From the NCBI GenBank assembly GCA_902597675.1, contig CACJYR010000005.1:1-64000 (forward strand): 64,000 nt of DNA. Direction: 5' to 3'. The stretch is from an uncultured Pelagibacteraceae bacterium (GTDB lineage Bacteria > Pseudomonadota > Alphaproteobacteria > Pelagibacterales > Pelagibacteraceae). Of the stretch, positions 1 through 64,000 are shown in pieces. The position numbers and the translations under genes are program-made. The first letter of the stretch is position 1, and each line of letters begins with the position of its first letter. The notes under the pieces were generated by a model. The model was not told where the DNA came from and did not search any database. It saw nothing but the letters and a program-made list of their open reading frames with translations.

Positions 1-1209
1 TCCAAGAAATGCTTTAGTTGAAGCAACACCTATTTCAGTTCCACAATGAATTGGTAATACAAATTCAGAGTCTCTTGCAATTGAACTTTCTACCACATTT
101 ACGACTGCGCAAGTTTTAACACCATTTTGTTTACATAGATCCAAAGCAGCATAAGTATCTGCTGTTTCTCCAGATTGAGAGACAAATACATAAAGTGTGT
201 CTTTTTTAAATCTATTTTTTCTGTATCTAAATTCCGATGCTATATCAATATTCACATCTAATGATGTTATTTCCTCAAACCAATATTTTGCCATTAAGCA
301 TGAATGATACGCTGTTCCACATCCAATCAATGTAATTGATGTAATCTCATTGCTTTTCCAAGGAAAGTTATAAATATTGATATCTTTATTTGACATATCT
401 ATATACTCATTAATTCCATTTCTAATTGTGTTTGGTTGTTCTTCAATTTCTTTAGCCATAAAATGTTTGTAATCACCTTTATCATATTTCTCCTCTGTAG
501 AGGATAATTCTAAAACTTTTTTATTAATTTTAATTCCTTCCTCACTAAAAAATTCCACGTGATCTTTTTTAATAATGCAAAATTCACCATCATTTAAATA
601 TGTAATTTTATTTGTCATTGATTTAAGTGCGTAGGAATCAGATCCTAAATAATTTTCATTAGGACCATAACCAACAGCTAATGGTGAACCTCTTCTTGCG
701 CCAACAATTAAATCTGGTTGATCCTTAAAAATTATACCAAGCGCAAAGCTTCCATGTAACGACTTCAAAGTTTTTTGAATTGAGTTAACAATATTTTCTG
801 TTTTAAGATTTTCAGTAATTAAATGAACGATTACCTCTGTATCAGTTTGAGATTTAAATTTGTGACCTTTTCCAATTAAAAATTTTTTTAATATTGTTGA
901 ATTTTCAATAATTCCATTATGAACAACAGAAACATTCTGTGAAGAATGTGGATGAGCATTAATACTATTAGGAAGCCCGTGTGTTGCCCATCGAACATGA
1001 CCAATACCAATAGTTCCCTCCATGTTTTGAACTAAAGAATTTTTTTCTAAATTTTCTACTCTTCCCTCAGATTTTATCTCATTTATCAATCCATTATAGA
1101 GAGTTGCCATACCAGCTGAATCGTAACCTCTATACTCTAATTTTTTTAAAGAATTAATTATGGTTGCTGATACAGGTTTATTGCTGTTAATTCCAATTAT
1201 TCCACACAT
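1..1209 (-). CDS. glmS: Glutamine--fructose-6-phosphate aminotransferase (isomerizing), 3' end cut by window edge
   Basis: Minus-strand reading from 1209 gives MCGIIGINSNKPVSATIINSLKKLEYRGYDSAGMAT, the GlmS N-terminus with catalytic Cys2; frame continues to the window edge. Confidence 0.95.
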   Translation of the reverse strand, partial: MCGIIGINSNKPVSATIINSLKKLEYRGYDSAGMATLYNGLINEIKSEGRVENLEKNSLVQNMEGTIGIGHVRWATHGLPNSINAHPHSSQNVSVVHNGIIENSTILKKFLIGKGHKFKSQTDTEVIVHLITENLKTENIVNSIQKTLKSLHGSFALGIIFKDQPDLIVGARRGSPLAVGYGPNENYLGSDSYALKSMTNKITYLNDGEFCIIKKDHVEFFSEEGIKINKKVLELSSTEEKYDKGDYKHFMAKEIEEQPNTIRNGINEYIDMSNKDINIYNFPWKSNEITSITLIGCGTAYHSCLMAKYWFEEITSLDVNIDIASEFRYRKNRFKKDTLYVFVSQSGETADTYAALDLCKQNGVKTCAVVNVVESSIARDSEFVLPIHCGTEIGVASTKAFLG

Positions 1210-1211
1210 AA

Positions 1212-1835
1212 TTATTTTGATCTTCTTTTATAGTTTTTAATTTCAGTCTGCAAACTTCTTGTTAATGCTAATGATTTTTTCTTTACATTTTTTGTTATAA
1301 CCGAACCAGCCCCAACCACACTATTCTCTTCAATTGTAAGTGGTGCTACTAATGATGAATTTGAACCAATAAATACATTATCTTTTATTTTAGTTTTACT
1401 TTTTTTTACTCCATCATAATTACAAGTAATTGTTCCAGCACCAATGTTGACCGATTTACCAATCTGACTATCACCGATATATGTTAAATGGTTTACTTTT
1501 GAATTTATTCCCAAAATACTTTTTTTGATTTCAACAAAATTCCCAATTTTTGAACCACTTTTTAAAACTACACCTGGTCTTATTCTCGCATACGGCCCAA
1601 TTTCAACTTTATTTTCTATTTTACAGTTTTCCAAATGCGAAAAAGATTTTATTGTAACATTGCTTCCTATCTTAACTTTTGAACCAATTACAACATAAGG
1701 CTCTATGATAACATTCTTTCCTATCTTAGTGTCTTTTGAAAAAAATATTGTTTCAGGACTAATCATTTTAACACCCGCTTTTAAAAATTTTTTTCTAAGA
1801 TTACTTTGAAGTTTTTGCAAATTTAATTGTTTCAT
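1212..1835 (-). CDS. GlmU C-terminal-type glucosamine-1-phosphate N-acetyltransferase (left-handed beta-helix domain only)
   Basis: 207 aa with hexapeptide repeats and GlmU acetyltransferase motifs (RPGVVLKSGSKIGNFVEIKKS, NIGAGTITCNYDGVKK); no N-terminal pyrophosphorylase domain. Confidence 0.85.
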   Translation of the reverse strand: MKQLNLQKLQSNLRKKFLKAGVKMISPETIFFSKDTKIGKNVIIEPYVVIGSKVKIGSNVTIKSFSHLENCKIENKVEIGPYARIRPGVVLKSGSKIGNFVEIKKSILGINSKVNHLTYIGDSQIGKSVNIGAGTITCNYDGVKKSKTKIKDNVFIGSNSSLVAPLTIEENSVVGAGSVITKNVKKKSLALTRSLQTEIKNYKRRSK

Positions 1836-1906
1836 CTGTTAAATTCTTTATATTAAGTGTATATGTTTCTTAATTCACAAAATATTTCTTAAAAAAACTT
1901 TTAGTT

Positions 1907-2590
1907 ATGAGGCAAAAATTTACAATTCTTTTTGATTTAGATGGAACTTTAGTTGATACAGCTCCAGATCTAATGCGTGCACATAATCATGTAATGAAAA
2001 AATTTGGTTATCCCACTAAGTCTACTGAGGAAATAAGAAATCTTGTTGGTCAAGGTGCAGGTGCAATGCTTGGTAGGTCTATTTGGGGGCAAGCGAAAAA
2101 GGAATTTGGAAAAGTGCAAGACGAAAAGGTTAAAAAAGAGATGATAAAAGATTTTACTGACTTTTATGGAAAAAACATTGTAAACGAAAGTACCCTGATA
2201 AATGGTGTAAAAGATTTTCTAATATGGTCAAAAAAAAATAGTATTTCTATGGCTGTTTGTACTAACAAAACGGATTACCTAGCTGTCGACCTTTTAAAAA
2301 AAATTGGGATTTATGATTTTTTTGAATACATTGCTGGACACAATACATTTGATTATTGTAAGCCTGATCCAAGACACCTAACTTCTGTAATTGAAATATT
2401 GCAAGGCGATATAAAAAAATCATTAATGATTGGAGATAGTGAAACTGACGCAAATGCAGCAAAAAATGCTGGGATACCAGTAATCTTAATGGAAGATGGA
2501 TATACTGAAAAAAAAACTAATGAAATTTACCATAATCACTTAGTAAAAGACTTTATTGGTATCGAAAAGATAGTATCAAAATATCTTTAA
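1907..2590 (+). CDS. gph: HAD-family phosphoglycolate phosphatase-like
   Basis: FDLDGTLVDTAPDL motif I, IGDSETDANAAKNAGI motif. Confidence 0.85.
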   Translation: MRQKFTILFDLDGTLVDTAPDLMRAHNHVMKKFGYPTKSTEEIRNLVGQGAGAMLGRSIWGQAKKEFGKVQDEKVKKEMIKDFTDFYGKNIVNESTLINGVKDFLIWSKKNSISMAVCTNKTDYLAVDLLKKIGIYDFFEYIAGHNTFDYCKPDPRHLTSVIEILQGDIKKSLMIGDSETDANAAKNAGIPVILMEDGYTEKKTNEIYHNHLVKDFIGIEKIVSKYL

Positions 2591-2644
2591 TATTGATTAT
2601 TTTTTTTTAACTATTAAAAACAACTTCGTTAATTAGGAGTTATT

Positions 2645-4147
2645 TTGATAGTTCATAAAGTTAAAGTTTACCCATCTAAAATTCACTTACCAAAAAAAAA
2701 TCAGCTTGCATGGAAAATTGCAGAAATTGCAAATGATAATGTAAAATTAAATAAAGATGCTATTGAAATGTCAATTAATAGAATAATCGACAATGCATCT
2801 GTTGCAATAGCATCCCTAAATAGAAGACCAGTTATTTCATCAAGAGAAATGGCTCTAAAGCATTCAAGAAAAAATGGTGCAACATTATTTGGTGTTGATA
2901 GTAAATATAAATTTGATTGCGAATGGGCAGCATGGTCTAATGGGACTGCCGTGAGAGAATTAGATTTCCATGATACTTTTTTAGCTGCTGACTATAGTCA
3001 CCCAGGGGATAACATTCCTCCACTAATAAGTGTCGCTCAGCAAAATAAAAAAAGCGGTTTAGATCTCTTAAGAGGAATAATTACCGCTTATGAAGTACAA
3101 GTGAATTTGGTTAAAGGTATATGCCTACATAAACATAAAGTAGACCATATAGCACATCTTGGTCCAAGTGTAGCTGCTGGGATTGGTTCAATGTTAAGAT
3201 TAAACACTGAAACTATTTATCAAGCTGTTCAGCAAGCATTGCATACAACAATTTCAACTAGACAATCAAGAAAAGGTGAAATTTCAAGCTGGAAAGCATA
3301 TGCTCCAGCACATGCCGGAAAGCTTGCTATAGAAGCTGTGGATAGAGTCATGCGTGGTGAAGGAGCACCAAGTCCAATTTATGAAGGTGAAGATAGTGTG
3401 ATAGCAAGAATACTTGATGGAAAGAAAGCATTGTATAAAGTCCCCTTACCAAAAAAAGGAGAAACAAAAAAAGCAATACTTGAAACTTACACAAAAGAGT
3501 ATTCTGCTGAATATCAATCTCAAGCTTTAATAGATTTAGCAAAAAAATTAAAAAAGAAAGTTCAAAATCTTAATCAGATAAAAAAAATAGATATTTTTAC
3601 AAGTCATCACACTCATTATGTGATTGGAACAGGTGCAAATGATCCACAAAAAATGGATCCTAATGCAAGCAGAGAAACTTTAGATCACTCAATAATGTAC
3701 ATATTTGCTGTTGCACTTGAAGATGGTACTTGGCATCATGTAAAGTCTTATACTAAAACCAGAGCAAAAAAGAAAAGTACAATTAAGATTTGGAGATCAA
3801 TAAAAACCCATGAAGATAAAAAATGGACCAAAAGTTATCATGATCCAAACCCAAGAAAAAAAGCATTTGGTGCAAAAGTAGTAATAACTCTCAATAATGG
3901 TAAAAAAATTACTGAGGAACAAGGTGTAGCAGATGCACATCCTTATGGTTCACGTCCTTTTAAAAGAAGAAATTATATTAATAAATTCTTAACTTTAACT
4001 GAAAATATCTTAGATAAAAAAGAAAGTGATAGATTTTTAAAAATAGTACAAAATTTAAAAAAATTAAAGCCAGGTCAACTTGATAAGTTAAATATTAAAG
4101 TAAAAAAGAGTAAACTAAAAAGAAATCTTAAAAAAGGTATTTTTTAA
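2645..4147 (+). CDS. prpD: 2-methylcitrate dehydratase (MmgE/PrpD family)
   Basis: PrpD-like sequence; adjacent to prpB and prpC in the same orientation. Confidence 0.9.
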
Positions 4148-5043
4148 TGCACTTTATAGAAAAAGAACCATTCCAAAAAAGAAAAGATTTTGTTGATAAA
4201 TTAAAATCTGGTAAAATTTTAAGAGTTCCTGGTGCGTACAACCCTTTGACCGCGAAGTTAATTGAGGAAATTGGATACGATGCAGTTTATGTTTCGGGTG
4301 GAGTTATGGCGAATGACTTGGGATTTCCCGACATTGGATTAACTACTCTTCAAGATGTAAGTACAAGATCATACCTTATTTCAAGAGTAACTAATCTTCC
4401 AACTATCGTTGATATTGATACTGGTTTTAAATCTTGTAAAGAAACTATTGAAACTTTTGAGGAATTTGGAATCACTGCAGTTCATTTGGAGGATCAAATT
4501 GAGAGAAAAAGATGTGGGCATCTTGACAATAAAGAACTCATATCAACTGCTGCAATGATTAAAAAAATTAAAGAATGTGTATCAGCAAAAAAAGATTCAA
4601 ACTTTAAAATTATAGCTAGATCGGATGCAAAAAGCGTAGAAGGAATTGATAAAATGATAGAAAGATGCAAAGCTTATGCTGACGCCGGTGCAGAGATAAT
4701 TTTTCCAGAAGCCTTGAAAGATGAGAAAGATTTTGAAAAAGTAAGAAAAGAATTATCCTGTTATTTGCTAGCTAATATGACTGAATTTGGTAAATCAAAA
4801 TTATTCAATTATAAAGAATTAGAAAAATTTGGTTACAATATAGTAATCTACCCAGTTACTACTCAAAGACTAGCTATGAAAAATGTTGAAGATGGATTGC
4901 GAGACATTTATGCAAATGGACATCAAAACAATATCATCGATAAAATGCAGACTAGGAAAAGATTGTATGAACTTGTTGACTATGAAAAATATAATAGCTT
5001 GGACGAAAAAATTTATAATTTTAGCACTAAAGGACATGAGTAA
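4147..5043 (+). CDS. prpB: Methylisocitrate lyase
   Basis: Isocitrate lyase/PEP mutase superfamily (PGAYNPLTAKLIEEIGYDAVYVSGG, HLEDQIERKRCGH). Confidence 0.93.
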   Translation: MHFIEKEPFQKRKDFVDKLKSGKILRVPGAYNPLTAKLIEEIGYDAVYVSGGVMANDLGFPDIGLTTLQDVSTRSYLISRVTNLPTIVDIDTGFKSCKETIETFEEFGITAVHLEDQIERKRCGHLDNKELISTAAMIKKIKECVSAKKDSNFKIIARSDAKSVEGIDKMIERCKAYADAGAEIIFPEALKDEKDFEKVRKELSCYLLANMTEFGKSKLFNYKELEKFGYNIVIYPVTTQRLAMKNVEDGLRDIYANGHQNNIIDKMQTRKRLYELVDYEKYNSLDEKIYNFSTKGHE

Positions 5044-6167
5044 TGAGTGATGATATTAAAAAAGGTTTATTAGGAATAGTTGTTGATGAAACAGAAGTTT
5101 CTAAAGTTATGCCTGAAATAAATTCTTTAACCTATAGAGGATATGCTGCTCAAGATTTATGTGAATATTGTAGATTCGAAGAAGTAGCCTATCTAATTTT
5201 AAATAAAGATTTACCAAATACAATTGAATTAAGAAAGTTTGAAAAAGAAGAAAAAAATAATAGAGATTTATCTAAAGACCTTTATTCAATTATTAAAAAA
5301 ATGCCAAAGAAGTCTCATCCGATGGATGTCGCTAGAACAGCTGTGAGTATAATGGGGCTTGAAGATAAAGAAACAACAGATTCTTCTCAAGAGGCAAATA
5401 TGAGGAAAGCAATAAGAATTTTAGCTAAAACTCCTACTGCCCTAGCAGCTTTTTATAGATTACGAAAAGGAAAAAATATTATCAAACCTAAAAAAAATTT
5501 AAATATAGCAGAAAACTTTTTCTATATGTGCTTTGGGAAAGTTCCACAAAAAGAAATTGTAAAAGCTTTTGATGTATCTTTAATTCTTTATGCAGAGCAT
5601 AGCTTCAACGTTTCAACATTTACCGCAAGAACTATTACTAGCAGTTTATCAGACATCCACGGGGCTATTACTGGTGCAATTGCAAGTTTAAAAGGTCCAC
5701 TTCACGGTGGTGCCAATGAGGAAGTAATGCATATGATGAATAAAATAAAAAGTCCCAAAAATGCACTCAAATGGATTAATGATGCATTAGATAATAAAGA
5801 AGTTGTAATGGGATTTGGTCATAGAGTTTACAAATCTGGGGATTCGAGAGTTCCGACAATGAGAAAATATTTTTCAAAAGTTGCAAAGCTTAAAAAAGAT
5901 AAAAAATTTGAAAAGATTTACGATATTGTTGAAAAAGTAATGATAGACAGAAAAAATATACATCCAAATGTTGATTATCCAACTGGTCCAACATATCATT
6001 TGATGGGGTTTGATACAGACTTTTTTACACCAATCTTTGTCATCTCAAGAATTACCGGGTGGTCAGCACACATCATGGAACAACATGCTGCCAATAAATT
6101 AATAAGACCTCTAGCTAGTTATAAAGGAAGCCAACACAGAAAAGTTGTTCAATTAAACCAAAGATAA
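5043..6167 (+). CDS. prpC: 2-methylcitrate synthase / citrate synthase family
   Basis: Citrate synthase motifs (PLHGGANEEVMHM, GFGHRVYKSGDSR); follows prpDB. Confidence 0.92.
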   Translation: MSDDIKKGLLGIVVDETEVSKVMPEINSLTYRGYAAQDLCEYCRFEEVAYLILNKDLPNTIELRKFEKEEKNNRDLSKDLYSIIKKMPKKSHPMDVARTAVSIMGLEDKETTDSSQEANMRKAIRILAKTPTALAAFYRLRKGKNIIKPKKNLNIAENFFYMCFGKVPQKEIVKAFDVSLILYAEHSFNVSTFTARTITSSLSDIHGAITGAIASLKGPLHGGANEEVMHMMNKIKSPKNALKWINDALDNKEVVMGFGHRVYKSGDSRVPTMRKYFSKVAKLKKDKKFEKIYDIVEKVMIDRKNIHPNVDYPTGPTYHLMGFDTDFFTPIFVISRITGWSAHIMEQHAANKLIRPLASYKGSQHRKVVQLNQR

Positions 6168-6797
6168 TTACTTTTCAATTTTTGCGAATCTAGTATTCCA
6201 CAATATCTCACACTTTAATTTATATTTTTGAATAAACTCATCAATTGCTTTTTTAACTTGTGGTGCTTGAGCACCTAAATCATAATCATCACATAATATT
6301 GTACCATTAGAATTAATCACCTCTAAACAACATTCTAAATCATTCTTAACAGTTTCATAAGCATGACCACCATCTAAAAATACAAAATCAATTTTTGACA
6401 TATCAATTTTTTTTAAAAGCAAATTAGAATTACCTTTAATTAAAGTAATATTATTTTTATATTTTTTTAAAAGATCTTCAACTGCCTCTTTACTATAAGG
6501 ATTTAGATTTTTAAAAAATTTAAAATAGATATTTTTCAATGGATTAGAGAAAAATGTGTTTGGTATTACCTCTGATTTATTTTCATCATTTATTTCAAAT
6601 AAGTCTAAACCTATATATTTAAAATCATTTTTATGGATTTTGTAAAGTAGTTCACAAATATTTCTTGCTGTTACACCATGAAAAACACCTACTTCCAAAA
6701 AAGTTTTAGGACTTTTTTCTTTTACTATATTAAGAAAATAATCACCTACACCATCCTGCTTAAGACTTGTTTTTCTAAAATATTTTTTATATTTCAA
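6168..6797 (-). CDS. Class I SAM-dependent methyltransferase-like protein
   Basis: FLEVGVFHGVTARNICELL and DFVFLDGGHAYETVKNDLE motifs. Confidence 0.7.
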   Translation of the reverse strand: MKYKKYFRKTSLKQDGVGDYFLNIVKEKSPKTFLEVGVFHGVTARNICELLYKIHKNDFKYIGLDLFEINDENKSEVIPNTFFSNPLKNIYFKFFKNLNPYSKEAVEDLLKKYKNNITLIKGNSNLLLKKIDMSKIDFVFLDGGHAYETVKNDLECCLEVINSNGTILCDDYDLGAQAPQVKKAIDEFIQKYKLKCEILWNTRFAKIEK

Positions 6798-6802
6798 ATG
6801 AA

Positions 6803-7828
6803 TTAACTAAATGCTTCAACCCAAGTCCCTTGAGTTGATGCTTTAGAATATTCTGTTGCACGACCTTCAAAAAAGTTCATATGCTCAACAGCATTTAACA
6901 TGGTATCAAGCCATCCTAGTGGATTTTTTTCTACATCATAAATTGGTTCAAGACCTAATTGAACTAATCTTCTATTACCAATAAATCTAATGTAGTCTTT
7001 AACCTCTTGTGCAGTTAAGCCTTCCATTGGACCCATCTCGAAAGCTAAATCAATAAAAGAATCCTCATGCTCAACTATTGTTCTACAGGCTTCATAAAGT
7101 TCTTTTTTTAATTTTGGTGTCCAGATTTCTGGATTTTCTTTTATAAACTCTTTGAAAATTCTTATCATAGAATTACAATGAAGAGTTTCGTCTCTAACCG
7201 ACCATGTTACTATCTGGCCCATGCCTTTCATTTTATTGTGTCTTGGAAAATTTAAGAGAATTGCAAAACTTGCAAATAACTGAAGTCCTTCGGTAAAAGC
7301 ACTAAATACAGCAACAGTTTTGGCAATATCTTCTTTTGAATTTACATTAAATCCTTGCATGTAGTCATATTTATCTTTCATCTCTTTATATTTCATAAAA
7401 GCTGAATATTCTGACTCTGGCATACCGATTGTATCTAATAAATGAGAGTAAGCAGCTACATGAACTGTTTCCATAGACGCAAAAGCAGTCATCATCATTA
7501 GAACCTCTGTTGGCTTAAACACTGTTGTATAATGTCTTAAATAACAATTATTTACTTCAACATCAGCTTGAGTAAAAAATCTAAAAATTTGAGTTAAAAG
7601 ATTTTTTTCTGGTTGAGACAAGTTTTTTTGCCAATCTCTTACATCATCTCCAAGAGGGACTTCTTCTGGTAACCAGTGTATTCTTTGTTGGGTTAACCAT
7701 GCATCATAACACCATGGATATCTAAATGGTTTATATACAGGGTTCTCAACTAATAAACCCATCTTTTTAGGTTGAATTATTTCTTTATTCTCTGTCTTAA
7801 TTTTATCTGCTACTGACATGATAAACAC
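6803..7828 (-). CDS. nrdB: Ribonucleoside-diphosphate reductase beta subunit
   Basis: R2 diiron motifs ETVHVAAYSH and RDETLHC; overlaps nrdA. Confidence 0.95.
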   Translation of the reverse strand: MFIMSVADKIKTENKEIIQPKKMGLLVENPVYKPFRYPWCYDAWLTQQRIHWLPEEVPLGDDVRDWQKNLSQPEKNLLTQIFRFFTQADVEVNNCYLRHYTTVFKPTEVLMMMTAFASMETVHVAAYSHLLDTIGMPESEYSAFMKYKEMKDKYDYMQGFNVNSKEDIAKTVAVFSAFTEGLQLFASFAILLNFPRHNKMKGMGQIVTWSVRDETLHCNSMIRIFKEFIKENPEIWTPKLKKELYEACRTIVEHEDSFIDLAFEMGPMEGLTAQEVKDYIRFIGNRRLVQLGLEPIYDVEKNPLGWLDTMLNAVEHMNFFEGRATEYSKASTQGTWVEAFS

Positions 7829-9750
7829 TCCTCATATTCTGGTTGATCGTTAGTTTGTTGATTTTTAGATTTATATACATTGGCTGTTATATCAGTTGAT
7901 TTTGCGTTGTTGATATTTTCAGCTCTTTGAATTGATTTTGATCTACAATAGTAAAGGCTTTTAAGACCTTTTTTCCATGCATCAAAATGAATTCTATGTA
8001 ATTCTTTTTTGTGAACATCAGCCGGTAAAAATAAATTTACCGATTGTGCTTGAGAGATATATTGAGTTCTATCTCCACTCAGTTCAACAATCCATTTTTG
8101 GTTTAACTCGAAGGCAGTTTTAAAAACATCCTTTTCTAAATCTGTTAAAAAATCTAAGTGAGATACTGATCCTTGATTAGTTGTTATTGTTGACCAAGTT
8201 TCATCATCGTTTTTACCATGGCTCTCTAAAATTTCCTCTAAATATCTATTTCTAACATTAAAGGATCCAGATAGAGTTTTATGTGTATAACTATTGGCTG
8301 CAATCGGTTCAACACCAGGAGAGGCTCCTCCACAAATAATAGAAATAGAGGCTGTTGGTGCTATTGCTGTCTTGTTAGAAAATCTTTCATTAAATCCGTA
8401 TTCCGCTGCATCTGGACACGCACCTCGCTCTTCAGCTAATTCTTTTGATGCTTTATTTACTTGCTCATCAATTTGTTTGAATATCTTTTTATTCCAAGAT
8501 TTAGCCATTACAGACTCAAGTGGAATTCTATGTTTTTGTAAAAAAGAATGAAAGCCCATTACTCCAAGACCAACACTTCTTTCTCTCTCTGCAGAATATT
8601 TTGCATCTTTGAATTGATCTGGAGCCTTGTTAATAAAGTCTGATAAAACGTTATCTAAAAATCTCATTACATCACTAATCATATTTGGATCATCTTTCCA
8701 TTCATCATATTTTTCTAAATTTAAAGACGATAAACAACAAACAGCTGTTCTATCTCTTCCATCTTTATCAATACCTGTAGGGAGAGTTATTTCACTACAA
8801 AGATTAGAAGTTTTTACAGTTAAGTTTGCAAGTTTATGGTGTTGTGGAATTTGTCTATTAACTGTATCGATATAAATAATGTACGGCTCACCAGTTTCAA
8901 TTCTAGCTGTTAACAATCTAATCCATAAATTTCTTGCAGATATAGTTTGTTGAATAGATCCATCAGCTGGGCTTTTAAGTGCCCACTGATCATCGGTTTC
9001 AACAGCTCGCATAAATGCATCTGAAACTAAAACTCCGTGATGTAAATTTAAAGCTTTTCTATTTGGATCACCCCCAGTAGGTCTTCGCATTTCAATAAAC
9101 TCTTCTATTTCAGGATGATCAACAGGAAGATAACAAGCTGCTGAACCTCTTCTTAAAGATCCTTGACTGATTGCCATAGTTAAAGAATCCATAACTTTAA
9201 TAAATGGAATTATCCCAGAAGTTTTTCCAACTTTACCAATCTTTTCACCAATCGATCTTAAATTACCCCAGTAACTTCCTATACCCCCACCTTTAGCGGC
9301 TAGCCAAACATTTTCACTCCAAAGATCTAGAATACCACCTAGACTATCTGAAGCTTCGTTTAAAAAACAAGAAATGGGTAATCCTCTTTTGGTTCCACCA
9401 TTCGACAAAACTGGAGTTGCTGGCATGAACCAAAGATTGCTAATGTAATTGTAAATTCTTTGAGCGTGCAAATTATCATCAGCATATGTGCTTGCTACTC
9501 TTGCAAACAAATCTTGATAAGACTCATTGTGACCAAGATATCTATCTTTTAAAGTTGCCTTACCAAAATCAGTTAAGTTTGCATCTCGAGAACGATCTAT
9601 TTTGATTATGATACCTTTATCATTCTGAAAAAGTTCAGTTTCATTGTTAAGTGAAAAAAGGTCTGGTCTGTTATTTTTTTCTACTTCTTTAACTTGTGGG
9701 CTATATTCAGAGACAGCTTTCTTTAGGGCCTGCGATAGAATTTTATTCAT
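7810..9750 (-). CDS. nrdA: Ribonucleoside-diphosphate reductase alpha subunit
   Basis: Class I RNR large subunit (MPATPVLSNGGTKRGLPISCFL, GLGVMGFHSFLQ), C-terminal CLSC redox motif. Confidence 0.96.
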   Translation of the reverse strand: MNKILSQALKKAVSEYSPQVKEVEKNNRPDLFSLNNETELFQNDKGIIIKIDRSRDANLTDFGKATLKDRYLGHNESYQDLFARVASTYADDNLHAQRIYNYISNLWFMPATPVLSNGGTKRGLPISCFLNEASDSLGGILDLWSENVWLAAKGGGIGSYWGNLRSIGEKIGKVGKTSGIIPFIKVMDSLTMAISQGSLRRGSAACYLPVDHPEIEEFIEMRRPTGGDPNRKALNLHHGVLVSDAFMRAVETDDQWALKSPADGSIQQTISARNLWIRLLTARIETGEPYIIYIDTVNRQIPQHHKLANLTVKTSNLCSEITLPTGIDKDGRDRTAVCCLSSLNLEKYDEWKDDPNMISDVMRFLDNVLSDFINKAPDQFKDAKYSAERERSVGLGVMGFHSFLQKHRIPLESVMAKSWNKKIFKQIDEQVNKASKELAEERGACPDAAEYGFNERFSNKTAIAPTASISIICGGASPGVEPIAANSYTHKTLSGSFNVRNRYLEEILESHGKNDDETWSTITTNQGSVSHLDFLTDLEKDVFKTAFELNQKWIVELSGDRTQYISQAQSVNLFLPADVHKKELHRIHFDAWKKGLKSLYYCRSKSIQRAENINNAKSTDITANVYKSKNQQTNDQPEYEECLSCQ

Positions 9751-9784
9751 ATTTATGTATTATATTTTGTTATTAGTACGAAAA

Positions 9785-9831
9785 CAACTATATGTTGTGT
9801 GCATTTAGCGTTAATACACTATATAAACAAC
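9785..9831 (-). promoter_or_regulatory. Putative NrdR-box pair upstream of nrdAB
   Basis: caactatatgttgtgt (9785-9800) closely resembles the NrdR consensus acaCwAtATaTwgtgt; a weaker half-matching copy acactatataaacaac starts at 9816, 31 bp downstream. Confidence 0.6.
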
Positions 9832-9840
9832 AAATCAACA

Positions 9841-9855
9841 GAACATTTATAGAAC
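9841..9855. promoter_or_regulatory. Possible alphaproteobacterial LexA (SOS) motif GAAC-N7-GAAC
   Basis: gaac atttata gaac in the nrdA / phosphomannomutase intergenic region. Confidence 0.3.
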
Positions 9856-9909
9856 ACAAGGAAAAAAAATCAATAAAAAAATTAAAAAAAATGTAAGTAA
9901 TTAACAATA

Positions 9910-11364
9910 ATGTCAGTAAATTTAAAAATCGACCCCTATGGTTTTAGAGAGTATGACGCTCGATGGTTGTATGAAAAAGACATAAATCTCCCAGGCATAA
10001 CGAATCTTGGTAAAGGACTAGGTACACAAATTATAAAACAAACAAATAAAACAAATCCAAAAGTAATTGTTGGTCATGATTATCGATCATATAGCGAAGA
10101 TATAAAAGCAGCGCTTAAAAAAGGTTTAGTTTCAACAGGTTGTTTTGTTGAAGACGTAGGTTTGTCTTTGTCTCCGATGGTTTATTTTGCACAATTCCAT
10201 TTTAATTCTGATGCTGTTGCAATGGTAACTGCAAGTCATAACGACAATGGTTGGACAGGTGTAAAAATGGGTATTAAGAAAGGATTAACACATGCACCTG
10301 AAGAAATGAAAGAATTAAAAGAAATAACATTAAGTGAAAACTTTGTAAACGGACAAGGTCAGGAAAAAAAAATAGAAAATTTTCAAAACATATATAAACA
10401 AAGTTTAATAGATAACAATAAAATCAAAAAAAAAATTAAAGCAGTGGTAGCTTGTGGTAATGGAACTGCAGGAATTTTTGCTCCTGACATTTTGCGTGGA
10501 ATTGGTTGTGAAGTAATAGAACTTGATTGTAATTTAGACTGGACCTTCCCTAAATATAATCCGAATCCAGAAGACTTAAAAATGCTACATGCAATTTCTG
10601 ATGCTGTTAAAAAAAATAATGCTGATATCGGATTTGGATTTGATGGTGATGGTGACAGAGTAGGAGTAATTGATAATGAAGGGAATGAAATATTTTCAGA
10701 TAAAATAGGATTATTAATTGCAAGAAGTTTGTCAAATAAATATAAAAATTCTGTTTTCGTAGTGGATGTAAAATCAACAGGATTGTATGCGAATGATGAA
10801 TTATTAAATTTTAATAAATGTAAAACAATTTATTGGAAAACTGGTCATTCACATATCAAAAGAAAAGTTAACAATGAAAACGCTTTAGCAGGATTTGAAA
10901 AAAGTGGACACTTTTTTTTTAATCAACCTTTGGGTTACGGGTATGACGATGGTATCAATTCAGCGATCCAAGTTTGTCATTTATTAGATAATCAGAACAA
11001 AAAAATGAATGAAATAATTAAAGAAATCCCAAAAACTTTTCAAACACCTACTATGGCTCCTTATTGCAAGGATGAGGAAAAATATTCTTTGGTCGATAAA
11101 ATTATTAAAGATATTGAAAAAATTAAAAAAGAAAAAGTTAAAATAGATGACCAAGAAATTGATGAAATTTTAACTGTGAATGGTGTTAGATTTTCGTTTA
11201 AAGATGGTTCATGGGGTTTGATTAGAGCCTCCTCTAATAAACCTTCTTTAGTGATTGTAACAGAAAGTCCTACCTCCGATGAAAGAAAATTAAAAATATT
11301 TAAATTTATAGATTCCTTACTTCAAAAAACGGGCAAAATTGGTGAATACGACCAAAAAATTTAA
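9910..11364 (+). CDS. manB: Phosphomannomutase/phosphoglucomutase
   Basis: Phosphohexomutase motifs TASHNDNGWTG (active Ser), FGFDGDGDRVGVID, GFEKSGH. Confidence 0.9.
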   Translation: MSVNLKIDPYGFREYDARWLYEKDINLPGITNLGKGLGTQIIKQTNKTNPKVIVGHDYRSYSEDIKAALKKGLVSTGCFVEDVGLSLSPMVYFAQFHFNSDAVAMVTASHNDNGWTGVKMGIKKGLTHAPEEMKELKEITLSENFVNGQGQEKKIENFQNIYKQSLIDNNKIKKKIKAVVACGNGTAGIFAPDILRGIGCEVIELDCNLDWTFPKYNPNPEDLKMLHAISDAVKKNNADIGFGFDGDGDRVGVIDNEGNEIFSDKIGLLIARSLSNKYKNSVFVVDVKSTGLYANDELLNFNKCKTIYWKTGHSHIKRKVNNENALAGFEKSGHFFFNQPLGYGYDDGINSAIQVCHLLDNQNKKMNEIIKEIPKTFQTPTMAPYCKDEEKYSLVDKIIKDIEKIKKEKVKIDDQEIDEILTVNGVRFSFKDGSWGLIRASSNKPSLVIVTESPTSDERKLKIFKFIDSLLQKTGKIGEYDQKI

Positions 11365-12450
11365 CTAATCACTCTTTTCTTCAGGTTCATCTTTATTTAA
11401 TGAGTTGTCACTATAAAATTTTTTAATTAATTCTTCCTCTTTCTTTTTTTGCTCTAAATCAAATTTTTCTTCCCACTCTTTCAATCTTCTCTCTTCTTCT
11501 AGTATTCTTTGTTCTTCCTCTAATTTTTGTTTAATTTCTAGTTCTTTTTCCTCTTCTATCCTTTTTTGCTCCTCTTCTTCTTTTCTTAATTTCTCTGTTC
11601 TCTCATATTCTTCTTTTTGACGTAAAAATCTCTCCTCTTCTTCTGCTTTAATTTTTTCCTCTTTGAGTCTTAACTCTTCCTCTTTAACTCTCTGTTCTGC
11701 TTGCTCTTTTAAGATTTGTCTTTCTATCTCTTTTTGTCTCTCATTTTCGATCTCTTTTAACCTTATTTCTGACTCTTTAAGTTTTTCCTCCTCATATTTT
11801 AATCTTTTAGCTGCTTCTCTTATTCTTTGTTCTTCATCTAATCTTTTTTGTCTCTCTATCTCATTAAGTCTAATTTGCTCGTGTCTTTCTCTCTCTTTTT
11901 CCTCTCTTAATTGCTGTGCTTTAATCTCCTTTTCTTTTAAAGCTTGTTCTTTTGTTTTTATCTTTTCTTCCCGAGCTCTTTGTCTCTCAAGCATTCTCAA
12001 TCTAAGTTCTTCTTCTCTGATCTTTCTAGCATCCTCTCTTATTTTTTTAGCTTCCTCATCTTTAATTTTTTGTTGTTCAATAAATATCCTCTTAGCTTCG
12101 ATTTTTTTTCTTTTTTCCTCATTTTTTTTAATTTGCTTTTCATTTTCAATCATCAGTCTTCTTTGCTCAAGAATTTGTTTTTTTTCCTCTTTTATTCTTT
12201 CTTCTTTTTCTCTTTGAGCTTGTTTTTTTTGGTTCTCAAGTTCTTTTTTTTCGTTGATAATTCTCTGTCTTGCTGATCTCTCTTTGCTTATTTTTCTTTC
12301 TTTTTGGATCTTTGTATAAAAATTCTGTAATTTATTTTTACCTTGTTCAATGAAATTAAATGGGTTCATATCAAATTTACCCTTTTTACTATCTCGACTA
12401 TTAGATTTATTGTTAACTCTTTTTTTTTGAACCATATTAAAAGGTAACAC
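11365..12450 (-). CDS. Highly charged Glu/Lys/Arg-rich coiled-coil protein of unknown function
   Basis: 361 aa with almost continuous charged helical sequence (EEERLRQKEEYERTEKLRKEEEEQ...). Confidence 0.8.
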   Translation of the reverse strand: MLPFNMVQKKRVNNKSNSRDSKKGKFDMNPFNFIEQGKNKLQNFYTKIQKERKISKERSARQRIINEKKELENQKKQAQREKEERIKEEKKQILEQRRLMIENEKQIKKNEEKRKKIEAKRIFIEQQKIKDEEAKKIREDARKIREEELRLRMLERQRAREEKIKTKEQALKEKEIKAQQLREEKERERHEQIRLNEIERQKRLDEEQRIREAAKRLKYEEEKLKESEIRLKEIENERQKEIERQILKEQAEQRVKEEELRLKEEKIKAEEEERFLRQKEEYERTEKLRKEEEEQKRIEEEKELEIKQKLEEEQRILEEERRLKEWEEKFDLEQKKKEEELIKKFYSDNSLNKDEPEEKSD

Positions 12451-12588
12451 TATTTAAATTATTTTAAATATAAACCATGTGTTTAAATTGTGGTTTTTTG
12501 ATTATTTCAATTTTTACGTGCACAATAGGATAATTTTTTTTAAAAAAATATTTTGATTCGCAAGAAGAATCGAATAAATTTTAAATAT

Positions 12589-12621
12589 GGGTGGTAGAGG
12601 GAGACTGAAGCCACCCTTTTT
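12589..12621 (+). terminator. Putative intrinsic terminator (GGGTGG...CCACCC TTTTT)
   Basis: 6-bp GC-rich stem 12589-12594/12611-12616 followed by TTTTT on the + strand; no annotated + strand gene upstream. Confidence 0.4.
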
Positions 12622-12623
12622 CT

Positions 12624-13274
12624 TTAGTACTTCTTATTCTTAACAACTTTATATTCAAAATTTTGGGTTGTCTCATTTACACTAATTAGTTTAGCGCCAT
12701 TTTTAATATGAAATTTATAAGCCATATCTGTTAAAGGAGACAAAGTAACTAATCTGTTAAGATGATTTGATTTTTTTATTTTGTTAAATACTTCTTTGAC
12801 AATTAATTTACCACCACCTTTTTTTTTAGACCAAACAGTATAAGCAATTGCAATTTTACCTACATTTTGTCCTCTTAGGGTGCTCTGCAAATGAGCATCT
12901 TGACTCATAATATCTAGCTCTTCTACAGACTTTGGTATTTCATTAGTATAAGCAAAACACATGACAGCATGGATTTCTCTTTTATACTTAACCCCAAAAA
13001 TTTTTCTTCCATAACTTCTTCTAAAAGTATTATCAAGTTCTGGTCTTACAGGATCTTCTTTAGTATTACATTCTTTCAACTCAACCAGCTCTGCGCCTTT
13101 AATCCAATCAAAAAAATTACCAATATTTTTACCAATAATTTGTTTATTTTTTCTAAATCTTGCTTTTATTCTTGGTTTAAATTTCTTAGCTTTCTTTGAA
13201 TAGTTCTTAATAGAACCATCTTTCAAATATTTAGCTACAAGTTTTTCTTTAACAACTTTAATAATTTCTCTCAT
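12624..13274 (-). CDS. Conserved-looking hypothetical protein, possible GNAT-like fold
   Basis: 216 aa ORF; LRGQNVGKIAIAYTVWSKKKGGGKLIVKEVFNKI...AYKFHIKNGAKLI weakly resembles acetyltransferases. Confidence 0.6.
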   Translation of the reverse strand: MREIIKVVKEKLVAKYLKDGSIKNYSKKAKKFKPRIKARFRKNKQIIGKNIGNFFDWIKGAELVELKECNTKEDPVRPELDNTFRRSYGRKIFGVKYKREIHAVMCFAYTNEIPKSVEELDIMSQDAHLQSTLRGQNVGKIAIAYTVWSKKKGGGKLIVKEVFNKIKKSNHLNRLVTLSPLTDMAYKFHIKNGAKLISVNETTQNFEYKVVKNKKY

Positions 13275-13287
13275 AATCTTAGATTAA

Positions 13288-14121
13288 TTATAAATTAAAA
13301 TATCTAAATATAAAAATTGTCCCAATAACATAAAGAAAAACTCCAAACATTCTTTGAGCTTTAATTTTACTCATTTTATGTACTGTATTAACTCCTACTC
13401 TTGCCATTATAGTTGTTATTGGAATAAATATTAAAAAAGCTGGGATATTTACAAAACCAATGCTTAAAGGCAAATTAACATCTAAATACAGTCCAGTTGA
13501 AAAAAATCCTATTGTACCAGAAATGGAAATAACCCAACCGATAGCAGCGGCACTACCAATAGCTTTTGTAATCGGATATCCAAAAAATCTTAATATAGGA
13601 ACATTCATCATTGCACCTGTAATACCCATAGGTGCAGAAATTGAACCAGATATAAATCCTAAAATAGCTTTGGAAAAAAAACTAAAACTAGGTTTGATTT
13701 TATTGGAATTTTCTTGTTGTAAAAGCAAGTATGCACCAAAAATAAAAACAACTATTGAAAAAAAAAGAACTAAATATTTTGTTTTTAAAATAGCTGCTAG
13801 AAAGGATCCAAAAAAAACTCCTAAGATAACAAAAAATCCAAAAATTTTTAAAATACTTAAATCAACTGCATTATGTTTTCTATGCGTAAGAACTGAAGCT
13901 GTAGAAGTAAATATTGTTATGAAAAAAGCAGTACCAACAGCTAAGTGCATTGTGTAATCCTCTGTGAGATTTAAAAAATCGAATATAAAAAAAAGAAATG
14001 GAACTGATATTAAACCACCTCCTATCCCAAAAAGTCCAGCAAAAAAACCAACTGGAACAGCGGCCATGACCATTAAAATAATCAAATAAAAATAATTTAA
14101 ATTTGTAAGGGAGTCGGTCAA
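13288..14121 (-). CDS. TauE/SafE family sulfite/anion exporter
   Basis: Repeated GGGLISVPFLFF and PMGITGAMMNVPILRFFGYP motifs, multi-TM. Confidence 0.88.
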   Translation of the reverse strand: MTDSLTNLNYFYLIILMVMAAVPVGFFAGLFGIGGGLISVPFLFFIFDFLNLTEDYTMHLAVGTAFFITIFTSTASVLTHRKHNAVDLSILKIFGFFVILGVFFGSFLAAILKTKYLVLFFSIVVFIFGAYLLLQQENSNKIKPSFSFFSKAILGFISGSISAPMGITGAMMNVPILRFFGYPITKAIGSAAAIGWVISISGTIGFFSTGLYLDVNLPLSIGFVNIPAFLIFIPITTIMARVGVNTVHKMSKIKAQRMFGVFLYVIGTIFIFRYFNL

Positions 14122-14132
14122 TTTTTATATTA

Positions 14133-14969
14133 TTAGTTTATACTTAAATACTCGATAAACGATCGTATTGATACTAAAATTAAAAATATCCCAAAAATTT
14201 TACTAAGTAATTTTTTATCAATTTTATGAACAACTTTAGCTCCTATTCGAGCCATAACCATCGTAACAGGTACAAATACTGCAAAGCCTAATAGATTAAT
14301 ATAACCAATGCTATAAGGGGTATTTACATTATCAATTATTTTACCACCAGTTATCATTGTAATAGTTCCTGTTACAGCAATTAAAAAACCAACTGCTGCT
14401 GCTGTACCGATTGATTTTCTAATGTCATATCCAAAAGTTCTCATAAAAGGAACCATTAAAGATCCACCCCCAATACCTAAAGGCACAGATATAAATCCAA
14501 TAATTACACCCGAAATATTTTTTACAATAGCTGAAATTTGTTTTGGGTTATCTACTAATTTTTCTCTTAAAAAAATAAAAAACAATCCAACCATAAGAGC
14601 GAAGATTGAAAAAAATAAAACTAATGCAGGAGTTTTTAAATTCACAGCTAAGAAAGTTCCACCAATAACACCAGCTAAAATAAAAACACCAAATGATCTT
14701 ACCATTTTAAAATCAACAGCGTCATACTCTTTATGGGTCATTGTTGAAATGATTGAAGTGGGAATAATTATTGCAAGTGATGTTCCAACCGAAAGATGCA
14801 TTCTCGTGACGATATCGAAATCCAAAACAGTAAAAGCATAATAAAGCGCAGGAACCATTACAATACCACCACCTACTCCCAACAATCCAGCCATGAAACC
14901 TGCTCCCGCAGCCGCAACTGCTAAAACAAATAATAAATTTATTAATTCAGCAGTAGCAATTGTTTCCAT
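14133..14969 (-). CDS. TauE/SafE family sulfite/anion exporter (tandem paralogue)
   Basis: GVGGGIVMVPALYYAF and PLGIGGGSLMVPFMRTFGYD motifs; same topology as neighbouring gene. Confidence 0.88.
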   Translation of the reverse strand: METIATAELINLLFVLAVAAAGAGFMAGLLGVGGGIVMVPALYYAFTVLDFDIVTRMHLSVGTSLAIIIPTSIISTMTHKEYDAVDFKMVRSFGVFILAGVIGGTFLAVNLKTPALVLFFSIFALMVGLFFIFLREKLVDNPKQISAIVKNISGVIIGFISVPLGIGGGSLMVPFMRTFGYDIRKSIGTAAAVGFLIAVTGTITMITGGKIIDNVNTPYSIGYINLLGFAVFVPVTMVMARIGAKVVHKIDKKLLSKIFGIFLILVSIRSFIEYLSIN

Positions 14970-16012
14970 TAGGAACTTACTTGATTGGCTTTTTCATTAT
15001 TTTGAACAATTGTCATAATATGTTTTGCCTTTTGAAAATCAGAATCTCTCGCCATCATATTATCACTTAAATATCTTTTCCAATCTTTGGAGCCTACCTG
15101 ACCATGGTACAAACCAACTGTGTGTCTCATTATATGATTTACTTTAGTTCCCTTCTTTACTTCATCATTCAAATATTCTAAAAGTTTTTTAACCACTTCT
15201 TCTCTTGAAGGATTATCATTTGTTTTGAATATCTCTTTTTCAATTTCAACCAGCGAATATGGATTTTGATAGATGGACCTACCAATCATTACTCCGTCAC
15301 AAAATTTCATGTGATTATTTATTTCGCTTACTTTGGTTATACCACCATTTATAATTATTTCTAAATCTGGATTTGCTTTTTTAATCTCATAAACCATGTT
15401 GTAATTTAATTTTGGAATATTCAAATTCTGCTTTGGTGATAATCCAGAAAGCATTGCTTTTCTTGCATGTAAAATAAATGTTTTTGTACCTACGTCTCTT
15501 AATTTGTGAACAAAATTATTAAGATATTCAAAATCTTCGACATCATCAAAACCTATACGAGTTTTAGCTGTTACAGGAATTTTACTTACCTTGACCATAG
15601 AATGAATACATTCCGCTACTAGGTCTGGTTCCTTCATTAGACACGCGCCGAACTTATTTTTTTGAACCTTTTTACTTGGACACCCAAGATTAATATTTAT
15701 TTCATCATAACCCATGTCCTCTGCAATTTTTGCAACCTCTGCTAATTCATTTTTATCAGATCCACCAACCTGTAAAGCTAAAGGTTTTTCCTCTGGACTA
15801 AATGATAAAATTTTATTTCTATCTCCATGAATTGCTGATTTAGTGGCGACCATCTCAGTATAAAGCATTACATTTTTACTCATTAATCTTAGAAAAAAAC
15901 GATCGTGCCTATCGGTACAATCCATCATTGGAGCGACTGAAACTTTTCTATTAATTTTTTGTTTAGTATCCAAGTGCTTTACCCATGATTTTATCAGGTA
16001 ACCATGTAACAA
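14969..16012 (-). CDS. dusA: tRNA-dihydrouridine synthase A (true start probably internal, near 15973)
   Basis: VSVAPMMDCTDRHDRFF, INLGCPSKKVQKNKFGACLM; the 5' end of the ORF overlaps dctM. Confidence 0.92.
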   Translation of the reverse strand: MLHGYLIKSWVKHLDTKQKINRKVSVAPMMDCTDRHDRFFLRLMSKNVMLYTEMVATKSAIHGDRNKILSFSPEEKPLALQVGGSDKNELAEVAKIAEDMGYDEININLGCPSKKVQKNKFGACLMKEPDLVAECIHSMVKVSKIPVTAKTRIGFDDVEDFEYLNNFVHKLRDVGTKTFILHARKAMLSGLSPKQNLNIPKLNYNMVYEIKKANPDLEIIINGGITKVSEINNHMKFCDGVMIGRSIYQNPYSLVEIEKEIFKTNDNPSREEVVKKLLEYLNDEVKKGTKVNHIMRHTVGLYHGQVGSKDWKRYLSDNMMARDSDFQKAKHIMTIVQNNEKANQVSS

Positions 16013-17294
16013 TTTCAGGAAAAATACATAGAATTAAAATAGCCAATGCCATAATTATCATGAAAGGAATAGAGCCTTTTAAAATTTCAGACAAACTTAC
16101 ATCTGGGGTAATGCCCTTTATAATATAGAGATTTAATCCTACAGGAGGTGTTATCAATCCTATTTCCATATTGATAGTGAACACAATTGCAAACCAATAA
16201 GGATCAAATCCTAAAGTTGTTATTACGGGCAACAAAATTGCAGAGGTCATAACAATCACTGCAACAGGAGGTAAAAAGAAACCAGCGATCAAAAGAAATA
16301 TATTAATTAAAATAAATACAACCCACTTATTTGAACTTAACTCAACCATACTTTGGGCTAAAGATTGAGTTACGTACAATTGTGAAAGAGTGAATGCAAA
16401 AAGATAAGAAGCTGCAATAATAAACATTATCATTACACTTTCCTTCATTGATACTTTAACAATATTCCAAATCTTTTTTGGTTGATAAATTTTGTAAACA
16501 ACGGCTATTAGGACAAAAACTAAGAACGCTCCAACACCAGATGCTTCCGACGGAGTTGCCACCCCACCATATAAAACATATAAAACTCCAGCAATAATTG
16601 CTAGGAATGGAAGGATTCTAGGCAATACTTCAAGTTTTTCTTTCAATGTTGGCTTTACCCTGTTTCGTAAAGCTTTTGCAGCATCTTTATCTATAAAATA
16701 ACTATGGATAAGTGCCCAAATTGCAAACATTCCTGCCAACATAAAGCCAGGTACTAATCCACATAAAAATAATCTTCCGATTGATGTTCCAGTTGCAATT
16801 CCATAAACAATTAAAACAATACTTGGAGGAATTAAAACTCCTAATGTTCCACCAGCTGCTATAGTTCCAGTAGCTATTTGATCTGAGTAGCCCCTTTTTC
16901 TCATTTCGGGTATTCCCATAGTTCCAATAGCTGCACAAGTTGCGGGACTTGATCCACTTAATGCAGCAAAAATTGAGCATGCTCCTATATTAGAAATCAC
17001 TAGTCCACCTGGTACTCTCCAAAGCCATCTATCTAATCCTGTGTATAAATCTTTACCTGCAGGAGAATTAGCAACTGCCATTCCCATTAAAATAAACATT
17101 GGTATTGAAAGTAAAACAAATGAATTTAAACCAGCAAAGAATGTTTCAGCAAAAACATCAAGCATTTGAAAACCTTCAAATGATACTAAAAGAACTATCG
17201 ATACAAAACTCAAACCAAAAGCAATTGGAATTCCAGAAAAAAGCACCAGCAAAGTAAAAACTGCAACGATTAAAGCTATTATCAATGGGTCCAT
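15963..17294 (-). CDS. dctM: TRAP transporter large permease (DctM)
   Basis: DctM-type multi-TM protein (FAALSGSSPATCAAIGTMGIPEM, TPPVGLNLYIIKG). Confidence 0.93.
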   Translation of the reverse strand: MDPLIIALIVAVFTLLVLFSGIPIAFGLSFVSIVLLVSFEGFQMLDVFAETFFAGLNSFVLLSIPMFILMGMAVANSPAGKDLYTGLDRWLWRVPGGLVISNIGACSIFAALSGSSPATCAAIGTMGIPEMRKRGYSDQIATGTIAAGGTLGVLIPPSIVLIVYGIATGTSIGRLFLCGLVPGFMLAGMFAIWALIHSYFIDKDAAKALRNRVKPTLKEKLEVLPRILPFLAIIAGVLYVLYGGVATPSEASGVGAFLVFVLIAVVYKIYQPKKIWNIVKVSMKESVMIMFIIAASYLFAFTLSQLYVTQSLAQSMVELSSNKWVVFILINIFLLIAGFFLPPVAVIVMTSAILLPVITTLGFDPYWFAIVFTINMEIGLITPPVGLNLYIIKGITPDVSLSEILKGSIPFMIIMALAILILCIFPEIVTWLPDKIMGKALGY

Positions 17295-17788
17295 TAATTA
17301 TAATCCTTATCGTCAGTGAGTTTGATAATTTCAGCTATATATTGAAGAATCATTAGTATCGCGCCTAAAGCCATTGAGGAATATGGTATCCATAAAGGTG
17401 GATCCCAAACTGTTCCGGTCGAATAATTTTTTGTAAATGCTTCCTCAACCATTAAAAATCCAAAATAAAATAAAATTAGAAAAAATAATAAACTCAATAA
17501 GGAGGTAAAAATTTTTAAGCGGATGATATTTTTTTTGGAGAGGAAATCATAAATCCATTCCATACTAACGTGAGCTTTTTCACTAAGTACATACACACTT
17601 CCTATAAAAGTTGATGCAACCAGTAACATGGTAACTAATTCTGTTTGCCAAGTAATTGCTCTTTGAAAAAAATATCTCTCAAAAACTAGCTCTACAATAA
17701 CTAAAATTGATAAGAGCAAAGCTAATACTGCAAAAGCACCACAAGCTTTTGCTATAAAATCACAAAATTTAAGATATTTTTCTTTCAT
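17294..17788 (-). CDS. dctQ: TRAP transporter small permease (DctQ)
   Basis: 164 aa, 4 TM; between dctP and dctM. Confidence 0.88.
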   Translation of the reverse strand: MKEKYLKFCDFIAKACGAFAVLALLLSILVIVELVFERYFFQRAITWQTELVTMLLVASTFIGSVYVLSEKAHVSMEWIYDFLSKKNIIRLKIFTSLLSLLFFLILFYFGFLMVEEAFTKNYSTGTVWDPPLWIPYSSMALGAILMILQYIAEIIKLTDDKDYN

Positions 17789-17824
17789 AAAAAAACCCCT
17801 ATTTAATAAGAATAAATAGGGGTT
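17787..17824 (-). terminator. Terminator/attenuator hairpin between dctP and dctQ
   Basis: Perfect 12-bp stem aacccctattta / taaataggggtt (17794-17805 / 17813-17824), 7-nt loop, then a U-tract on the minus strand immediately before the dctQ ATG. Confidence 0.85.
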
Positions 17825-17838
17825 CTTTATATATTATT

Positions 17839-18849
17839 TTATTTAACTGCTAAAGCCATTTCCATCAGCTTATCGCCACCTGGAACTTTATCAGCAAATG
17901 CTTTGTGAGATGATTTTTTTGCAATCTCTACCCACGCAGCATGATCTTTTTCGTTCATGTATACTAATTTAACACCTGCAGCTTTATAAGCTTCTTCAAA
18001 CTTTTTATCTAAGTTTTCAACTTGAGCTGTCATGTATTTTTCAGCAACTTTTCCTGCTTTCATCAAAGCTTTTTGCTGCTTAGAATTTAAAGCATCAAAA
18101 GACTTTTTAGACATCAGAATTGGCTCATACATAAACCATAATCCAAATTTTCCTGGAGGTGTTGCACATGAAACTTGCTCATAAATTTTGTAACTCACAA
18201 AACTTCCTGAGCTAGTATTTGCACCTGTTAATACACCTGTTTGTAAACCAGTATAAATTTCAGATGATGGCATACTTTGTATACCTGCTCCTGCAGCTTC
18301 TAACATTTGGTTAAATGCTTTACCAGCAGCTCTCATCACTTGTCCTTTTGCATCACTAGGATTTTTAATACATTTAGTTTTTGAAGCAAAACCACCACCT
18401 AACCAAGCGTCAGATAAAACTACAACACCAGCATCATTAATGATTTTTTTAATTTCAGTCATCATTGGACCTTTATTAAATCTTAATGCGTGATCATGAT
18501 TTTTTACAGTTCCTGGCATTAGTGTTGCATCAAATTCTGGATGAAACTTAGATGCGTATGCTAAAGGAAAAGCAGAAATATCTAACTGACCAGTTGTCAT
18601 AGGTTTCCACTGTTCTTTTGGTTTATATAATGATTTAGCTGGATAAATTCTGATATCTATTCCAACATTTGCTTTTTTAACCTCGTCAGCAATGATTTGA
18701 ACCATTTCATGACGTGGATCATAAGATCCATCAGCTCTTGGAGTACCAGGCCATTGGTGACTTGCTTTTAGCGTAACTGCATAAGCAGAACCAATAGCAG
18801 TAAAAACAAAAACTAATGAAGTTAAATATAAAGATATTCTTTTTAACAT
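17839..18849 (-). CDS. dctP: TRAP transporter periplasmic substrate-binding protein (DctP)
   Basis: Signal peptide; DctP-family sequence; upstream of dctQM. Confidence 0.9.
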   Translation of the reverse strand: MLKRISLYLTSLVFVFTAIGSAYAVTLKASHQWPGTPRADGSYDPRHEMVQIIADEVKKANVGIDIRIYPAKSLYKPKEQWKPMTTGQLDISAFPLAYASKFHPEFDATLMPGTVKNHDHALRFNKGPMMTEIKKIINDAGVVVLSDAWLGGGFASKTKCIKNPSDAKGQVMRAAGKAFNQMLEAAGAGIQSMPSSEIYTGLQTGVLTGANTSSGSFVSYKIYEQVSCATPPGKFGLWFMYEPILMSKKSFDALNSKQQKALMKAGKVAEKYMTAQVENLDKKFEEAYKAAGVKLVYMNEKDHAAWVEIAKKSSHKAFADKVPGGDKLMEMALAVK

Positions 18850-18944
18850 TATTTTTTCCCTCTATTGTTATTTATAATAATTCAATTAAAGTGAACTTAT
18901 TAATAAGAGTCAAGTCGACAAAAACTCATGTATGATGAAGTAAT

Positions 18945-20090
18945 ATGGATGGACCTTTAAAAAACCTACTGGTAGTTGATTTAACAAGGGTATTAGTTGG
19001 TCCTTACTGCACTATGATATTATCTGATTTAGGGGCTAGAGTAATTAAAGTTGAAGCACCTGAAATTGGAGATGACTCAAGAAAATTTGGACCATTCATA
19101 AAAGATTATTCTGCTTATTTCATGTCTCTTAATAGAGGAAAGGAAAGTATTGCGCTTAATTTAAAGAATGATGAAGATAAAAAAATTTTTGAAAAAATTT
19201 TATCCAAAGCAGATATTTTAGTTGAAAATTTTAAACCTGGAACTTTAGAAAAATGGGGGTTTGGCTGGAAAGATGTTAATAAGAAATATCCAAAACTAAT
19301 TTATGCATCTGCATCAGGCTTTGGTCAAACTGGTCCACTTAAAGAATTACCTGCTTACGACATGGTAGTTCAGGGTATGGGTGGTTTAATGAGTGTTACT
19401 GGGCAACCAAACTCTGAACCTACTAGAGTTGGAACATCAATTGGAGATATTACAGCTGGGCTTTTTACTGCGATAGGTATTAATGCAGCTTTGTATGATA
19501 GACAAAAAACTGGAAAAGGAATGTTCATAGATGTTTCTATGCTTGATTGTCAAATAGCTATATTAGAAAACGCTATAGCACGTTATCTATCTAAAAATGA
19601 AATTCCAAAACCAATGGGATCAAGACACCCATCAATCGCACCCTTTGAAGCCTTTAAGACAAAAGATAGTTACATAATCATTGCGGCTGGAAATGATAAA
19701 CTTTTTGAAAAACTTTGTAATCTTCTTCAAATCCCAGAGGTAAGTAAAGATTCAAAATTTTCAGATAATTCATCTAGAGCAAAAAATATGGATGAGCTTA
19801 AAAAAATTTTAGAGGAAAAATTATTGAGTAAAAAAACAAGTGATTGGGTTAGTGAAATGGAAAAAGATAAAATTCCATGTGGACCAATTTTCAATATTAA
19901 AGAGGCTGTTGAAAACCCACAAATAGAGTCTAGAAACATGATTGTTAAAGCCTTTCACAAAGTTGTTGGAGATTTTAAACTAGCTGGTAACCCAATTAAA
20001 ATGTCATCTTATAAAGATGAAAAAACTAGAGGTGACATACCTGATTTAGATGAACATCGACAAAAAATTATAAAGGAATTTTGTAACTAA
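18945..20090 (+). CDS. CoA-transferase family III (CaiB/BaiF)
   Basis: LLVVDLTRVLVGPYCTMILSDLGARVIKVEAPE, GDDSR. Confidence 0.92.
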   Translation: MDGPLKNLLVVDLTRVLVGPYCTMILSDLGARVIKVEAPEIGDDSRKFGPFIKDYSAYFMSLNRGKESIALNLKNDEDKKIFEKILSKADILVENFKPGTLEKWGFGWKDVNKKYPKLIYASASGFGQTGPLKELPAYDMVVQGMGGLMSVTGQPNSEPTRVGTSIGDITAGLFTAIGINAALYDRQKTGKGMFIDVSMLDCQIAILENAIARYLSKNEIPKPMGSRHPSIAPFEAFKTKDSYIIIAAGNDKLFEKLCNLLQIPEVSKDSKFSDNSSRAKNMDELKKILEEKLLSKKTSDWVSEMEKDKIPCGPIFNIKEAVENPQIESRNMIVKAFHKVVGDFKLAGNPIKMSSYKDEKTRGDIPDLDEHRQKIIKEFCN

Positions 20091-20096
20091 TAAATT

Positions 20097-20624
20097 TTAA
20101 GAGTTTGAAGTGTCAGTTTCGTCTGCTGCTTGATCTTCACTTTCAGAAACTTGATCTAAAGAAACGTCTCCCTGTTCTGCTTCAGCATCATCAGATACAG
20201 GAGCTTCTGGCACGTCTAGTTTAGCTGTCTCGGACAATTCTGCTAAATCATCTTTAGAAACTTGAATTTTTTCAGGAGCTTTACGTGCTCTTTTAGATGG
20301 TAAAATAGGTGTTCCACTTTTCGAGATCTCACCTTTATATAAGCTTTCAAAATCATCACCAACATCCTCATCAGCTTCGGCACCATCATCAACTTGTTCT
20401 ACATGTTTTCTTAATTTGTAGACAGCGCTTTCAGTTAAATCGTCTACTTTAATATTTTCCTCAGCTATTTCTCTTAAAGCAATAACTGTATTTTTATCAT
20501 TATCACGGTCTAAAGTTGGTTCTATCCCGGTATTGAGCTGAGTTGCTCTTTCCTTTGCAACCAAAACTAATTCATATGGGCTATCTACTTTATCAATACA
20601 ATCTTCTACTGTAACTCTTGCCAT
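20097..20624 (-). CDS. rpoZ: RNA polymerase omega subunit with acidic C-terminal extension
   Basis: [33 protein letters not shown] is a canonical omega N-terminus; 175 aa total. Confidence 0.9.
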
Positions 20625-20666
20625 GCCGGTTATCTATAAGCTGTAATTAAAAAAAGCAAGGATTAT

Positions 20667-21875
20667 TTAAATATATTCAGGATTTAACCTGTTTCTAACC
20701 ACAAACAGAGCAATTAAAGATAAGAAAATATATACAAATGAAATCACCGCTATTTGCTCAATTGTAAAGCCTTTGTCAATTAACAAGCCAAATAAAGCTG
20801 TGCCGAAGGCAGTAGAAAATACCATCAATGCTGTTGTTAATGCTTTAATTGATCCAATGTATTTTACGCCATAAATCTCAGCCCAAGTAGAGGACCCCAA
20901 GACATTGGCAAGCCCATTTGAAATTCCAATTAAACCAAGGAATATAAAAGCAGAAATAGAAATATCTAAATAAAACAAAACCAACATTGAAATCAACAAA
21001 GGTATGTTCATAAAGATCAATAATTTTCTGCTGGTAAATTTATCGATTAAAAACCCAGAGCCCAACAAAGTAATTACTGATAAGAAAGAATAAGCCATAA
21101 ATGATTGTGCTATGACAAATTCACCCCACTCTTTTGAATCTGTTATATATGACTGATAAACAAATACACCGGTAGCAATCCAAGGCATTGCTAACATATT
21201 CAAACAAACTATATAAAATCTATAATCTTTTAAAACCTCAACACGTGTCCAATTTTTAATTTCTTTTTCAACAAAATTTTGATCATTTACATCTTCCCTA
21301 GAATCAAAGTTCAGGTTTTTGATTAACGCAAAAGAAATAAATGGTAAAAAAAATAGTATTAATACAGAAATAGATAACCAAATGTTTTGCCACGCAGTTA
21401 AAGTAAGTAAATAGACAATTAAAACTGGTAAAATAAATTCTGCAGTTGATAATCCAAACCAACCGATACTTAGAGCTTTGCCTCTAGATTTAGTGAAAAA
21501 TCTTGAAATCGTTGTAGTTGCTGTATGAGACATTAATCCTTGACCGGAAAACCTCATCAGAAAAACACCAATAAATAAAAAAACTATTGATGAAATTTTT
21601 GAAAAGAAAAAACAAGAAAAAGCTAACATTAAAGTTACATATAAAGCAAATTTAAAAATATTTATGTCATCAATTTTTTTACCAACCCAAATTAAAAGGA
21701 AGCTACTTAATAATGTTGCCGAAGCATAAATTGAGCCAAATTGTCCATGAGTTATTGAAAGTGTTTCTCTAATACTTGAATTAAATAAACCAAGAAAAAA
21801 ACTCTGTCCAAAACTAGAAAAAAATGTAAAGATAAATCCAAATATAATTACTTTTAAACTTAAACTTTTAAACAT
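20667..21875 (-). CDS. MFS transporter
   Basis: About 12 hydrophobic segments, MFS-like. Confidence 0.82.
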   Translation of the reverse strand: MFKSLSLKVIIFGFIFTFFSSFGQSFFLGLFNSSIRETLSITHGQFGSIYASATLLSSFLLIWVGKKIDDINIFKFALYVTLMLAFSCFFFSKISSIVFLFIGVFLMRFSGQGLMSHTATTTISRFFTKSRGKALSIGWFGLSTAEFILPVLIVYLLTLTAWQNIWLSISVLILFFLPFISFALIKNLNFDSREDVNDQNFVEKEIKNWTRVEVLKDYRFYIVCLNMLAMPWIATGVFVYQSYITDSKEWGEFVIAQSFMAYSFLSVITLLGSGFLIDKFTSRKLLIFMNIPLLISMLVLFYLDISISAFIFLGLIGISNGLANVLGSSTWAEIYGVKYIGSIKALTTALMVFSTAFGTALFGLLIDKGFTIEQIAVISFVYIFLSLIALFVVRNRLNPEYI

Positions 21876-21883
21876 AAAAAATT

Positions 21884-22753
21884 ATGAGCTGTAATGTTGC
21901 TTTCATAGGTCTTGGTGTAATGGGCTATCCAATGGCAGGTTATATATCAAAAGGTGGTCACAATGTAACTGTTTTTAATCGTACAAAATCAAAAGCTGAA
22001 AAATGGATTGGAAAATACAAAGGTAAAATGGCTGAAACACCAGCGGATGCAGCTAAAGATGCTGAATACATTTTTACCTGTGTTGGTAATGATAATGATT
22101 TAAGAGAAGTAACTTTTGGTGACAAAGGAGCTTTCAAAACAATTAAAAAGGGTGCAGTCTATATTGATAATACTACAGCCTCAGCAACAATTGCTAGAGA
22201 GATTTATGATTATGCAAAGAAAAATGGATTTGGCGCATTAGATGCTCCTGTATCTGGTGGACAAGCTGGAGCAGAGAATGGTGCATTAACAGTGATGATT
22301 GGTGGCGATCAAGCTGACTTTGATAAAGCAAAAGACAAAATTGATTGCTACAGCAAAAAAATGAAATTGCTTGGTAAAGCTGGTTGCGGACAATTAGCTA
22401 AGATGGTTAACCAAATTTGTATAGCGGGACTTGTTCAAGGTCTATCTGAAGGAATTAACTTTGGAATGAAAGCTGGATTAAATATGGAGGATGTAATCGA
22501 AGTTATTTCAAAAGGTGCAGCTCAGTCTTGGCAAATGGAAAATAGATACAAAACGATGATTGATGATAAGTTCGATTTTGGTTTTGCAGTTGACTGGATG
22601 AGAAAAGATTTAAAGATTGCAATGGATGAAGCAAAAAATAATGGTTCATTATTACCTGTAACAGAACTTGTAGATAAGTTTTATGGAGAAGTTCAAGGTT
22701 TAGGCGGAAATCGTTGGGATACTTCAAGCTTAATAAAAAGATTTAGAAAGTAA
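21884..22753 (+). CDS. NAD(P)-dependent beta-hydroxyacid dehydrogenase (3-hydroxyisobutyrate dehydrogenase family)
   Basis: VAFIGLGVMGYPMAGYISKGGHNVTVFNRT, DAPVSGGQAGAENGALTVMIGG. Confidence 0.92.
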   Translation: MSCNVAFIGLGVMGYPMAGYISKGGHNVTVFNRTKSKAEKWIGKYKGKMAETPADAAKDAEYIFTCVGNDNDLREVTFGDKGAFKTIKKGAVYIDNTTASATIAREIYDYAKKNGFGALDAPVSGGQAGAENGALTVMIGGDQADFDKAKDKIDCYSKKMKLLGKAGCGQLAKMVNQICIAGLVQGLSEGINFGMKAGLNMEDVIEVISKGAAQSWQMENRYKTMIDDKFDFGFAVDWMRKDLKIAMDEAKNNGSLLPVTELVDKFYGEVQGLGGNRWDTSSLIKRFRK

Positions 22754-22756
22754 TGT

Positions 22757-23356
22757 ATGCAACCAGCATACTATGAAAATTTCGAGGAAATTCAAAATAA
22801 GTATTGGTCTATGCTCGATGATGCTGTGACTAATAGAGGATCTCCTTTTAGAATTCCTGTCTTTATTTGTGCACACCAAGATGAGGTAGATGGAAGAATT
22901 GTTGTTCTTAGAAAATCAGATAGAGCAAATAATCTATTACAATTTCATACTGATTTTAGATCACCAAAAGTAGAAATTCTTAAAAAAAATAAGAATGCCT
23001 CTCTAGTTTTCTACGATAAAGAAGAAAAGATACAATTAAGAGTAAAGGTAGAATGTGAAGTTAATAATCAAAATTCTACAACAGAAGAGTCATGGAAAAA
23101 AACTCAACATATAAGCAGACGTTGCTATTTAACTGATAGTCCTCCAGGGACTGCTTCAGAAAATCCAACATCTGGAATGATATCCAAATTAGAAGATTTT
23201 GATTATACCATGGAACAAAGTGAGGAAGGTTATAAAAACTTTACTGTTATTAAATGTAAGATTAAATCTATTGAGTGGCTATATCTTGCAGCAAAAGGAC
23301 ATCGAAGAGCAAAGTTTGATTTAGAAGCTAATGAAAATGCTTGGCTAGTTCCATAA
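22757..23356 (+). CDS. Pyridoxamine 5'-phosphate oxidase-like FMN-binding protein
   Basis: PNPOx-like split-barrel pattern (RIVVLRKSDRANNLLQFHTDFRSPKVEIL). Confidence 0.78.
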   Translation: MQPAYYENFEEIQNKYWSMLDDAVTNRGSPFRIPVFICAHQDEVDGRIVVLRKSDRANNLLQFHTDFRSPKVEILKKNKNASLVFYDKEEKIQLRVKVECEVNNQNSTTEESWKKTQHISRRCYLTDSPPGTASENPTSGMISKLEDFDYTMEQSEEGYKNFTVIKCKIKSIEWLYLAAKGHRRAKFDLEANENAWLVP

Positions 23357-23370
23357 CAAATTTTTATACC

Positions 23371-24537
23371 CTAAAACGTTCCCTTATCTATAGCTTTCAA
23401 AACAAATAATTTGTAATTGTAGTTTCGATGTACTGCGTGGGTGTAAACAATTCGATTATCATCAAAGTTGATAAGCAATGCAATTCCACCATATCCATCC
23501 ATACCCATCACCGTATCACTTATACCAGGATAATTGGTATGAAAAAAACCTGCGTAAGATTTTGAATAACCATCACCTTGTTTATATCCTTTGATAACTC
23601 TGTTTGCATAAACGTCCTTAAGATAATTTCCTATGCATGTATCACTGTTCCAGTCATTCAAGATGGCTATGCCAATTCTTAATGTATCGTAACGTGTTGC
23701 TTTAAAATTTGATTGAATAACACCCTTTGACTCAATTCCAGTACCATTAAACTCTAACCTTCCAGCAAGACCAACATGATCTTTTAGGACATCATTAATA
23801 AATGAAGAAAATTTATGCCCAGTTTTAAATGAAATATAATTCAAAGCTACATTGGGAGAAAATTGCGAGTATTTAAAACGTTTTTTTGCTGGTTTAGTAT
23901 TTGCTAATTCATTATTTGCAATATCAGCAATAGTTAAATCACCTATATCTCTTCCTGAGCTTAAATAATTATTTTTAATATATTTTTGATCACCTGTGCT
24001 GGCATTGATAACATCTTGCACTGTAGCTGTTTCTAGCAGCGTTCCTTTAACGATTGGCCAATCAGCTAAAGATGATGATAAAGAATTAATGTAACCTTTA
24101 CAGATCGCATGACCCATGAGGTAACCACCTAAACTTTTGCCTAAAGACATACTGTATATCATCGTGTCATTATCTATTAAATCTCCAAATCTTTCAGGGG
24201 GAGATAGCTGATCAATAACAATCTCTCCATCTTCATACATCAAATAACTAATTAGACCTGTCGACTGCATCTTCTTAACAATCTTTTTTATGATCTTTGG
24301 TTCTTTTTGAAGATTAAATTTTAAAGCAGTTGGTTGAGAAGATGGTTTGGTATAAAACTGATTACTTAACCCTCTAATGTTATAAGTAAGAAAATGGTAT
24401 TGCAGTGTCTCAAGATTTGGATTTTTTAATTCCTCAGGAATTTGTCTATTTTTCCATGTTTTAACTTTTTTACTTTCTGCAAAAACGTTACTACTCAATA
24501 ACAAACCTATAACCACGACCCAAAAAATCTTTTTCAT
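23371..24537 (-). CDS. Secreted serine hydrolase, beta-lactamase family
   Basis: Signal peptide; SLGKS-like SxxK motif. Confidence 0.72.
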   Translation of the reverse strand: MKKIFWVVVIGLLLSSNVFAESKKVKTWKNRQIPEELKNPNLETLQYHFLTYNIRGLSNQFYTKPSSQPTALKFNLQKEPKIIKKIVKKMQSTGLISYLMYEDGEIVIDQLSPPERFGDLIDNDTMIYSMSLGKSLGGYLMGHAICKGYINSLSSSLADWPIVKGTLLETATVQDVINASTGDQKYIKNNYLSSGRDIGDLTIADIANNELANTKPAKKRFKYSQFSPNVALNYISFKTGHKFSSFINDVLKDHVGLAGRLEFNGTGIESKGVIQSNFKATRYDTLRIGIAILNDWNSDTCIGNYLKDVYANRVIKGYKQGDGYSKSYAGFFHTNYPGISDTVMGMDGYGGIALLINFDDNRIVYTHAVHRNYNYKLFVLKAIDKGTF

Positions 24538-24546
24538 AATTAATCC

Positions 24547-25059
24547 TTAAAAAATTGATTTCGAATATTTTTTCCAGTTATCTTGATAGTGTTTTGTGTT
24601 TTCAAATACAGCTTTTTTTTCTTCCTCTGTAACTTCTCTTACTACCTTACCAGGTGAACCAATTACTAAAGAGTTGTCTGGTATTTCTTTATTTTCAGTA
24701 ATTAAAGCTTTTGCACCTATGATGCAGTTTTTTCCAATCTTAGCGTTATTTAGAATCACTGCACCGATTCCAATTAAACTGTTGTCCCCTATCGTGCACC
24801 CATGAAGCATAACCATATGTCCGACAGTTACATCTTTACCAACTTTAATTGGATATCCTGGATCGGTATGCAATACACATCCATCTTGAACATTTGATCC
24901 CTCACCTATATGAATATTTTCAATATCTCCTCTTAAAGTTGCATTAAACCAAACACTTGTATTTTTTTCTAAAGTAACATCACCTATGACGACCGCATTA
25001 GGTGCTACCCAATTTTCGCCAGAGTTTTTTGGTTTTTTATCTTTTAAATCGTAAAACAT
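24547..25059 (-). CDS. Gamma-carbonic anhydrase-like hexapeptide-repeat protein
   Basis: [41 protein letters not shown]. Confidence 0.88.
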
Positions 25060-25079
25060 AATTTATATATTATTACATT

Positions 25080-25634
25080 ATGCCAATACAAACTCCAATA
25101 TGTGATTTCGGTCAAAAGGCTCACGACTTTAAGCTTAAATCAACTGATAGTAAAATTTTATCTTTAGAGGACGTTAAAGGTGAAAGTGGAACCTTAATAA
25201 TGTTTATTTGCAACCATTGTCCCTATGTTAAAGCAGTTACAAAGGATATTTCTGAGGATACCAAAAAATTGAAAGATTTAGGAATTAACTCTGTAGCAAT
25301 CTGTGCCAATGATGCTGAGAATTATCCAGAAGACTCGTTTGAAAATATGATTGAATTTGCAAAAAAAAATCAATTCGGTTTTCCATATTTGGTTGATGAA
25401 ACGCAAGAAATAGCCAGAACTTATGATGCTGTATGTACTCCAGATTTTTTTGGATACAACAAAAATTTGGAGCTTCAATATCGAGGCAGATTAAGAGAAT
25501 TAAAAAATTTAATTCCTGTAAGGGATGGTGATAGTGATTTATTTAATGCAATGAAACAAATTGCTGAAACTGGTAAAGGACCTGAAAATCAAACTCCGAG
25601 TGCTGGCTGTAGTATTAAGTGGAAAAATAGTTAA
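25080..25634 (+). CDS. Thioredoxin/AhpC-TSA family protein
   Basis: MFICNHCPYVKAV redox motif. Confidence 0.87.
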   Translation: MPIQTPICDFGQKAHDFKLKSTDSKILSLEDVKGESGTLIMFICNHCPYVKAVTKDISEDTKKLKDLGINSVAICANDAENYPEDSFENMIEFAKKNQFGFPYLVDETQEIARTYDAVCTPDFFGYNKNLELQYRGRLRELKNLIPVRDGDSDLFNAMKQIAETGKGPENQTPSAGCSIKWKNS

Positions 25635-26716
25635 TGTATTTAATTGTTACGAGATCTTTTCCACCAGAGGTGGGTGGTATGCAAAGTTTAATGTGGGGTT
25701 TGGCAAAAGAAATGTCTAAAAACTTTATGGTCAAGGTTTTTGCTGATCACTACGAGAATCATAAAGAATTTGATAAAAAAGTAAATTTTTCAATTGAGAG
25801 AGTTGGTGGAATTAAATTCCTAAGAAAGATTAGAAAAGCACAGCTAATTAATGAATATTTAAAAGAAAGTAAAGTTCAAGGTGTTATAGCTGATCATTGG
25901 AAAAGTTTAGAATTAATAGTAACTGATAAAAAAAAATATTGTTTAATTCACGGAAAAGAAATCAATCACGCTAAAGGAAGCTCTTTAAATAAAAGAGCAA
26001 ACAAAGTTTTAAATAGTGTTGAAAAAGTAATAGCAAATTCTGAATATACAAAAAATTTAGCCATTCAAAATGGTATAGAACAAGAAAAAGTTGTTGTGAT
26101 AAATCCAGGAATTAGCCCTGCCCAAGAATTAAATAAGACATCGTTAACTAAAGTTGAAAGCTTACTTAAAACAAAATCACCACGTTTAATTACAGTTTCA
26201 AGATTTGATAAAAGAAAAAATCATGAAAAAGTGTTGATGGCTCTGAGAAACTTAAAACAAATTTATCCAAATATTGTTTACATTTGCATTGGGTATGGAG
26301 AAGAAGAACAAAATTTAAAAGATTTGGTAAATGAACTCGATTTAAGTGGGCAAGTTATGTTTTTTAAAGAGATAACTGATGACCTTAAAAATGCTTTGGT
26401 GGCAAAATCAAATATATTTGTGATGCCATCAGTAAAATATAAAAGCTCAGTTGAAGGTTTTGGTATAGCTTATATAGAGGCTGCACAATATGGAGTTCCC
26501 TCTTTAGGTGGAGCTGATGGAGGTGCAGCAGATGCAATTCAACATGATAAAACAGGACTAATATGTGATGGAAATAATCTAGATGAAATTTATTCATCAT
26601 TAAATTCTATGATTGAAAATAAAAAATATTTGCATTTTGGTAAAAATGCAAAAGAGTTGTCATCTAAATTCGATTGGTCCAATACTATTGATGAATATAA
26701 AAAAGTTTTAGTTTAA
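25634..26716 (+). CDS. Glycosyltransferase, GT4-like (GT-B)
   Basis: RSFPPEVGGMQSLMWGLAKEM, VSRFDKRKNHEKVL, EGFGIAYIEAAQYGVPSLGG. Confidence 0.88.
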   Translation: MYLIVTRSFPPEVGGMQSLMWGLAKEMSKNFMVKVFADHYENHKEFDKKVNFSIERVGGIKFLRKIRKAQLINEYLKESKVQGVIADHWKSLELIVTDKKKYCLIHGKEINHAKGSSLNKRANKVLNSVEKVIANSEYTKNLAIQNGIEQEKVVVINPGISPAQELNKTSLTKVESLLKTKSPRLITVSRFDKRKNHEKVLMALRNLKQIYPNIVYICIGYGEEEQNLKDLVNELDLSGQVMFFKEITDDLKNALVAKSNIFVMPSVKYKSSVEGFGIAYIEAAQYGVPSLGGADGGAADAIQHDKTGLICDGNNLDEIYSSLNSMIENKKYLHFGKNAKELSSKFDWSNTIDEYKKVLV

Positions 26717-28215
26717 GATTTTTTTTTCGAAAAAGTTTTATAGATATGCCACAGAACAATAAGAATTGTTGTAACCAATATACAAACTGTCAGAGTTCTG
26801 TCCCATAGAAACTCCCAAGATCCATTACTTAAAAGTAATGATCTTCTTAGATTTTCCTCCATCAACCCGCCAAGAACAAACGCTAGTATCAATGGTGGCA
26901 TGGGAAAATCGTAAAGTCGTAAAAATGTTGCAACAACTGCTATGCCAATCATTAAATAAATGTCGAAATTATTAAATGACATTACATAAATTCCTGTAAT
27001 AGAAAAAAATAAGATTAATGGAATCAAATAATTTTTTGGTACCGCAAGAATTCTAGCGATGTAGGGAATTAATGGTAAATTTAATATTAATAATATTACC
27101 ATTCCAATATACATCGACATTATCACTGACCAAAAAATTTCAGGATTAGTCATATAAAGTCTTGGACCTGGCTGTATACCAAAGCCCAAAAGTGCACCAA
27201 GCATGACCGCTGTAGTTCCACTACCCGGTATACCTAAAGTTAACATTGGTACAAAAGAGCCTGAGCATGCTGCATTATTTGCTGTTTCAGGTGCAGACAA
27301 TCCATTCACACTTCCTTTTCCAAATTTTTCTTTTTCTTCATCCTTTACTAAATTTCTTTCCATTCCATAAGCTAAGAATGATGCAATAGTGGCACCCGCA
27401 CCAGGTAATACTCCAATCAAGAAACCAATAACTGAGGATCTTGGAATAGTTCGATACATTTTACCTCGTTCTTCTTTATTAATTCTTATTGATCCAAGTT
27501 CTGTTAATGAAACTTGTTTTGCTGCTGCTGTTGGATCATTTCGCTTTAATATGATTGTTAAAGCCTCACTCATAGCAAAAGTTGACATAACTACTAAAAC
27601 AAAGCTTATTCCATCTGTTAAATTCATATTATCAAAAGTAAATCTTGTAATATCAGATAGAGAGTCTTGACCGACAGATGCTAGCATCAAACCAAGTACA
27701 ACCATCATCATTGCTTTTAAAAACTGCCCTTTAGATGAAAAAGCCGCTATTGCAGTTAATCCTAAGATCATTAATGCGAAATAATCTGGCGATCTAAAAG
27801 ATAAACTTACTTTTGATAAACTTGGAGCCATAAACAATAAATAGATTGCTGATAGTGTTCCACCTGCAAATGAACTCCAGGCGGCGATAGCTAACGCTTT
27901 ACCAGCTTTACCTTGTTGTGCCATTGGATATCCATCGAAAGAAGTTGCTACTGTTCCTGGAACTCCTGGTGCATTTAGCAAAATTGAGGAGGTAGAACCA
28001 CCAAATACTGCACCATAATAAACTCCAGCCATTAAAATTAAACCCGTTGCAGGATCAAAACCATAAGTAATTGGTATCATTAAAGCAATTGCTGTCATGG
28101 GACCTAAACCAGGTAACATTCCAATAATTGTTCCAAAGAAACAACCAATCATCACCATAAAAATATTTTGAAATGATAATGCTGTAGTTAAACCAATTAA
28201 TATTCCTTCTGTCAT
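26713..28215 (-). CDS. tctA: Tripartite tricarboxylate transporter TctA
   Basis: GMLPGLGPMTAIALMIPITYGFDPATGLILMAGVYYGAVFGGSTSSILLNAPG. Confidence 0.95.
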   Translation of the reverse strand: MTEGILIGLTTALSFQNIFMVMIGCFFGTIIGMLPGLGPMTAIALMIPITYGFDPATGLILMAGVYYGAVFGGSTSSILLNAPGVPGTVATSFDGYPMAQQGKAGKALAIAAWSSFAGGTLSAIYLLFMAPSLSKVSLSFRSPDYFALMILGLTAIAAFSSKGQFLKAMMMVVLGLMLASVGQDSLSDITRFTFDNMNLTDGISFVLVVMSTFAMSEALTIILKRNDPTAAAKQVSLTELGSIRINKEERGKMYRTIPRSSVIGFLIGVLPGAGATIASFLAYGMERNLVKDEEKEKFGKGSVNGLSAPETANNAACSGSFVPMLTLGIPGSGTTAVMLGALLGFGIQPGPRLYMTNPEIFWSVIMSMYIGMVILLILNLPLIPYIARILAVPKNYLIPLILFFSITGIYVMSFNNFDIYLMIGIAVVATFLRLYDFPMPPLILAFVLGGLMEENLRRSLLLSNGSWEFLWDRTLTVCILVTTILIVLWHIYKTFSKKKS

Positions 28216-28682
28216 CCCATCACTCCAATAGATTTTAAGAAGGGATCCCTTAAGTAAATTTCAAGAACTCCATGAAGTAAATACATAAAAGCAGCAACAA
28301 ATGGGAATGAAAGTAAAAACATTAAAACCCATCTTCTCTCACCTAAAAAGTAATAAGAGGCAAATAAAAATAAAGATGTAGTTAAAAAGTAACCCACTTT
28401 TAAAATTGTTGCCCCGTAGATAATTGCAATTACAATTAGTAATGCCGTTTTTTTGTATTCTAAAGTTCTATGTTCAACTTTAATAGTATCTGGATCTGGT
28501 AAGATTAATTTTAAACCAGAAAAAAATAAACCAGCATATCCTAAATAAATTGGAAATGTTCTTGCATTAAATGGTGCATTTTCATCGAACGCAAAAACTT
28601 GTATTTGATAAGCTGTATATAAATAAAATGCTGAGAAAATAAAAAAGAGCAGTGATATAATTTTTGTCGTATTTATATTCAC
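28212..28682 (-). CDS. tctB: Tripartite tricarboxylate transporter TctB
   Basis: 4-TM, between tctC and tctA. Confidence 0.82.
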   Translation of the reverse strand: MNINTTKIISLLFFIFSAFYLYTAYQIQVFAFDENAPFNARTFPIYLGYAGLFFSGLKLILPDPDTIKVEHRTLEYKKTALLIVIAIIYGATILKVGYFLTTSLFLFASYYFLGERRWVLMFLLSFPFVAAFMYLLHGVLEIYLRDPFLKSIGVMG

Positions 28683-28697
28683 TGCTCTTTAAATTAA

Positions 28698-28714
28698 TTA
28701 ATCCAGAGGATTAA
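28698..28714 (-). other. Short hairpin spanning the tctC stop codon
   Basis: ttaatcc aga ggattaa; 7-bp stem, 3-nt loop. Confidence 0.4.
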
Positions 28715-29691
28715 ATAACTCCTAGTTTCTTCATAAGAGCTGTCATTTCTTTTGTTTGAGTTTTTAAAAACTTAACAAACTTTTTGTCTGGGTTATAAAT
28801 ATTTACCCAAGCATTTCTTGCTCTTACTGCTTCCCATTCAGGAGTTTTTTGTACATCGCCTAACATTTTAGCAATAGCTTTTTTATCTTTGCTACTCATG
28901 CCTGGAGGACCAAAAAATCCTCTCCAGTTTACGAATTGTACATCATATCCTTGCTCTTTAAGTGTAGGTGCATCAGGTGCATCACCAACTCTATCAGGCG
29001 CAGTTATACCAATGATTCTTACTTGGTCTCTTGCTCCCATTAATTCACCTAAACCTGTAGATATAATTTGAGTTTCGCCAGATAAAAGTCCAGCTAATGC
29101 TTTTCCACCTGCATCATAAGGAATATAAGCTACAGCATTCGGATCTGCACCAGCAGCTTGAAATGCTAAAGCACCAATTAAATGGTCCATACTTCCTCTA
29201 ACAGAACCACCAGCCATTTTTATTGAACTAGGGTTTGCTTTATATGCATCAACAACATCTTTAAAGTTTTTGAAAGGTGAGTCTTTTGCAACTGCAATTG
29301 CACCATAATCACCAATTACTCCAGCAATTGGCACAACATCTTTATAAGATAAAGTTCCACTTCCGCTGACATAACCTTTATGTCTTGTAATTGATCTCAA
29401 AACTAGTGGTGTTGATTGAACTAAGATTGTATTTTCCGGCTTAGTATTAATCATGTAAGCAAGAGCTTTTCCACCACCACCACCTGACATATTTTCAAAT
29501 GATGCGCTTTTTAAAAATCCAGCTTTTGTCAAAGCTTCTCCAGTACCTCTAGCAGTTCCATCCCAACCACCACCAGCACCACCACCAATTACAAAGTGTA
29601 GTTTATCAATTGCAATTGAGTTGACTGTAGTTGTTGATAATAAAAGAGCGGCAGAGAATAAAACTGAAAAAAAAGATTTAATTAGTTTCAT
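28711..29691 (-). CDS. tctC: Tripartite tricarboxylate transporter substrate-binding protein TctC
   Basis: Signal peptide; FVIGGGAGGGWDGTARGTGEAL. Confidence 0.92.
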   Translation of the reverse strand: MKLIKSFFSVLFSAALLLSTTTVNSIAIDKLHFVIGGGAGGGWDGTARGTGEALTKAGFLKSASFENMSGGGGGKALAYMINTKPENTILVQSTPLVLRSITRHKGYVSGSGTLSYKDVVPIAGVIGDYGAIAVAKDSPFKNFKDVVDAYKANPSSIKMAGGSVRGSMDHLIGALAFQAAGADPNAVAYIPYDAGGKALAGLLSGETQIISTGLGELMGARDQVRIIGITAPDRVGDAPDAPTLKEQGYDVQFVNWRGFFGPPGMSSKDKKAIAKMLGDVQKTPEWEAVRARNAWVNIYNPDKKFVKFLKTQTKEMTALMKKLGVI

Positions 29692-29771
29692 TATTTCCTC
29701 TCGTTGTTATAGTTAATTACATAGATTAAACATACTTTTAGTAATCTAGTCAACAACCAAAGATAGAGCAC

Positions 29772-30851
29772 ATGCAGAACGTGATTCCCTTTAACCGAGA
29801 AAGTTTTGGGCAATTATTATCAAAAAAATTTTTATTAGTTATTGTGATCTCTATTCCTAGTGCGATTGTCGCTGACTTTTTTAAGGTCCCACTTGCGTGG
29901 ATGATTGGTCCGATGATAGCAACCTCTTTGATTGCCTTAAAAGGTTTTCAAGTAATAATGCCAAGGTTAGCCCTTAGCTCAATCTTAATTATCTTAGGAT
30001 TACATATTGGAAACTATATTGATCAAAATTTACTTAATCAGATGGTTAATTGGATTTGGACCACAATTATAATGTTTTTTTATATTGTTATTAGCATTCT
30101 AATTGTTTCTAAATATTTACAAAAATTTTCTGATTACAAAGAAAAAACATCAATATTTTCTGCAGCCCCAGGTGCTTTAGGACCATTAATGATTTTAGCA
30201 GAGTATGAAAAATCAGATTTATCTCAAGTAGCTACAGCTCATTTAATTCGATTAATAATTATAATAACTTTATTCCCTTTTATAATAGTTAGTCTTTACC
30301 CAGCTGAAGCTTTAGAATTAGAAAAATTTGATTACATGTCTCAAAACCATTGGGAATTAATTATATTAATTATTGTTTCATTAGTGTTCATATTTTTTTT
30401 TGATAAATTTAAAGTTCCAGCTGCACTATTATCTGGAACACTAGTTGCAAGTGGAGTTTTACAAATATCTGACATCGCGTCATACAAATTACCTAATGCA
30501 TCAATAAATTTTTGTTTATTAATTTTGGGAGCTTCTGTTGGATGTAGGTTTGCAAATAAAACATTTAAAGAAGTGGCAAATAACTCTTTTCATGGATTAG
30601 TCGCAACCATCCTTTTAGTTTTATTAGGTCTGATAGCAGCATACGTTGCTACATTTTTTGTAGATAATAACATTTTATCGCTGATCTTATCCTTTTGCCC
30701 CGGAGGTATTTATGAGGTAGCAGTAATAGCGATTGCTTTTGACCTTGAGCCAGATTTTGTTGCTTTTCATCATATTATAAGATTGTTATTTATACTCTTT
30801 GTCGTGCCAGTGATTTTAAGAATAATTGAAAAAACTAGGTTAAAGAATTAG
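29772..30851 (+). CDS. AbrB-family multi-TM membrane protein
   Basis: KVPLAWMIGPMIATSLIAL and FCPGGIYEVAVIAIAFDLEPDFVAFHHIIRLL motifs. Confidence 0.8.
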   Translation: MQNVIPFNRESFGQLLSKKFLLVIVISIPSAIVADFFKVPLAWMIGPMIATSLIALKGFQVIMPRLALSSILIILGLHIGNYIDQNLLNQMVNWIWTTIIMFFYIVISILIVSKYLQKFSDYKEKTSIFSAAPGALGPLMILAEYEKSDLSQVATAHLIRLIIIITLFPFIIVSLYPAEALELEKFDYMSQNHWELIILIIVSLVFIFFFDKFKVPAALLSGTLVASGVLQISDIASYKLPNASINFCLLILGASVGCRFANKTFKEVANNSFHGLVATILLVLLGLIAAYVATFFVDNNILSLILSFCPGGIYEVAVIAIAFDLEPDFVAFHHIIRLLFILFVVPVILRIIEKTRLKN

Positions 30852-31776
30852 ATAATCTTTCAAAAACTCTTTCAGCACTTAAGTTTTTTAGATCCGTAAC
30901 TTCAATTGGTTTAAAATTTTCTCTTTCAATACTCACTTTGTAAGCTGTTGTGTGTTTGCCAAATAATGTAAGACCTTTAGCTCCCACATGAGCTGCTATA
31001 TGCGCAGGACCAGTATCATTTGCAACAACAAATGAACTATCTTTTATCAAGGCAGTAAGTTGAGAAATATCTAGCGCTCTTCCATTATCCAGTAAAGCTA
31101 ATGCATTAATATTTTTTGCTTCACTTATTTCAGTTGGTCCAGGAGCTGTAATAACTTTATATTCTTCTCCATACTTGTTCGATATTAAATCAATAAGCTT
31201 GTTGTAATAAGGCCATTTTTTAATCGTTAAATGAGGTGAACAGAAAGGAAATAATAAAATATATTTTGTTATTTTATAAAAGTTTTTAATTTCACTTATG
31301 TCTTTAGCAGCCCAATTAAAATCTGGCCTTAATGTATTCAATGTACTTAATCCTGAGTCTTTCAATTGATGTTCAAATCTTTCGAGAACAGAATTTTTGT
31401 CAAATTCACTTTTATTTTTTTCTGCCGGTAAAGTCGTTGCTGAGCTCGACCATATTTCCTTACCTGCTTTTGGAAAAAGAATATTCTTATAAAAATTAGT
31501 TCTAGATGAATTTTGCAAGTCAAAAACTTTAGAAAATTTATGTTTTTTTATTTCACGCATTAAAAAATATAAATATATTAAATTAAACCTAGGTAGTCTT
31601 TTGTCTAAAATAACATTATGAATAAATGGATTTTTTTTGAATAAATCAATAAATGGTTTTGTAGTAAGAAGATGAATTTGATCATTTTTATGATTTTCAG
31701 ATATGTCTTGAATAGCACCACTAGCTTGAGATATATCTCCTAAAGATCCGTGTTTGATAATTAGTATATTAGACAT
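30835..31776 (-). CDS. Glycosyltransferase family 9 (heptosyltransferase-like)
   Basis: ILIIKHGSLGDISQA, VVANDTGPAHIAAHVGAKGLTLFG. Confidence 0.9.
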   Translation of the reverse strand: MSNILIIKHGSLGDISQASGAIQDISENHKNDQIHLLTTKPFIDLFKKNPFIHNVILDKRLPRFNLIYLYFLMREIKKHKFSKVFDLQNSSRTNFYKNILFPKAGKEIWSSSATTLPAEKNKSEFDKNSVLERFEHQLKDSGLSTLNTLRPDFNWAAKDISEIKNFYKITKYILLFPFCSPHLTIKKWPYYNKLIDLISNKYGEEYKVITAPGPTEISEAKNINALALLDNGRALDISQLTALIKDSSFVVANDTGPAHIAAHVGAKGLTLFGKHTTAYKVSIERENFKPIEVTDLKNLSAERVFERLSNSLT

Positions 31777-31808
31777 ATTTATAACAAGATAACATAGTAT
31801 TAAATTTT

Positions 31809-32198
31809 ATGAATAAAATTATAGTGGAAGTTTCAGTTGGAGAACTTTTAGATAAAATTTCAATTTTAGAGATTAAAAAAGAAAAGATAAAAGATGCTGA
31901 AAAATTAAAATTCATTAATAACGAACACTCTATTCTTAAAAATCAGTTAGATGAAAATATCAAATCTGATGAAAAGCTGAATAACCTTTACCAATCTCTT
32001 AAAGTAATTAACTCAAAACTTTGGGTTATCGAGGATGATAAAAGACAATGTGAGAAAGAAAAGGATTTCGGTGAAAAATTTATTAAGCTTTCAAGAGATG
32101 TTCATTTTCTAAATGATGATCGGGCAAAAATTAAATTAGAGATTAACAATCACACTGGATCAACTATCAAAGAAATAAAAGAATACACCAGTTATTAA
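31809..32198 (+). CDS. Small helical hypothetical protein (DUF6165-like)
   Basis: IIVEVSVGELLDKISILEIKKEKI pattern. Confidence 0.65.
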   Translation: MNKIIVEVSVGELLDKISILEIKKEKIKDAEKLKFINNEHSILKNQLDENIKSDEKLNNLYQSLKVINSKLWVIEDDKRQCEKEKDFGEKFIKLSRDVHFLNDDRAKIKLEINNHTGSTIKEIKEYTSY

Positions 32199-32205
32199 AT
32201 CATTA

Positions 32206-33357
32206 ATGGGACTTCATTTTTCAAAAGAGGAATTTAGAGTTAGAAAATCCAAAGTTTTAGACTCCATGAAAGATCAAAACATTGATGCTTTATTAATGTT
32301 TAGACAAGAGTCTATGTATTGGTTAACTGGTTATGACACATTTGGATATGTTTTTTTTCAAACATTAATTTTAGATAAAAAAGGAAACACAATATTACTG
32401 ACTAGAGCTCCAGATTTAAGACAGGCACAAAATACATCCAATATTAAAGATATAAGAATTTGGGTTGATAAAGATGGATCGAACCCAACCGATGATCTTA
32501 AAGTTATTTTGGATGAGCTAAATCTTAAAGGAAAAAAATTAGGAATTGAATATGACGCTTATGGATTGACTGGAAAAAATACATTGAAGCTCAATAAGTC
32601 TTTAGAGAATTATTGTTCTGTTGAAGATAAATCAGACTTAATAACAAAGTTAAGAGTAGTGAAATCTAAAGAGGAAATTATTTATGTAAAAAAAGCTGCA
32701 GAACTGGCTGATCAAGCTTTAGATGAAGTTTGGAAATATGCTAAAGCCGGTGTGAATGAGTCTAAAATTTTAGCTGAAATGAATAAAGTTATATTTGAAG
32801 GAGGCGGAGATTATCCTGCAAATGAATTTATTATTGGTTCAGGAAAAAATGCTCTTCTTTGCCGTTATCAATCAGAGAAACAAACTTTAAATGATCAAGA
32901 TCAATTAACTATAGAATGGGCTGGTACTTATAGACATTACCATTCAGCAATGTTTAGAACAATCCCTATTGGTAAAGCAGATCCCAAACATCATAAAATG
33001 CATGAGGCGTGTGTTGAAGCGTTAAAGAATTGCGAAAATAAATTAAAACCTGGAAATAAAATTGGAGAGGTTTTTGATATTCACGCAAAAACTTTTGATG
33101 ATCTTGGTTTTAATAAAGCAAGAATGAATGCATGTGGATATTCTTTAGGTGCTACTTTCGCTCCAAATTGGATGGATTGGCCAATGTTATATACTGGAAA
33201 TCCATATGTGATTGAGCCTGGAAATGTTTTTTTTATGCATATGATATTAATGGACTCAGAAAATCAATTAGCAATGAACTTAGGTGAAACTTATTTGGTC
33301 ACTGAACAAGGTAACGTAAGACTTGGTAAACAAAAAATTGATTTAGTTGTGCTTTAA
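32206..33357 (+). CDS. M24-family (Xaa-Pro peptidase-like) hydrolase
   Basis: Creatinase N-terminal domain plus M24 fold. Confidence 0.85.
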   Translation: MGLHFSKEEFRVRKSKVLDSMKDQNIDALLMFRQESMYWLTGYDTFGYVFFQTLILDKKGNTILLTRAPDLRQAQNTSNIKDIRIWVDKDGSNPTDDLKVILDELNLKGKKLGIEYDAYGLTGKNTLKLNKSLENYCSVEDKSDLITKLRVVKSKEEIIYVKKAAELADQALDEVWKYAKAGVNESKILAEMNKVIFEGGGDYPANEFIIGSGKNALLCRYQSEKQTLNDQDQLTIEWAGTYRHYHSAMFRTIPIGKADPKHHKMHEACVEALKNCENKLKPGNKIGEVFDIHAKTFDDLGFNKARMNACGYSLGATFAPNWMDWPMLYTGNPYVIEPGNVFFMHMILMDSENQLAMNLGETYLVTEQGNVRLGKQKIDLVVL

Positions 33358-34028
33358 TTAAAGCTGTATTTTTTTTCTAAAAACTTAATCACATTATGGA
33401 TTATAAAGGTCATAAATAGATAAATACCACCAGCAACAATAAATACCTCAATTGGTTTAAAAGTTGTTGAAATTATATATTTTGCAACACCTGTAAGATC
33501 CATTATAGTGACAGTACTTGCTAAAGAAGTTCCTTTCATCATTAGGATAATTTCATTTCCATAAGCTGGTAAAGATTGTCTAATAGCGATAGGAATTTGA
33601 ATTTTATAAAAAATTACTTTATTTGAGATACCTAAACTTTTACCTGCCTCTATTATTCCAGGTTTAATGGTTTGAAATGCTGATCTCAATATTTCTGAAG
33701 TGTAAGCACCCGTGTTTAGAGCAAAAGCAATTATTGCACACCAATATGGTTCTTTTAAAATTACCCATAAAACTGTCGATCTTAAGTATTCAATCTGACC
33801 TAATCCAAAATAAATAATAAATATCTGTACTAAAAGTGGTGTACCTCTAAAAACATAAGAATATCCATAAGCAAATCTATTGATGAATATATTTTTATTT
33901 AATCTTAGAATTGCAAAAAATAAGCCAATGAATAATCCAATTATTAAAGAAACTGAAAGAAGTTTTAAAGTTATTACAGCAGCATTTAGTAACTTTGGAA
34001 AACTATTAATCATTAATTCAAGATCCAT
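33354..34028 (-). CDS. Polar amino acid ABC transporter permease
   Basis: YVFRGTPLLVQIFIIYFGLGQ, EAGKSLGISNKVIFYKIQIPIAIRQSLPAYGNE (HisM-type EAA loop). Confidence 0.93.
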   Translation of the reverse strand: MDLELMINSFPKLLNAAVITLKLLSVSLIIGLFIGLFFAILRLNKNIFINRFAYGYSYVFRGTPLLVQIFIIYFGLGQIEYLRSTVLWVILKEPYWCAIIAFALNTGAYTSEILRSAFQTIKPGIIEAGKSLGISNKVIFYKIQIPIAIRQSLPAYGNEIILMMKGTSLASTVTIMDLTGVAKYIISTTFKPIEVFIVAGGIYLFMTFIIHNVIKFLEKKYSFN

Positions 34029-34720
34029 TAGTACCCCCTACTATATTTAACTTCTAATCTGTTAATTAATTTCATACTCACAAAAGTAAGTAGTAAATAC
34101 AAAGCTGCAGCAAATGAATAAAAGAATAATGGATCTCTCGTTGATCCAGCAGCAATATAAGATTGTCTCATGATTTCAACTAAACCTGTAACTGAAATTA
34201 GAGAAGTGTCTTTTAGAGTTATCTGCCAAACATTACTTAGATTTGGAATAGCTAATCTTAATGTTTGAGGTAAAATAATTTTAAAAAATTTTCCTAATTT
34301 ATTTAAACCTAAAACATTGGCAGCTTCGAACTGACCTTTATCAATTGATTGAATTGCTCCCCTAAAAACTTCAGTTGAATAGGCACCGGAAATTATTCCA
34401 ATTGCAAATGCACCTGTTATAAATGCATTTATTTCAATATACTCATTATAACCAAATATTGATGCAACAAACATAACTGCACCAGTTCCACCAAAAAAGA
34501 AAAGATAAATTACTAATAATTCTGGAACACCTCTTATTATAGTTGTGTAAGAATTAGCTATAAAATTTAAAAACTTATTTTTAGATAATTTTAATGGAGT
34601 AAAAATTAACGCAAAAAGAAAACCTATAATCATTGCTGTAATTGAAACAGCTATAGTCATTAGAGTGGCACGAAATAACTCGTCACCCCAACCAGTATCT
34701 CCGAATGCTAGAAGTTCCAT
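34028..34720 (-). CDS. Polar amino acid ABC transporter permease
   Basis: TTIIRGVPELLVIYLFFFGG, EAANVLGLNKLGKFFKIILPQTLRLAIPNLSN. Confidence 0.93.
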   Translation of the reverse strand: MELLAFGDTGWGDELFRATLMTIAVSITAMIIGFLFALIFTPLKLSKNKFLNFIANSYTTIIRGVPELLVIYLFFFGGTGAVMFVASIFGYNEYIEINAFITGAFAIGIISGAYSTEVFRGAIQSIDKGQFEAANVLGLNKLGKFFKIILPQTLRLAIPNLSNVWQITLKDTSLISVTGLVEIMRQSYIAAGSTRDPLFFYSFAAALYLLLTFVSMKLINRLEVKYSRGY

Positions 34721-34725
34721 ATAGA

Positions 34726-34752
34726 TTGGCGACTATACATTATAGTCGCCAA
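34726..34752 (-). other. Intercistronic hairpin between SBP and permease genes
   Basis: ttggcgactata / tatagtcgccaa, 12-bp stem, 3-nt loop, no U-tract. Confidence 0.75.
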
Positions 34753-34764
34753 ATCTAAAATTAA

Positions 34765-35595
34765 TTACATAGAGGCATCAAAACCAAACCATTTAGTAGC
34801 TATTCTACTAATGTCTCCGTTTTTTCTAGCCTTCTCGATTGCTTTGTTAAATGCTTTTAATAATTCAGTGTCATCTTTTCTGATTCCAACTCCAACACCA
34901 TTACCAAATGCTCCACCTGAAAAAGTTGGACCTACAAGAACAACTGGTTTACCAGATTTTTCAGCATAATCTGTAAAAGCAACTGCAGCTGCTAATGCAA
35001 CATCGCATCTTCCTGAGGCTAAGTCTAAGTTGACTTCATCTTGAGTTTTGTAAGTTCTTAGATTTATTTTTCCTACGTCACCAGACTCTAAAAAGTTTTG
35101 GTGAATAGTTGCTGTTTGTGTACAAACAGTTTTACCAGCAAGTGCACCCGTTAAAGTTTTTAAAGTTTTTTTAACACCTGAACCCCCTAAAGTAAGATTG
35201 ATTCCCTCTGGAGTGTCCATACCTTCAAGGTCAGAACCTTTCATAACTGCTAAAGATGCAACTTCATCTGCATAACCTTGTGAAAAGCTAATAGCTTTTT
35301 GTCTTTCAGCAGTAATAGACATACCTGCCATAATTGCATCAAATTTTCTCATAATTAAAGCTGGTATCATTCCATCCCAATCTTGTTCAACAATCTCACA
35401 TTGTTGTCCAATATATCTGCAAAGTGTGTAAGCTAATTCGACTTCAAATCCGATTAATTTACCTGATGCATCTTTAGAATTCCATGGAGGATAAGCACCT
35501 TCTGTTCCAATTTTAATTTTATCAGCATTAACGTTTCCAATAATTAACAATGAAAACAAAACTGAAAAAATAATTTTTTTAAATATATTCATCAT
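34765..35595 (-). CDS. Polar amino acid ABC transporter substrate-binding protein
   Basis: Signal peptide; IKIGTEGAYPPWNSKDASGKLIGFEVELAYTLC. Confidence 0.93.
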   Translation of the reverse strand: MMNIFKKIIFSVLFSLLIIGNVNADKIKIGTEGAYPPWNSKDASGKLIGFEVELAYTLCRYIGQQCEIVEQDWDGMIPALIMRKFDAIMAGMSITAERQKAISFSQGYADEVASLAVMKGSDLEGMDTPEGINLTLGGSGVKKTLKTLTGALAGKTVCTQTATIHQNFLESGDVGKINLRTYKTQDEVNLDLASGRCDVALAAAVAFTDYAEKSGKPVVLVGPTFSGGAFGNGVGVGIRKDDTELLKAFNKAIEKARKNGDISRIATKWFGFDASM

Positions 35596-35652
35596 TCTCT
35601 CCTTTAATAAAAAAATATTATTTCACAAATCAGAGACTTTAAAAAGAAAAAA

Positions 35653-36693
35653 CTAATGATTTATTGAAGATGAAAAATTCCAGGAACAATCAAAACTAGG
35701 TATATAAACCCTAGATAATTTGGTATTTCCGAAATGATGATGAAAAACATTCATCCAATTTTCAACTTGAAGAGGTTTTTTATCTTGACTGCCAACTTGT
35801 GCTGTGATCACACCTTTGGGTTTTAATATTCTTACTAAAGAATCCATATTCTTTGCAGCTAAATCTATACAAAACTGGTCATCATTTAAATCTACAAAAA
35901 TATGATCATACGTATCGTCTTTTACTGAATTAATACTTTGAAATGCATCCCCCCAGACACATTTAACTGAATTTTTCTCTGTAGCTTTTTTTCCAATGTC
36001 CCCTAGATGTTTATTACAAACTTCAACTACTTCAGGATCAAGTTCATACCAATCGATAAAATTAAATTTTTTAGATATGCATTCTCTGGCAACGCCTCCA
36101 TCACCACCACCAATGATTGCAGCTCTTTCATTGTTTTTATTTAATTTTAATCCTGCACCCACAAATGTTGAGCTGTACAAATGTTCATCAGACTCAGCTA
36201 CTTGAATTTCACCATCAATAAACAATGATTTTCCGAATTGCTCTAACTCTAAAATCTCAATATGTTGACCCACCTTTGATTTAAAATCTTCCAAAACTTC
36301 ATTTACAACATATGATTTTTGTAAACCTGGGGAACTGTAAATATCGTGATAAAGAGATCTTGTATCTCTGTTAAATTCTTTTTTGACAATTCTTTTGTGC
36401 TTAAATTCTTTTTTAACAATATCTATCGCTACTGAGGGACTGATTTTTCCACAAGTAAAGAAATCAAAACTTATAATTCCTTTTTCAGGAAATGTATGAA
36501 AACTGATATGACTTTCAGCTAATAATGCAAGAATTGTAAAGCCCTGCGGTTCAAACTTATATTTTGATATATTTAAGATTGTAACTTTAGCTACTTTAGC
36601 AATCTCATTGATAACTCTTTCATAAATTGATGGATCATATTCTTTATCGGTACCAATAATATCTAAAGTAATGTGCTCCCCTACTTTTATCAT
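35653..36693 (-). CDS. Fused S-adenosylmethionine decarboxylase / spermidine synthase (aminopropyltransferase)
   Basis: N-terminal AESHISFHTFPE (pyruvoyl serine motif); C-terminal IIGGGDGGVARECISK SAM-binding motif and DHIFVDLNDD. Confidence 0.9.
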   Translation of the reverse strand: MIKVGEHITLDIIGTDKEYDPSIYERVINEIAKVAKVTILNISKYKFEPQGFTILALLAESHISFHTFPEKGIISFDFFTCGKISPSVAIDIVKKEFKHKRIVKKEFNRDTRSLYHDIYSSPGLQKSYVVNEVLEDFKSKVGQHIEILELEQFGKSLFIDGEIQVAESDEHLYSSTFVGAGLKLNKNNERAAIIGGGDGGVARECISKKFNFIDWYELDPEVVEVCNKHLGDIGKKATEKNSVKCVWGDAFQSINSVKDDTYDHIFVDLNDDQFCIDLAAKNMDSLVRILKPKGVITAQVGSQDKKPLQVENWMNVFHHHFGNTKLSRVYIPSFDCSWNFSSSINH

Positions 36694-36694
36694 A

Positions 36695-37351
36695 TTACCC
36701 TTTTTTATAATCTTTAGCTTTTTCCAAAACTTTTTTCATTTCTTCTAATGAAAGAATCTTTGGCTCACCTAACTTTAGTGCAATAGTGTATTGATGACAA
36801 ATATTTTCTATCTCTTGTGCTAGTTCAAATGCTTGGTCTAGATTTTTTCCAAAAGCAACCTGTCCGTGATTAGACATCAAACAGGCACTTCTATTTTCTA
36901 AAGCTTTAATTACATTTTGTGAAAGTTCTTTTGTCCCAAAAGTAGCGTATTCAGCACATTTAATGTCTTCTCCTCCTGCAAGAGCAATCATGTAATGAAA
37001 CGGAGGTATGGATTTTCCGTGTGAAGATACAGCTGTTGCGTGTGGAGAATGTGCATGAACAATTGCTTGGGCATCTTTTTTATTAACATAAATATCTCTA
37101 TGAAATCTCCATTCTGAGGAAGGTTTGTTTACTGAATCGTTATTTTCTGCTTCTTCATTTAAACCCATAAAAACAATATCTTCTGGCTTTAATGTTTCAT
37201 ATTTTTTTCCTGATGGAGTAATTAAATAACCTTGAATATTATCTTGTTCTGCTCTCAAAGATATATTTCCTGATCGTAGCGGTGAAAGATTTGTAGAGTT
37301 CAATTTTAGAGAATGATCAATAATTTGATTTCTTTGGTCTAAATTCTTCAT
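36695..37351 (-). CDS. Class II aldolase/adducin family protein (MtnB- or Ald2/FucA-like)
   Basis: IVHAHSPHATAVS zinc motif, CAEYATFGTKELS; adjacent to mtnA/mtnP. Confidence 0.88.
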   Translation of the reverse strand: MKNLDQRNQIIDHSLKLNSTNLSPLRSGNISLRAEQDNIQGYLITPSGKKYETLKPEDIVFMGLNEEAENNDSVNKPSSEWRFHRDIYVNKKDAQAIVHAHSPHATAVSSHGKSIPPFHYMIALAGGEDIKCAEYATFGTKELSQNVIKALENRSACLMSNHGQVAFGKNLDQAFELAQEIENICHQYTIALKLGEPKILSLEEMKKVLEKAKDYKKG

Positions 37352-38418
37352 TTGAATAATTCTTTTAGTCCTTTTTCTGATGCTTCACATATGCCTTTTT
37401 CGGTAATTAATCCTGTAACATATTTTGCTGGAGTTACATCAAAAGCCAAATTCATAGCTTTACTTTTTTTTGGATAAATTTGTATTTTCTTTACATTTCC
37501 TTTTTCATCTAAACCTTCCACATGAGATAATTCCTCTGAATTTCTTTCCTCAATTGGGATATCTTTATGATCTTTTATATTCCAGTCAATTGTTGAGCTA
37601 GGTAGTGCAACATAAAAAGGAATTTTGTTATCGTGAGCTGCTAATGCTTTTAGATAAGTTCCAACTTTGTTACAAACATCTCCATTGGCTAGAGTTCTGT
37701 CTGTTCCAACAATACACATATCAACCTCTCCTCTTTGCATCAAAATTCCACCTGTATTATCTGCAATGATTGTATTCTTAATTCCTTCCTCATTTAATTC
37801 ATAAGAAGTAAGATTTGCTCCTTGATTTCTTGGTCTAGTTTCATCTGCCCACACATGAACTGGGATACCTTTTTTATGCGCATGATATATTGGAGATGTT
37901 GCAGTGCCCCAATTTATTGTTGCAAGCCAACCTGCATTACAATGAGTTAATATATTAACTGTATCTTTTTTTTTATTATATATTTCCTCTATTATTTTAA
38001 GACCATTTAATCCTATTTTTTCGCAAAATTTTATATCTTCTTCGCATATATCTTTTGCTTCATTAAGAGCTATTTCTAAAATTTTATCACTATTTAAACC
38101 CGATAATTTATTCATCATTCTATCAACAGCCCATTTTAAATTTATTGCTGTTGGTCTTGAACTTATTAATTCAGCTGCAGATTTTTTCAAAAATGATTGA
38201 TCATTATTTTCGATAATTGCCAAAACTAATCCATAAGCTGCTGTAGCACCTATCAAGGGTGCCCCTCTTACTTCCATTATTTTTATAGCATTAATTGCAT
38301 CTTTAACTGTCTTTAGATCCTTTATGATAAATTGATGTGGTAGTTTTGTTTGATCAATAATTTTTACAACATTATCCTCAAACCAAATAGTACGATACTC
38401 TTTTCCTTCTATTCTCAT
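37348..38418 (-). CDS. mtnA: S-methyl-5-thioribose-1-phosphate isomerase
   Basis: MEVRGAPLIGATAAYGL, LTHCNAGWLATINWGTATSPIY, VWADETRPRNQGANLTSYEL. Confidence 0.95.
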   Translation of the reverse strand: MRIEGKEYRTIWFEDNVVKIIDQTKLPHQFIIKDLKTVKDAINAIKIMEVRGAPLIGATAAYGLVLAIIENNDQSFLKKSAAELISSRPTAINLKWAVDRMMNKLSGLNSDKILEIALNEAKDICEEDIKFCEKIGLNGLKIIEEIYNKKKDTVNILTHCNAGWLATINWGTATSPIYHAHKKGIPVHVWADETRPRNQGANLTSYELNEEGIKNTIIADNTGGILMQRGEVDMCIVGTDRTLANGDVCNKVGTYLKALAAHDNKIPFYVALPSSTIDWNIKDHKDIPIEERNSEELSHVEGLDEKGNVKKIQIYPKKSKAMNLAFDVTPAKYVTGLITEKGICEASEKGLKELFK

Positions 38419-39287
38419 TTATTTAGAACTCTACCCGCAACTGTTTTAAGTTTATCTATAGTTTTTTTTGTTCTTTTTTCTGGTGCAGTAATAATAGCAA
38501 CATCCAAGCAATTGTTTGTTGGATCTTTAGGATCAATATGATTTTCAAAATTTTCTATCAAATTTTTAATCATATTTTTTGCTTTAGCCGCATTTCCTAA
38601 AAGAACTTTTATTACTTGTTGCACATCTACATTTTCATGATCTGGATGCCAACAATCATAATCGGTTACCATTGAAACAGATGCATACCTAATTTCTGCC
38701 TCTCTAGCTAATTTGGCTTCTGGCATATTAGTCATACCAATTACATCAGCTTTCCACGATCTATAAAGATTGGATTCAGCTAAAGTTGAAAATTGCGGCC
38801 CTTCCATTACTACATAAGTTCCGCCTCTTTGATATTCTATTTTTTCTTTCTTAATAGCTTCTTCACACGCATTCATCAGACCATTTGATGTTGGATGAGC
38901 CATAGAAACATGGGCAACGATTTCGTCATCAAAAAAAGTTTTGTTTCTTGCAAAAGTTCTATCTATAAATTGATCAACAATAACAAATTTACCTGGTGGT
39001 AAGTCATCTTTTAAAGATCCGACTGCTGATATTGAAACAATGTCAGAAACACCTAATTGCTTTAAAGCATCAATGTTAGCTCGAAAATTTATTTTTGAAG
39101 GTGAAATAAAATGCCCTCTTCCATGTCTCGGTAAAAAATAAACCTCTTTATTTTTATATTTTGTCTTTAAAATTTGATCTGAAGGTTTGCCCCAGGGAGT
39201 TTGTAAATCAACTAACTCTCTATTTTCAAATTCTTCAACATCATATAGGCCACTTCCACCAATAATTGCTAATTTATTTATTGTCAT
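38415..39287 (-). CDS. mtnP: S-methyl-5'-thioadenosine phosphorylase
   Basis: LAIIGGSGLYDVE, FLPRHGRGH, VVMEGPQFSTLAESNLYRSW, VIGMTNMPEAKLAREAEI. Confidence 0.95.
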   Translation of the reverse strand: MTINKLAIIGGSGLYDVEEFENRELVDLQTPWGKPSDQILKTKYKNKEVYFLPRHGRGHFISPSKINFRANIDALKQLGVSDIVSISAVGSLKDDLPPGKFVIVDQFIDRTFARNKTFFDDEIVAHVSMAHPTSNGLMNACEEAIKKEKIEYQRGGTYVVMEGPQFSTLAESNLYRSWKADVIGMTNMPEAKLAREAEIRYASVSMVTDYDCWHPDHENVDVQQVIKVLLGNAAKAKNMIKNLIENFENHIDPKDPTNNCLDVAIITAPEKRTKKTIDKLKTVAGRVLNK

Positions 39288-39328
39288 GTAAAATTTTTTA
39301 ATTAATTATTAATATATAATTTACTCTT

Positions 39329-39856
39329 ATGAATTTAAAAGATTTTATTAGATCAATTCCAGATTATCCAAAAAAAGGGATTTTATTTAGAGACATAACT
39401 ACATTAATTAAAAATGAAAAAGCATTTTCTGAAGCAATAAATCAGATAGTTGAGAGAAGTAAAAACGTAAAATTTGATAAAATTGCAGCCATTGAATCAA
39501 GAGGCTTTGTCTTTGCATCCGCAGTTTCGTATATATTAAAAAAACCATTTGTGATGCTTAGAAAGAAAAATAAGTTACCAGCTGATGTTCACTCAGTGGA
39601 TTTTGAGCTTGAATATGGTACTGCAACTATAGAGGTGCATAAAGATTCTATTGATGAAAATGATAATGTTTTGATAATTGATGATTTAATTGCAACTGGA
39701 GGAACTGCAGAGGCTGCAGCCAAGCTAGTTGAAATTTCTAAAGGAAAAGTTGCAGCTTTTATATTTGTAATTAATTTGTTTGATTTAAATGGTACTGATA
39801 AACTTTTAAAAAAAGGTTATAAAGTCGAAAACTTAATTGAATTTCCTGGTCATTAA
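39329..39856 (+). CDS. apt: Adenine phosphoribosyltransferase
   Basis: IRSIPDYPKKGILFRDITTLI, IESRGFVFA, VLIIDDLIATGGTAEAA. Confidence 0.95.
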   Translation: MNLKDFIRSIPDYPKKGILFRDITTLIKNEKAFSEAINQIVERSKNVKFDKIAAIESRGFVFASAVSYILKKPFVMLRKKNKLPADVHSVDFELEYGTATIEVHKDSIDENDNVLIIDDLIATGGTAEAAAKLVEISKGKVAAFIFVINLFDLNGTDKLLKKGYKVENLIEFPGH

Positions 39857-40534
39857 ATGGAGAAATTATCCAAAATTTCGAAATTATTTAATAAAATTTA
39901 TTACAATATATTTGTAGAAAATTTTAAAGGTAAATTAGAATATAATTTTCCCTCAGATTATTATCGTTGGGATTTAATTAAATATCTAATAAGCAAATAT
40001 AATTATATTGATTATTTAGAGATTGGCTGTGATCAAGATCAGTTATTTTCTAAAATTGATATCCAAAATAAAGTTGGAGTTGACCCAGTCAGTGGTGGAA
40101 ATTTAAGAAAAACAAGTGATGAATTTTTTAAGGCAAATAATAAAAAATTTGATTTGGTCTTTATTGATGGATTACATACTTATGAACAAGTCAAAAAAGA
40201 CATAATAAATTCTTTAGATTGTTTAAAAGAAAATGGAGTAGTTTTAGTTCATGATTGTATGCCTGATTGTATGAGTAAACAAGCTGTTCCAAGATATAGA
40301 ATGACTTGGAATGGTGATGTTTGGAAAGCAATAGTAGATTTAAGACATAATGGTGATTTAAATATTTATACTTGTGAAATAGATCAAGGAATTGGGATAA
40401 TTAAAAAAGAAAAGAATACTTCAATTCTTAAAATTGATAAGAAAATCAAAGATCTAAAATTCAAAGATTATTATGAAAATTTTAATAAATATTTACGAGT
40501 GATCAATATTAATGAATTTAAGAAAATGTTTTAA
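39857..40534 (+). CDS. Class I SAM-dependent methyltransferase-like protein
   Basis: YLEIGCDQDQLFSKI, FDLVFIDGLHTYEQVKKDI. Confidence 0.7.
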   Translation: MEKLSKISKLFNKIYYNIFVENFKGKLEYNFPSDYYRWDLIKYLISKYNYIDYLEIGCDQDQLFSKIDIQNKVGVDPVSGGNLRKTSDEFFKANNKKFDLVFIDGLHTYEQVKKDIINSLDCLKENGVVLVHDCMPDCMSKQAVPRYRMTWNGDVWKAIVDLRHNGDLNIYTCEIDQGIGIIKKEKNTSILKIDKKIKDLKFKDYYENFNKYLRVININEFKKMF

Positions 40535-40540
40535 ATGAAA

Positions 40541-41428
40541 TTAAGTATTATTATTTATAAATTCAGATATATAATTTCTTAAAGATATTTTTCCATAATG
40601 TTTATAAATTTTGTTAGTTAAATTCATTTTAGTAAGAGCTGAAGCATATCTTTCCCCAGGTCTTTTATCTAAATATTTTATTTTGGAATTGAACATTTTA
40701 GCAACCTCTATTATCGAGTAAGACTTTTTACTCGTTATACTATAGTGTCTACAACAATTCTTTTTCCACGCATTGTAACAAACTTCTACAGTATCATCGA
40801 TGTGAGTAAACCTTCTTGTTTGTGTACCTGGCTTGACAATTGTTAAAGGTTTTTTTTTTATAAATTGATCTTCAAATATTCCTATTACAGTCGACATTGG
40901 GCCTGTAGATATCTGGTTGGGTCCATAAACGTTGTAAAAATAAATAATTTCATACTTAAAATTGAACCACCTTTTTAAGTTTTCTAACAACTCTAAATTT
41001 TTTGCTTTTGTGAAAGAATAAGGTGATAAATTTTTATCTTGTCCTTTATTCCCTAAAGATGCAGAGGTTGCTGAATAGATTAGTTTTATTTTATGCTTTA
41101 AGCAAAAATTAAAAACTGCATTTGTACCTATTGAGTTTGAGTATATACAATCATTCATTCTTAAAAAGCTTTGATAAATTCTCGCAAATTCACCAAAATG
41201 AAAAATAGATTTAATTTGTTTTGGGTATTTAATTAATTTAAAAATATTTGCAGTGCTACCTTTGATATATTTTACTCGGGGATTTCGAATATGATTAGAT
41301 TTTTTTCCAGATGTATAATTATCTAAACTTAAAATTTCATATTGTGTCTTTTTCAAAAGTAGTTTGATTAAATTCGTTCCAACAAAACCAGCTCCACCAG
41401 TGATAAGAATTTTTTTATTTTTCTTCAT
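40541..41428 (-). CDS. NAD-dependent epimerase/dehydratase (extended SDR)
   Basis: ILITGGAGFVGTNLIKLLL; YSFTK active site. Confidence 0.88.
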   Translation of the reverse strand: MKKNKKILITGGAGFVGTNLIKLLLKKTQYEILSLDNYTSGKKSNHIRNPRVKYIKGSTANIFKLIKYPKQIKSIFHFGEFARIYQSFLRMNDCIYSNSIGTNAVFNFCLKHKIKLIYSATSASLGNKGQDKNLSPYSFTKAKNLELLENLKRWFNFKYEIIYFYNVYGPNQISTGPMSTVIGIFEDQFIKKKPLTIVKPGTQTRRFTHIDDTVEVCYNAWKKNCCRHYSITSKKSYSIIEVAKMFNSKIKYLDKRPGERYASALTKMNLTNKIYKHYGKISLRNYISEFINNNT

Positions 41429-41458
41429 TACTAATTCGAATATAACAGATTTAACAAA

Positions 41459-42295
41459 TTAATTTAATGTTGGTCTATACCATGATTTTTTTAATAAAAC
41501 AGAATTAATAATACCCAAAAGTCTATGCTTATGTATTTCACTTTTGTATTTCTTAAAAAAAATGGAGTAAAAAACAAACTTTAATAATGATGAAAAAAAT
41601 TTCGGTAAAATTTTAATTAGAGCAATTATATAACCATTGTGTTTTTTATTAAAATAAAATGTTGACCACATCCAATGCCAGTTTCTAGACAACTCCATAG
41701 GTCTGTTTAATTCTGGCATATGTGAAGAGCCCCCAAAATGTCTTACTTTTATGGAAGGATCGATAAATATCTTTATATTCTTCAAACGCAACCTTTTACA
41801 TAAATCTATTTCCTCCAAATAAAGAAAAAAATTGTCATCAAAAAAATTACACCCTTTCAAATTTTTCATATGAAAAAACATTGCAAAACCTTTAACATAT
41901 TCAACTTCTTTTATGTCTAAGTCCTTAATGGCGTCAAAATTATCGTATCTTTCATCAACAGAAACTGGTGCTAAAATTCCAAAATCTAAGATTTGATTTG
42001 CTGTTACAAAAAAATTTTTAATACAATTTTTCTCTAAAACTACATCCGGATTTAAAATCAGAGCAAAATCAGTTTTTACCTTAGATAATGCAAGATTATT
42101 TCCACCTGAATAACCTAAATTTTCTGTCGGTAAAATGCAACTAACATTAGGATATTTTTGTTCTAAATCTAATTTTAGAATTTGATCCATTGAATTTTCA
42201 ATAATTATTATTGGAAACTTCTCATCTATTGATTTTATACATCTATGAAGTATGTCTCCACTTTTGAATGAAACAATTACAATTGTTAGGTCCAT
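41459..42295 (-). CDS. Glycosyltransferase family 2
   Basis: LTIVIVSFKSGDILHRCIKSI, NLGYSGGNNLALSKVKTDFALILNPDVVL. Confidence 0.9.
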   Translation of the reverse strand: MDLTIVIVSFKSGDILHRCIKSIDEKFPIIIIENSMDQILKLDLEQKYPNVSCILPTENLGYSGGNNLALSKVKTDFALILNPDVVLEKNCIKNFFVTANQILDFGILAPVSVDERYDNFDAIKDLDIKEVEYVKGFAMFFHMKNLKGCNFFDDNFFLYLEEIDLCKRLRLKNIKIFIDPSIKVRHFGGSSHMPELNRPMELSRNWHWMWSTFYFNKKHNGYIIALIKILPKFFSSLLKFVFYSIFFKKYKSEIHKHRLLGIINSVLLKKSWYRPTLN

Positions 42296-42349
42296 TTAAG
42301 ATATTTAATATATTGTTACAGTTTTGAAAATACTATAGTTGTATCTTAT

Positions 42350-43387
42350 ATGAAAAAAAGAGTTTTAATTACTGGAGGAGCAGGTTTTATTGCCCATCAC
42401 ACTATCAAGCATATCCTAAATAATACTGATTGGGAAATCGTCTCCTTAGATAGGTTAGACTACTCAGGAAATTTAAATCGAATATCAGATATGATGACTG
42501 AAATTTCTGAGAAAGATAAAAAACGACTAAGAGTTGTTCATCATGATCTTCGAGCAGAGGTAAATGATATGTTGGCAGCTGATTTAGGAAAATTTAATTT
42601 CATTTTACACATGGCTGCATCTAGTCATGTTGATAGATCAATTACTGATCCTTTGACATTTGTATATGATAATGTAGTTGCAACCTGCAACATATTAAAT
42701 TTTGCAAAGAAAACTAAAAATTTAGAGCTATTTGTATATTTTAGTACTGATGAAGTTTTTGGTCCAGCACCAAATAAAGTTAAATATAAAGAAAGAGAAA
42801 GATACAATTCTACTAATCCTTATAGTGCAACTAAAGCGGGTGGTGAAGAATTGGCAGTGGCTTTTGAAAATAGTTATCATATGCCAATTTTCATAACACA
42901 TACAATGAACGTATTTGGTGAAAGACAACATCCTGAAAAATTTATTCCAAAATGTATCATTAGTGCAAGAGATGGTTTGAATGTAGAAATTCATAGTAAT
43001 AAAAATAAAACTAAAGCTGGGAGCAGGCATTATATTCATGCATCAGATGTAGCAGATGGATGTTTGTTCTTGATTAAAAATCGTAAAAAAATAATTAAAA
43101 AAAATAAAATAGATTATGGTGGAGCGAAATGTCCAAAATTTAATTTGGTAGGTCCTATAGAATTAGATAATCTCGAACTAGCAAAATTAATCGCAAAGTC
43201 TGTTGGCAAAAAATTAAAATATAAAATGGTTGATTTTCATTCAAGTAGACCTGGTCATGATCTAAGATATGCTTTAGATGGTAATTTAATGAAAAAATTG
43301 GGATGGAAACCAAAAGTCTCCATAGAAGAAAGAATAGATCAAGTAGTTAACTGGACTTTAAAAAATAAAAGATGGTTAAAAATTTAA
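42350..43387 (+). CDS. NAD-dependent epimerase/dehydratase, dTDP-glucose 4,6-dehydratase-like
   Basis: VLITGGAGFIAHHTIKHIL, STDEVFGPAP, YSATK. Confidence 0.88.
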   Translation: MKKRVLITGGAGFIAHHTIKHILNNTDWEIVSLDRLDYSGNLNRISDMMTEISEKDKKRLRVVHHDLRAEVNDMLAADLGKFNFILHMAASSHVDRSITDPLTFVYDNVVATCNILNFAKKTKNLELFVYFSTDEVFGPAPNKVKYKERERYNSTNPYSATKAGGEELAVAFENSYHMPIFITHTMNVFGERQHPEKFIPKCIISARDGLNVEIHSNKNKTKAGSRHYIHASDVADGCLFLIKNRKKIIKKNKIDYGGAKCPKFNLVGPIELDNLELAKLIAKSVGKKLKYKMVDFHSSRPGHDLRYALDGNLMKKLGWKPKVSIEERIDQVVNWTLKNKRWLKI

Positions 43388-43393
43388 CTCAAA

Positions 43394-43470
43394 TGGTAGC
43401 GGGAAGTGGGATCGAACCACTGACCTCGGGCTTATGAGTCCCGCGCTCTAACCAACTGAGCTACCCCGCC
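43394..43470 (-). tRNA. tRNA-Met (anticodon CAT), CCA encoded
   Basis: GGCGGGGTAGCTCAGTTGGTTAGAGCGCGGGACTCATAAGCCCGAGGTCAGTGGTTCGATCCCACTTCCCGCTACCA, 77 nt cloverleaf by eye. Confidence 0.92.
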
Positions 43471-43562
43471 TTTTGATGAGATTTATAATAGTTTAATAAT
43501 TTGATTCAATATTTATTAATCAGGTAAAAGTTACAATTTACTGAAAATTTACTAATTTTTTC

Positions 43563-43769
43563 TTAAAAAATTATTAAACCAAATAAAATCAACCCTGTAG
43601 AAGCAGCTGCTGAAAAATACAATTTTTTTCTGTTTTCATTTTTTTTATTAACTGCAATTCTGTTCAGAAGCACGTTTATGTTGCTACTTTTTGATTGAGT
43701 TGATGGTGGATCTTTTTCAAGGTATCTAGCTATAAGCTTTTCTTTAACGTTAATACCTGAATTTTTCAT
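43563..43769 (-). CDS. Small protein with C-terminal TM helix
   Basis: 68 aa: MKNSGINVKEKLIARYLEKD...KKNENRKKLYFSAAASTGLILFGLIIF. Confidence 0.55.
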   Translation of the reverse strand: MKNSGINVKEKLIARYLEKDPPSTQSKSSNINVLLNRIAVNKKNENRKKLYFSAAASTGLILFGLIIF

Positions 43770-43809
43770 AAATTTATTTAATCACGTATAACTGATTTTT
43801 GCAAATTTC

Positions 43810-44031
43810 TTAGAAAGAAAGATAAATTCCAAAGGACCCCACACCAATTATCAGCAACGATAAAATGAAAATATTTTTTTTGAGTTCCTTTGCTTCTGTT
43901 TCCTCTAGCTTTGACTATAGAATATTTATATCAACTCTCTTCTTTAATGTTTTTAAAGGCTTTTCAGCAACATCAACATCATTTGGGGTCTCGATGCTAG
44001 TATTTGTCTCTGCAAAGCCTTTATTATTCAT
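43810..44031 (-). pseudogene. Amber-interrupted small membrane protein, apparent paralogue of 43563..43769
   Basis: Minus frame: MNNKGFAETNTSIETPNDVDVAEKPLKTLKKRVDINIL-(TAG at 43915-43917)-SKLEETEAKELKKNIFILSLLIIGVGSFGIYLSF-TAA. Confidence 0.5.
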
Positions 44032-44076
44032 GAGAGAATTAGTACATCAAAATATCAGTCGAACAATTTTCCTGAA

Positions 44077-44123
44077 GTTCAATTTGGGTCACTATTAGAT
44101 TGACATGTGTTCAATTTGGGTCA
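44077..44123 (+). repeat. 15-bp perfect direct repeat GTTCAATTTGGGTCA (44077-44091, 44109-44123)
   Basis: Two identical copies, 32 bp start to start, upstream of the 44145 CDS. Confidence 0.9.
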
Positions 44124-44128
44124 ATATT
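44100..44128 (+). promoter_or_regulatory. Putative sigma-70-like promoter overlapping the repeat
   Basis: TTGACA (44100-44105), 17 bp, AATATT (44123-44128); start codon at 44145. Confidence 0.45.
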
Positions 44129-44144
44129 CTCGAATTCAAATTTT

Positions 44145-45125
44145 ATGAGTTTAGAACAAATCGATTTCAGTAAAACCTTAACCGACGATCAGGTTTATGA
44201 AAGTATAATGAATAACTACTCTGAATTAGCTAATGAATGGATATCACATCAGTGGAATTGGATGAACAATGTGTACTGGGCTTTTAATGATCACTACAAA
44301 TACATGATTATAATTTCACTAATAGAAAAAACACTGCAATTTTATGATCAGATGAATGTTCAACAATCGTATGAAGAATATTATTCTAAATCATATGTTC
44401 AAATAGATAAGTTTAGTATTACTGAATTATGTGAGAAATTAGATCTACCAAAAGAAACGATAAGAAGAAAAGTTTTAGAACTTGAGAAAGCAGGTGTTAT
44501 TAAAAGAGATAAAAAAAAGATTATAATTGACGGTAAAGCATTTTCTTTTGTTAAACCTCAAAATCAAATTAAACTTTCATCAAAATATATCTATTTAGTG
44601 GCTGAAGCTTTATATAGAGATAAGCACTTTTCAAAAAAAATTGATGTGAAGACAATAGAAAGTTTAATCAAAAAAAAATTTACATTATGTTGGCGGTGGT
44701 TTTATCGAATGCAAATACCATTAATAATTGGATATCACAAATTCATGCAAGACCTGAGCACGTTTCATGTTTGGGGAACCATTTGTATGAACCAATCATT
44801 AAATGTAACAAAAAATTTAAAAAATTCAGAGACAAAAAAATTACCATTAGATTATGGTGCGGCTAATAAAATGCTAATTGATAATGTTGGCTCAGTTTCA
44901 GGTATAAGCGCAATGTCAATTTCTGATATGACATTAATACCAAGAGCTACTGTAATAAGAAAATGTAAATATTTAATGAAAGACGATTTAATTAAACTTA
45001 ATGAAAAAAAACAATACGTTTTATCCTCATTCAATTTTAAGAAAATTTTACCTTACCAAACTGAAGCTTTTAAGTTTAAAGCTAAATTTATACGTAAAGT
45101 TCTAAATCTTCTTGTAATTTCATAA
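44145..45125 (+). CDS. Putative HTH-containing DNA-binding/regulatory protein (ORF track start 44100; downstream ATG preferred)
   Basis: FSITELCEKLDLPKETIRRKVLELEKAGVIKRDKKKIII winged-HTH-like; second similar segment ISAMSISDMTLIPRATVIRKCKYLMKDDLIKL. Confidence 0.65.
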   Translation: MSLEQIDFSKTLTDDQVYESIMNNYSELANEWISHQWNWMNNVYWAFNDHYKYMIIISLIEKTLQFYDQMNVQQSYEEYYSKSYVQIDKFSITELCEKLDLPKETIRRKVLELEKAGVIKRDKKKIIIDGKAFSFVKPQNQIKLSSKYIYLVAEALYRDKHFSKKIDVKTIESLIKKKFTLCWRWFYRMQIPLIIGYHKFMQDLSTFHVWGTICMNQSLNVTKNLKNSETKKLPLDYGAANKMLIDNVGSVSGISAMSISDMTLIPRATVIRKCKYLMKDDLIKLNEKKQYVLSSFNFKKILPYQTEAFKFKAKFIRKVLNLLVIS

Positions 45126-45169
45126 ATCTTAAATAAATTATAGACGTTATACTATTACACTGAGGGGTC

Positions 45170-46021
45170 ATGGAGATAGTAACAAAAATAGCACCTATCA
45201 TACTCGCATTAATAATGTTGGGTTTAGGTTTGGGATTAAAGATTGATGATTTTACGAGAATATTAAAAACTCCAAAGGATTTTTTTGTAGGTTTTTTTTC
45301 TCAATTAATTATTCTTCCATTAGTTGCTTACTTATTAATTATTATTTTTAAAGTACCACCTGAAATAGCAATTGGAGTTATGATTATCGCTGCTGCACCA
45401 GGCGGAGTAACATCTAATATATTAACAAAATTTGCTAACGGAGATGTTGCTTTATCTATTTCTTTAACAGCTGTAATCAGTTTAATTTCTATTATTACTG
45501 TTCCTCTTATAATTTTTACATCTGCTGATTTATTTGGAATTACTGATATTTCTCAAAATATTTCAATGACTGGTATAGCGCTAAAAATGTTTTTGGTTGT
45601 AACTGTTCCGGTGATCTTAGGGATGATTATTAGAAAATTTGCTGAAAATTTTGTAAATTCGAAAATTCAAATATTTGAAAAACTCAACATAATATTATTT
45701 GTTATTTTTTTTATAGCTGCGTTTTATGAAGAAAGAGATAGTTTTATAGATTTTCTAATGCAAGCAGGTTTCATTACTTTTATTCTAAATTTGACAATGA
45801 TGATTGTGGCTTATTACCTTGGTAAAAGTTTTGCCTCAGGAATAAAACAACAAAAATGTATTGCTTTAGAATGTGGATTACAAAATGGTACTTTAGCAAT
45901 ATTTGTTTCTACACAAATATTCGGTACAGATATAGTCTACATAACTCCAACAGCTGCATATGCTTTGATTATGTACATCACTGGTTTTATATTTGTTTTT
46001 CTTTTAAAAAATAAAGTTTAA
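45170..46021 (+). CDS. Bile acid:sodium symporter (BASS) family transporter
   Basis: MIIAAAPGGVTSNILTKFANGDVALSISLTAV, LECGLQNGTLAI. Confidence 0.92.
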   Translation: MEIVTKIAPIILALIMLGLGLGLKIDDFTRILKTPKDFFVGFFSQLIILPLVAYLLIIIFKVPPEIAIGVMIIAAAPGGVTSNILTKFANGDVALSISLTAVISLISIITVPLIIFTSADLFGITDISQNISMTGIALKMFLVVTVPVILGMIIRKFAENFVNSKIQIFEKLNIILFVIFFIAAFYEERDSFIDFLMQAGFITFILNLTMMIVAYYLGKSFASGIKQQKCIALECGLQNGTLAIFVSTQIFGTDIVYITPTAAYALIMYITGFIFVFLLKNKV

Positions 46022-48462
46022 TTTGTCTTAAAATTGGTCTGTTTTATTGGTTTATTAATCAATTCAATTTCGTATTTCCTTTTCTCAACCTCGATAAATA
46101 ATTTACTATCTCTCAATTTTTCATTGGAAAAATCGTTTTTGATGTAACCAAAAGTCAGATTTTTCTTAAAGTTAAAAGAGTAATTTCCTGAAGTTGATCT
46201 ACCTATTATCTTATCTTCTAAATAAATAGGCTCATCATGAAGTAATAGTGGTTCTCCTGGTTTACTATCTTTTAATGTAAACATAGCAAATCTTTTTTTG
46301 ATCTTCTCATTATTAATTTTTTCAAGAGCTGACTTACCAATAAAATCTACATTTTTTTTATTACTGATTGTAAAAGATAAACCTGCTTGATATTGATTTT
46401 CCTCAGGTGAAATATCGTGTCCCCAATGTAGAAAGCCACTCTCCATTCGCATAATATCCATTGCGTGCATACCACAATTTGAAAGATTAAAATTTTTACC
46501 TTTTTCTATAATTAATTCATAAATTTTTTTCGCATCATTAGCTTCAACGTAAAGTTCATATCCTAACTCCCCAACATAAGACAATCTCTGTGTCCAAATT
46601 TTAATATCCTCGATTGAAATAAATTTTGCTGTTCCAAATTTGAAATATTCATTATCAAAATTATCTTTACTTAATGAACTTAAAAGATTTCTGCTTTTGG
46701 GTCCAAATAAACCAAAAACACAATAATCATCAGTTACATCTTTCAATTTAATATCTTTATTTAGATGTTTTTTGATGTGGTGCTTGTCTCTTTCTCTTGT
46801 TGCGGCAGAACTAATTATTCTAAAATGGTTTTCATCTATCGCCACTATAGTTAAATCAGTCTCAATACCTCCATCTGAATTTAACATATGAGTATAGGTG
46901 CATTTACCAACATCTTTCTTAATATTTGCAGTACAAATTCTTTGTAATTCTTGATGGGCTTTATCAGATTTAATTTCAAACTTTGAAAAGGGAGTTAGAT
47001 CAAATAGACCAACATTTTTTATTGTATTACTTGTTTCATACTCAGCTGAGGGATACCAACTTTGATAGTTATAACTATATTCATACTCTGCCTTTTCACC
47101 ATCTAGTGCAAACCACATGGGTCTTTCATATCCACCAGATACACCGAAACAGGCTCCAAAACTTTTCAAATTATCATGATGTGGAAGTTTTTTTATATCT
47201 CGAGAAGTTTTGTGTTGTTTAAAGGGCCAATGCATTCCATACAAATCTCCTAATGATTCTGTAATTCTTTTTTTGATAAAACCTAGTTCAGAATGAAACT
47301 TTTGAAATCTTTTTATATCGTAACTAAAAATATCTTCATTAATATGACCAGTCATCAACCACTCTGCTGTAACTTTACCAACGCCACCGCCACTGCCAAT
47401 CCCAATACTATTTAACCCGCAACATACAAAAAAATTTTTAATTTCAGGCACTTCTCCTAATAAAGTATTGGTATCAGGAGTAAAAGACTCTGGACCTGAA
47501 AAAAATTTTCTTATTCCAGCAGTTTCTAAAATTGGAAATCTTTTAATTGCTGAAGCTAAATAGGGTTCAAAATGTTCAAAATTTTCTTGAAACTCACCAA
47601 AGGAAAAATCTTCTGGAACTTTATTAGTATTATTCCAAGCAGGAATTGAATTTCCTTCAAAAATTCCAACGAGTATTTTTCCTGCATCTTCTTTTATATA
47701 TGTTCGATTATCAAAATCTCTTACCACTGGTAAAGTTTTAGATAAATTTTCAATTGGTTCAGTAATGATGTAAAAATGTTCTGCAGGATATAACGGAATA
47801 CTGACACCGGCTTTTTCTCCTATTTGCCTAGACCACATACCTGAGGCTAAAACAATATATTCACATTCAATTTTTTGCCCTTTAACTTTAACTCCAGAAA
47901 TTTTTCCATCTTTCGTTAAAATTTCCTCGACCGGTGACTTTTCAAAAATTTGTGCACCCTCCATTCTTGCTGCTTTAGCCAACATATGTGTAACACCCGA
48001 AGGATCTGCAGCACCATCGCCTGGCATTAAAATTCCTCCTATGACATCATCGGTATTGATTATGGAGTAGTCTTTTTTAATTTGATCTTTATCTAAAATT
48101 CTTACATCAACATCATAAAGTTGTGCTGTCGTTGCTTGTCTTTGAAGTTCTTGCCATCTGCCTTTATGTTGAGCGATTGAAAGTGCTCCGTTTAATCTTA
48201 ACCCTGCAGAATGATCAACTTTTTTTTCAAGTTCTTTGTATAAATCTAAAGTATATTTTCTAATTTTTGTGACTGCTGCAGTAGGACCCAACTGACTTAC
48301 TAAGCCTGCTGCATGCCAAGTTGTTCCTGACGTTAATTGATCTCTTTCTAAAAGGATTGTGTCTTTCCAACCAAATTTAGCTAAATGATAAGCAACAGAG
48401 CAACCTACTACCCCACCTCCTATCACAACAACTTTTGTGCTACTTGGAAGTTTTTTTTCCAT
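46018..48462 (-). CDS. FAD-dependent oxidoreductase with GcvT-like folate domain (dimethylglycine/sarcosine dehydrogenase family)
   Basis: VVVIGGGVVGCSVAYHLAKFGW, SGTTWHAAGLVSQLG; C-terminal GcvT-like region YVGELGYELYVEANDAKKIYE. Confidence 0.9.
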   Translation of the reverse strand: MEKKLPSSTKVVVIGGGVVGCSVAYHLAKFGWKDTILLERDQLTSGTTWHAAGLVSQLGPTAAVTKIRKYTLDLYKELEKKVDHSAGLRLNGALSIAQHKGRWQELQRQATTAQLYDVDVRILDKDQIKKDYSIINTDDVIGGILMPGDGAADPSGVTHMLAKAARMEGAQIFEKSPVEEILTKDGKISGVKVKGQKIECEYIVLASGMWSRQIGEKAGVSIPLYPAEHFYIITEPIENLSKTLPVVRDFDNRTYIKEDAGKILVGIFEGNSIPAWNNTNKVPEDFSFGEFQENFEHFEPYLASAIKRFPILETAGIRKFFSGPESFTPDTNTLLGEVPEIKNFFVCCGLNSIGIGSGGGVGKVTAEWLMTGHINEDIFSYDIKRFQKFHSELGFIKKRITESLGDLYGMHWPFKQHKTSRDIKKLPHHDNLKSFGACFGVSGGYERPMWFALDGEKAEYEYSYNYQSWYPSAEYETSNTIKNVGLFDLTPFSKFEIKSDKAHQELQRICTANIKKDVGKCTYTHMLNSDGGIETDLTIVAIDENHFRIISSAATRERDKHHIKKHLNKDIKLKDVTDDYCVFGLFGPKSRNLLSSLSKDNFDNEYFKFGTAKFISIEDIKIWTQRLSYVGELGYELYVEANDAKKIYELIIEKGKNFNLSNCGMHAMDIMRMESGFLHWGHDISPEENQYQAGLSFTISNKKNVDFIGKSALEKINNEKIKKRFAMFTLKDSKPGEPLLLHDEPIYLEDKIIGRSTSGNYSFNFKKNLTFGYIKNDFSNEKLRDSKLFIEVEKRKYEIELINKPIKQTNFKTN

Positions 48463-48466
48463 TTAA

Positions 48467-49585
48467 TTAGTTATTGATTGCATCTCCTGGATTAACATAT
48501 TCATGTCCAAAAACATCTGCAACCGCTTTATAAGTCACATGACCCTTGTGAACATTTAATCCCGCTAAAAAGTTTTTGTCTTCTCCAAGAGCTTTTTGAT
48601 AACCTTTGTTAGCTAATTTTACCAAATAAGGAAGTGTTGCTTTATTTAATGCTATAGTAGATGTTCTTGGAACTCCACCTGGCATGTTCGCTACACAATA
48701 GTGAACAACATTATCCACTATAAAAGTTGGATCATTAAAAGTTGTTGGTTTACTTGTTTCCACACATCCACCTTGATCTATAGCAACATCAACAATTACA
48801 GAGCCTCTTTTCATTAATTTAAGCATATCTTTAGTAACTAATTTTGGTGCCTCTGCGCCAGGGATTAAAACTCCTCCCACGATTAAGTCCGCCTCGGCTA
48901 CTAACTTTTTTAAATCTATTTTGTCGCTTTGTTCTGGAATTATTTTATCTCCAAACATTTCAACTAATTGTTTTAATCTTGCTTCTGATTTATCAACAAC
49001 ATGAACTTTTGCCTTCATACCAGTTGCTATTGTTGCAGCATTTTCACCCACAACACCTCCACCTAAAATTAATACATTTGCGGGCTCACCACCTGGAGCT
49101 CCACCCAATAATACTCCCCTGCCTCTTTGATTTTTTTCTAAACAATGTGCTCCTGCTTGAACTGACATACGTCCAGCTACAGCACTCATGGGTGCTAACA
49201 AAGGAAGTCGTCCATTATCATCTGTAATAGTTTCGTAAGCAATATTAATACTTTTTGATTTTACCAAACCCTCAGTTAATTCTTTTGCAGCAGCCAAATG
49301 TAAATAGGTATAAACAATTTGATTTTCCCTAATCATTTCAACCTCAACTTTTTGAGGCTCTTTAACTTTAACAATTATCTCAGCGTCATTAAAAATATCA
49401 GTAGCTTTTTCTATAATTTTGGCCCCGGCATCTTTGTACTGATCATTATCGAAACCTGCTTCAAAACCTCCATTATTTTCAACTAAAACTTCATGACCCT
49501 CTGAAACGAGAGTTTTTACACTATCCGGTGTCAGGCCAATTCTATTTTCTTGAGGTTTTATTTCTTTAGGTACGCCAATTCTCAT
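48467..49585 (-). CDS. ald: Alanine dehydrogenase
   Basis: MRIGVPKEIKPQENRIGLTPDSVKTL, VNLGGGVVG-like ILGGGVVGENAATIATGM. Confidence 0.96.
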   Translation of the reverse strand: MRIGVPKEIKPQENRIGLTPDSVKTLVSEGHEVLVENNGGFEAGFDNDQYKDAGAKIIEKATDIFNDAEIIVKVKEPQKVEVEMIRENQIVYTYLHLAAAKELTEGLVKSKSINIAYETITDDNGRLPLLAPMSAVAGRMSVQAGAHCLEKNQRGRGVLLGGAPGGEPANVLILGGGVVGENAATIATGMKAKVHVVDKSEARLKQLVEMFGDKIIPEQSDKIDLKKLVAEADLIVGGVLIPGAEAPKLVTKDMLKLMKRGSVIVDVAIDQGGCVETSKPTTFNDPTFIVDNVVHYCVANMPGGVPRTSTIALNKATLPYLVKLANKGYQKALGEDKNFLAGLNVHKGHVTYKAVADVFGHEYVNPGDAINN

Positions 49586-49594
49586 TAACGAAAT

Positions 49595-50941
49595 TTAATT
49601 CTTTTTACTCTTTGCGTAATTAGTAATTCCAGTTCTTAGTTTTTCTATGATTTCATCAATGTGTTTTTTTTCACAAATAAACATTGGTGCTATAATTAAG
49701 CAATCACCAGTCGCTTTGAAATTAACTCCTGCATCGTAACAATGTTTGAAAGTAGCTAAACCTGCTTTACCAGGTCTGCCATCAGTTTTAATATCTATTC
49801 CACCCATCATTCCATAACCTCTTATGTTATCTACTACATCAATATCTTTAAGAGAAAATAGACCTTCTTGGAAATAAGGAGCAAGTTCTTTTGCTCTATT
49901 AAAAATATCTTCTTTTTCAAAAATATCTTGAACGGCTAATGCTGCAGCTACTGATACAGGAATTCCTGAATATGTATAACCATGAAATAATTCTATTGCA
50001 CCTTTTGGAGAATTATCCATCACTGCATCATAAATTTCTTCTTTACATGCAACTACACCAAAAGGAACTATTCCATTCGTTGTTGCTTTTGCCATTGTCA
50101 TTATGTCAGGTGTTACACCAAATTCTTGAGCTCCAAAAGCTGAACCAGTTCTTCCCCAACCCGTAATAACTTCATCAAAAATTAAAAGTATTTTATGTTT
50201 GTCACAAAGTTCTCTTAGTCTTTGTAAATATCCAACTGGTGGCACTAATGTTCCTGTTGAACCTGCAATAGGTTCTACAATACAAGCTGCAATATTTTCA
50301 GAACCAAAATTAGTACAAATTCTCTCTAAATCATTCGCAATCTCAGCTCCTGTTTCAGGTTGACCTGAAATAAATTTATGTTCATCTAAATGTGTATGTC
50401 TCATATGAACAACACCTGGCATCAATACACTTGCATACGCTTTAACGTTATTGATCATGCCACCTACTGATGTGGCTCCAATATTCATTCCATGATAAGC
50501 ACGTTCTCTTCCAACAAATCTAAATCTTTGTCCCTCACCTCTTGCTTTATGGTAAGCGATACTAATCTTAATTGCAGTTTCTACTGCAGTTGATCCACAT
50601 ATCGTATAAAAAATTTTGTTTAAATTTCCAGGTGTGTGTTTTGAAATTCTTGTTGCTAATTCAAACGAACCACCAAAACCTTGTTGAAACGGCTGACAAT
50701 AATCAAGAGTATTTAGTTGATTAGTTATAGCTTCAATGATTTCTTTTCTTCCATGTCCCAAAGGATTACAAAATAATCCTGAACTTGCATCAATTTGTGT
50801 TTTGCCATGATGATTTTTTAAATAAACACCTTTTGCCTCAACGATTAGTTTTGGATTTTCTTTAAAATCCTTATTAGATGTAAATGGCATCCAATGTTCA
50901 TTAAGTGAATTAGGTACTGATGTTCTTTTTTCTGAGCTCAT
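49595..50941 (-). CDS. Class III aminotransferase, omega-amino acid/taurine:pyruvate type
   Basis: LLIFDEVITGWGRTGSAFGAQEFGVTPDIMTMAKATTNG; next to ald and a taurine-type ABC transporter. Confidence 0.85.
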   Translation of the reverse strand: MSSEKRTSVPNSLNEHWMPFTSNKDFKENPKLIVEAKGVYLKNHHGKTQIDASSGLFCNPLGHGRKEIIEAITNQLNTLDYCQPFQQGFGGSFELATRISKHTPGNLNKIFYTICGSTAVETAIKISIAYHKARGEGQRFRFVGRERAYHGMNIGATSVGGMINNVKAYASVLMPGVVHMRHTHLDEHKFISGQPETGAEIANDLERICTNFGSENIAACIVEPIAGSTGTLVPPVGYLQRLRELCDKHKILLIFDEVITGWGRTGSAFGAQEFGVTPDIMTMAKATTNGIVPFGVVACKEEIYDAVMDNSPKGAIELFHGYTYSGIPVSVAAALAVQDIFEKEDIFNRAKELAPYFQEGLFSLKDIDVVDNIRGYGMMGGIDIKTDGRPGKAGLATFKHCYDAGVNFKATGDCLIIAPMFICEKKHIDEIIEKLRTGITNYAKSKKN

Positions 50942-51012
50942 AATTAAATTTTAAAATACTTAATAAATGAATCCTTAGACTAAATAACTTAAATTAACCA
51001 CCAAAATAATGT

Positions 51013-51029
51013 CACAACTTAAAGTTGTG
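51013..51029. promoter_or_regulatory. Operator-like dyad CACAACTT-A-AAGTTGTG in divergent intergenic region
   Basis: 8+1+8 perfect palindrome; TATAAT at 51034-51039 just downstream on the + strand. Confidence 0.6.
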
Positions 51030-51116
51030 TAACTATAATGATCATTTTTTTGTTTTACATATAGGTCAAATTAATCTTAAAATTGAAACATATAAATAAA
51101 CAAGGAAGAGGCATAA

Positions 51117-52058
51117 ATGAAAAAAATAATAAGTTTTATTCTTGGATGTTTTGTAGCTCTTAATCTTTCAATTTCTGTTGCTAATTCAGCAGCAAATGAA
51201 GTTAGAGTTGCTTACTTCTTAGAGTGGCCAAGTCCAAATCTAGAGGACATGATGAAGAAAAACTTCGCAAAAGCTCTAGGGGTTCCAGTAAAGTGGACTA
51301 ACTTTACTAATGGTGGTGCTATGACTGATGCGATGTTAGCAGGAGATATTGATATTTCTTATTCTCAAGGTCTAGTTCCATTTATTAACGCTGTAAAATC
51401 TAAAGCACCTATCAAATTAGTTGATATTGCTATGGAATACGGAATGGGCGGAACAACTTGTGTTACATCTAATGCATCTGGAATTACAAAAGCCAACGCA
51501 ACTGAATTAGAAGGTAAAAAAGTTGCTGTTCCACTTGGAACAATGGCAGAATATGTTTTTGATGAGAGTATGAAAGTTGTTGGAGCAGATAGAAAAAAAA
51601 TGGACATCATTCAAATGGACCCTGAAGAAGGTGCTGCTGCTTTAGTAAGCGGTGATGTTGTAATGGCATGTTTATTTGGTGGTAATTCTATTAAAGCTGC
51701 TACTGCAGTTGGATCTAGATTACTAACAGTTCAAGAAGCTAGAGACGCAGGTATCCTAGGGATTGATATTACTTCTGTAACTACAAAGTTTATGAAGGAA
51801 AACCCAGGAATGTTAAGAACTTTCGTTGAAGTAACTCATGAAGCTAATGCAAGATATAGAGCTGGAAAAAGCGATATGAATGCAATGTCAAAAGCTTCAG
51901 AAATGAAAATTCCTGACATGAAAGAAACTTTAAGTGGTTTCAAATTTCTAACTCCAGAGGAAACAAAAAGTTCTATGGAAAGTGGAAATCTTGATGCATT
52001 TCTAAAAGGAATGGGAACACCAAGAGGAAACGTAGATACAAGTTTCTTACCTTTATAA
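51117..52058 (+). CDS. tauA: Taurine/sulfonate-type ABC transporter substrate-binding protein
   Basis: Signal peptide; NMT1/TauA-like; followed by TauB-type ATPase and TauC-type permease. Confidence 0.82.
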   Translation: MKKIISFILGCFVALNLSISVANSAANEVRVAYFLEWPSPNLEDMMKKNFAKALGVPVKWTNFTNGGAMTDAMLAGDIDISYSQGLVPFINAVKSKAPIKLVDIAMEYGMGGTTCVTSNASGITKANATELEGKKVAVPLGTMAEYVFDESMKVVGADRKKMDIIQMDPEEGAAALVSGDVVMACLFGGNSIKAATAVGSRLLTVQEARDAGILGIDITSVTTKFMKENPGMLRTFVEVTHEANARYRAGKSDMNAMSKASEMKIPDMKETLSGFKFLTPEETKSSMESGNLDAFLKGMGTPRGNVDTSFLPL

Positions 52059-52080
52059 TCTAAAGGTAATTAAAATTTAA

Positions 52081-52120
52081 ATAGGCGCCAATTTTATATT
52101 AAATTGGTGCCTATTTTTTT
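52081..52120 (+). terminator. Intrinsic terminator between tauA and tauB
   Basis: ataggcgccaattt / aaattggtgcctat, 14-bp stem with one G-U, 6-nt loop, run of 7 T. Confidence 0.9.
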
Positions 52121-52148
52121 ACTATAAATTCTAATATAAAGTGAACAA

Positions 52149-52946
52149 ATGAGTGATCTAGTTTCTCAAAACCTTAACATGATTTTTAAAACTCCAAAAG
52201 GAGAAACAGTACACGCTTTAAAAGATTTAAATTTTACTCTTAAAAAAGGAGAACTGTTAACAGTTCTTGGACCATCAGGTTGTGGAAAAACAACTTTATT
52301 AAATATTACAGCGGGATTTATTCGACCAACTTCTGGAAGTATTACTTTAAATAGTAAAGAGATTGATGGACCCGGTGTAGAGCGAGGTATGGTTTTTCAG
52401 CAAGGTGCGTTGTTTGAATGGTTAACAGTTGCTGAAAATGTCAACTTTGGATTAAGAATGAAAAAAAAAGATCCGATTGAAACTCAAAAAAAAGTTGATG
52501 AATGGTTAGAAATCGTTGGCTTAAAAGGTTTTGGTAACACCCCAACCTATCAACTTTCTGGGGGTATGCAGCAAAGAGTGGCTCTTGCAAGATGTTTGAT
52601 TAATGATCCCGATCTAATTTTAATGGATGAACCTTTAGGAGCCCTTGATGCATTAACAAGAGAAAAAATGCAGTCTCTAGTTTTAAAAATTTGGAAAGAG
52701 ACAGGGAAAACAATTATTTTAATTACTCACTCAGTTGAAGAAGCTCTGTTGCTTGGTGAGAGATTATATGTGATGGCACCTCGACCTGGGCGAATTCATA
52801 AAGAATACAAACTTCCATTTGCTTCAATGGGACTGAAAGAAGATCTAAGAGAGATTAAAAAGAACAAAGATTTTTCTGCAAAACGTGAAGAAATATTAGA
52901 AATGATTTGGAATATGGAAGAAGAAATCATGGGGAAAGAAAATTAA
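52149..52946 (+). CDS. tauB: Taurine/nitrate-type ABC transporter ATP-binding protein
   Basis: Walker A GPSGCGKTT, LSGGMQQRVALARCL, Walker B DLILMDEPLGALD. Confidence 0.92.
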   Translation: MSDLVSQNLNMIFKTPKGETVHALKDLNFTLKKGELLTVLGPSGCGKTTLLNITAGFIRPTSGSITLNSKEIDGPGVERGMVFQQGALFEWLTVAENVNFGLRMKKKDPIETQKKVDEWLEIVGLKGFGNTPTYQLSGGMQQRVALARCLINDPDLILMDEPLGALDALTREKMQSLVLKIWKETGKTIILITHSVEEALLLGERLYVMAPRPGRIHKEYKLPFASMGLKEDLREIKKNKDFSAKREEILEMIWNMEEEIMGKEN

Positions 52947-54872
52947 ATGTTAACTCAAATCGTCACCTTTTTAATTTTTTTTGCAGTAATTGGCTGTATT
53001 CTTTATGGAAGAAGATTAATCAAAACGGAAAAGGTCGATGCTGTTTTTGGAAATCCTGAAAGAGCAAGAGGTGGTACTCACTGGATTATAGTCGGAAGTA
53101 GCTTTCTATTATTGGTATGGCTTTACTATTCTTGGGATATTGCGAAAGGTTTTTACCCAAAATCAGCTAATGAACTTTGTCAAGTAGCAAAGGTTAACGA
53201 CTCTTTACTGGGTTTGAAATATCAATTTCCAATAGAGGAACGTGAATTTAAAAGTACTGCTCAAATTAAGAAAGAAAATAAAAATCTTAAAGCGACTTTA
53301 AATGAAATCAAATTTTCTGAAGATCTTAACCTGCAACAAAAAACAGATCTTACAGAGTTTATCAACAAAACTATTCAACTAATTCCTTTATTAACTAATG
53401 AGGATTTAATTGAAAATGATACGAAATTTAAAATAGATGACATTACTGGTAAAATTAACTTATTAACTGAAAATTTTAGAAAACCTGAATATCCTTTTGA
53501 AACAGAACAAGAAGCCAATGAAAGACTTAAAGCAGTAAGTGAGCAAGGAGATTGGGGAATTATAAAAGTTCAATCTGGAACAGGATCTATAGAAAATACT
53601 ATCGAAGTACCTTTAGTTCCGGAGACTAAAAGAGGTTTAAAATTTGATGCTGCCGCAAAAGAATTACAAATTATTAGTGATGAATTCTTTAAGTTAAGAA
53701 ATCATAATCCACAATTTAAAGATAAAATAAAAGAGCTCAAAGATGAAATCAAAGCTTATCGAAAAAATTTAGATGATACTCAAGAAGTAGCTTCAACTTA
53801 CGCCAAAGATATTGTTAAAATTGCACGACGAATAGAATTTGCAAGTATATATCCACCCAATGCATTAAATGAAATGCAAAATGCAATTATCAATTTTGAT
53901 GTTGCCCAAAAAGAAGCTCAAGGTGGGTTGAGATTTGTAGATATATTTTTATTTCCAGCTGGCACTATTGTTGCAAGTGGGCCAAGCTGTTCGGAACAAG
54001 GATCTGGTAGATGGCTACCTAAGCCATCAGATACATTTGATAAGTTCATGCTTATGCTTAAACCGAGTGTAGGTTATAAAGAAATTCCTCTACTATGGAT
54101 AGAACTGGTTGATGTTAGTAAAATGATTGGTTTTATTTTACCAGATTGGATTGCTGATATTTTACCTGGTGAATACCCAGTTCACACTCAAGATGGGATT
54201 GTTAAACAAAATTTTAAAGGCCAAGTTTTAAAATTAGTAACAGGAGACTTTAAGTTATTTAAAGTGCCTGTACCTTATGGTCATATCTGGGATTCTTTTT
54301 TAAGAGTATTTTTAGGGTTAGTGTTTGGAATATTGATTGGTGTACCACTTGGATTATTTATGGGATTAAATAGATTTGCCAAAGGTTTCTTTGATCCATT
54401 AATTGAGCTTTATAGACCTGTTCCCCCTCTGGCTTGGGCTCCTTTAATCATTTCAGTTTTAGGAATTGATAATACTGGAAAAGTTTTCTTGTTATTTATG
54501 GTGTCATTATCAATCATGATTATTTCCGCAAGAGCTGGTGCTTCTGGTACCCAGTTATCGAAAATTCATGCAGCTCACTCACTTGGTGCATCCAAAAAAC
54601 AAATTTTAAGATATGTAATTTTTCCAAATTCTTTACCAGAAATACTTACAGGCATAAGAGTTGCCGTAGGAATGTGTTGGGGAACTTTGGTTGCGGCTGA
54701 GTTTTTAGCTGGAACAACAGGTATAGGATTTGTTGAAAACGTTGCTAAAAAATATTTCCAATACGAAGTGATTTGGATCACTATATTTATAATGGGAATG
54801 TTGGGTTTATTATTTGATGTTACTTTAAGAAAAATAATAGACAAAACAATTCCATGGCGTGGAAAAGGCTAA
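52947..54872 (+). CDS. tauC: Oversized taurine-type ABC transporter permease with large N-terminal/extracytoplasmic insert
   Basis: C-terminal permease domain (EAA loop AAHSLGASKKQILRYVIFPNSLPEILTGIRVAVG); about 400 extra residues N-terminal. Confidence 0.88.
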   Translation: MLTQIVTFLIFFAVIGCILYGRRLIKTEKVDAVFGNPERARGGTHWIIVGSSFLLLVWLYYSWDIAKGFYPKSANELCQVAKVNDSLLGLKYQFPIEEREFKSTAQIKKENKNLKATLNEIKFSEDLNLQQKTDLTEFINKTIQLIPLLTNEDLIENDTKFKIDDITGKINLLTENFRKPEYPFETEQEANERLKAVSEQGDWGIIKVQSGTGSIENTIEVPLVPETKRGLKFDAAAKELQIISDEFFKLRNHNPQFKDKIKELKDEIKAYRKNLDDTQEVASTYAKDIVKIARRIEFASIYPPNALNEMQNAIINFDVAQKEAQGGLRFVDIFLFPAGTIVASGPSCSEQGSGRWLPKPSDTFDKFMLMLKPSVGYKEIPLLWIELVDVSKMIGFILPDWIADILPGEYPVHTQDGIVKQNFKGQVLKLVTGDFKLFKVPVPYGHIWDSFLRVFLGLVFGILIGVPLGLFMGLNRFAKGFFDPLIELYRPVPPLAWAPLIISVLGIDNTGKVFLLFMVSLSIMIISARAGASGTQLSKIHAAHSLGASKKQILRYVIFPNSLPEILTGIRVAVGMCWGTLVAAEFLAGTTGIGFVENVAKKYFQYEVIWITIFIMGMLGLLFDVTLRKIIDKTIPWRGKG

Positions 54873-55878
54873 TTTGAAAACAGAAAATCTTAAAAAAGAA
54901 GTTATCAAAATTTTTAAAAATCATGGATTAAGTAATCCTCATGCTGTTATTTCTGCTAATGCTTTGATTAATGCCGAGTTAGTTGGGGCTTATGGTCATG
55001 GTCTTTCTAGATTAAGAATGTATTGTGAAAGAATATCAAAAAAAGTTATCAACCCAAAACCTAGAATAAAAGTTAAAAAGATATCTCAATCGATTGCTCA
55101 TATTGATGCTGATAATAGTATTGGCTTCGTTGCAGCAGATCTCGCGATTAGAAAAGCAATCGAATGTGCCAAAAAAACAGGTATCGGTTTAGTGGGTGTT
55201 AAAAATAGTGGTCACTATGGATTATCTGGTTACTACGCTGAACAAGCAGTCAAAAAAAATTTAATCACTATGATTTATACTAATGCTCCGCCTGCAATCG
55301 CTCCTTATGGTGCAAAAAAAAGTTTATTTGGAACAAATCCTATATGTTTTGGTTCTCCAACTGGAGCAAAGGTACCTTTTATATTAGACACAGCTATTGC
55401 AAAAATTAATAGAGGAAAAATTAGATTTGCAGCTAGAAATAATCAAAAAATACCAAAAGGTGTTGCATTAGATAAATTTGGCAAACCAACAACAGATGCA
55501 AAAAAAGCTCTTTACGGAGTTCAGTTACCTATTGCTGGTTTTAGAGGTTCTGGTTTAGCGTGGATGGTAGATATTTTGAGTGGTGTGTTAACCGGTGGAA
55601 ATCATGCAGGTAAAGTTAAGGATCCTTTTGATGATTTTTCAGGTCCGCAAAATATTGGACATTTGTTTATCACATTTAAAACAAACTTATTTGTCAAAAA
55701 CTATACTTCAAGAATTAAGAATAATATTAAAACAATTAAAAGATTGCCTAAAATTAAAGGAGTAAAAGAGATAATGTATCCTGGTCAAAATAAAGATAAA
55801 AGGTTTAAAATGAACTTAAAAAAAGAAATCAAATTGTCAAAAATTATTCAAAAAGATTTAATAGACTTAAAAGATTAA
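54859..55878 (+). CDS. Malate/L-lactate/sulfolactate dehydrogenase family (Ldh_2)
   Basis: GYGHGLSRLRMYCERI-like AYGHGLSRLRMY, VGVKNSGHYGLSGYYAEQA. Confidence 0.88.
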   Translation: MEKANLKTENLKKEVIKIFKNHGLSNPHAVISANALINAELVGAYGHGLSRLRMYCERISKKVINPKPRIKVKKISQSIAHIDADNSIGFVAADLAIRKAIECAKKTGIGLVGVKNSGHYGLSGYYAEQAVKKNLITMIYTNAPPAIAPYGAKKSLFGTNPICFGSPTGAKVPFILDTAIAKINRGKIRFAARNNQKIPKGVALDKFGKPTTDAKKALYGVQLPIAGFRGSGLAWMVDILSGVLTGGNHAGKVKDPFDDFSGPQNIGHLFITFKTNLFVKNYTSRIKNNIKTIKRLPKIKGVKEIMYPGQNKDKRFKMNLKKEIKLSKIIQKDLIDLKD

Positions 55879-55879
55879 T

Positions 55880-56791
55880 ATGCTTTCCGATAAAGAAATT
55901 ATTTGTCCTGATAACTTACTTAATGTCGCTCATAAAAAGAAAGGTGTTAAAGCTGGAATTGTTAATGCCGGAAAACCTCTTCCTATGCAATCAGTACAAG
56001 ATGCTGTCAAAGAAAATCTAATTGAGCCAATTTTTATTGGTGATGAAAAAGAAATTAATAAATGTGCCCAGGATCTGAAATGGGATATCTCAAATTATGA
56101 GATAATCCATGAGCCTGTTGAAAATAATACAGCAACGATTGCTGCAAAACTAGCAAGCGAACAAAAAATTAGAATTATTGTTAAAGGACATATTCATACT
56201 GACGTTTTGATGAAAGAAGTTTTGAAAAGAGAATTTAATTTACTGGGAAAAACGAGATTAAGCCATATTTGGCATATGACTTTGGGGAAAGAAGATAAAC
56301 CTTTAATAATTACGGATGGAGCATTAAATGTTTTGCCTAATGTTAAAACAAAATTACATATTCTTAAAAATGTTATAAATTTTTCCAATAGAATTGGCAT
56401 TGAAAGACCTAAGGTCGCAATATTATCTGCTACTGAGGAAGTTTTAGATAGTGTGCCAAGTTCTAAAGAAGCTGAAGAATTAACTAACTTAGCTAAAAAA
56501 GAAAATTTAAATGCTGATGTTTTTGGTCCATTGGCATTTGATAATAGTATCTCAAAAAAATCTGCTGCTATCAAAGGAATACAAAATAGTGTGGCTGGTA
56601 TGGCTGATGTACTACTAGTTCCAAGTGTTGAAACGGGAAATGGATTAGTAAAAATGCTTATATATTTTTGTGGAGCATGTGCTGCAGGTGTAGTTGTTGG
56701 AGGTAAAGTTCCAGTAGTAATAACCAGTCGTTCGGATGAAGCTCCTGCAAGATTAGCATCCATTGCTGCAGCTGTTGTTGCTTTAGATTAA
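55880..56791 (+). CDS. pta: Phosphate acetyl/butyryltransferase family
   Basis: PTA_PTB pattern (VKGHIHTDVLMKEVL, GPLAFDNSIS). Confidence 0.88.
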   Translation: MLSDKEIICPDNLLNVAHKKKGVKAGIVNAGKPLPMQSVQDAVKENLIEPIFIGDEKEINKCAQDLKWDISNYEIIHEPVENNTATIAAKLASEQKIRIIVKGHIHTDVLMKEVLKREFNLLGKTRLSHIWHMTLGKEDKPLIITDGALNVLPNVKTKLHILKNVINFSNRIGIERPKVAILSATEEVLDSVPSSKEAEELTNLAKKENLNADVFGPLAFDNSISKKSAAIKGIQNSVAGMADVLLVPSVETGNGLVKMLIYFCGACAAGVVVGGKVPVVITSRSDEAPARLASIAAAVVALD

Positions 56792-56844
56792 TTGTTTCGT
56801 TGAAAAAAAAACTATAATGCTTTAAACGTACTATCTAAAATATT

Positions 56845-58131
56845 ATGGCTATTAAATACCTAAAAAAATCACCTAAAACTCCCTCCACTGACGATAGTAA
56901 AACAAATGAAATTGTTAAAGGGTTATTAAAAGAAATAGAAATTTCAAAAGAAGAAGCTTGCATTAATCTAACAAAAAAATTTGATAAGTATGATGGTGAA
57001 ATAGTTGTTTCGAAAGAAAGAATTGAGCAGATAGATAAAGAATTAGATCAAAAAACGAAGGACGATATTCAATTTTCTCATGAAAGAGTAAAAAAATTTG
57101 CTGAGGCACAATTAAAAAATTATGGCCAAGATTTTGAGGTTGAACTATCGCCAGGTCTTTACGCTGGTCAAAAATTAATTCCTGTAAATACAGCCGGTTG
57201 TTATATACCAGGTGGAAGATATGCTCATATAGCCTCAGCTGTGATGAGTGTTACAACTGCAAAAGTTGCAGGAGTAAAAAATATAATTGCTTGCAGTCCA
57301 CCCAAGGAAGGTGTGGGTGCACATCCAGCAATTATTTATACAGCTAATTTGTGTGGTGCAGATGTAATTTTAAACTTAGGGGGCGTTCCAGGGATTGCTG
57401 CAATGACAAATGGTTTATTTAAAAATCCACCAGCAGATATTTTAGTAGGTCCAGGAAATCAGTTTGTAGCAGAAGCTAAAAGAATTTTATTTGGTAAAGT
57501 TGGTATTGATTTATTTGCTGGACCAACTGAAATTGCTGTAATAGCTGATGACGAAGCTGATGCAGAGATGGTTGCAGTAGATTTGGTAGGACAAGCTGAG
57601 CACGGATATAATTCTCCCGCTTGGTTATATACAACGAGTCAAAGAGTTGCTGATGAAGTTATGAAAAGAGTTCCAGAATTGATTGCTGAATTACCAGAGT
57701 TACCTAGAAAAAGTGCTGAAGCTGCTTGGAGAGATTATGGTGAAGTAATATTATGTGACACTGACGAGGAGATGGCAACCATTAGTGATGAATACGCTCC
57801 TGAACATTTAGAAGTTCAAACAAAAAATCTTGATTGGTTCCATAAAAGACTAAAAAATTATGGATCATTATTTATTGGTGAAGAAACTACTGTTGCCTAT
57901 GGAGACAAATGTTCTGGAACAAACCATATTTTGCCGACAAAAGGAGCTGGACGGTACACTGGTGGATTATTTGTTGGTAAATTTATTAAGACTTTGAGTT
58001 TTCAAAGAATGACTAAAGAGTCTACAAAATCTGTTGGTGCTGCATGCGCTAGGATATCAAGATACGAAGGTATGGAGGCTCATGCTAGGACTGGTGATGT
58101 AAGACTGAGAAAATATGGTTTTTCGAATTAA
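56845..58131 (+). CDS. hpsN: HisD-family dehydrogenase, sulfopropanediol 3-dehydrogenase (HpsN)-like
   Basis: HisD superfamily with HpsN-like N-terminus (IKYLKK) and AGCYIPGGRYAHIASAVMSVTTAKVAGVKNIIACSPP; gene context with sulfonate-type genes. Confidence 0.78.
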   Translation: MAIKYLKKSPKTPSTDDSKTNEIVKGLLKEIEISKEEACINLTKKFDKYDGEIVVSKERIEQIDKELDQKTKDDIQFSHERVKKFAEAQLKNYGQDFEVELSPGLYAGQKLIPVNTAGCYIPGGRYAHIASAVMSVTTAKVAGVKNIIACSPPKEGVGAHPAIIYTANLCGADVILNLGGVPGIAAMTNGLFKNPPADILVGPGNQFVAEAKRILFGKVGIDLFAGPTEIAVIADDEADAEMVAVDLVGQAEHGYNSPAWLYTTSQRVADEVMKRVPELIAELPELPRKSAEAAWRDYGEVILCDTDEEMATISDEYAPEHLEVQTKNLDWFHKRLKNYGSLFIGEETTVAYGDKCSGTNHILPTKGAGRYTGGLFVGKFIKTLSFQRMTKESTKSVGAACARISRYEGMEAHARTGDVRLRKYGFSN

Positions 58132-58134
58132 TAT

Positions 58135-58836
58135 TTAATCTAGAATCTCTTCGCCACTTTCTTTTTTTTCTTTATTGCTTTTATTGATAACTTCTTTATT
58201 TTTCTTAATATTTATTAAATCAGCAAAAGTATGGTTAACATCTCTATGGCCAGCTTCATCGTCTCTGATAACTCTTACTACATCTTTTAAAGTAGCATGT
58301 AGTGGTAAATTCCAATAATTGATTGCAATTTCTGGAGCTGGTTGATCTGGAATGGTTCCAGCTTCAAGCTCATTTAAATATTCTGTATAACTTATCACTG
58401 CCTCTTCCTCAAAATAACCCACAATTCTATGCGCAGTTCTTTGAGAAACAATATAAATTATTGCATATGTGATTATAAATATAAACTGAGCAATCATAAT
58501 AATGAATCTTTCTATTGCAGTTGGTTTAGCAATATGAACAAAAGTCATTAAATGCATTCTTTCATTCTCAGCTTCCTCTAAAAGAGTTTTGATCCACCCT
58601 TTATCATCTTCAATTTTTCTTAATGATTTTAAATGAATAAGCATCCCAGCAACCATACCTGGTACAGCTGCTACTGTTTCAAGAACAACCGCTCTATGGC
58701 CGTATCTTTTTTTGAAAAAAGTATCAGCCAAAAATCTCAAAAACTTTGTAAATGACAAAGCGACTTTGTCACTAAAGTTTTTAGGTTCGAAATGTTTATT
58801 TAATTCACTCATATTTAATACATTTAAACACTGCAA
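58135..58836 (-). CDS. aox: Alternative oxidase (AOX-type diiron quinol oxidase)
   Basis: All four diiron motifs: LETVAAVPGM, NERMHLM, FEEEAVISYTEY, RDDEAGHRDVNH. Confidence 0.95.
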   Translation of the reverse strand: MQCLNVLNMSELNKHFEPKNFSDKVALSFTKFLRFLADTFFKKRYGHRAVVLETVAAVPGMVAGMLIHLKSLRKIEDDKGWIKTLLEEAENERMHLMTFVHIAKPTAIERFIIMIAQFIFIITYAIIYIVSQRTAHRIVGYFEEEAVISYTEYLNELEAGTIPDQPAPEIAINYWNLPLHATLKDVVRVIRDDEAGHRDVNHTFADLINIKKNKEVINKSNKEKKESGEEILD

Positions 58837-58901
58837 AATAAATTAACATGTGCCAAATTTGTCTAAAAAATACTAACTTTCCTTAAAAAAAGTCGTTTGA
58901 A

Positions 58902-59540
58902 TTAAAATAAATAACCAAATCTTAATCTAAGAGATCTTTTATGAACTTCCTCAACATATAAAGACTCAGTGTAAAATATATCAAAAGTAGTTTCATCTAG
59001 ATTTAAACCTAAGAAGAAATTCTTATTAAAATAATAATCAATTCCCAACCCTCTAGTATAGTAATTATTAATTTTACTTGGGTCATTATGATAAGCAGTC
59101 CATGTGGTATCAATATCACCACCACCTAAATAGGTAAAAAAATCAAAATCACCAAAATTGTATCCTATCTTAAATTTTGCTTCCTTCATTTTCTCATAAG
59201 TCACACTTCCATTTAATCCTGCAATAGATTGATCTTTACCGATATTTTCTTGAAAATTTGTTTCTACACCAATAAAAAAATTATTTAGATAAAAGTTATA
59301 ACCTAAAAAATAACCAAGATTTCTTTTTTCAGTATCAGTTTCTGTATAATAAGGGTTGTACAAATGATCTTTATAAGTAGATAAAGCTATTGCACTAAAT
59401 TTATCGAAAGACTTATAAATTCCTAAATAATATTTTGTATCTATTTTTGGTAATTCTTTTGCATTAACATTAAAAGTTAAAAAAAAGACAACAACAATAA
59501 ATTTTATTATTTTCATGATTTTAAAAAAATTCAAATACAT
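58902..59540 (-). CDS. Outer-membrane beta-barrel-like protein
   Basis: Signal peptide; alternating aromatic beta-strand pattern; C-terminal RLRFGYLF. Confidence 0.7.
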   Translation of the reverse strand: MYLNFFKIMKIIKFIVVVFFLTFNVNAKELPKIDTKYYLGIYKSFDKFSAIALSTYKDHLYNPYYTETDTEKRNLGYFLGYNFYLNNFFIGVETNFQENIGKDQSIAGLNGSVTYEKMKEAKFKIGYNFGDFDFFTYLGGGDIDTTWTAYHNDPSKINNYYTRGLGIDYYFNKNFFLGLNLDETTFDIFYTESLYVEEVHKRSLRLRFGYLF

Positions 59541-60135
59541 CTCTTAGAATATAAAGTGTTATTAAAAACATGAACAAAATAATGAAAATATTTATATATT
59601 TCCATATTTTTTTATCATTTAAATATCTAGCAAAATATTGAGATGAATACCCTATTGAGAAAAAAAATAAAAAAGAAGCTATAGTCGCGCCAATACCAAA
59701 AAAATATTTCTCTACAAGTAAAAAGCTTTTAGAGAAATTGCCCAGGAAAAACACAGTATCTGAATAAACGTGTGGATTTAAAAAGGTAAAACCTAGTGTT
59801 TTTAGTACTACGTTTTTTTTTTCATTAAAATTTGAATTTTGATCAAGATATACCTGAGTGTTAAATGACTTAATTTTTGAATAAATAAAATGAATAAGAA
59901 ATATTATCAATAGAATATTAAATATCAATTCAAGTACTGGGCTAAAATATTGCGTAAAATAATGAAAAAGGAAAATGCCTAAAAATATTAAAATAAAATC
60001 AGAAATAGAGCAAATTAAACAAACTAAAAAAACATGTTGTTTTCTTAAACCTTGTTCTATGACAAAAATATTTTGAGCACCAATTGCTAATATTAAGCTT
60101 AATCCTGTAAAAAAACCTAATAAAGCAAATTCCAT
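59521..60135 (-). CDS. LysE-family amino acid exporter
   Basis: GFFTGLSLILAIGAQNIFVIEQGLRKQHVFLVCLICSISDFILI. Confidence 0.92.
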   Translation of the reverse strand: MEFALLGFFTGLSLILAIGAQNIFVIEQGLRKQHVFLVCLICSISDFILIFLGIFLFHYFTQYFSPVLELIFNILLIIFLIHFIYSKIKSFNTQVYLDQNSNFNEKKNVVLKTLGFTFLNPHVYSDTVFFLGNFSKSFLLVEKYFFGIGATIASFLFFFSIGYSSQYFARYLNDKKIWKYINIFIILFMFLITLYILRDVFEFF

Positions 60136-60194
60136 AAAATATATATTTGAATTTTTCGAACTTACTTTAAATCTTCAGAAAATAAAAATAATTA

Positions 60195-60656
60195 TCAAGT
60201 TTCAGGAATAAACAATAAACATAGCCCATTATTACAAAATCTTTTACCAGTTGAGCTTGGACCGTCATCAAAAACATGTCCATGATGAACACCACACTTA
60301 GCGCAATGATATTCGATCCTTTTCATGCCAAATGAATAATCTATCTTTGTTTTAAAGGCACCTGGCAAAGCTTCACTAAATGATGGCCAACCAGTGCCAC
60401 TATCAAATTTAGCCTCTGAGGAAAATAGTTTGTTTCCACAATTCGCACAATGATAAAAGCCTTTTCTTTTCTCTTGCAGTAATTCACTAGTAAATGGTCT
60501 TTCAGTCCCTTCGTTAAACATAATTTCTTTTTGTTTACTAGTAAGGTTCTGATTGATTATTTTTTTGGTTTCAGAAAGTACAAATTTATATGGATACAAA
60601 ATCCATGATAAACAGGATACACCAATAATCTTTAATAGATTTCTTCTATCGCTCAT
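60195..60656 (-). CDS. msrB: Peptide-methionine (R)-S-oxide reductase with N-terminal signal
   Basis: MFNEGTERPFTSELL, CANCGNKLFSSEAKFDSGTGWPSF, RIEYHCAKCGVHHGHVFDDGP, RFCNNGLCL. Confidence 0.93.
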   Translation of the reverse strand: MSDRRNLLKIIGVSCLSWILYPYKFVLSETKKIINQNLTSKQKEIMFNEGTERPFTSELLQEKRKGFYHCANCGNKLFSSEAKFDSGTGWPSFSEALPGAFKTKIDYSFGMKRIEYHCAKCGVHHGHVFDDGPSSTGKRFCNNGLCLLFIPET

Positions 60657-60688
60657 TAAAACACACCTAAAAAATAATTTAATAAAAA

Positions 60689-61099
60689 TTATTCAGGATT
60701 TGCCGTTAATGTTTTAATTTCTAAAATATTTTCGTTGGGGTCTTTAACAAAGAAAGTTTCTTGCTCATACTTTGTGCCTTTAAATCTTAAGTAAGGCTCA
60801 TCATAGTATTTTGCACCTTTATCTTTTAATCTTTGTTTTAAAGTATCAAAATCTTTTCTAGATAAATGAACACCAAAGTGAGGTACAGAAACATTACCCA
60901 TGTCGACATCGTGTCTCTCATTATCTAATTTATGTTCACTTGCATGAAGTGTTAATTCATTTCCCCAAAAATCAACATCAGCCCACTCTTGAGCAGAATT
61001 ATCTAATCTGCAGCCTAATGTTTCGCTGTAAAATTTTTTTGCTGTCTCTAAATCACCGCATGGTATTGCTAAATGAAAGCAGTTTGTGTTTTTGTACAT
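60689..61099 (-). CDS. VOC-family (glyoxalase/dioxygenase superfamily) protein
   Basis: FHLAIPCGDLETAKKFYSETLGCR; FFVKDPNENILEIK. Confidence 0.87.
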   Translation of the reverse strand: MYKNTNCFHLAIPCGDLETAKKFYSETLGCRLDNSAQEWADVDFWGNELTLHASEHKLDNERHDVDMGNVSVPHFGVHLSRKDFDTLKQRLKDKGAKYYDEPYLRFKGTKYEQETFFVKDPNENILEIKTLTANPE

Positions 61100-61171
61100 A
61101 ATTTCTCCTTTAAATACTTAACAAAATAACTATATAAGCATTAATTTTTTAAATCAAGTTGGCAAATAATA

Positions 61172-61753
61172 ATGAATGATTTTTTACAATCTATAATAGA
61201 CAGAGACCCTGCGGCAAAATCAAAGGTGAGTTTGATTCTTACCTACCCAGGAGTAAAGGCTATTTTTTTTCATAAAATTGCAAACTTTTTTGCAATAGCT
61301 AAATTTGATTTAGTTGCAAGAATCATTTCTCAATTTTCAAGATTCTTAACTGGCATAGAGATTCATCCAAAAGCAAAAATAGGAAAAAATTTATTTATCG
61401 ATCATGGCATGGGTGTTGTAATTGGTGAAACCTCCGAGATAGGAGATAATGTTACCATCTATCACAACGTTACCCTTGGTGGGATTGCTCCTAGTATTAA
61501 TGCAAATGATCAAAGAAATGTTAAAAGACATCCAACATTAGAAGACAACGTCGTAGTTGGATCTGGTGCTCAAATTTTAGGGCCAGTTGTAATTGGAAAA
61601 AATTCTTTAATAGGTGCTAATGCAGTGGTTACAAAAAATGTTCCTGAGAAATCCATCATGGTTGGAATTCCAGCCACAAGAGTTGGAGATGCCACAAAAG
61701 GATTTCAACCTTATGCGGTTACTGATAAAGATAAAGACAATGACACAAATTAA
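61172..61753 (+). CDS. cysE: Serine O-acetyltransferase
   Basis: [30 protein letters not shown]. Confidence 0.94.
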
Positions 61754-62741
61754 AAATAACTTTCTTGAATCGATTGGAAATACTCCTTTAATTAAATTAA
61801 AAGCAGCTTCTGAAATCACAGGATGTCATATTTTCGGTAAAGCGGAATATCTTAATCCAGGTGGATCGGTTAAAGATAGGGCTGCTCTTGCTTTAATTAA
61901 AGATGCACAAGAAAAAAAATTAATTTCAGAGGGTGGAATTGTAGTTGAAGGAACTGCTGGTAATACTGGAATTGGTTTATGTCTTTTAGGAAATTCTTTA
62001 GGTTATAAAACAATTATTGTAATGAATGATAATCAAACACAAGAAAAAAAAGATACTTTAAAAAACATTGGTGCAGATCTTAGGTTGGTACCACCCAAAC
62101 CATATAAAGATGATGGCAATTATGTAAAAGTTGCAGGTCGTCTTGCTGAAGAATTAAAAAGTACAAATAACAATGGTGTAGTTTGGGCAAATCAATTTGA
62201 TAACACTGCTAATGCAAAAGGTCACTATGAAACCACAGGACCAGAAATCTGGGAACAAACTGATGGTAAGGTTGATGGTTTTGTTTGTGCTTCTGGAACA
62301 GGAGGAACTATAGGTGGTGTAAGTAAATTTTTAAAAGAAAAAAATAAAGATATCAAAATTTATTTATCTGATCCGACAGGTTCTGCTCTTTATAATTATA
62401 TTACGAATGGTGAATTAAAAGCTAAAGGAGGATCAATTACTGAGGGAATTGGTTCAAGTCGAGTAACTAAAAATTTTGCTGAGGCAAAAATTGATGGTGC
62501 GTATTCAATTAGTGATGAAGAGTCTTTACCAATACTTTATGATTTAATTCAAAATGAGGGTTTAAGTTTAGGAACCAGTTGTGGTGTAAATATTGCAGGT
62601 GCAATTAGACTTGGAAAAGAACTTGGCCCAGGAAAAACTATTGTAACTATTCTTTGTGATAAGTCTGATAAATACAACTCAAAGATGTTTAACAAATCTT
62701 TTTTAAAGGAAAAAAACCTTCCAATACCCAGCTGGCTATAA
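61740..62741 (+). CDS. cysK: Cysteine synthase A (ORF track start 61614; preferred start 61740)
   Basis: [44 protein letters not shown]; overlaps cysE stop. Confidence 0.94.
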
Positions 62742-62803
62742 TATCGCATATCAGCCATGTAACAAAACAGTTACATTTTTAGAGTAATATTAATTAACAT
62801 CGA

Positions 62804-63184
62804 ATGGTTATGAATAAATATATAACAGTAATATTATCCTTATTAATTTTTACTTCTGCACATGCAGGTATGAGTAAGGATGATAAATCTAAAGCCTGGG
62901 ATTGTGTTGGAATTTATATGGCAAATTACTTTTTACCATCAGGTGAAAAATTTGAATATGGCATGAAAGAAAAATCTATTTCAACTGTAAAAGTCCTAAA
63001 AGCTTATGCTCTTGAAATTGGTATTCCAGAAAAAGAATGGGATGAAGGAGTAAATAAAGCAGTTGATAAGCATTATGGCTCCAAATACAACGAAGCTAAA
63101 ACTGAAAAATGTCATACATTTGTTGAAGCTTTAGTTCCGAATGGAGCTGAAAGAGTAAAAAAAGTAGTTCAAACTTTGTATTAA
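62804..63184 (+). CDS. Small secreted hypothetical protein
   Basis: Signal peptide MNKYITVILSLLIFTSAHA; 126 aa. Confidence 0.65.
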   Translation: MVMNKYITVILSLLIFTSAHAGMSKDDKSKAWDCVGIYMANYFLPSGEKFEYGMKEKSISTVKVLKAYALEIGIPEKEWDEGVNKAVDKHYGSKYNEAKTEKCHTFVEALVPNGAERVKKVVQTLY

Positions 63185-63200
63185 TTTAAAAGGAGAAAAA

Positions 63201-63491
63201 ATGGAAAAAGAAATGTTGGTATTCCTTAAACTTAAAGAGGGTAAATTAGAAACTTTCATGGGATGGATGCAATCAGATGAAGGGATGGGTGTTAGAAAAA
63301 GCGTTGCCTATCCAGAAAAAACTGTTGGAGCCATGATTCCAGATAAAAGTGGGATGTTATTTAAAGTTAATGTTCATAATGAAGCTGGAATGAAAGAATT
63401 TGTAACTGGGAATAATCCTACCGCGAAGGCTATTTACGCAGAATGTGTAGAGAGCGCTAAATTATATGAACTATCTGAAGTAAATTTATAA
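63201..63491 (+). CDS. Small hypothetical protein
   Basis: 96 aa; preceded by aaaaggagaaaaaatg Shine-Dalgarno. Confidence 0.7.
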   Translation: MEKEMLVFLKLKEGKLETFMGWMQSDEGMGVRKSVAYPEKTVGAMIPDKSGMLFKVNVHNEAGMKEFVTGNNPTAKAIYAECVESAKLYELSEVNL

Positions 63492-63500
63492 GGAGTATAA

Positions 63501-63707
63501 ATGAAAAAAATAATGTTAACGCTTTGTTTGGTCTTATTTGTTAGCTCAGCATATGCAGGTTCATGTCCGATGTTAGCTAAAAATATTGATGAAAAAATTA
63601 AAAAAGCTCAAGAACTTAAAGATCAAGGTATGGATGCCCATAATAATGGTGATCATGCTAAGTCTGAAAAACTTTTAAATGAAGCTCTTGCTTTATTTGA
63701 AAGCTAA
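63501..63707 (+). CDS. Small secreted helical protein
   Basis: Signal peptide MKKIMLTLCLVLFVSSAYA; preceded by aaggagtataaatg. Confidence 0.65.
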   Translation: MKKIMLTLCLVLFVSSAYAGSCPMLAKNIDEKIKKAQELKDQGMDAHNNGDHAKSEKLLNEALALFES

Positions 63708-63722
63708 ACACAAAGGAGAAAA

Positions 63723-64000
63723 ATGAAAAACTATATGGTAACTCACACTTTCAAATCTAAAGAAATGAAAGAGAAATTTAGCGAAACAGTAGCCTCAATG
63801 AAAATGGAGGATATTATTAAATCAATGACCAGTGATAAAGCTGCGTGTCAAATGACTTGGAATACGCCAGCTGATACAATGCAAATGTTTTGCTGGTGGA
63901 AAGGAAATAGTGAGGAAGATATAATTAATCAACTAGGTCAAATGAATGACTTCTTTGAACCTCACAAATTTACTGAGTGCACTGATCAAGTGATGGACTA
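63723..64000 (+). CDS. Small hypothetical protein, truncated by the window edge at or just before its stop
   Basis: MKNYMVTHTFKSKEMKEKFSETVASMKMEDIIKSMTSDKAACQMTWNTPADTMQMFCWWKGN...; preceded by aaaggagaaaaatg. Confidence 0.7.
   Translation, partial: MKNYMVTHTFKSKEMKEKFSETVASMKMEDIIKSMTSDKAACQMTWNTPADTMQMFCWWKGNSEEDIINQLGQMNDFFEPHKFTECTDQVMD

Follow-up and report, generated by a model that had tools for sequence, protein, structure and literature searches.

A 15-bp direct repeat in the DNA of an uncultured Pelagibacteraceae (SAR11) bacterium is, judging from comparison across its relatives, a genuine and deeply conserved regulatory element. We consider it probable (about 70%) that its two copies, the candidate operator sites O1 and O2, are bound by the tandem winged-HTH protein encoded from position 44145, which would repress its own promoter through O2 and control a divergent gene for a small single-transmembrane (TM) protein, small1, through O1. 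Table 1 lists the features of this locus in the window, the 64-kb stretch of DNA that was analyzed.

Table 1. Features of the regulator locus, in window coordinates
Feature	Coordinates	Strand	Remarks
small2, second small TM protein gene	43563..43769	-	Similar to small1 by eye; downstream of small1
small1, small single-TM protein gene	43816..44031	-	Divergent; relatives have about 72-76 aa
Putative divergent promoter of small1	44038..44066	-	TTGTTC 44066-44061, ACTAAT 44043-44038, spacer 17
Operator site O1 (candidate), GTTCAATTTGGGTCA	44077..44091	+	5' of the regulator -35; 45 bp from the small1 ATG
-35 of the regulator promoter, TTGACA	44100..44105	+	Same in 57/57 non-redundant relatives
Operator site O2 (candidate), GTTCAATTTGGGTCA	44109..44123	+	Between -35 and -10 of the regulator gene
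-10 region of the regulator promoter	44123..44130	+	Spacer 17-19; hexamer not certain (AATATT or TATTCT)
Regulator gene, tandem winged-HTH protein	44145..45125	+	326 aa; Pfam, alignment, AF2 model
First winged HTH	44406..44531	+	Residues 88-129, invariant KExxRRK; Pfam, alignment, model
Second winged HTH	44901..45023	+	About residues 253-293, invariant PRxTxxRK; alignment, model, half-to-half profile

The repeated unit occurs exactly where an earlier note on this DNA had placed it, with a start-to-start distance of 32 bp, or about three helical turns, and the similarity reaches 20 nt at 19/20 identity (44077-44096 and 44109-44128). The promoter elements that the note had described around the second copy are also present, AATATT at 44123-44128 lying 17 bp from the TTGACA; TATTCT at 44125-44130 is an alternative -10 with a spacer of 19. 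The 64-kb window holds no other exact non-overlapping 15-mer repeat less than 60 bp apart, and none of 200 simulated sequences (first-order Markov, 64 kb) contained such a repeat with at least 5 G/C. Neither a third exact copy of GTTCAATTTGGGTCA nor an enrichment of the single motif was found in the bacterium's own genome, and Rfam returned a tRNA and a sub-threshold chance match, and nothing else. The near identity of the two copies in the window would suit a recent tandem duplication or a chance repeat without function, but this is vanishingly improbable given the simulations, and it is refuted by the conservation of the sites in many genomes while the surrounding bases diverge.

Both sites are present in 80 named orthologous loci, at a spacing of exactly 32 bp in 79 of them, and homologues with about 30% protein identity still carry the pair. 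The operator reading is well supported because this pair, whose conservation in relatives the earlier note had proposed to check, is kept upstream of orthologues. The sites in these Pelagibacteraceae promoters are GTYCAWWWTGGGTYW-like and flank a conserved TTGACA. A column profile of 57 non-redundant promoters reaches 2.7 bits in the site columns and falls to near zero outside them; it runs from a GTTCAWWNTGGGTCA-like first site through a less conserved stretch, the invariant TTGACA, three variable bases and a GTYCAWWTTGGGTYT-like second site to a -10-like block. The exception to the low information further out is a CAATTT block, which probably belongs to the divergent promoter of the small gene. 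The core of the site is pseudo-palindromic (YCAWWWTGR), with unequal outer bases around CAWWWTG. An inverted repeat formed by ATTGAC and GTCAAT, which the note had also pointed out, is present in the window and lacks conservation in relatives; we dropped it because the second site there mostly ends in GGGTTT or GGGTCT.

A loose pattern that allowed spacings of 24-34 bp was run against a sample of 250 genomes from the genus and returned 79 pair matches in 78 genomes; the spacing was exactly 32 bp in 78 matches. A reversed control pattern had zero matches in the same 250 genomes. All 65 pair matches for which coordinates were compared sit 19-61 bp 5' of the regulator gene on the same strand, and the gene is present in every genome that holds one of the remaining 14. 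The regulator gene is found in 78/78 pair-bearing genomes versus 179/250 overall, a comparison whose P value is no more than indicative because the genomes are mutually related, and no other pair locus was found in the pair-bearing genomes. It is conceivable that a different regulator reads both sites and controls both genes, since what links the 44145 protein to the sites is adjacency, which is circumstantial. We nevertheless regard this as improbable: the pair is confined to genomes with a 44145-type gene and has no second locus in them, the pseudo-symmetry of the protein matches that of the site, and operator and recognition helix covary.

The product of the gene next to the pair had been called winged-HTH-like, and a Pfam HTH_24 match (E 1.6e-5, above its cut-off) bears this out. 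In an alignment of 30 family members, most of the invariant residues belong to two segments of the recognition helices, KExxRRK and PRxTxxRK. The AlphaFold2 model (mean pLDDT 87) has two modules, each made of three helices, a winged HTH and a long helix, and the two halves are homologous to each other (hhalign probability 98.6%, E 9e-15). As modeled, the regulator consists of a helical and winged-HTH module duplicated within one chain, a pseudo-dimer. An approximately palindromic site, CAWWWTG with unequal outer bases, fits such a fused protein. In addition, loci whose regulator has S rather than P as the first residue of recognition helix 1 mostly carry A, not G, at operator column 10; this covariation has exceptions and is confounded with clade, and we take it as suggestive.

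Which known systems does this resemble? SarS of Staphylococcus aureus, a member of the SarA/MarR superfamily, also has two winged-helix halves, homologous to each other, within a single chain, where they stand in for a dimer (PMC10715151). SarS (1p4x) is also its best Foldseek match in the PDB, at non-significant values (E 0.067, TM 0.17). The two proteins differ in sharing no sequence family and in their helical surroundings, and the regulator is SAR11-specific. A significant full-length SarA/MarR match is absent, Pfam MarR_2 staying below its cut-off, and the best hit of a PDB profile search (E 0.0086) spans one winged HTH. SarS is an architectural analogue, and membership of the regulator in the SarA/MarR family is not supported.

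Plasmid and phage replication initiators (O-like and RepA-like) likewise combine winged-HTH DNA binding with repeated sites near their own gene, and PHROG 678 (replication initiation O-like) matches 24 of the 30 regulator family members. However, the match of the window protein is limited to residues 57-128, the Pfam Phage_rep_O match is below its cut-off, the two sites lie in a promoter rather than in an origin array, and the locus is chromosomal with conserved chromosomal neighbors. We rejected a phage origin of the regulator, as neither phage records nor IMG/VR yielded a homologue. Searches for a whole-protein structural match, whether to solved structures (Foldseek against the PDB) or viral models (BFVD), gave no significant hit.

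In bacteria generally, a regulator and its target are often transcribed divergently from a short intergenic region that holds shared operators. The regulatory logic of our locus is classical in this sense: conserved sites are shared by a divergent regulator and target, with a repressor-type site over the regulator promoter. It differs in having a tiny single-TM protein as its conserved target and a fused pseudo-dimer as its regulator, and in that the site has become detached from the promoter of the regulator gene in one clade.

This clade bears directly on the role of small1. The small1 protein varies at its N-terminus and carries a conserved, presumably cytosolic segment of the VDIN type as well as a single hydrophobic stretch toward the C-terminus (best 19-residue Kyte-Doolittle value, 2.4 on average). 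In most loci small1 is divergent from the regulator gene, with its ATG 44-46 bp from O1. In the second clade, the regulator gene is instead transcribed divergently from a BASS-like transporter gene, with the small gene downstream of the regulator in convergent orientation; the regulator promoter mostly lacks the pair, and the site is found again 44-48 bp before the ATG of the small gene, accompanied in some loci by a weaker second copy about 31 bp farther from that gene. As O2 has decayed or is absent in this clade, the pair is not essential everywhere. Across both layouts, a scan that allowed 40-51 bp placed O1 at 44-46 bp from the small gene ATG in 118/127 loci. Because O1 stays with the small gene after rearrangement, the small gene appears to be the constant target and the site to be more than an autoregulatory element, and we see this constant distance as the strongest argument for that view. 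The earlier proposal of an autoregulatory operator pair thus holds in that the pair is conserved and locus-specific, and needs extending in that the pair seems to serve the divergent small gene as well. Autoregulation alone, with the small gene as a bystander, would agree with a pair that straddles the regulator -35 box and occurs in paired form nowhere else. It is quite unlikely, however, since after the change in gene order the site remains near the small gene while the rearranged regulator promoter is mostly without it.

In this window, small1 carries an in-frame TAG at codon 39 (43917-43915, minus strand), at a codon that specifies lysine in a 95%-identical relative (L010), and its homologue in another genome (G002) contains a TGA. 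The gene looked intact in all 80 named loci, and the TAG may be real decay or an assembly error. In a genome that is 55% complete (G020, locus L159), a small1 homologue has an operator-like site, GCTCAAAATGAGTT, upstream, and the regulator gene was not found, which at this completeness does not amount to a loss.

We propose that each pseudo-palindromic site would be read by both homologous winged-HTH halves of one chain, so that two regulator molecules could be bound next to each other on the same DNA face. As O2 lies in the -35/-10 spacer, a protein bound there should obstruct RNA polymerase at the regulator's own promoter, which would amount to negative autoregulation. O1 is located a short way upstream of the putative -35 of the small gene, whose promoter hexamers are a weak match. 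This activator-like position makes positive control likelier, even if the O1 center, near -50 of the presumed start, deviates from the textbook class I and class II positions. The complex bound at O1 would thus probably switch on the small gene; the sign of regulation at each promoter is inferred from site position alone. Transcripts from both promoters are predicted to have almost no leader. Plain repression of both divergent promoters by the 44145 protein through a shared operator is possible, if somewhat doubtful: two helically phased sites across both promoter regions could give cooperative repression and O2 is in a repressor position, but O1 is outside the core promoter of the small gene, and the convergent clade strictly keeps just the upstream position of O1.

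One may speculate that, under the preferred reading of repression at O2 and control of small1 through O1, the small membrane protein feeds back on the regulator or on the neighboring transporter. A more specific version, which we offer tentatively and think rather unlikely as it stands, is a SAR11-specific fused pseudo-dimer that uses one site per chain and has essentially one target, small1, whose membrane product could tether or titrate the regulator. If true, this would constitute a minimal membrane-sensing switch. The SAR11 lineage is known for having very few transcription factors, and a conserved regulator whose operator is predicted precisely and whose target is local and dedicated makes an unusually clean and testable circuit in it. 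Two unannotated protein families, the tandem winged-HTH protein and the small TM protein, also gain a functional link. In the libraries and open-licence papers that we searched, nothing appears to describe the regulator family, its operator or the small membrane target; no description of the regulator or operator was found in that literature, and an older account in a subscription journal is possible.

The genome-wide regulon that a motif search had been hoped to reveal was not found. Exact single-site matches numbered 60, in 41/61 genomes, and we inspected 17 stretches around such matches. A recurrent extra site (GTCCAATTTGGGTTT or GTCCAATATGGGTTT) was discarded, the six copies examined being coding sequence (IGPIWVW) of an EamA-like transporter; the other extra single sites were coding or sporadic. 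We also rejected the BASS gene as a general operator target: a good site, GTCCATATTGGGTCA / GTCCATAATGGGTCT, lies about 13 bp before its ATG in one genome alone (G007, two contigs: L154 344-358 and L155).

In the window, the regulator gene is followed by a BASS-type sodium symporter-like gene (45170-46021, plus strand) and a dimethylglycine dehydrogenase-like gene (46018-48462, minus strand). These two genes adjoin the regulator in all layouts seen, whether downstream, convergent or divergent, and their persistent adjacency suggests a functional link with the regulator. For the BASS transporter, such a link is suggested by this adjacency together with the operator-like site in G007.

On the other side of the locus, small2 lies about 45 bp 3' of small1, carries a similar NIN-L segment and may form one operon with it. 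Between the small genes and a series of genes for sugar epimerases and glycosyltransferases (about 40541-43387) lies a tRNA gene (43397-43470, minus strand), its anticodon being CAT as judged by eye; the series resembles the border of a variable island.
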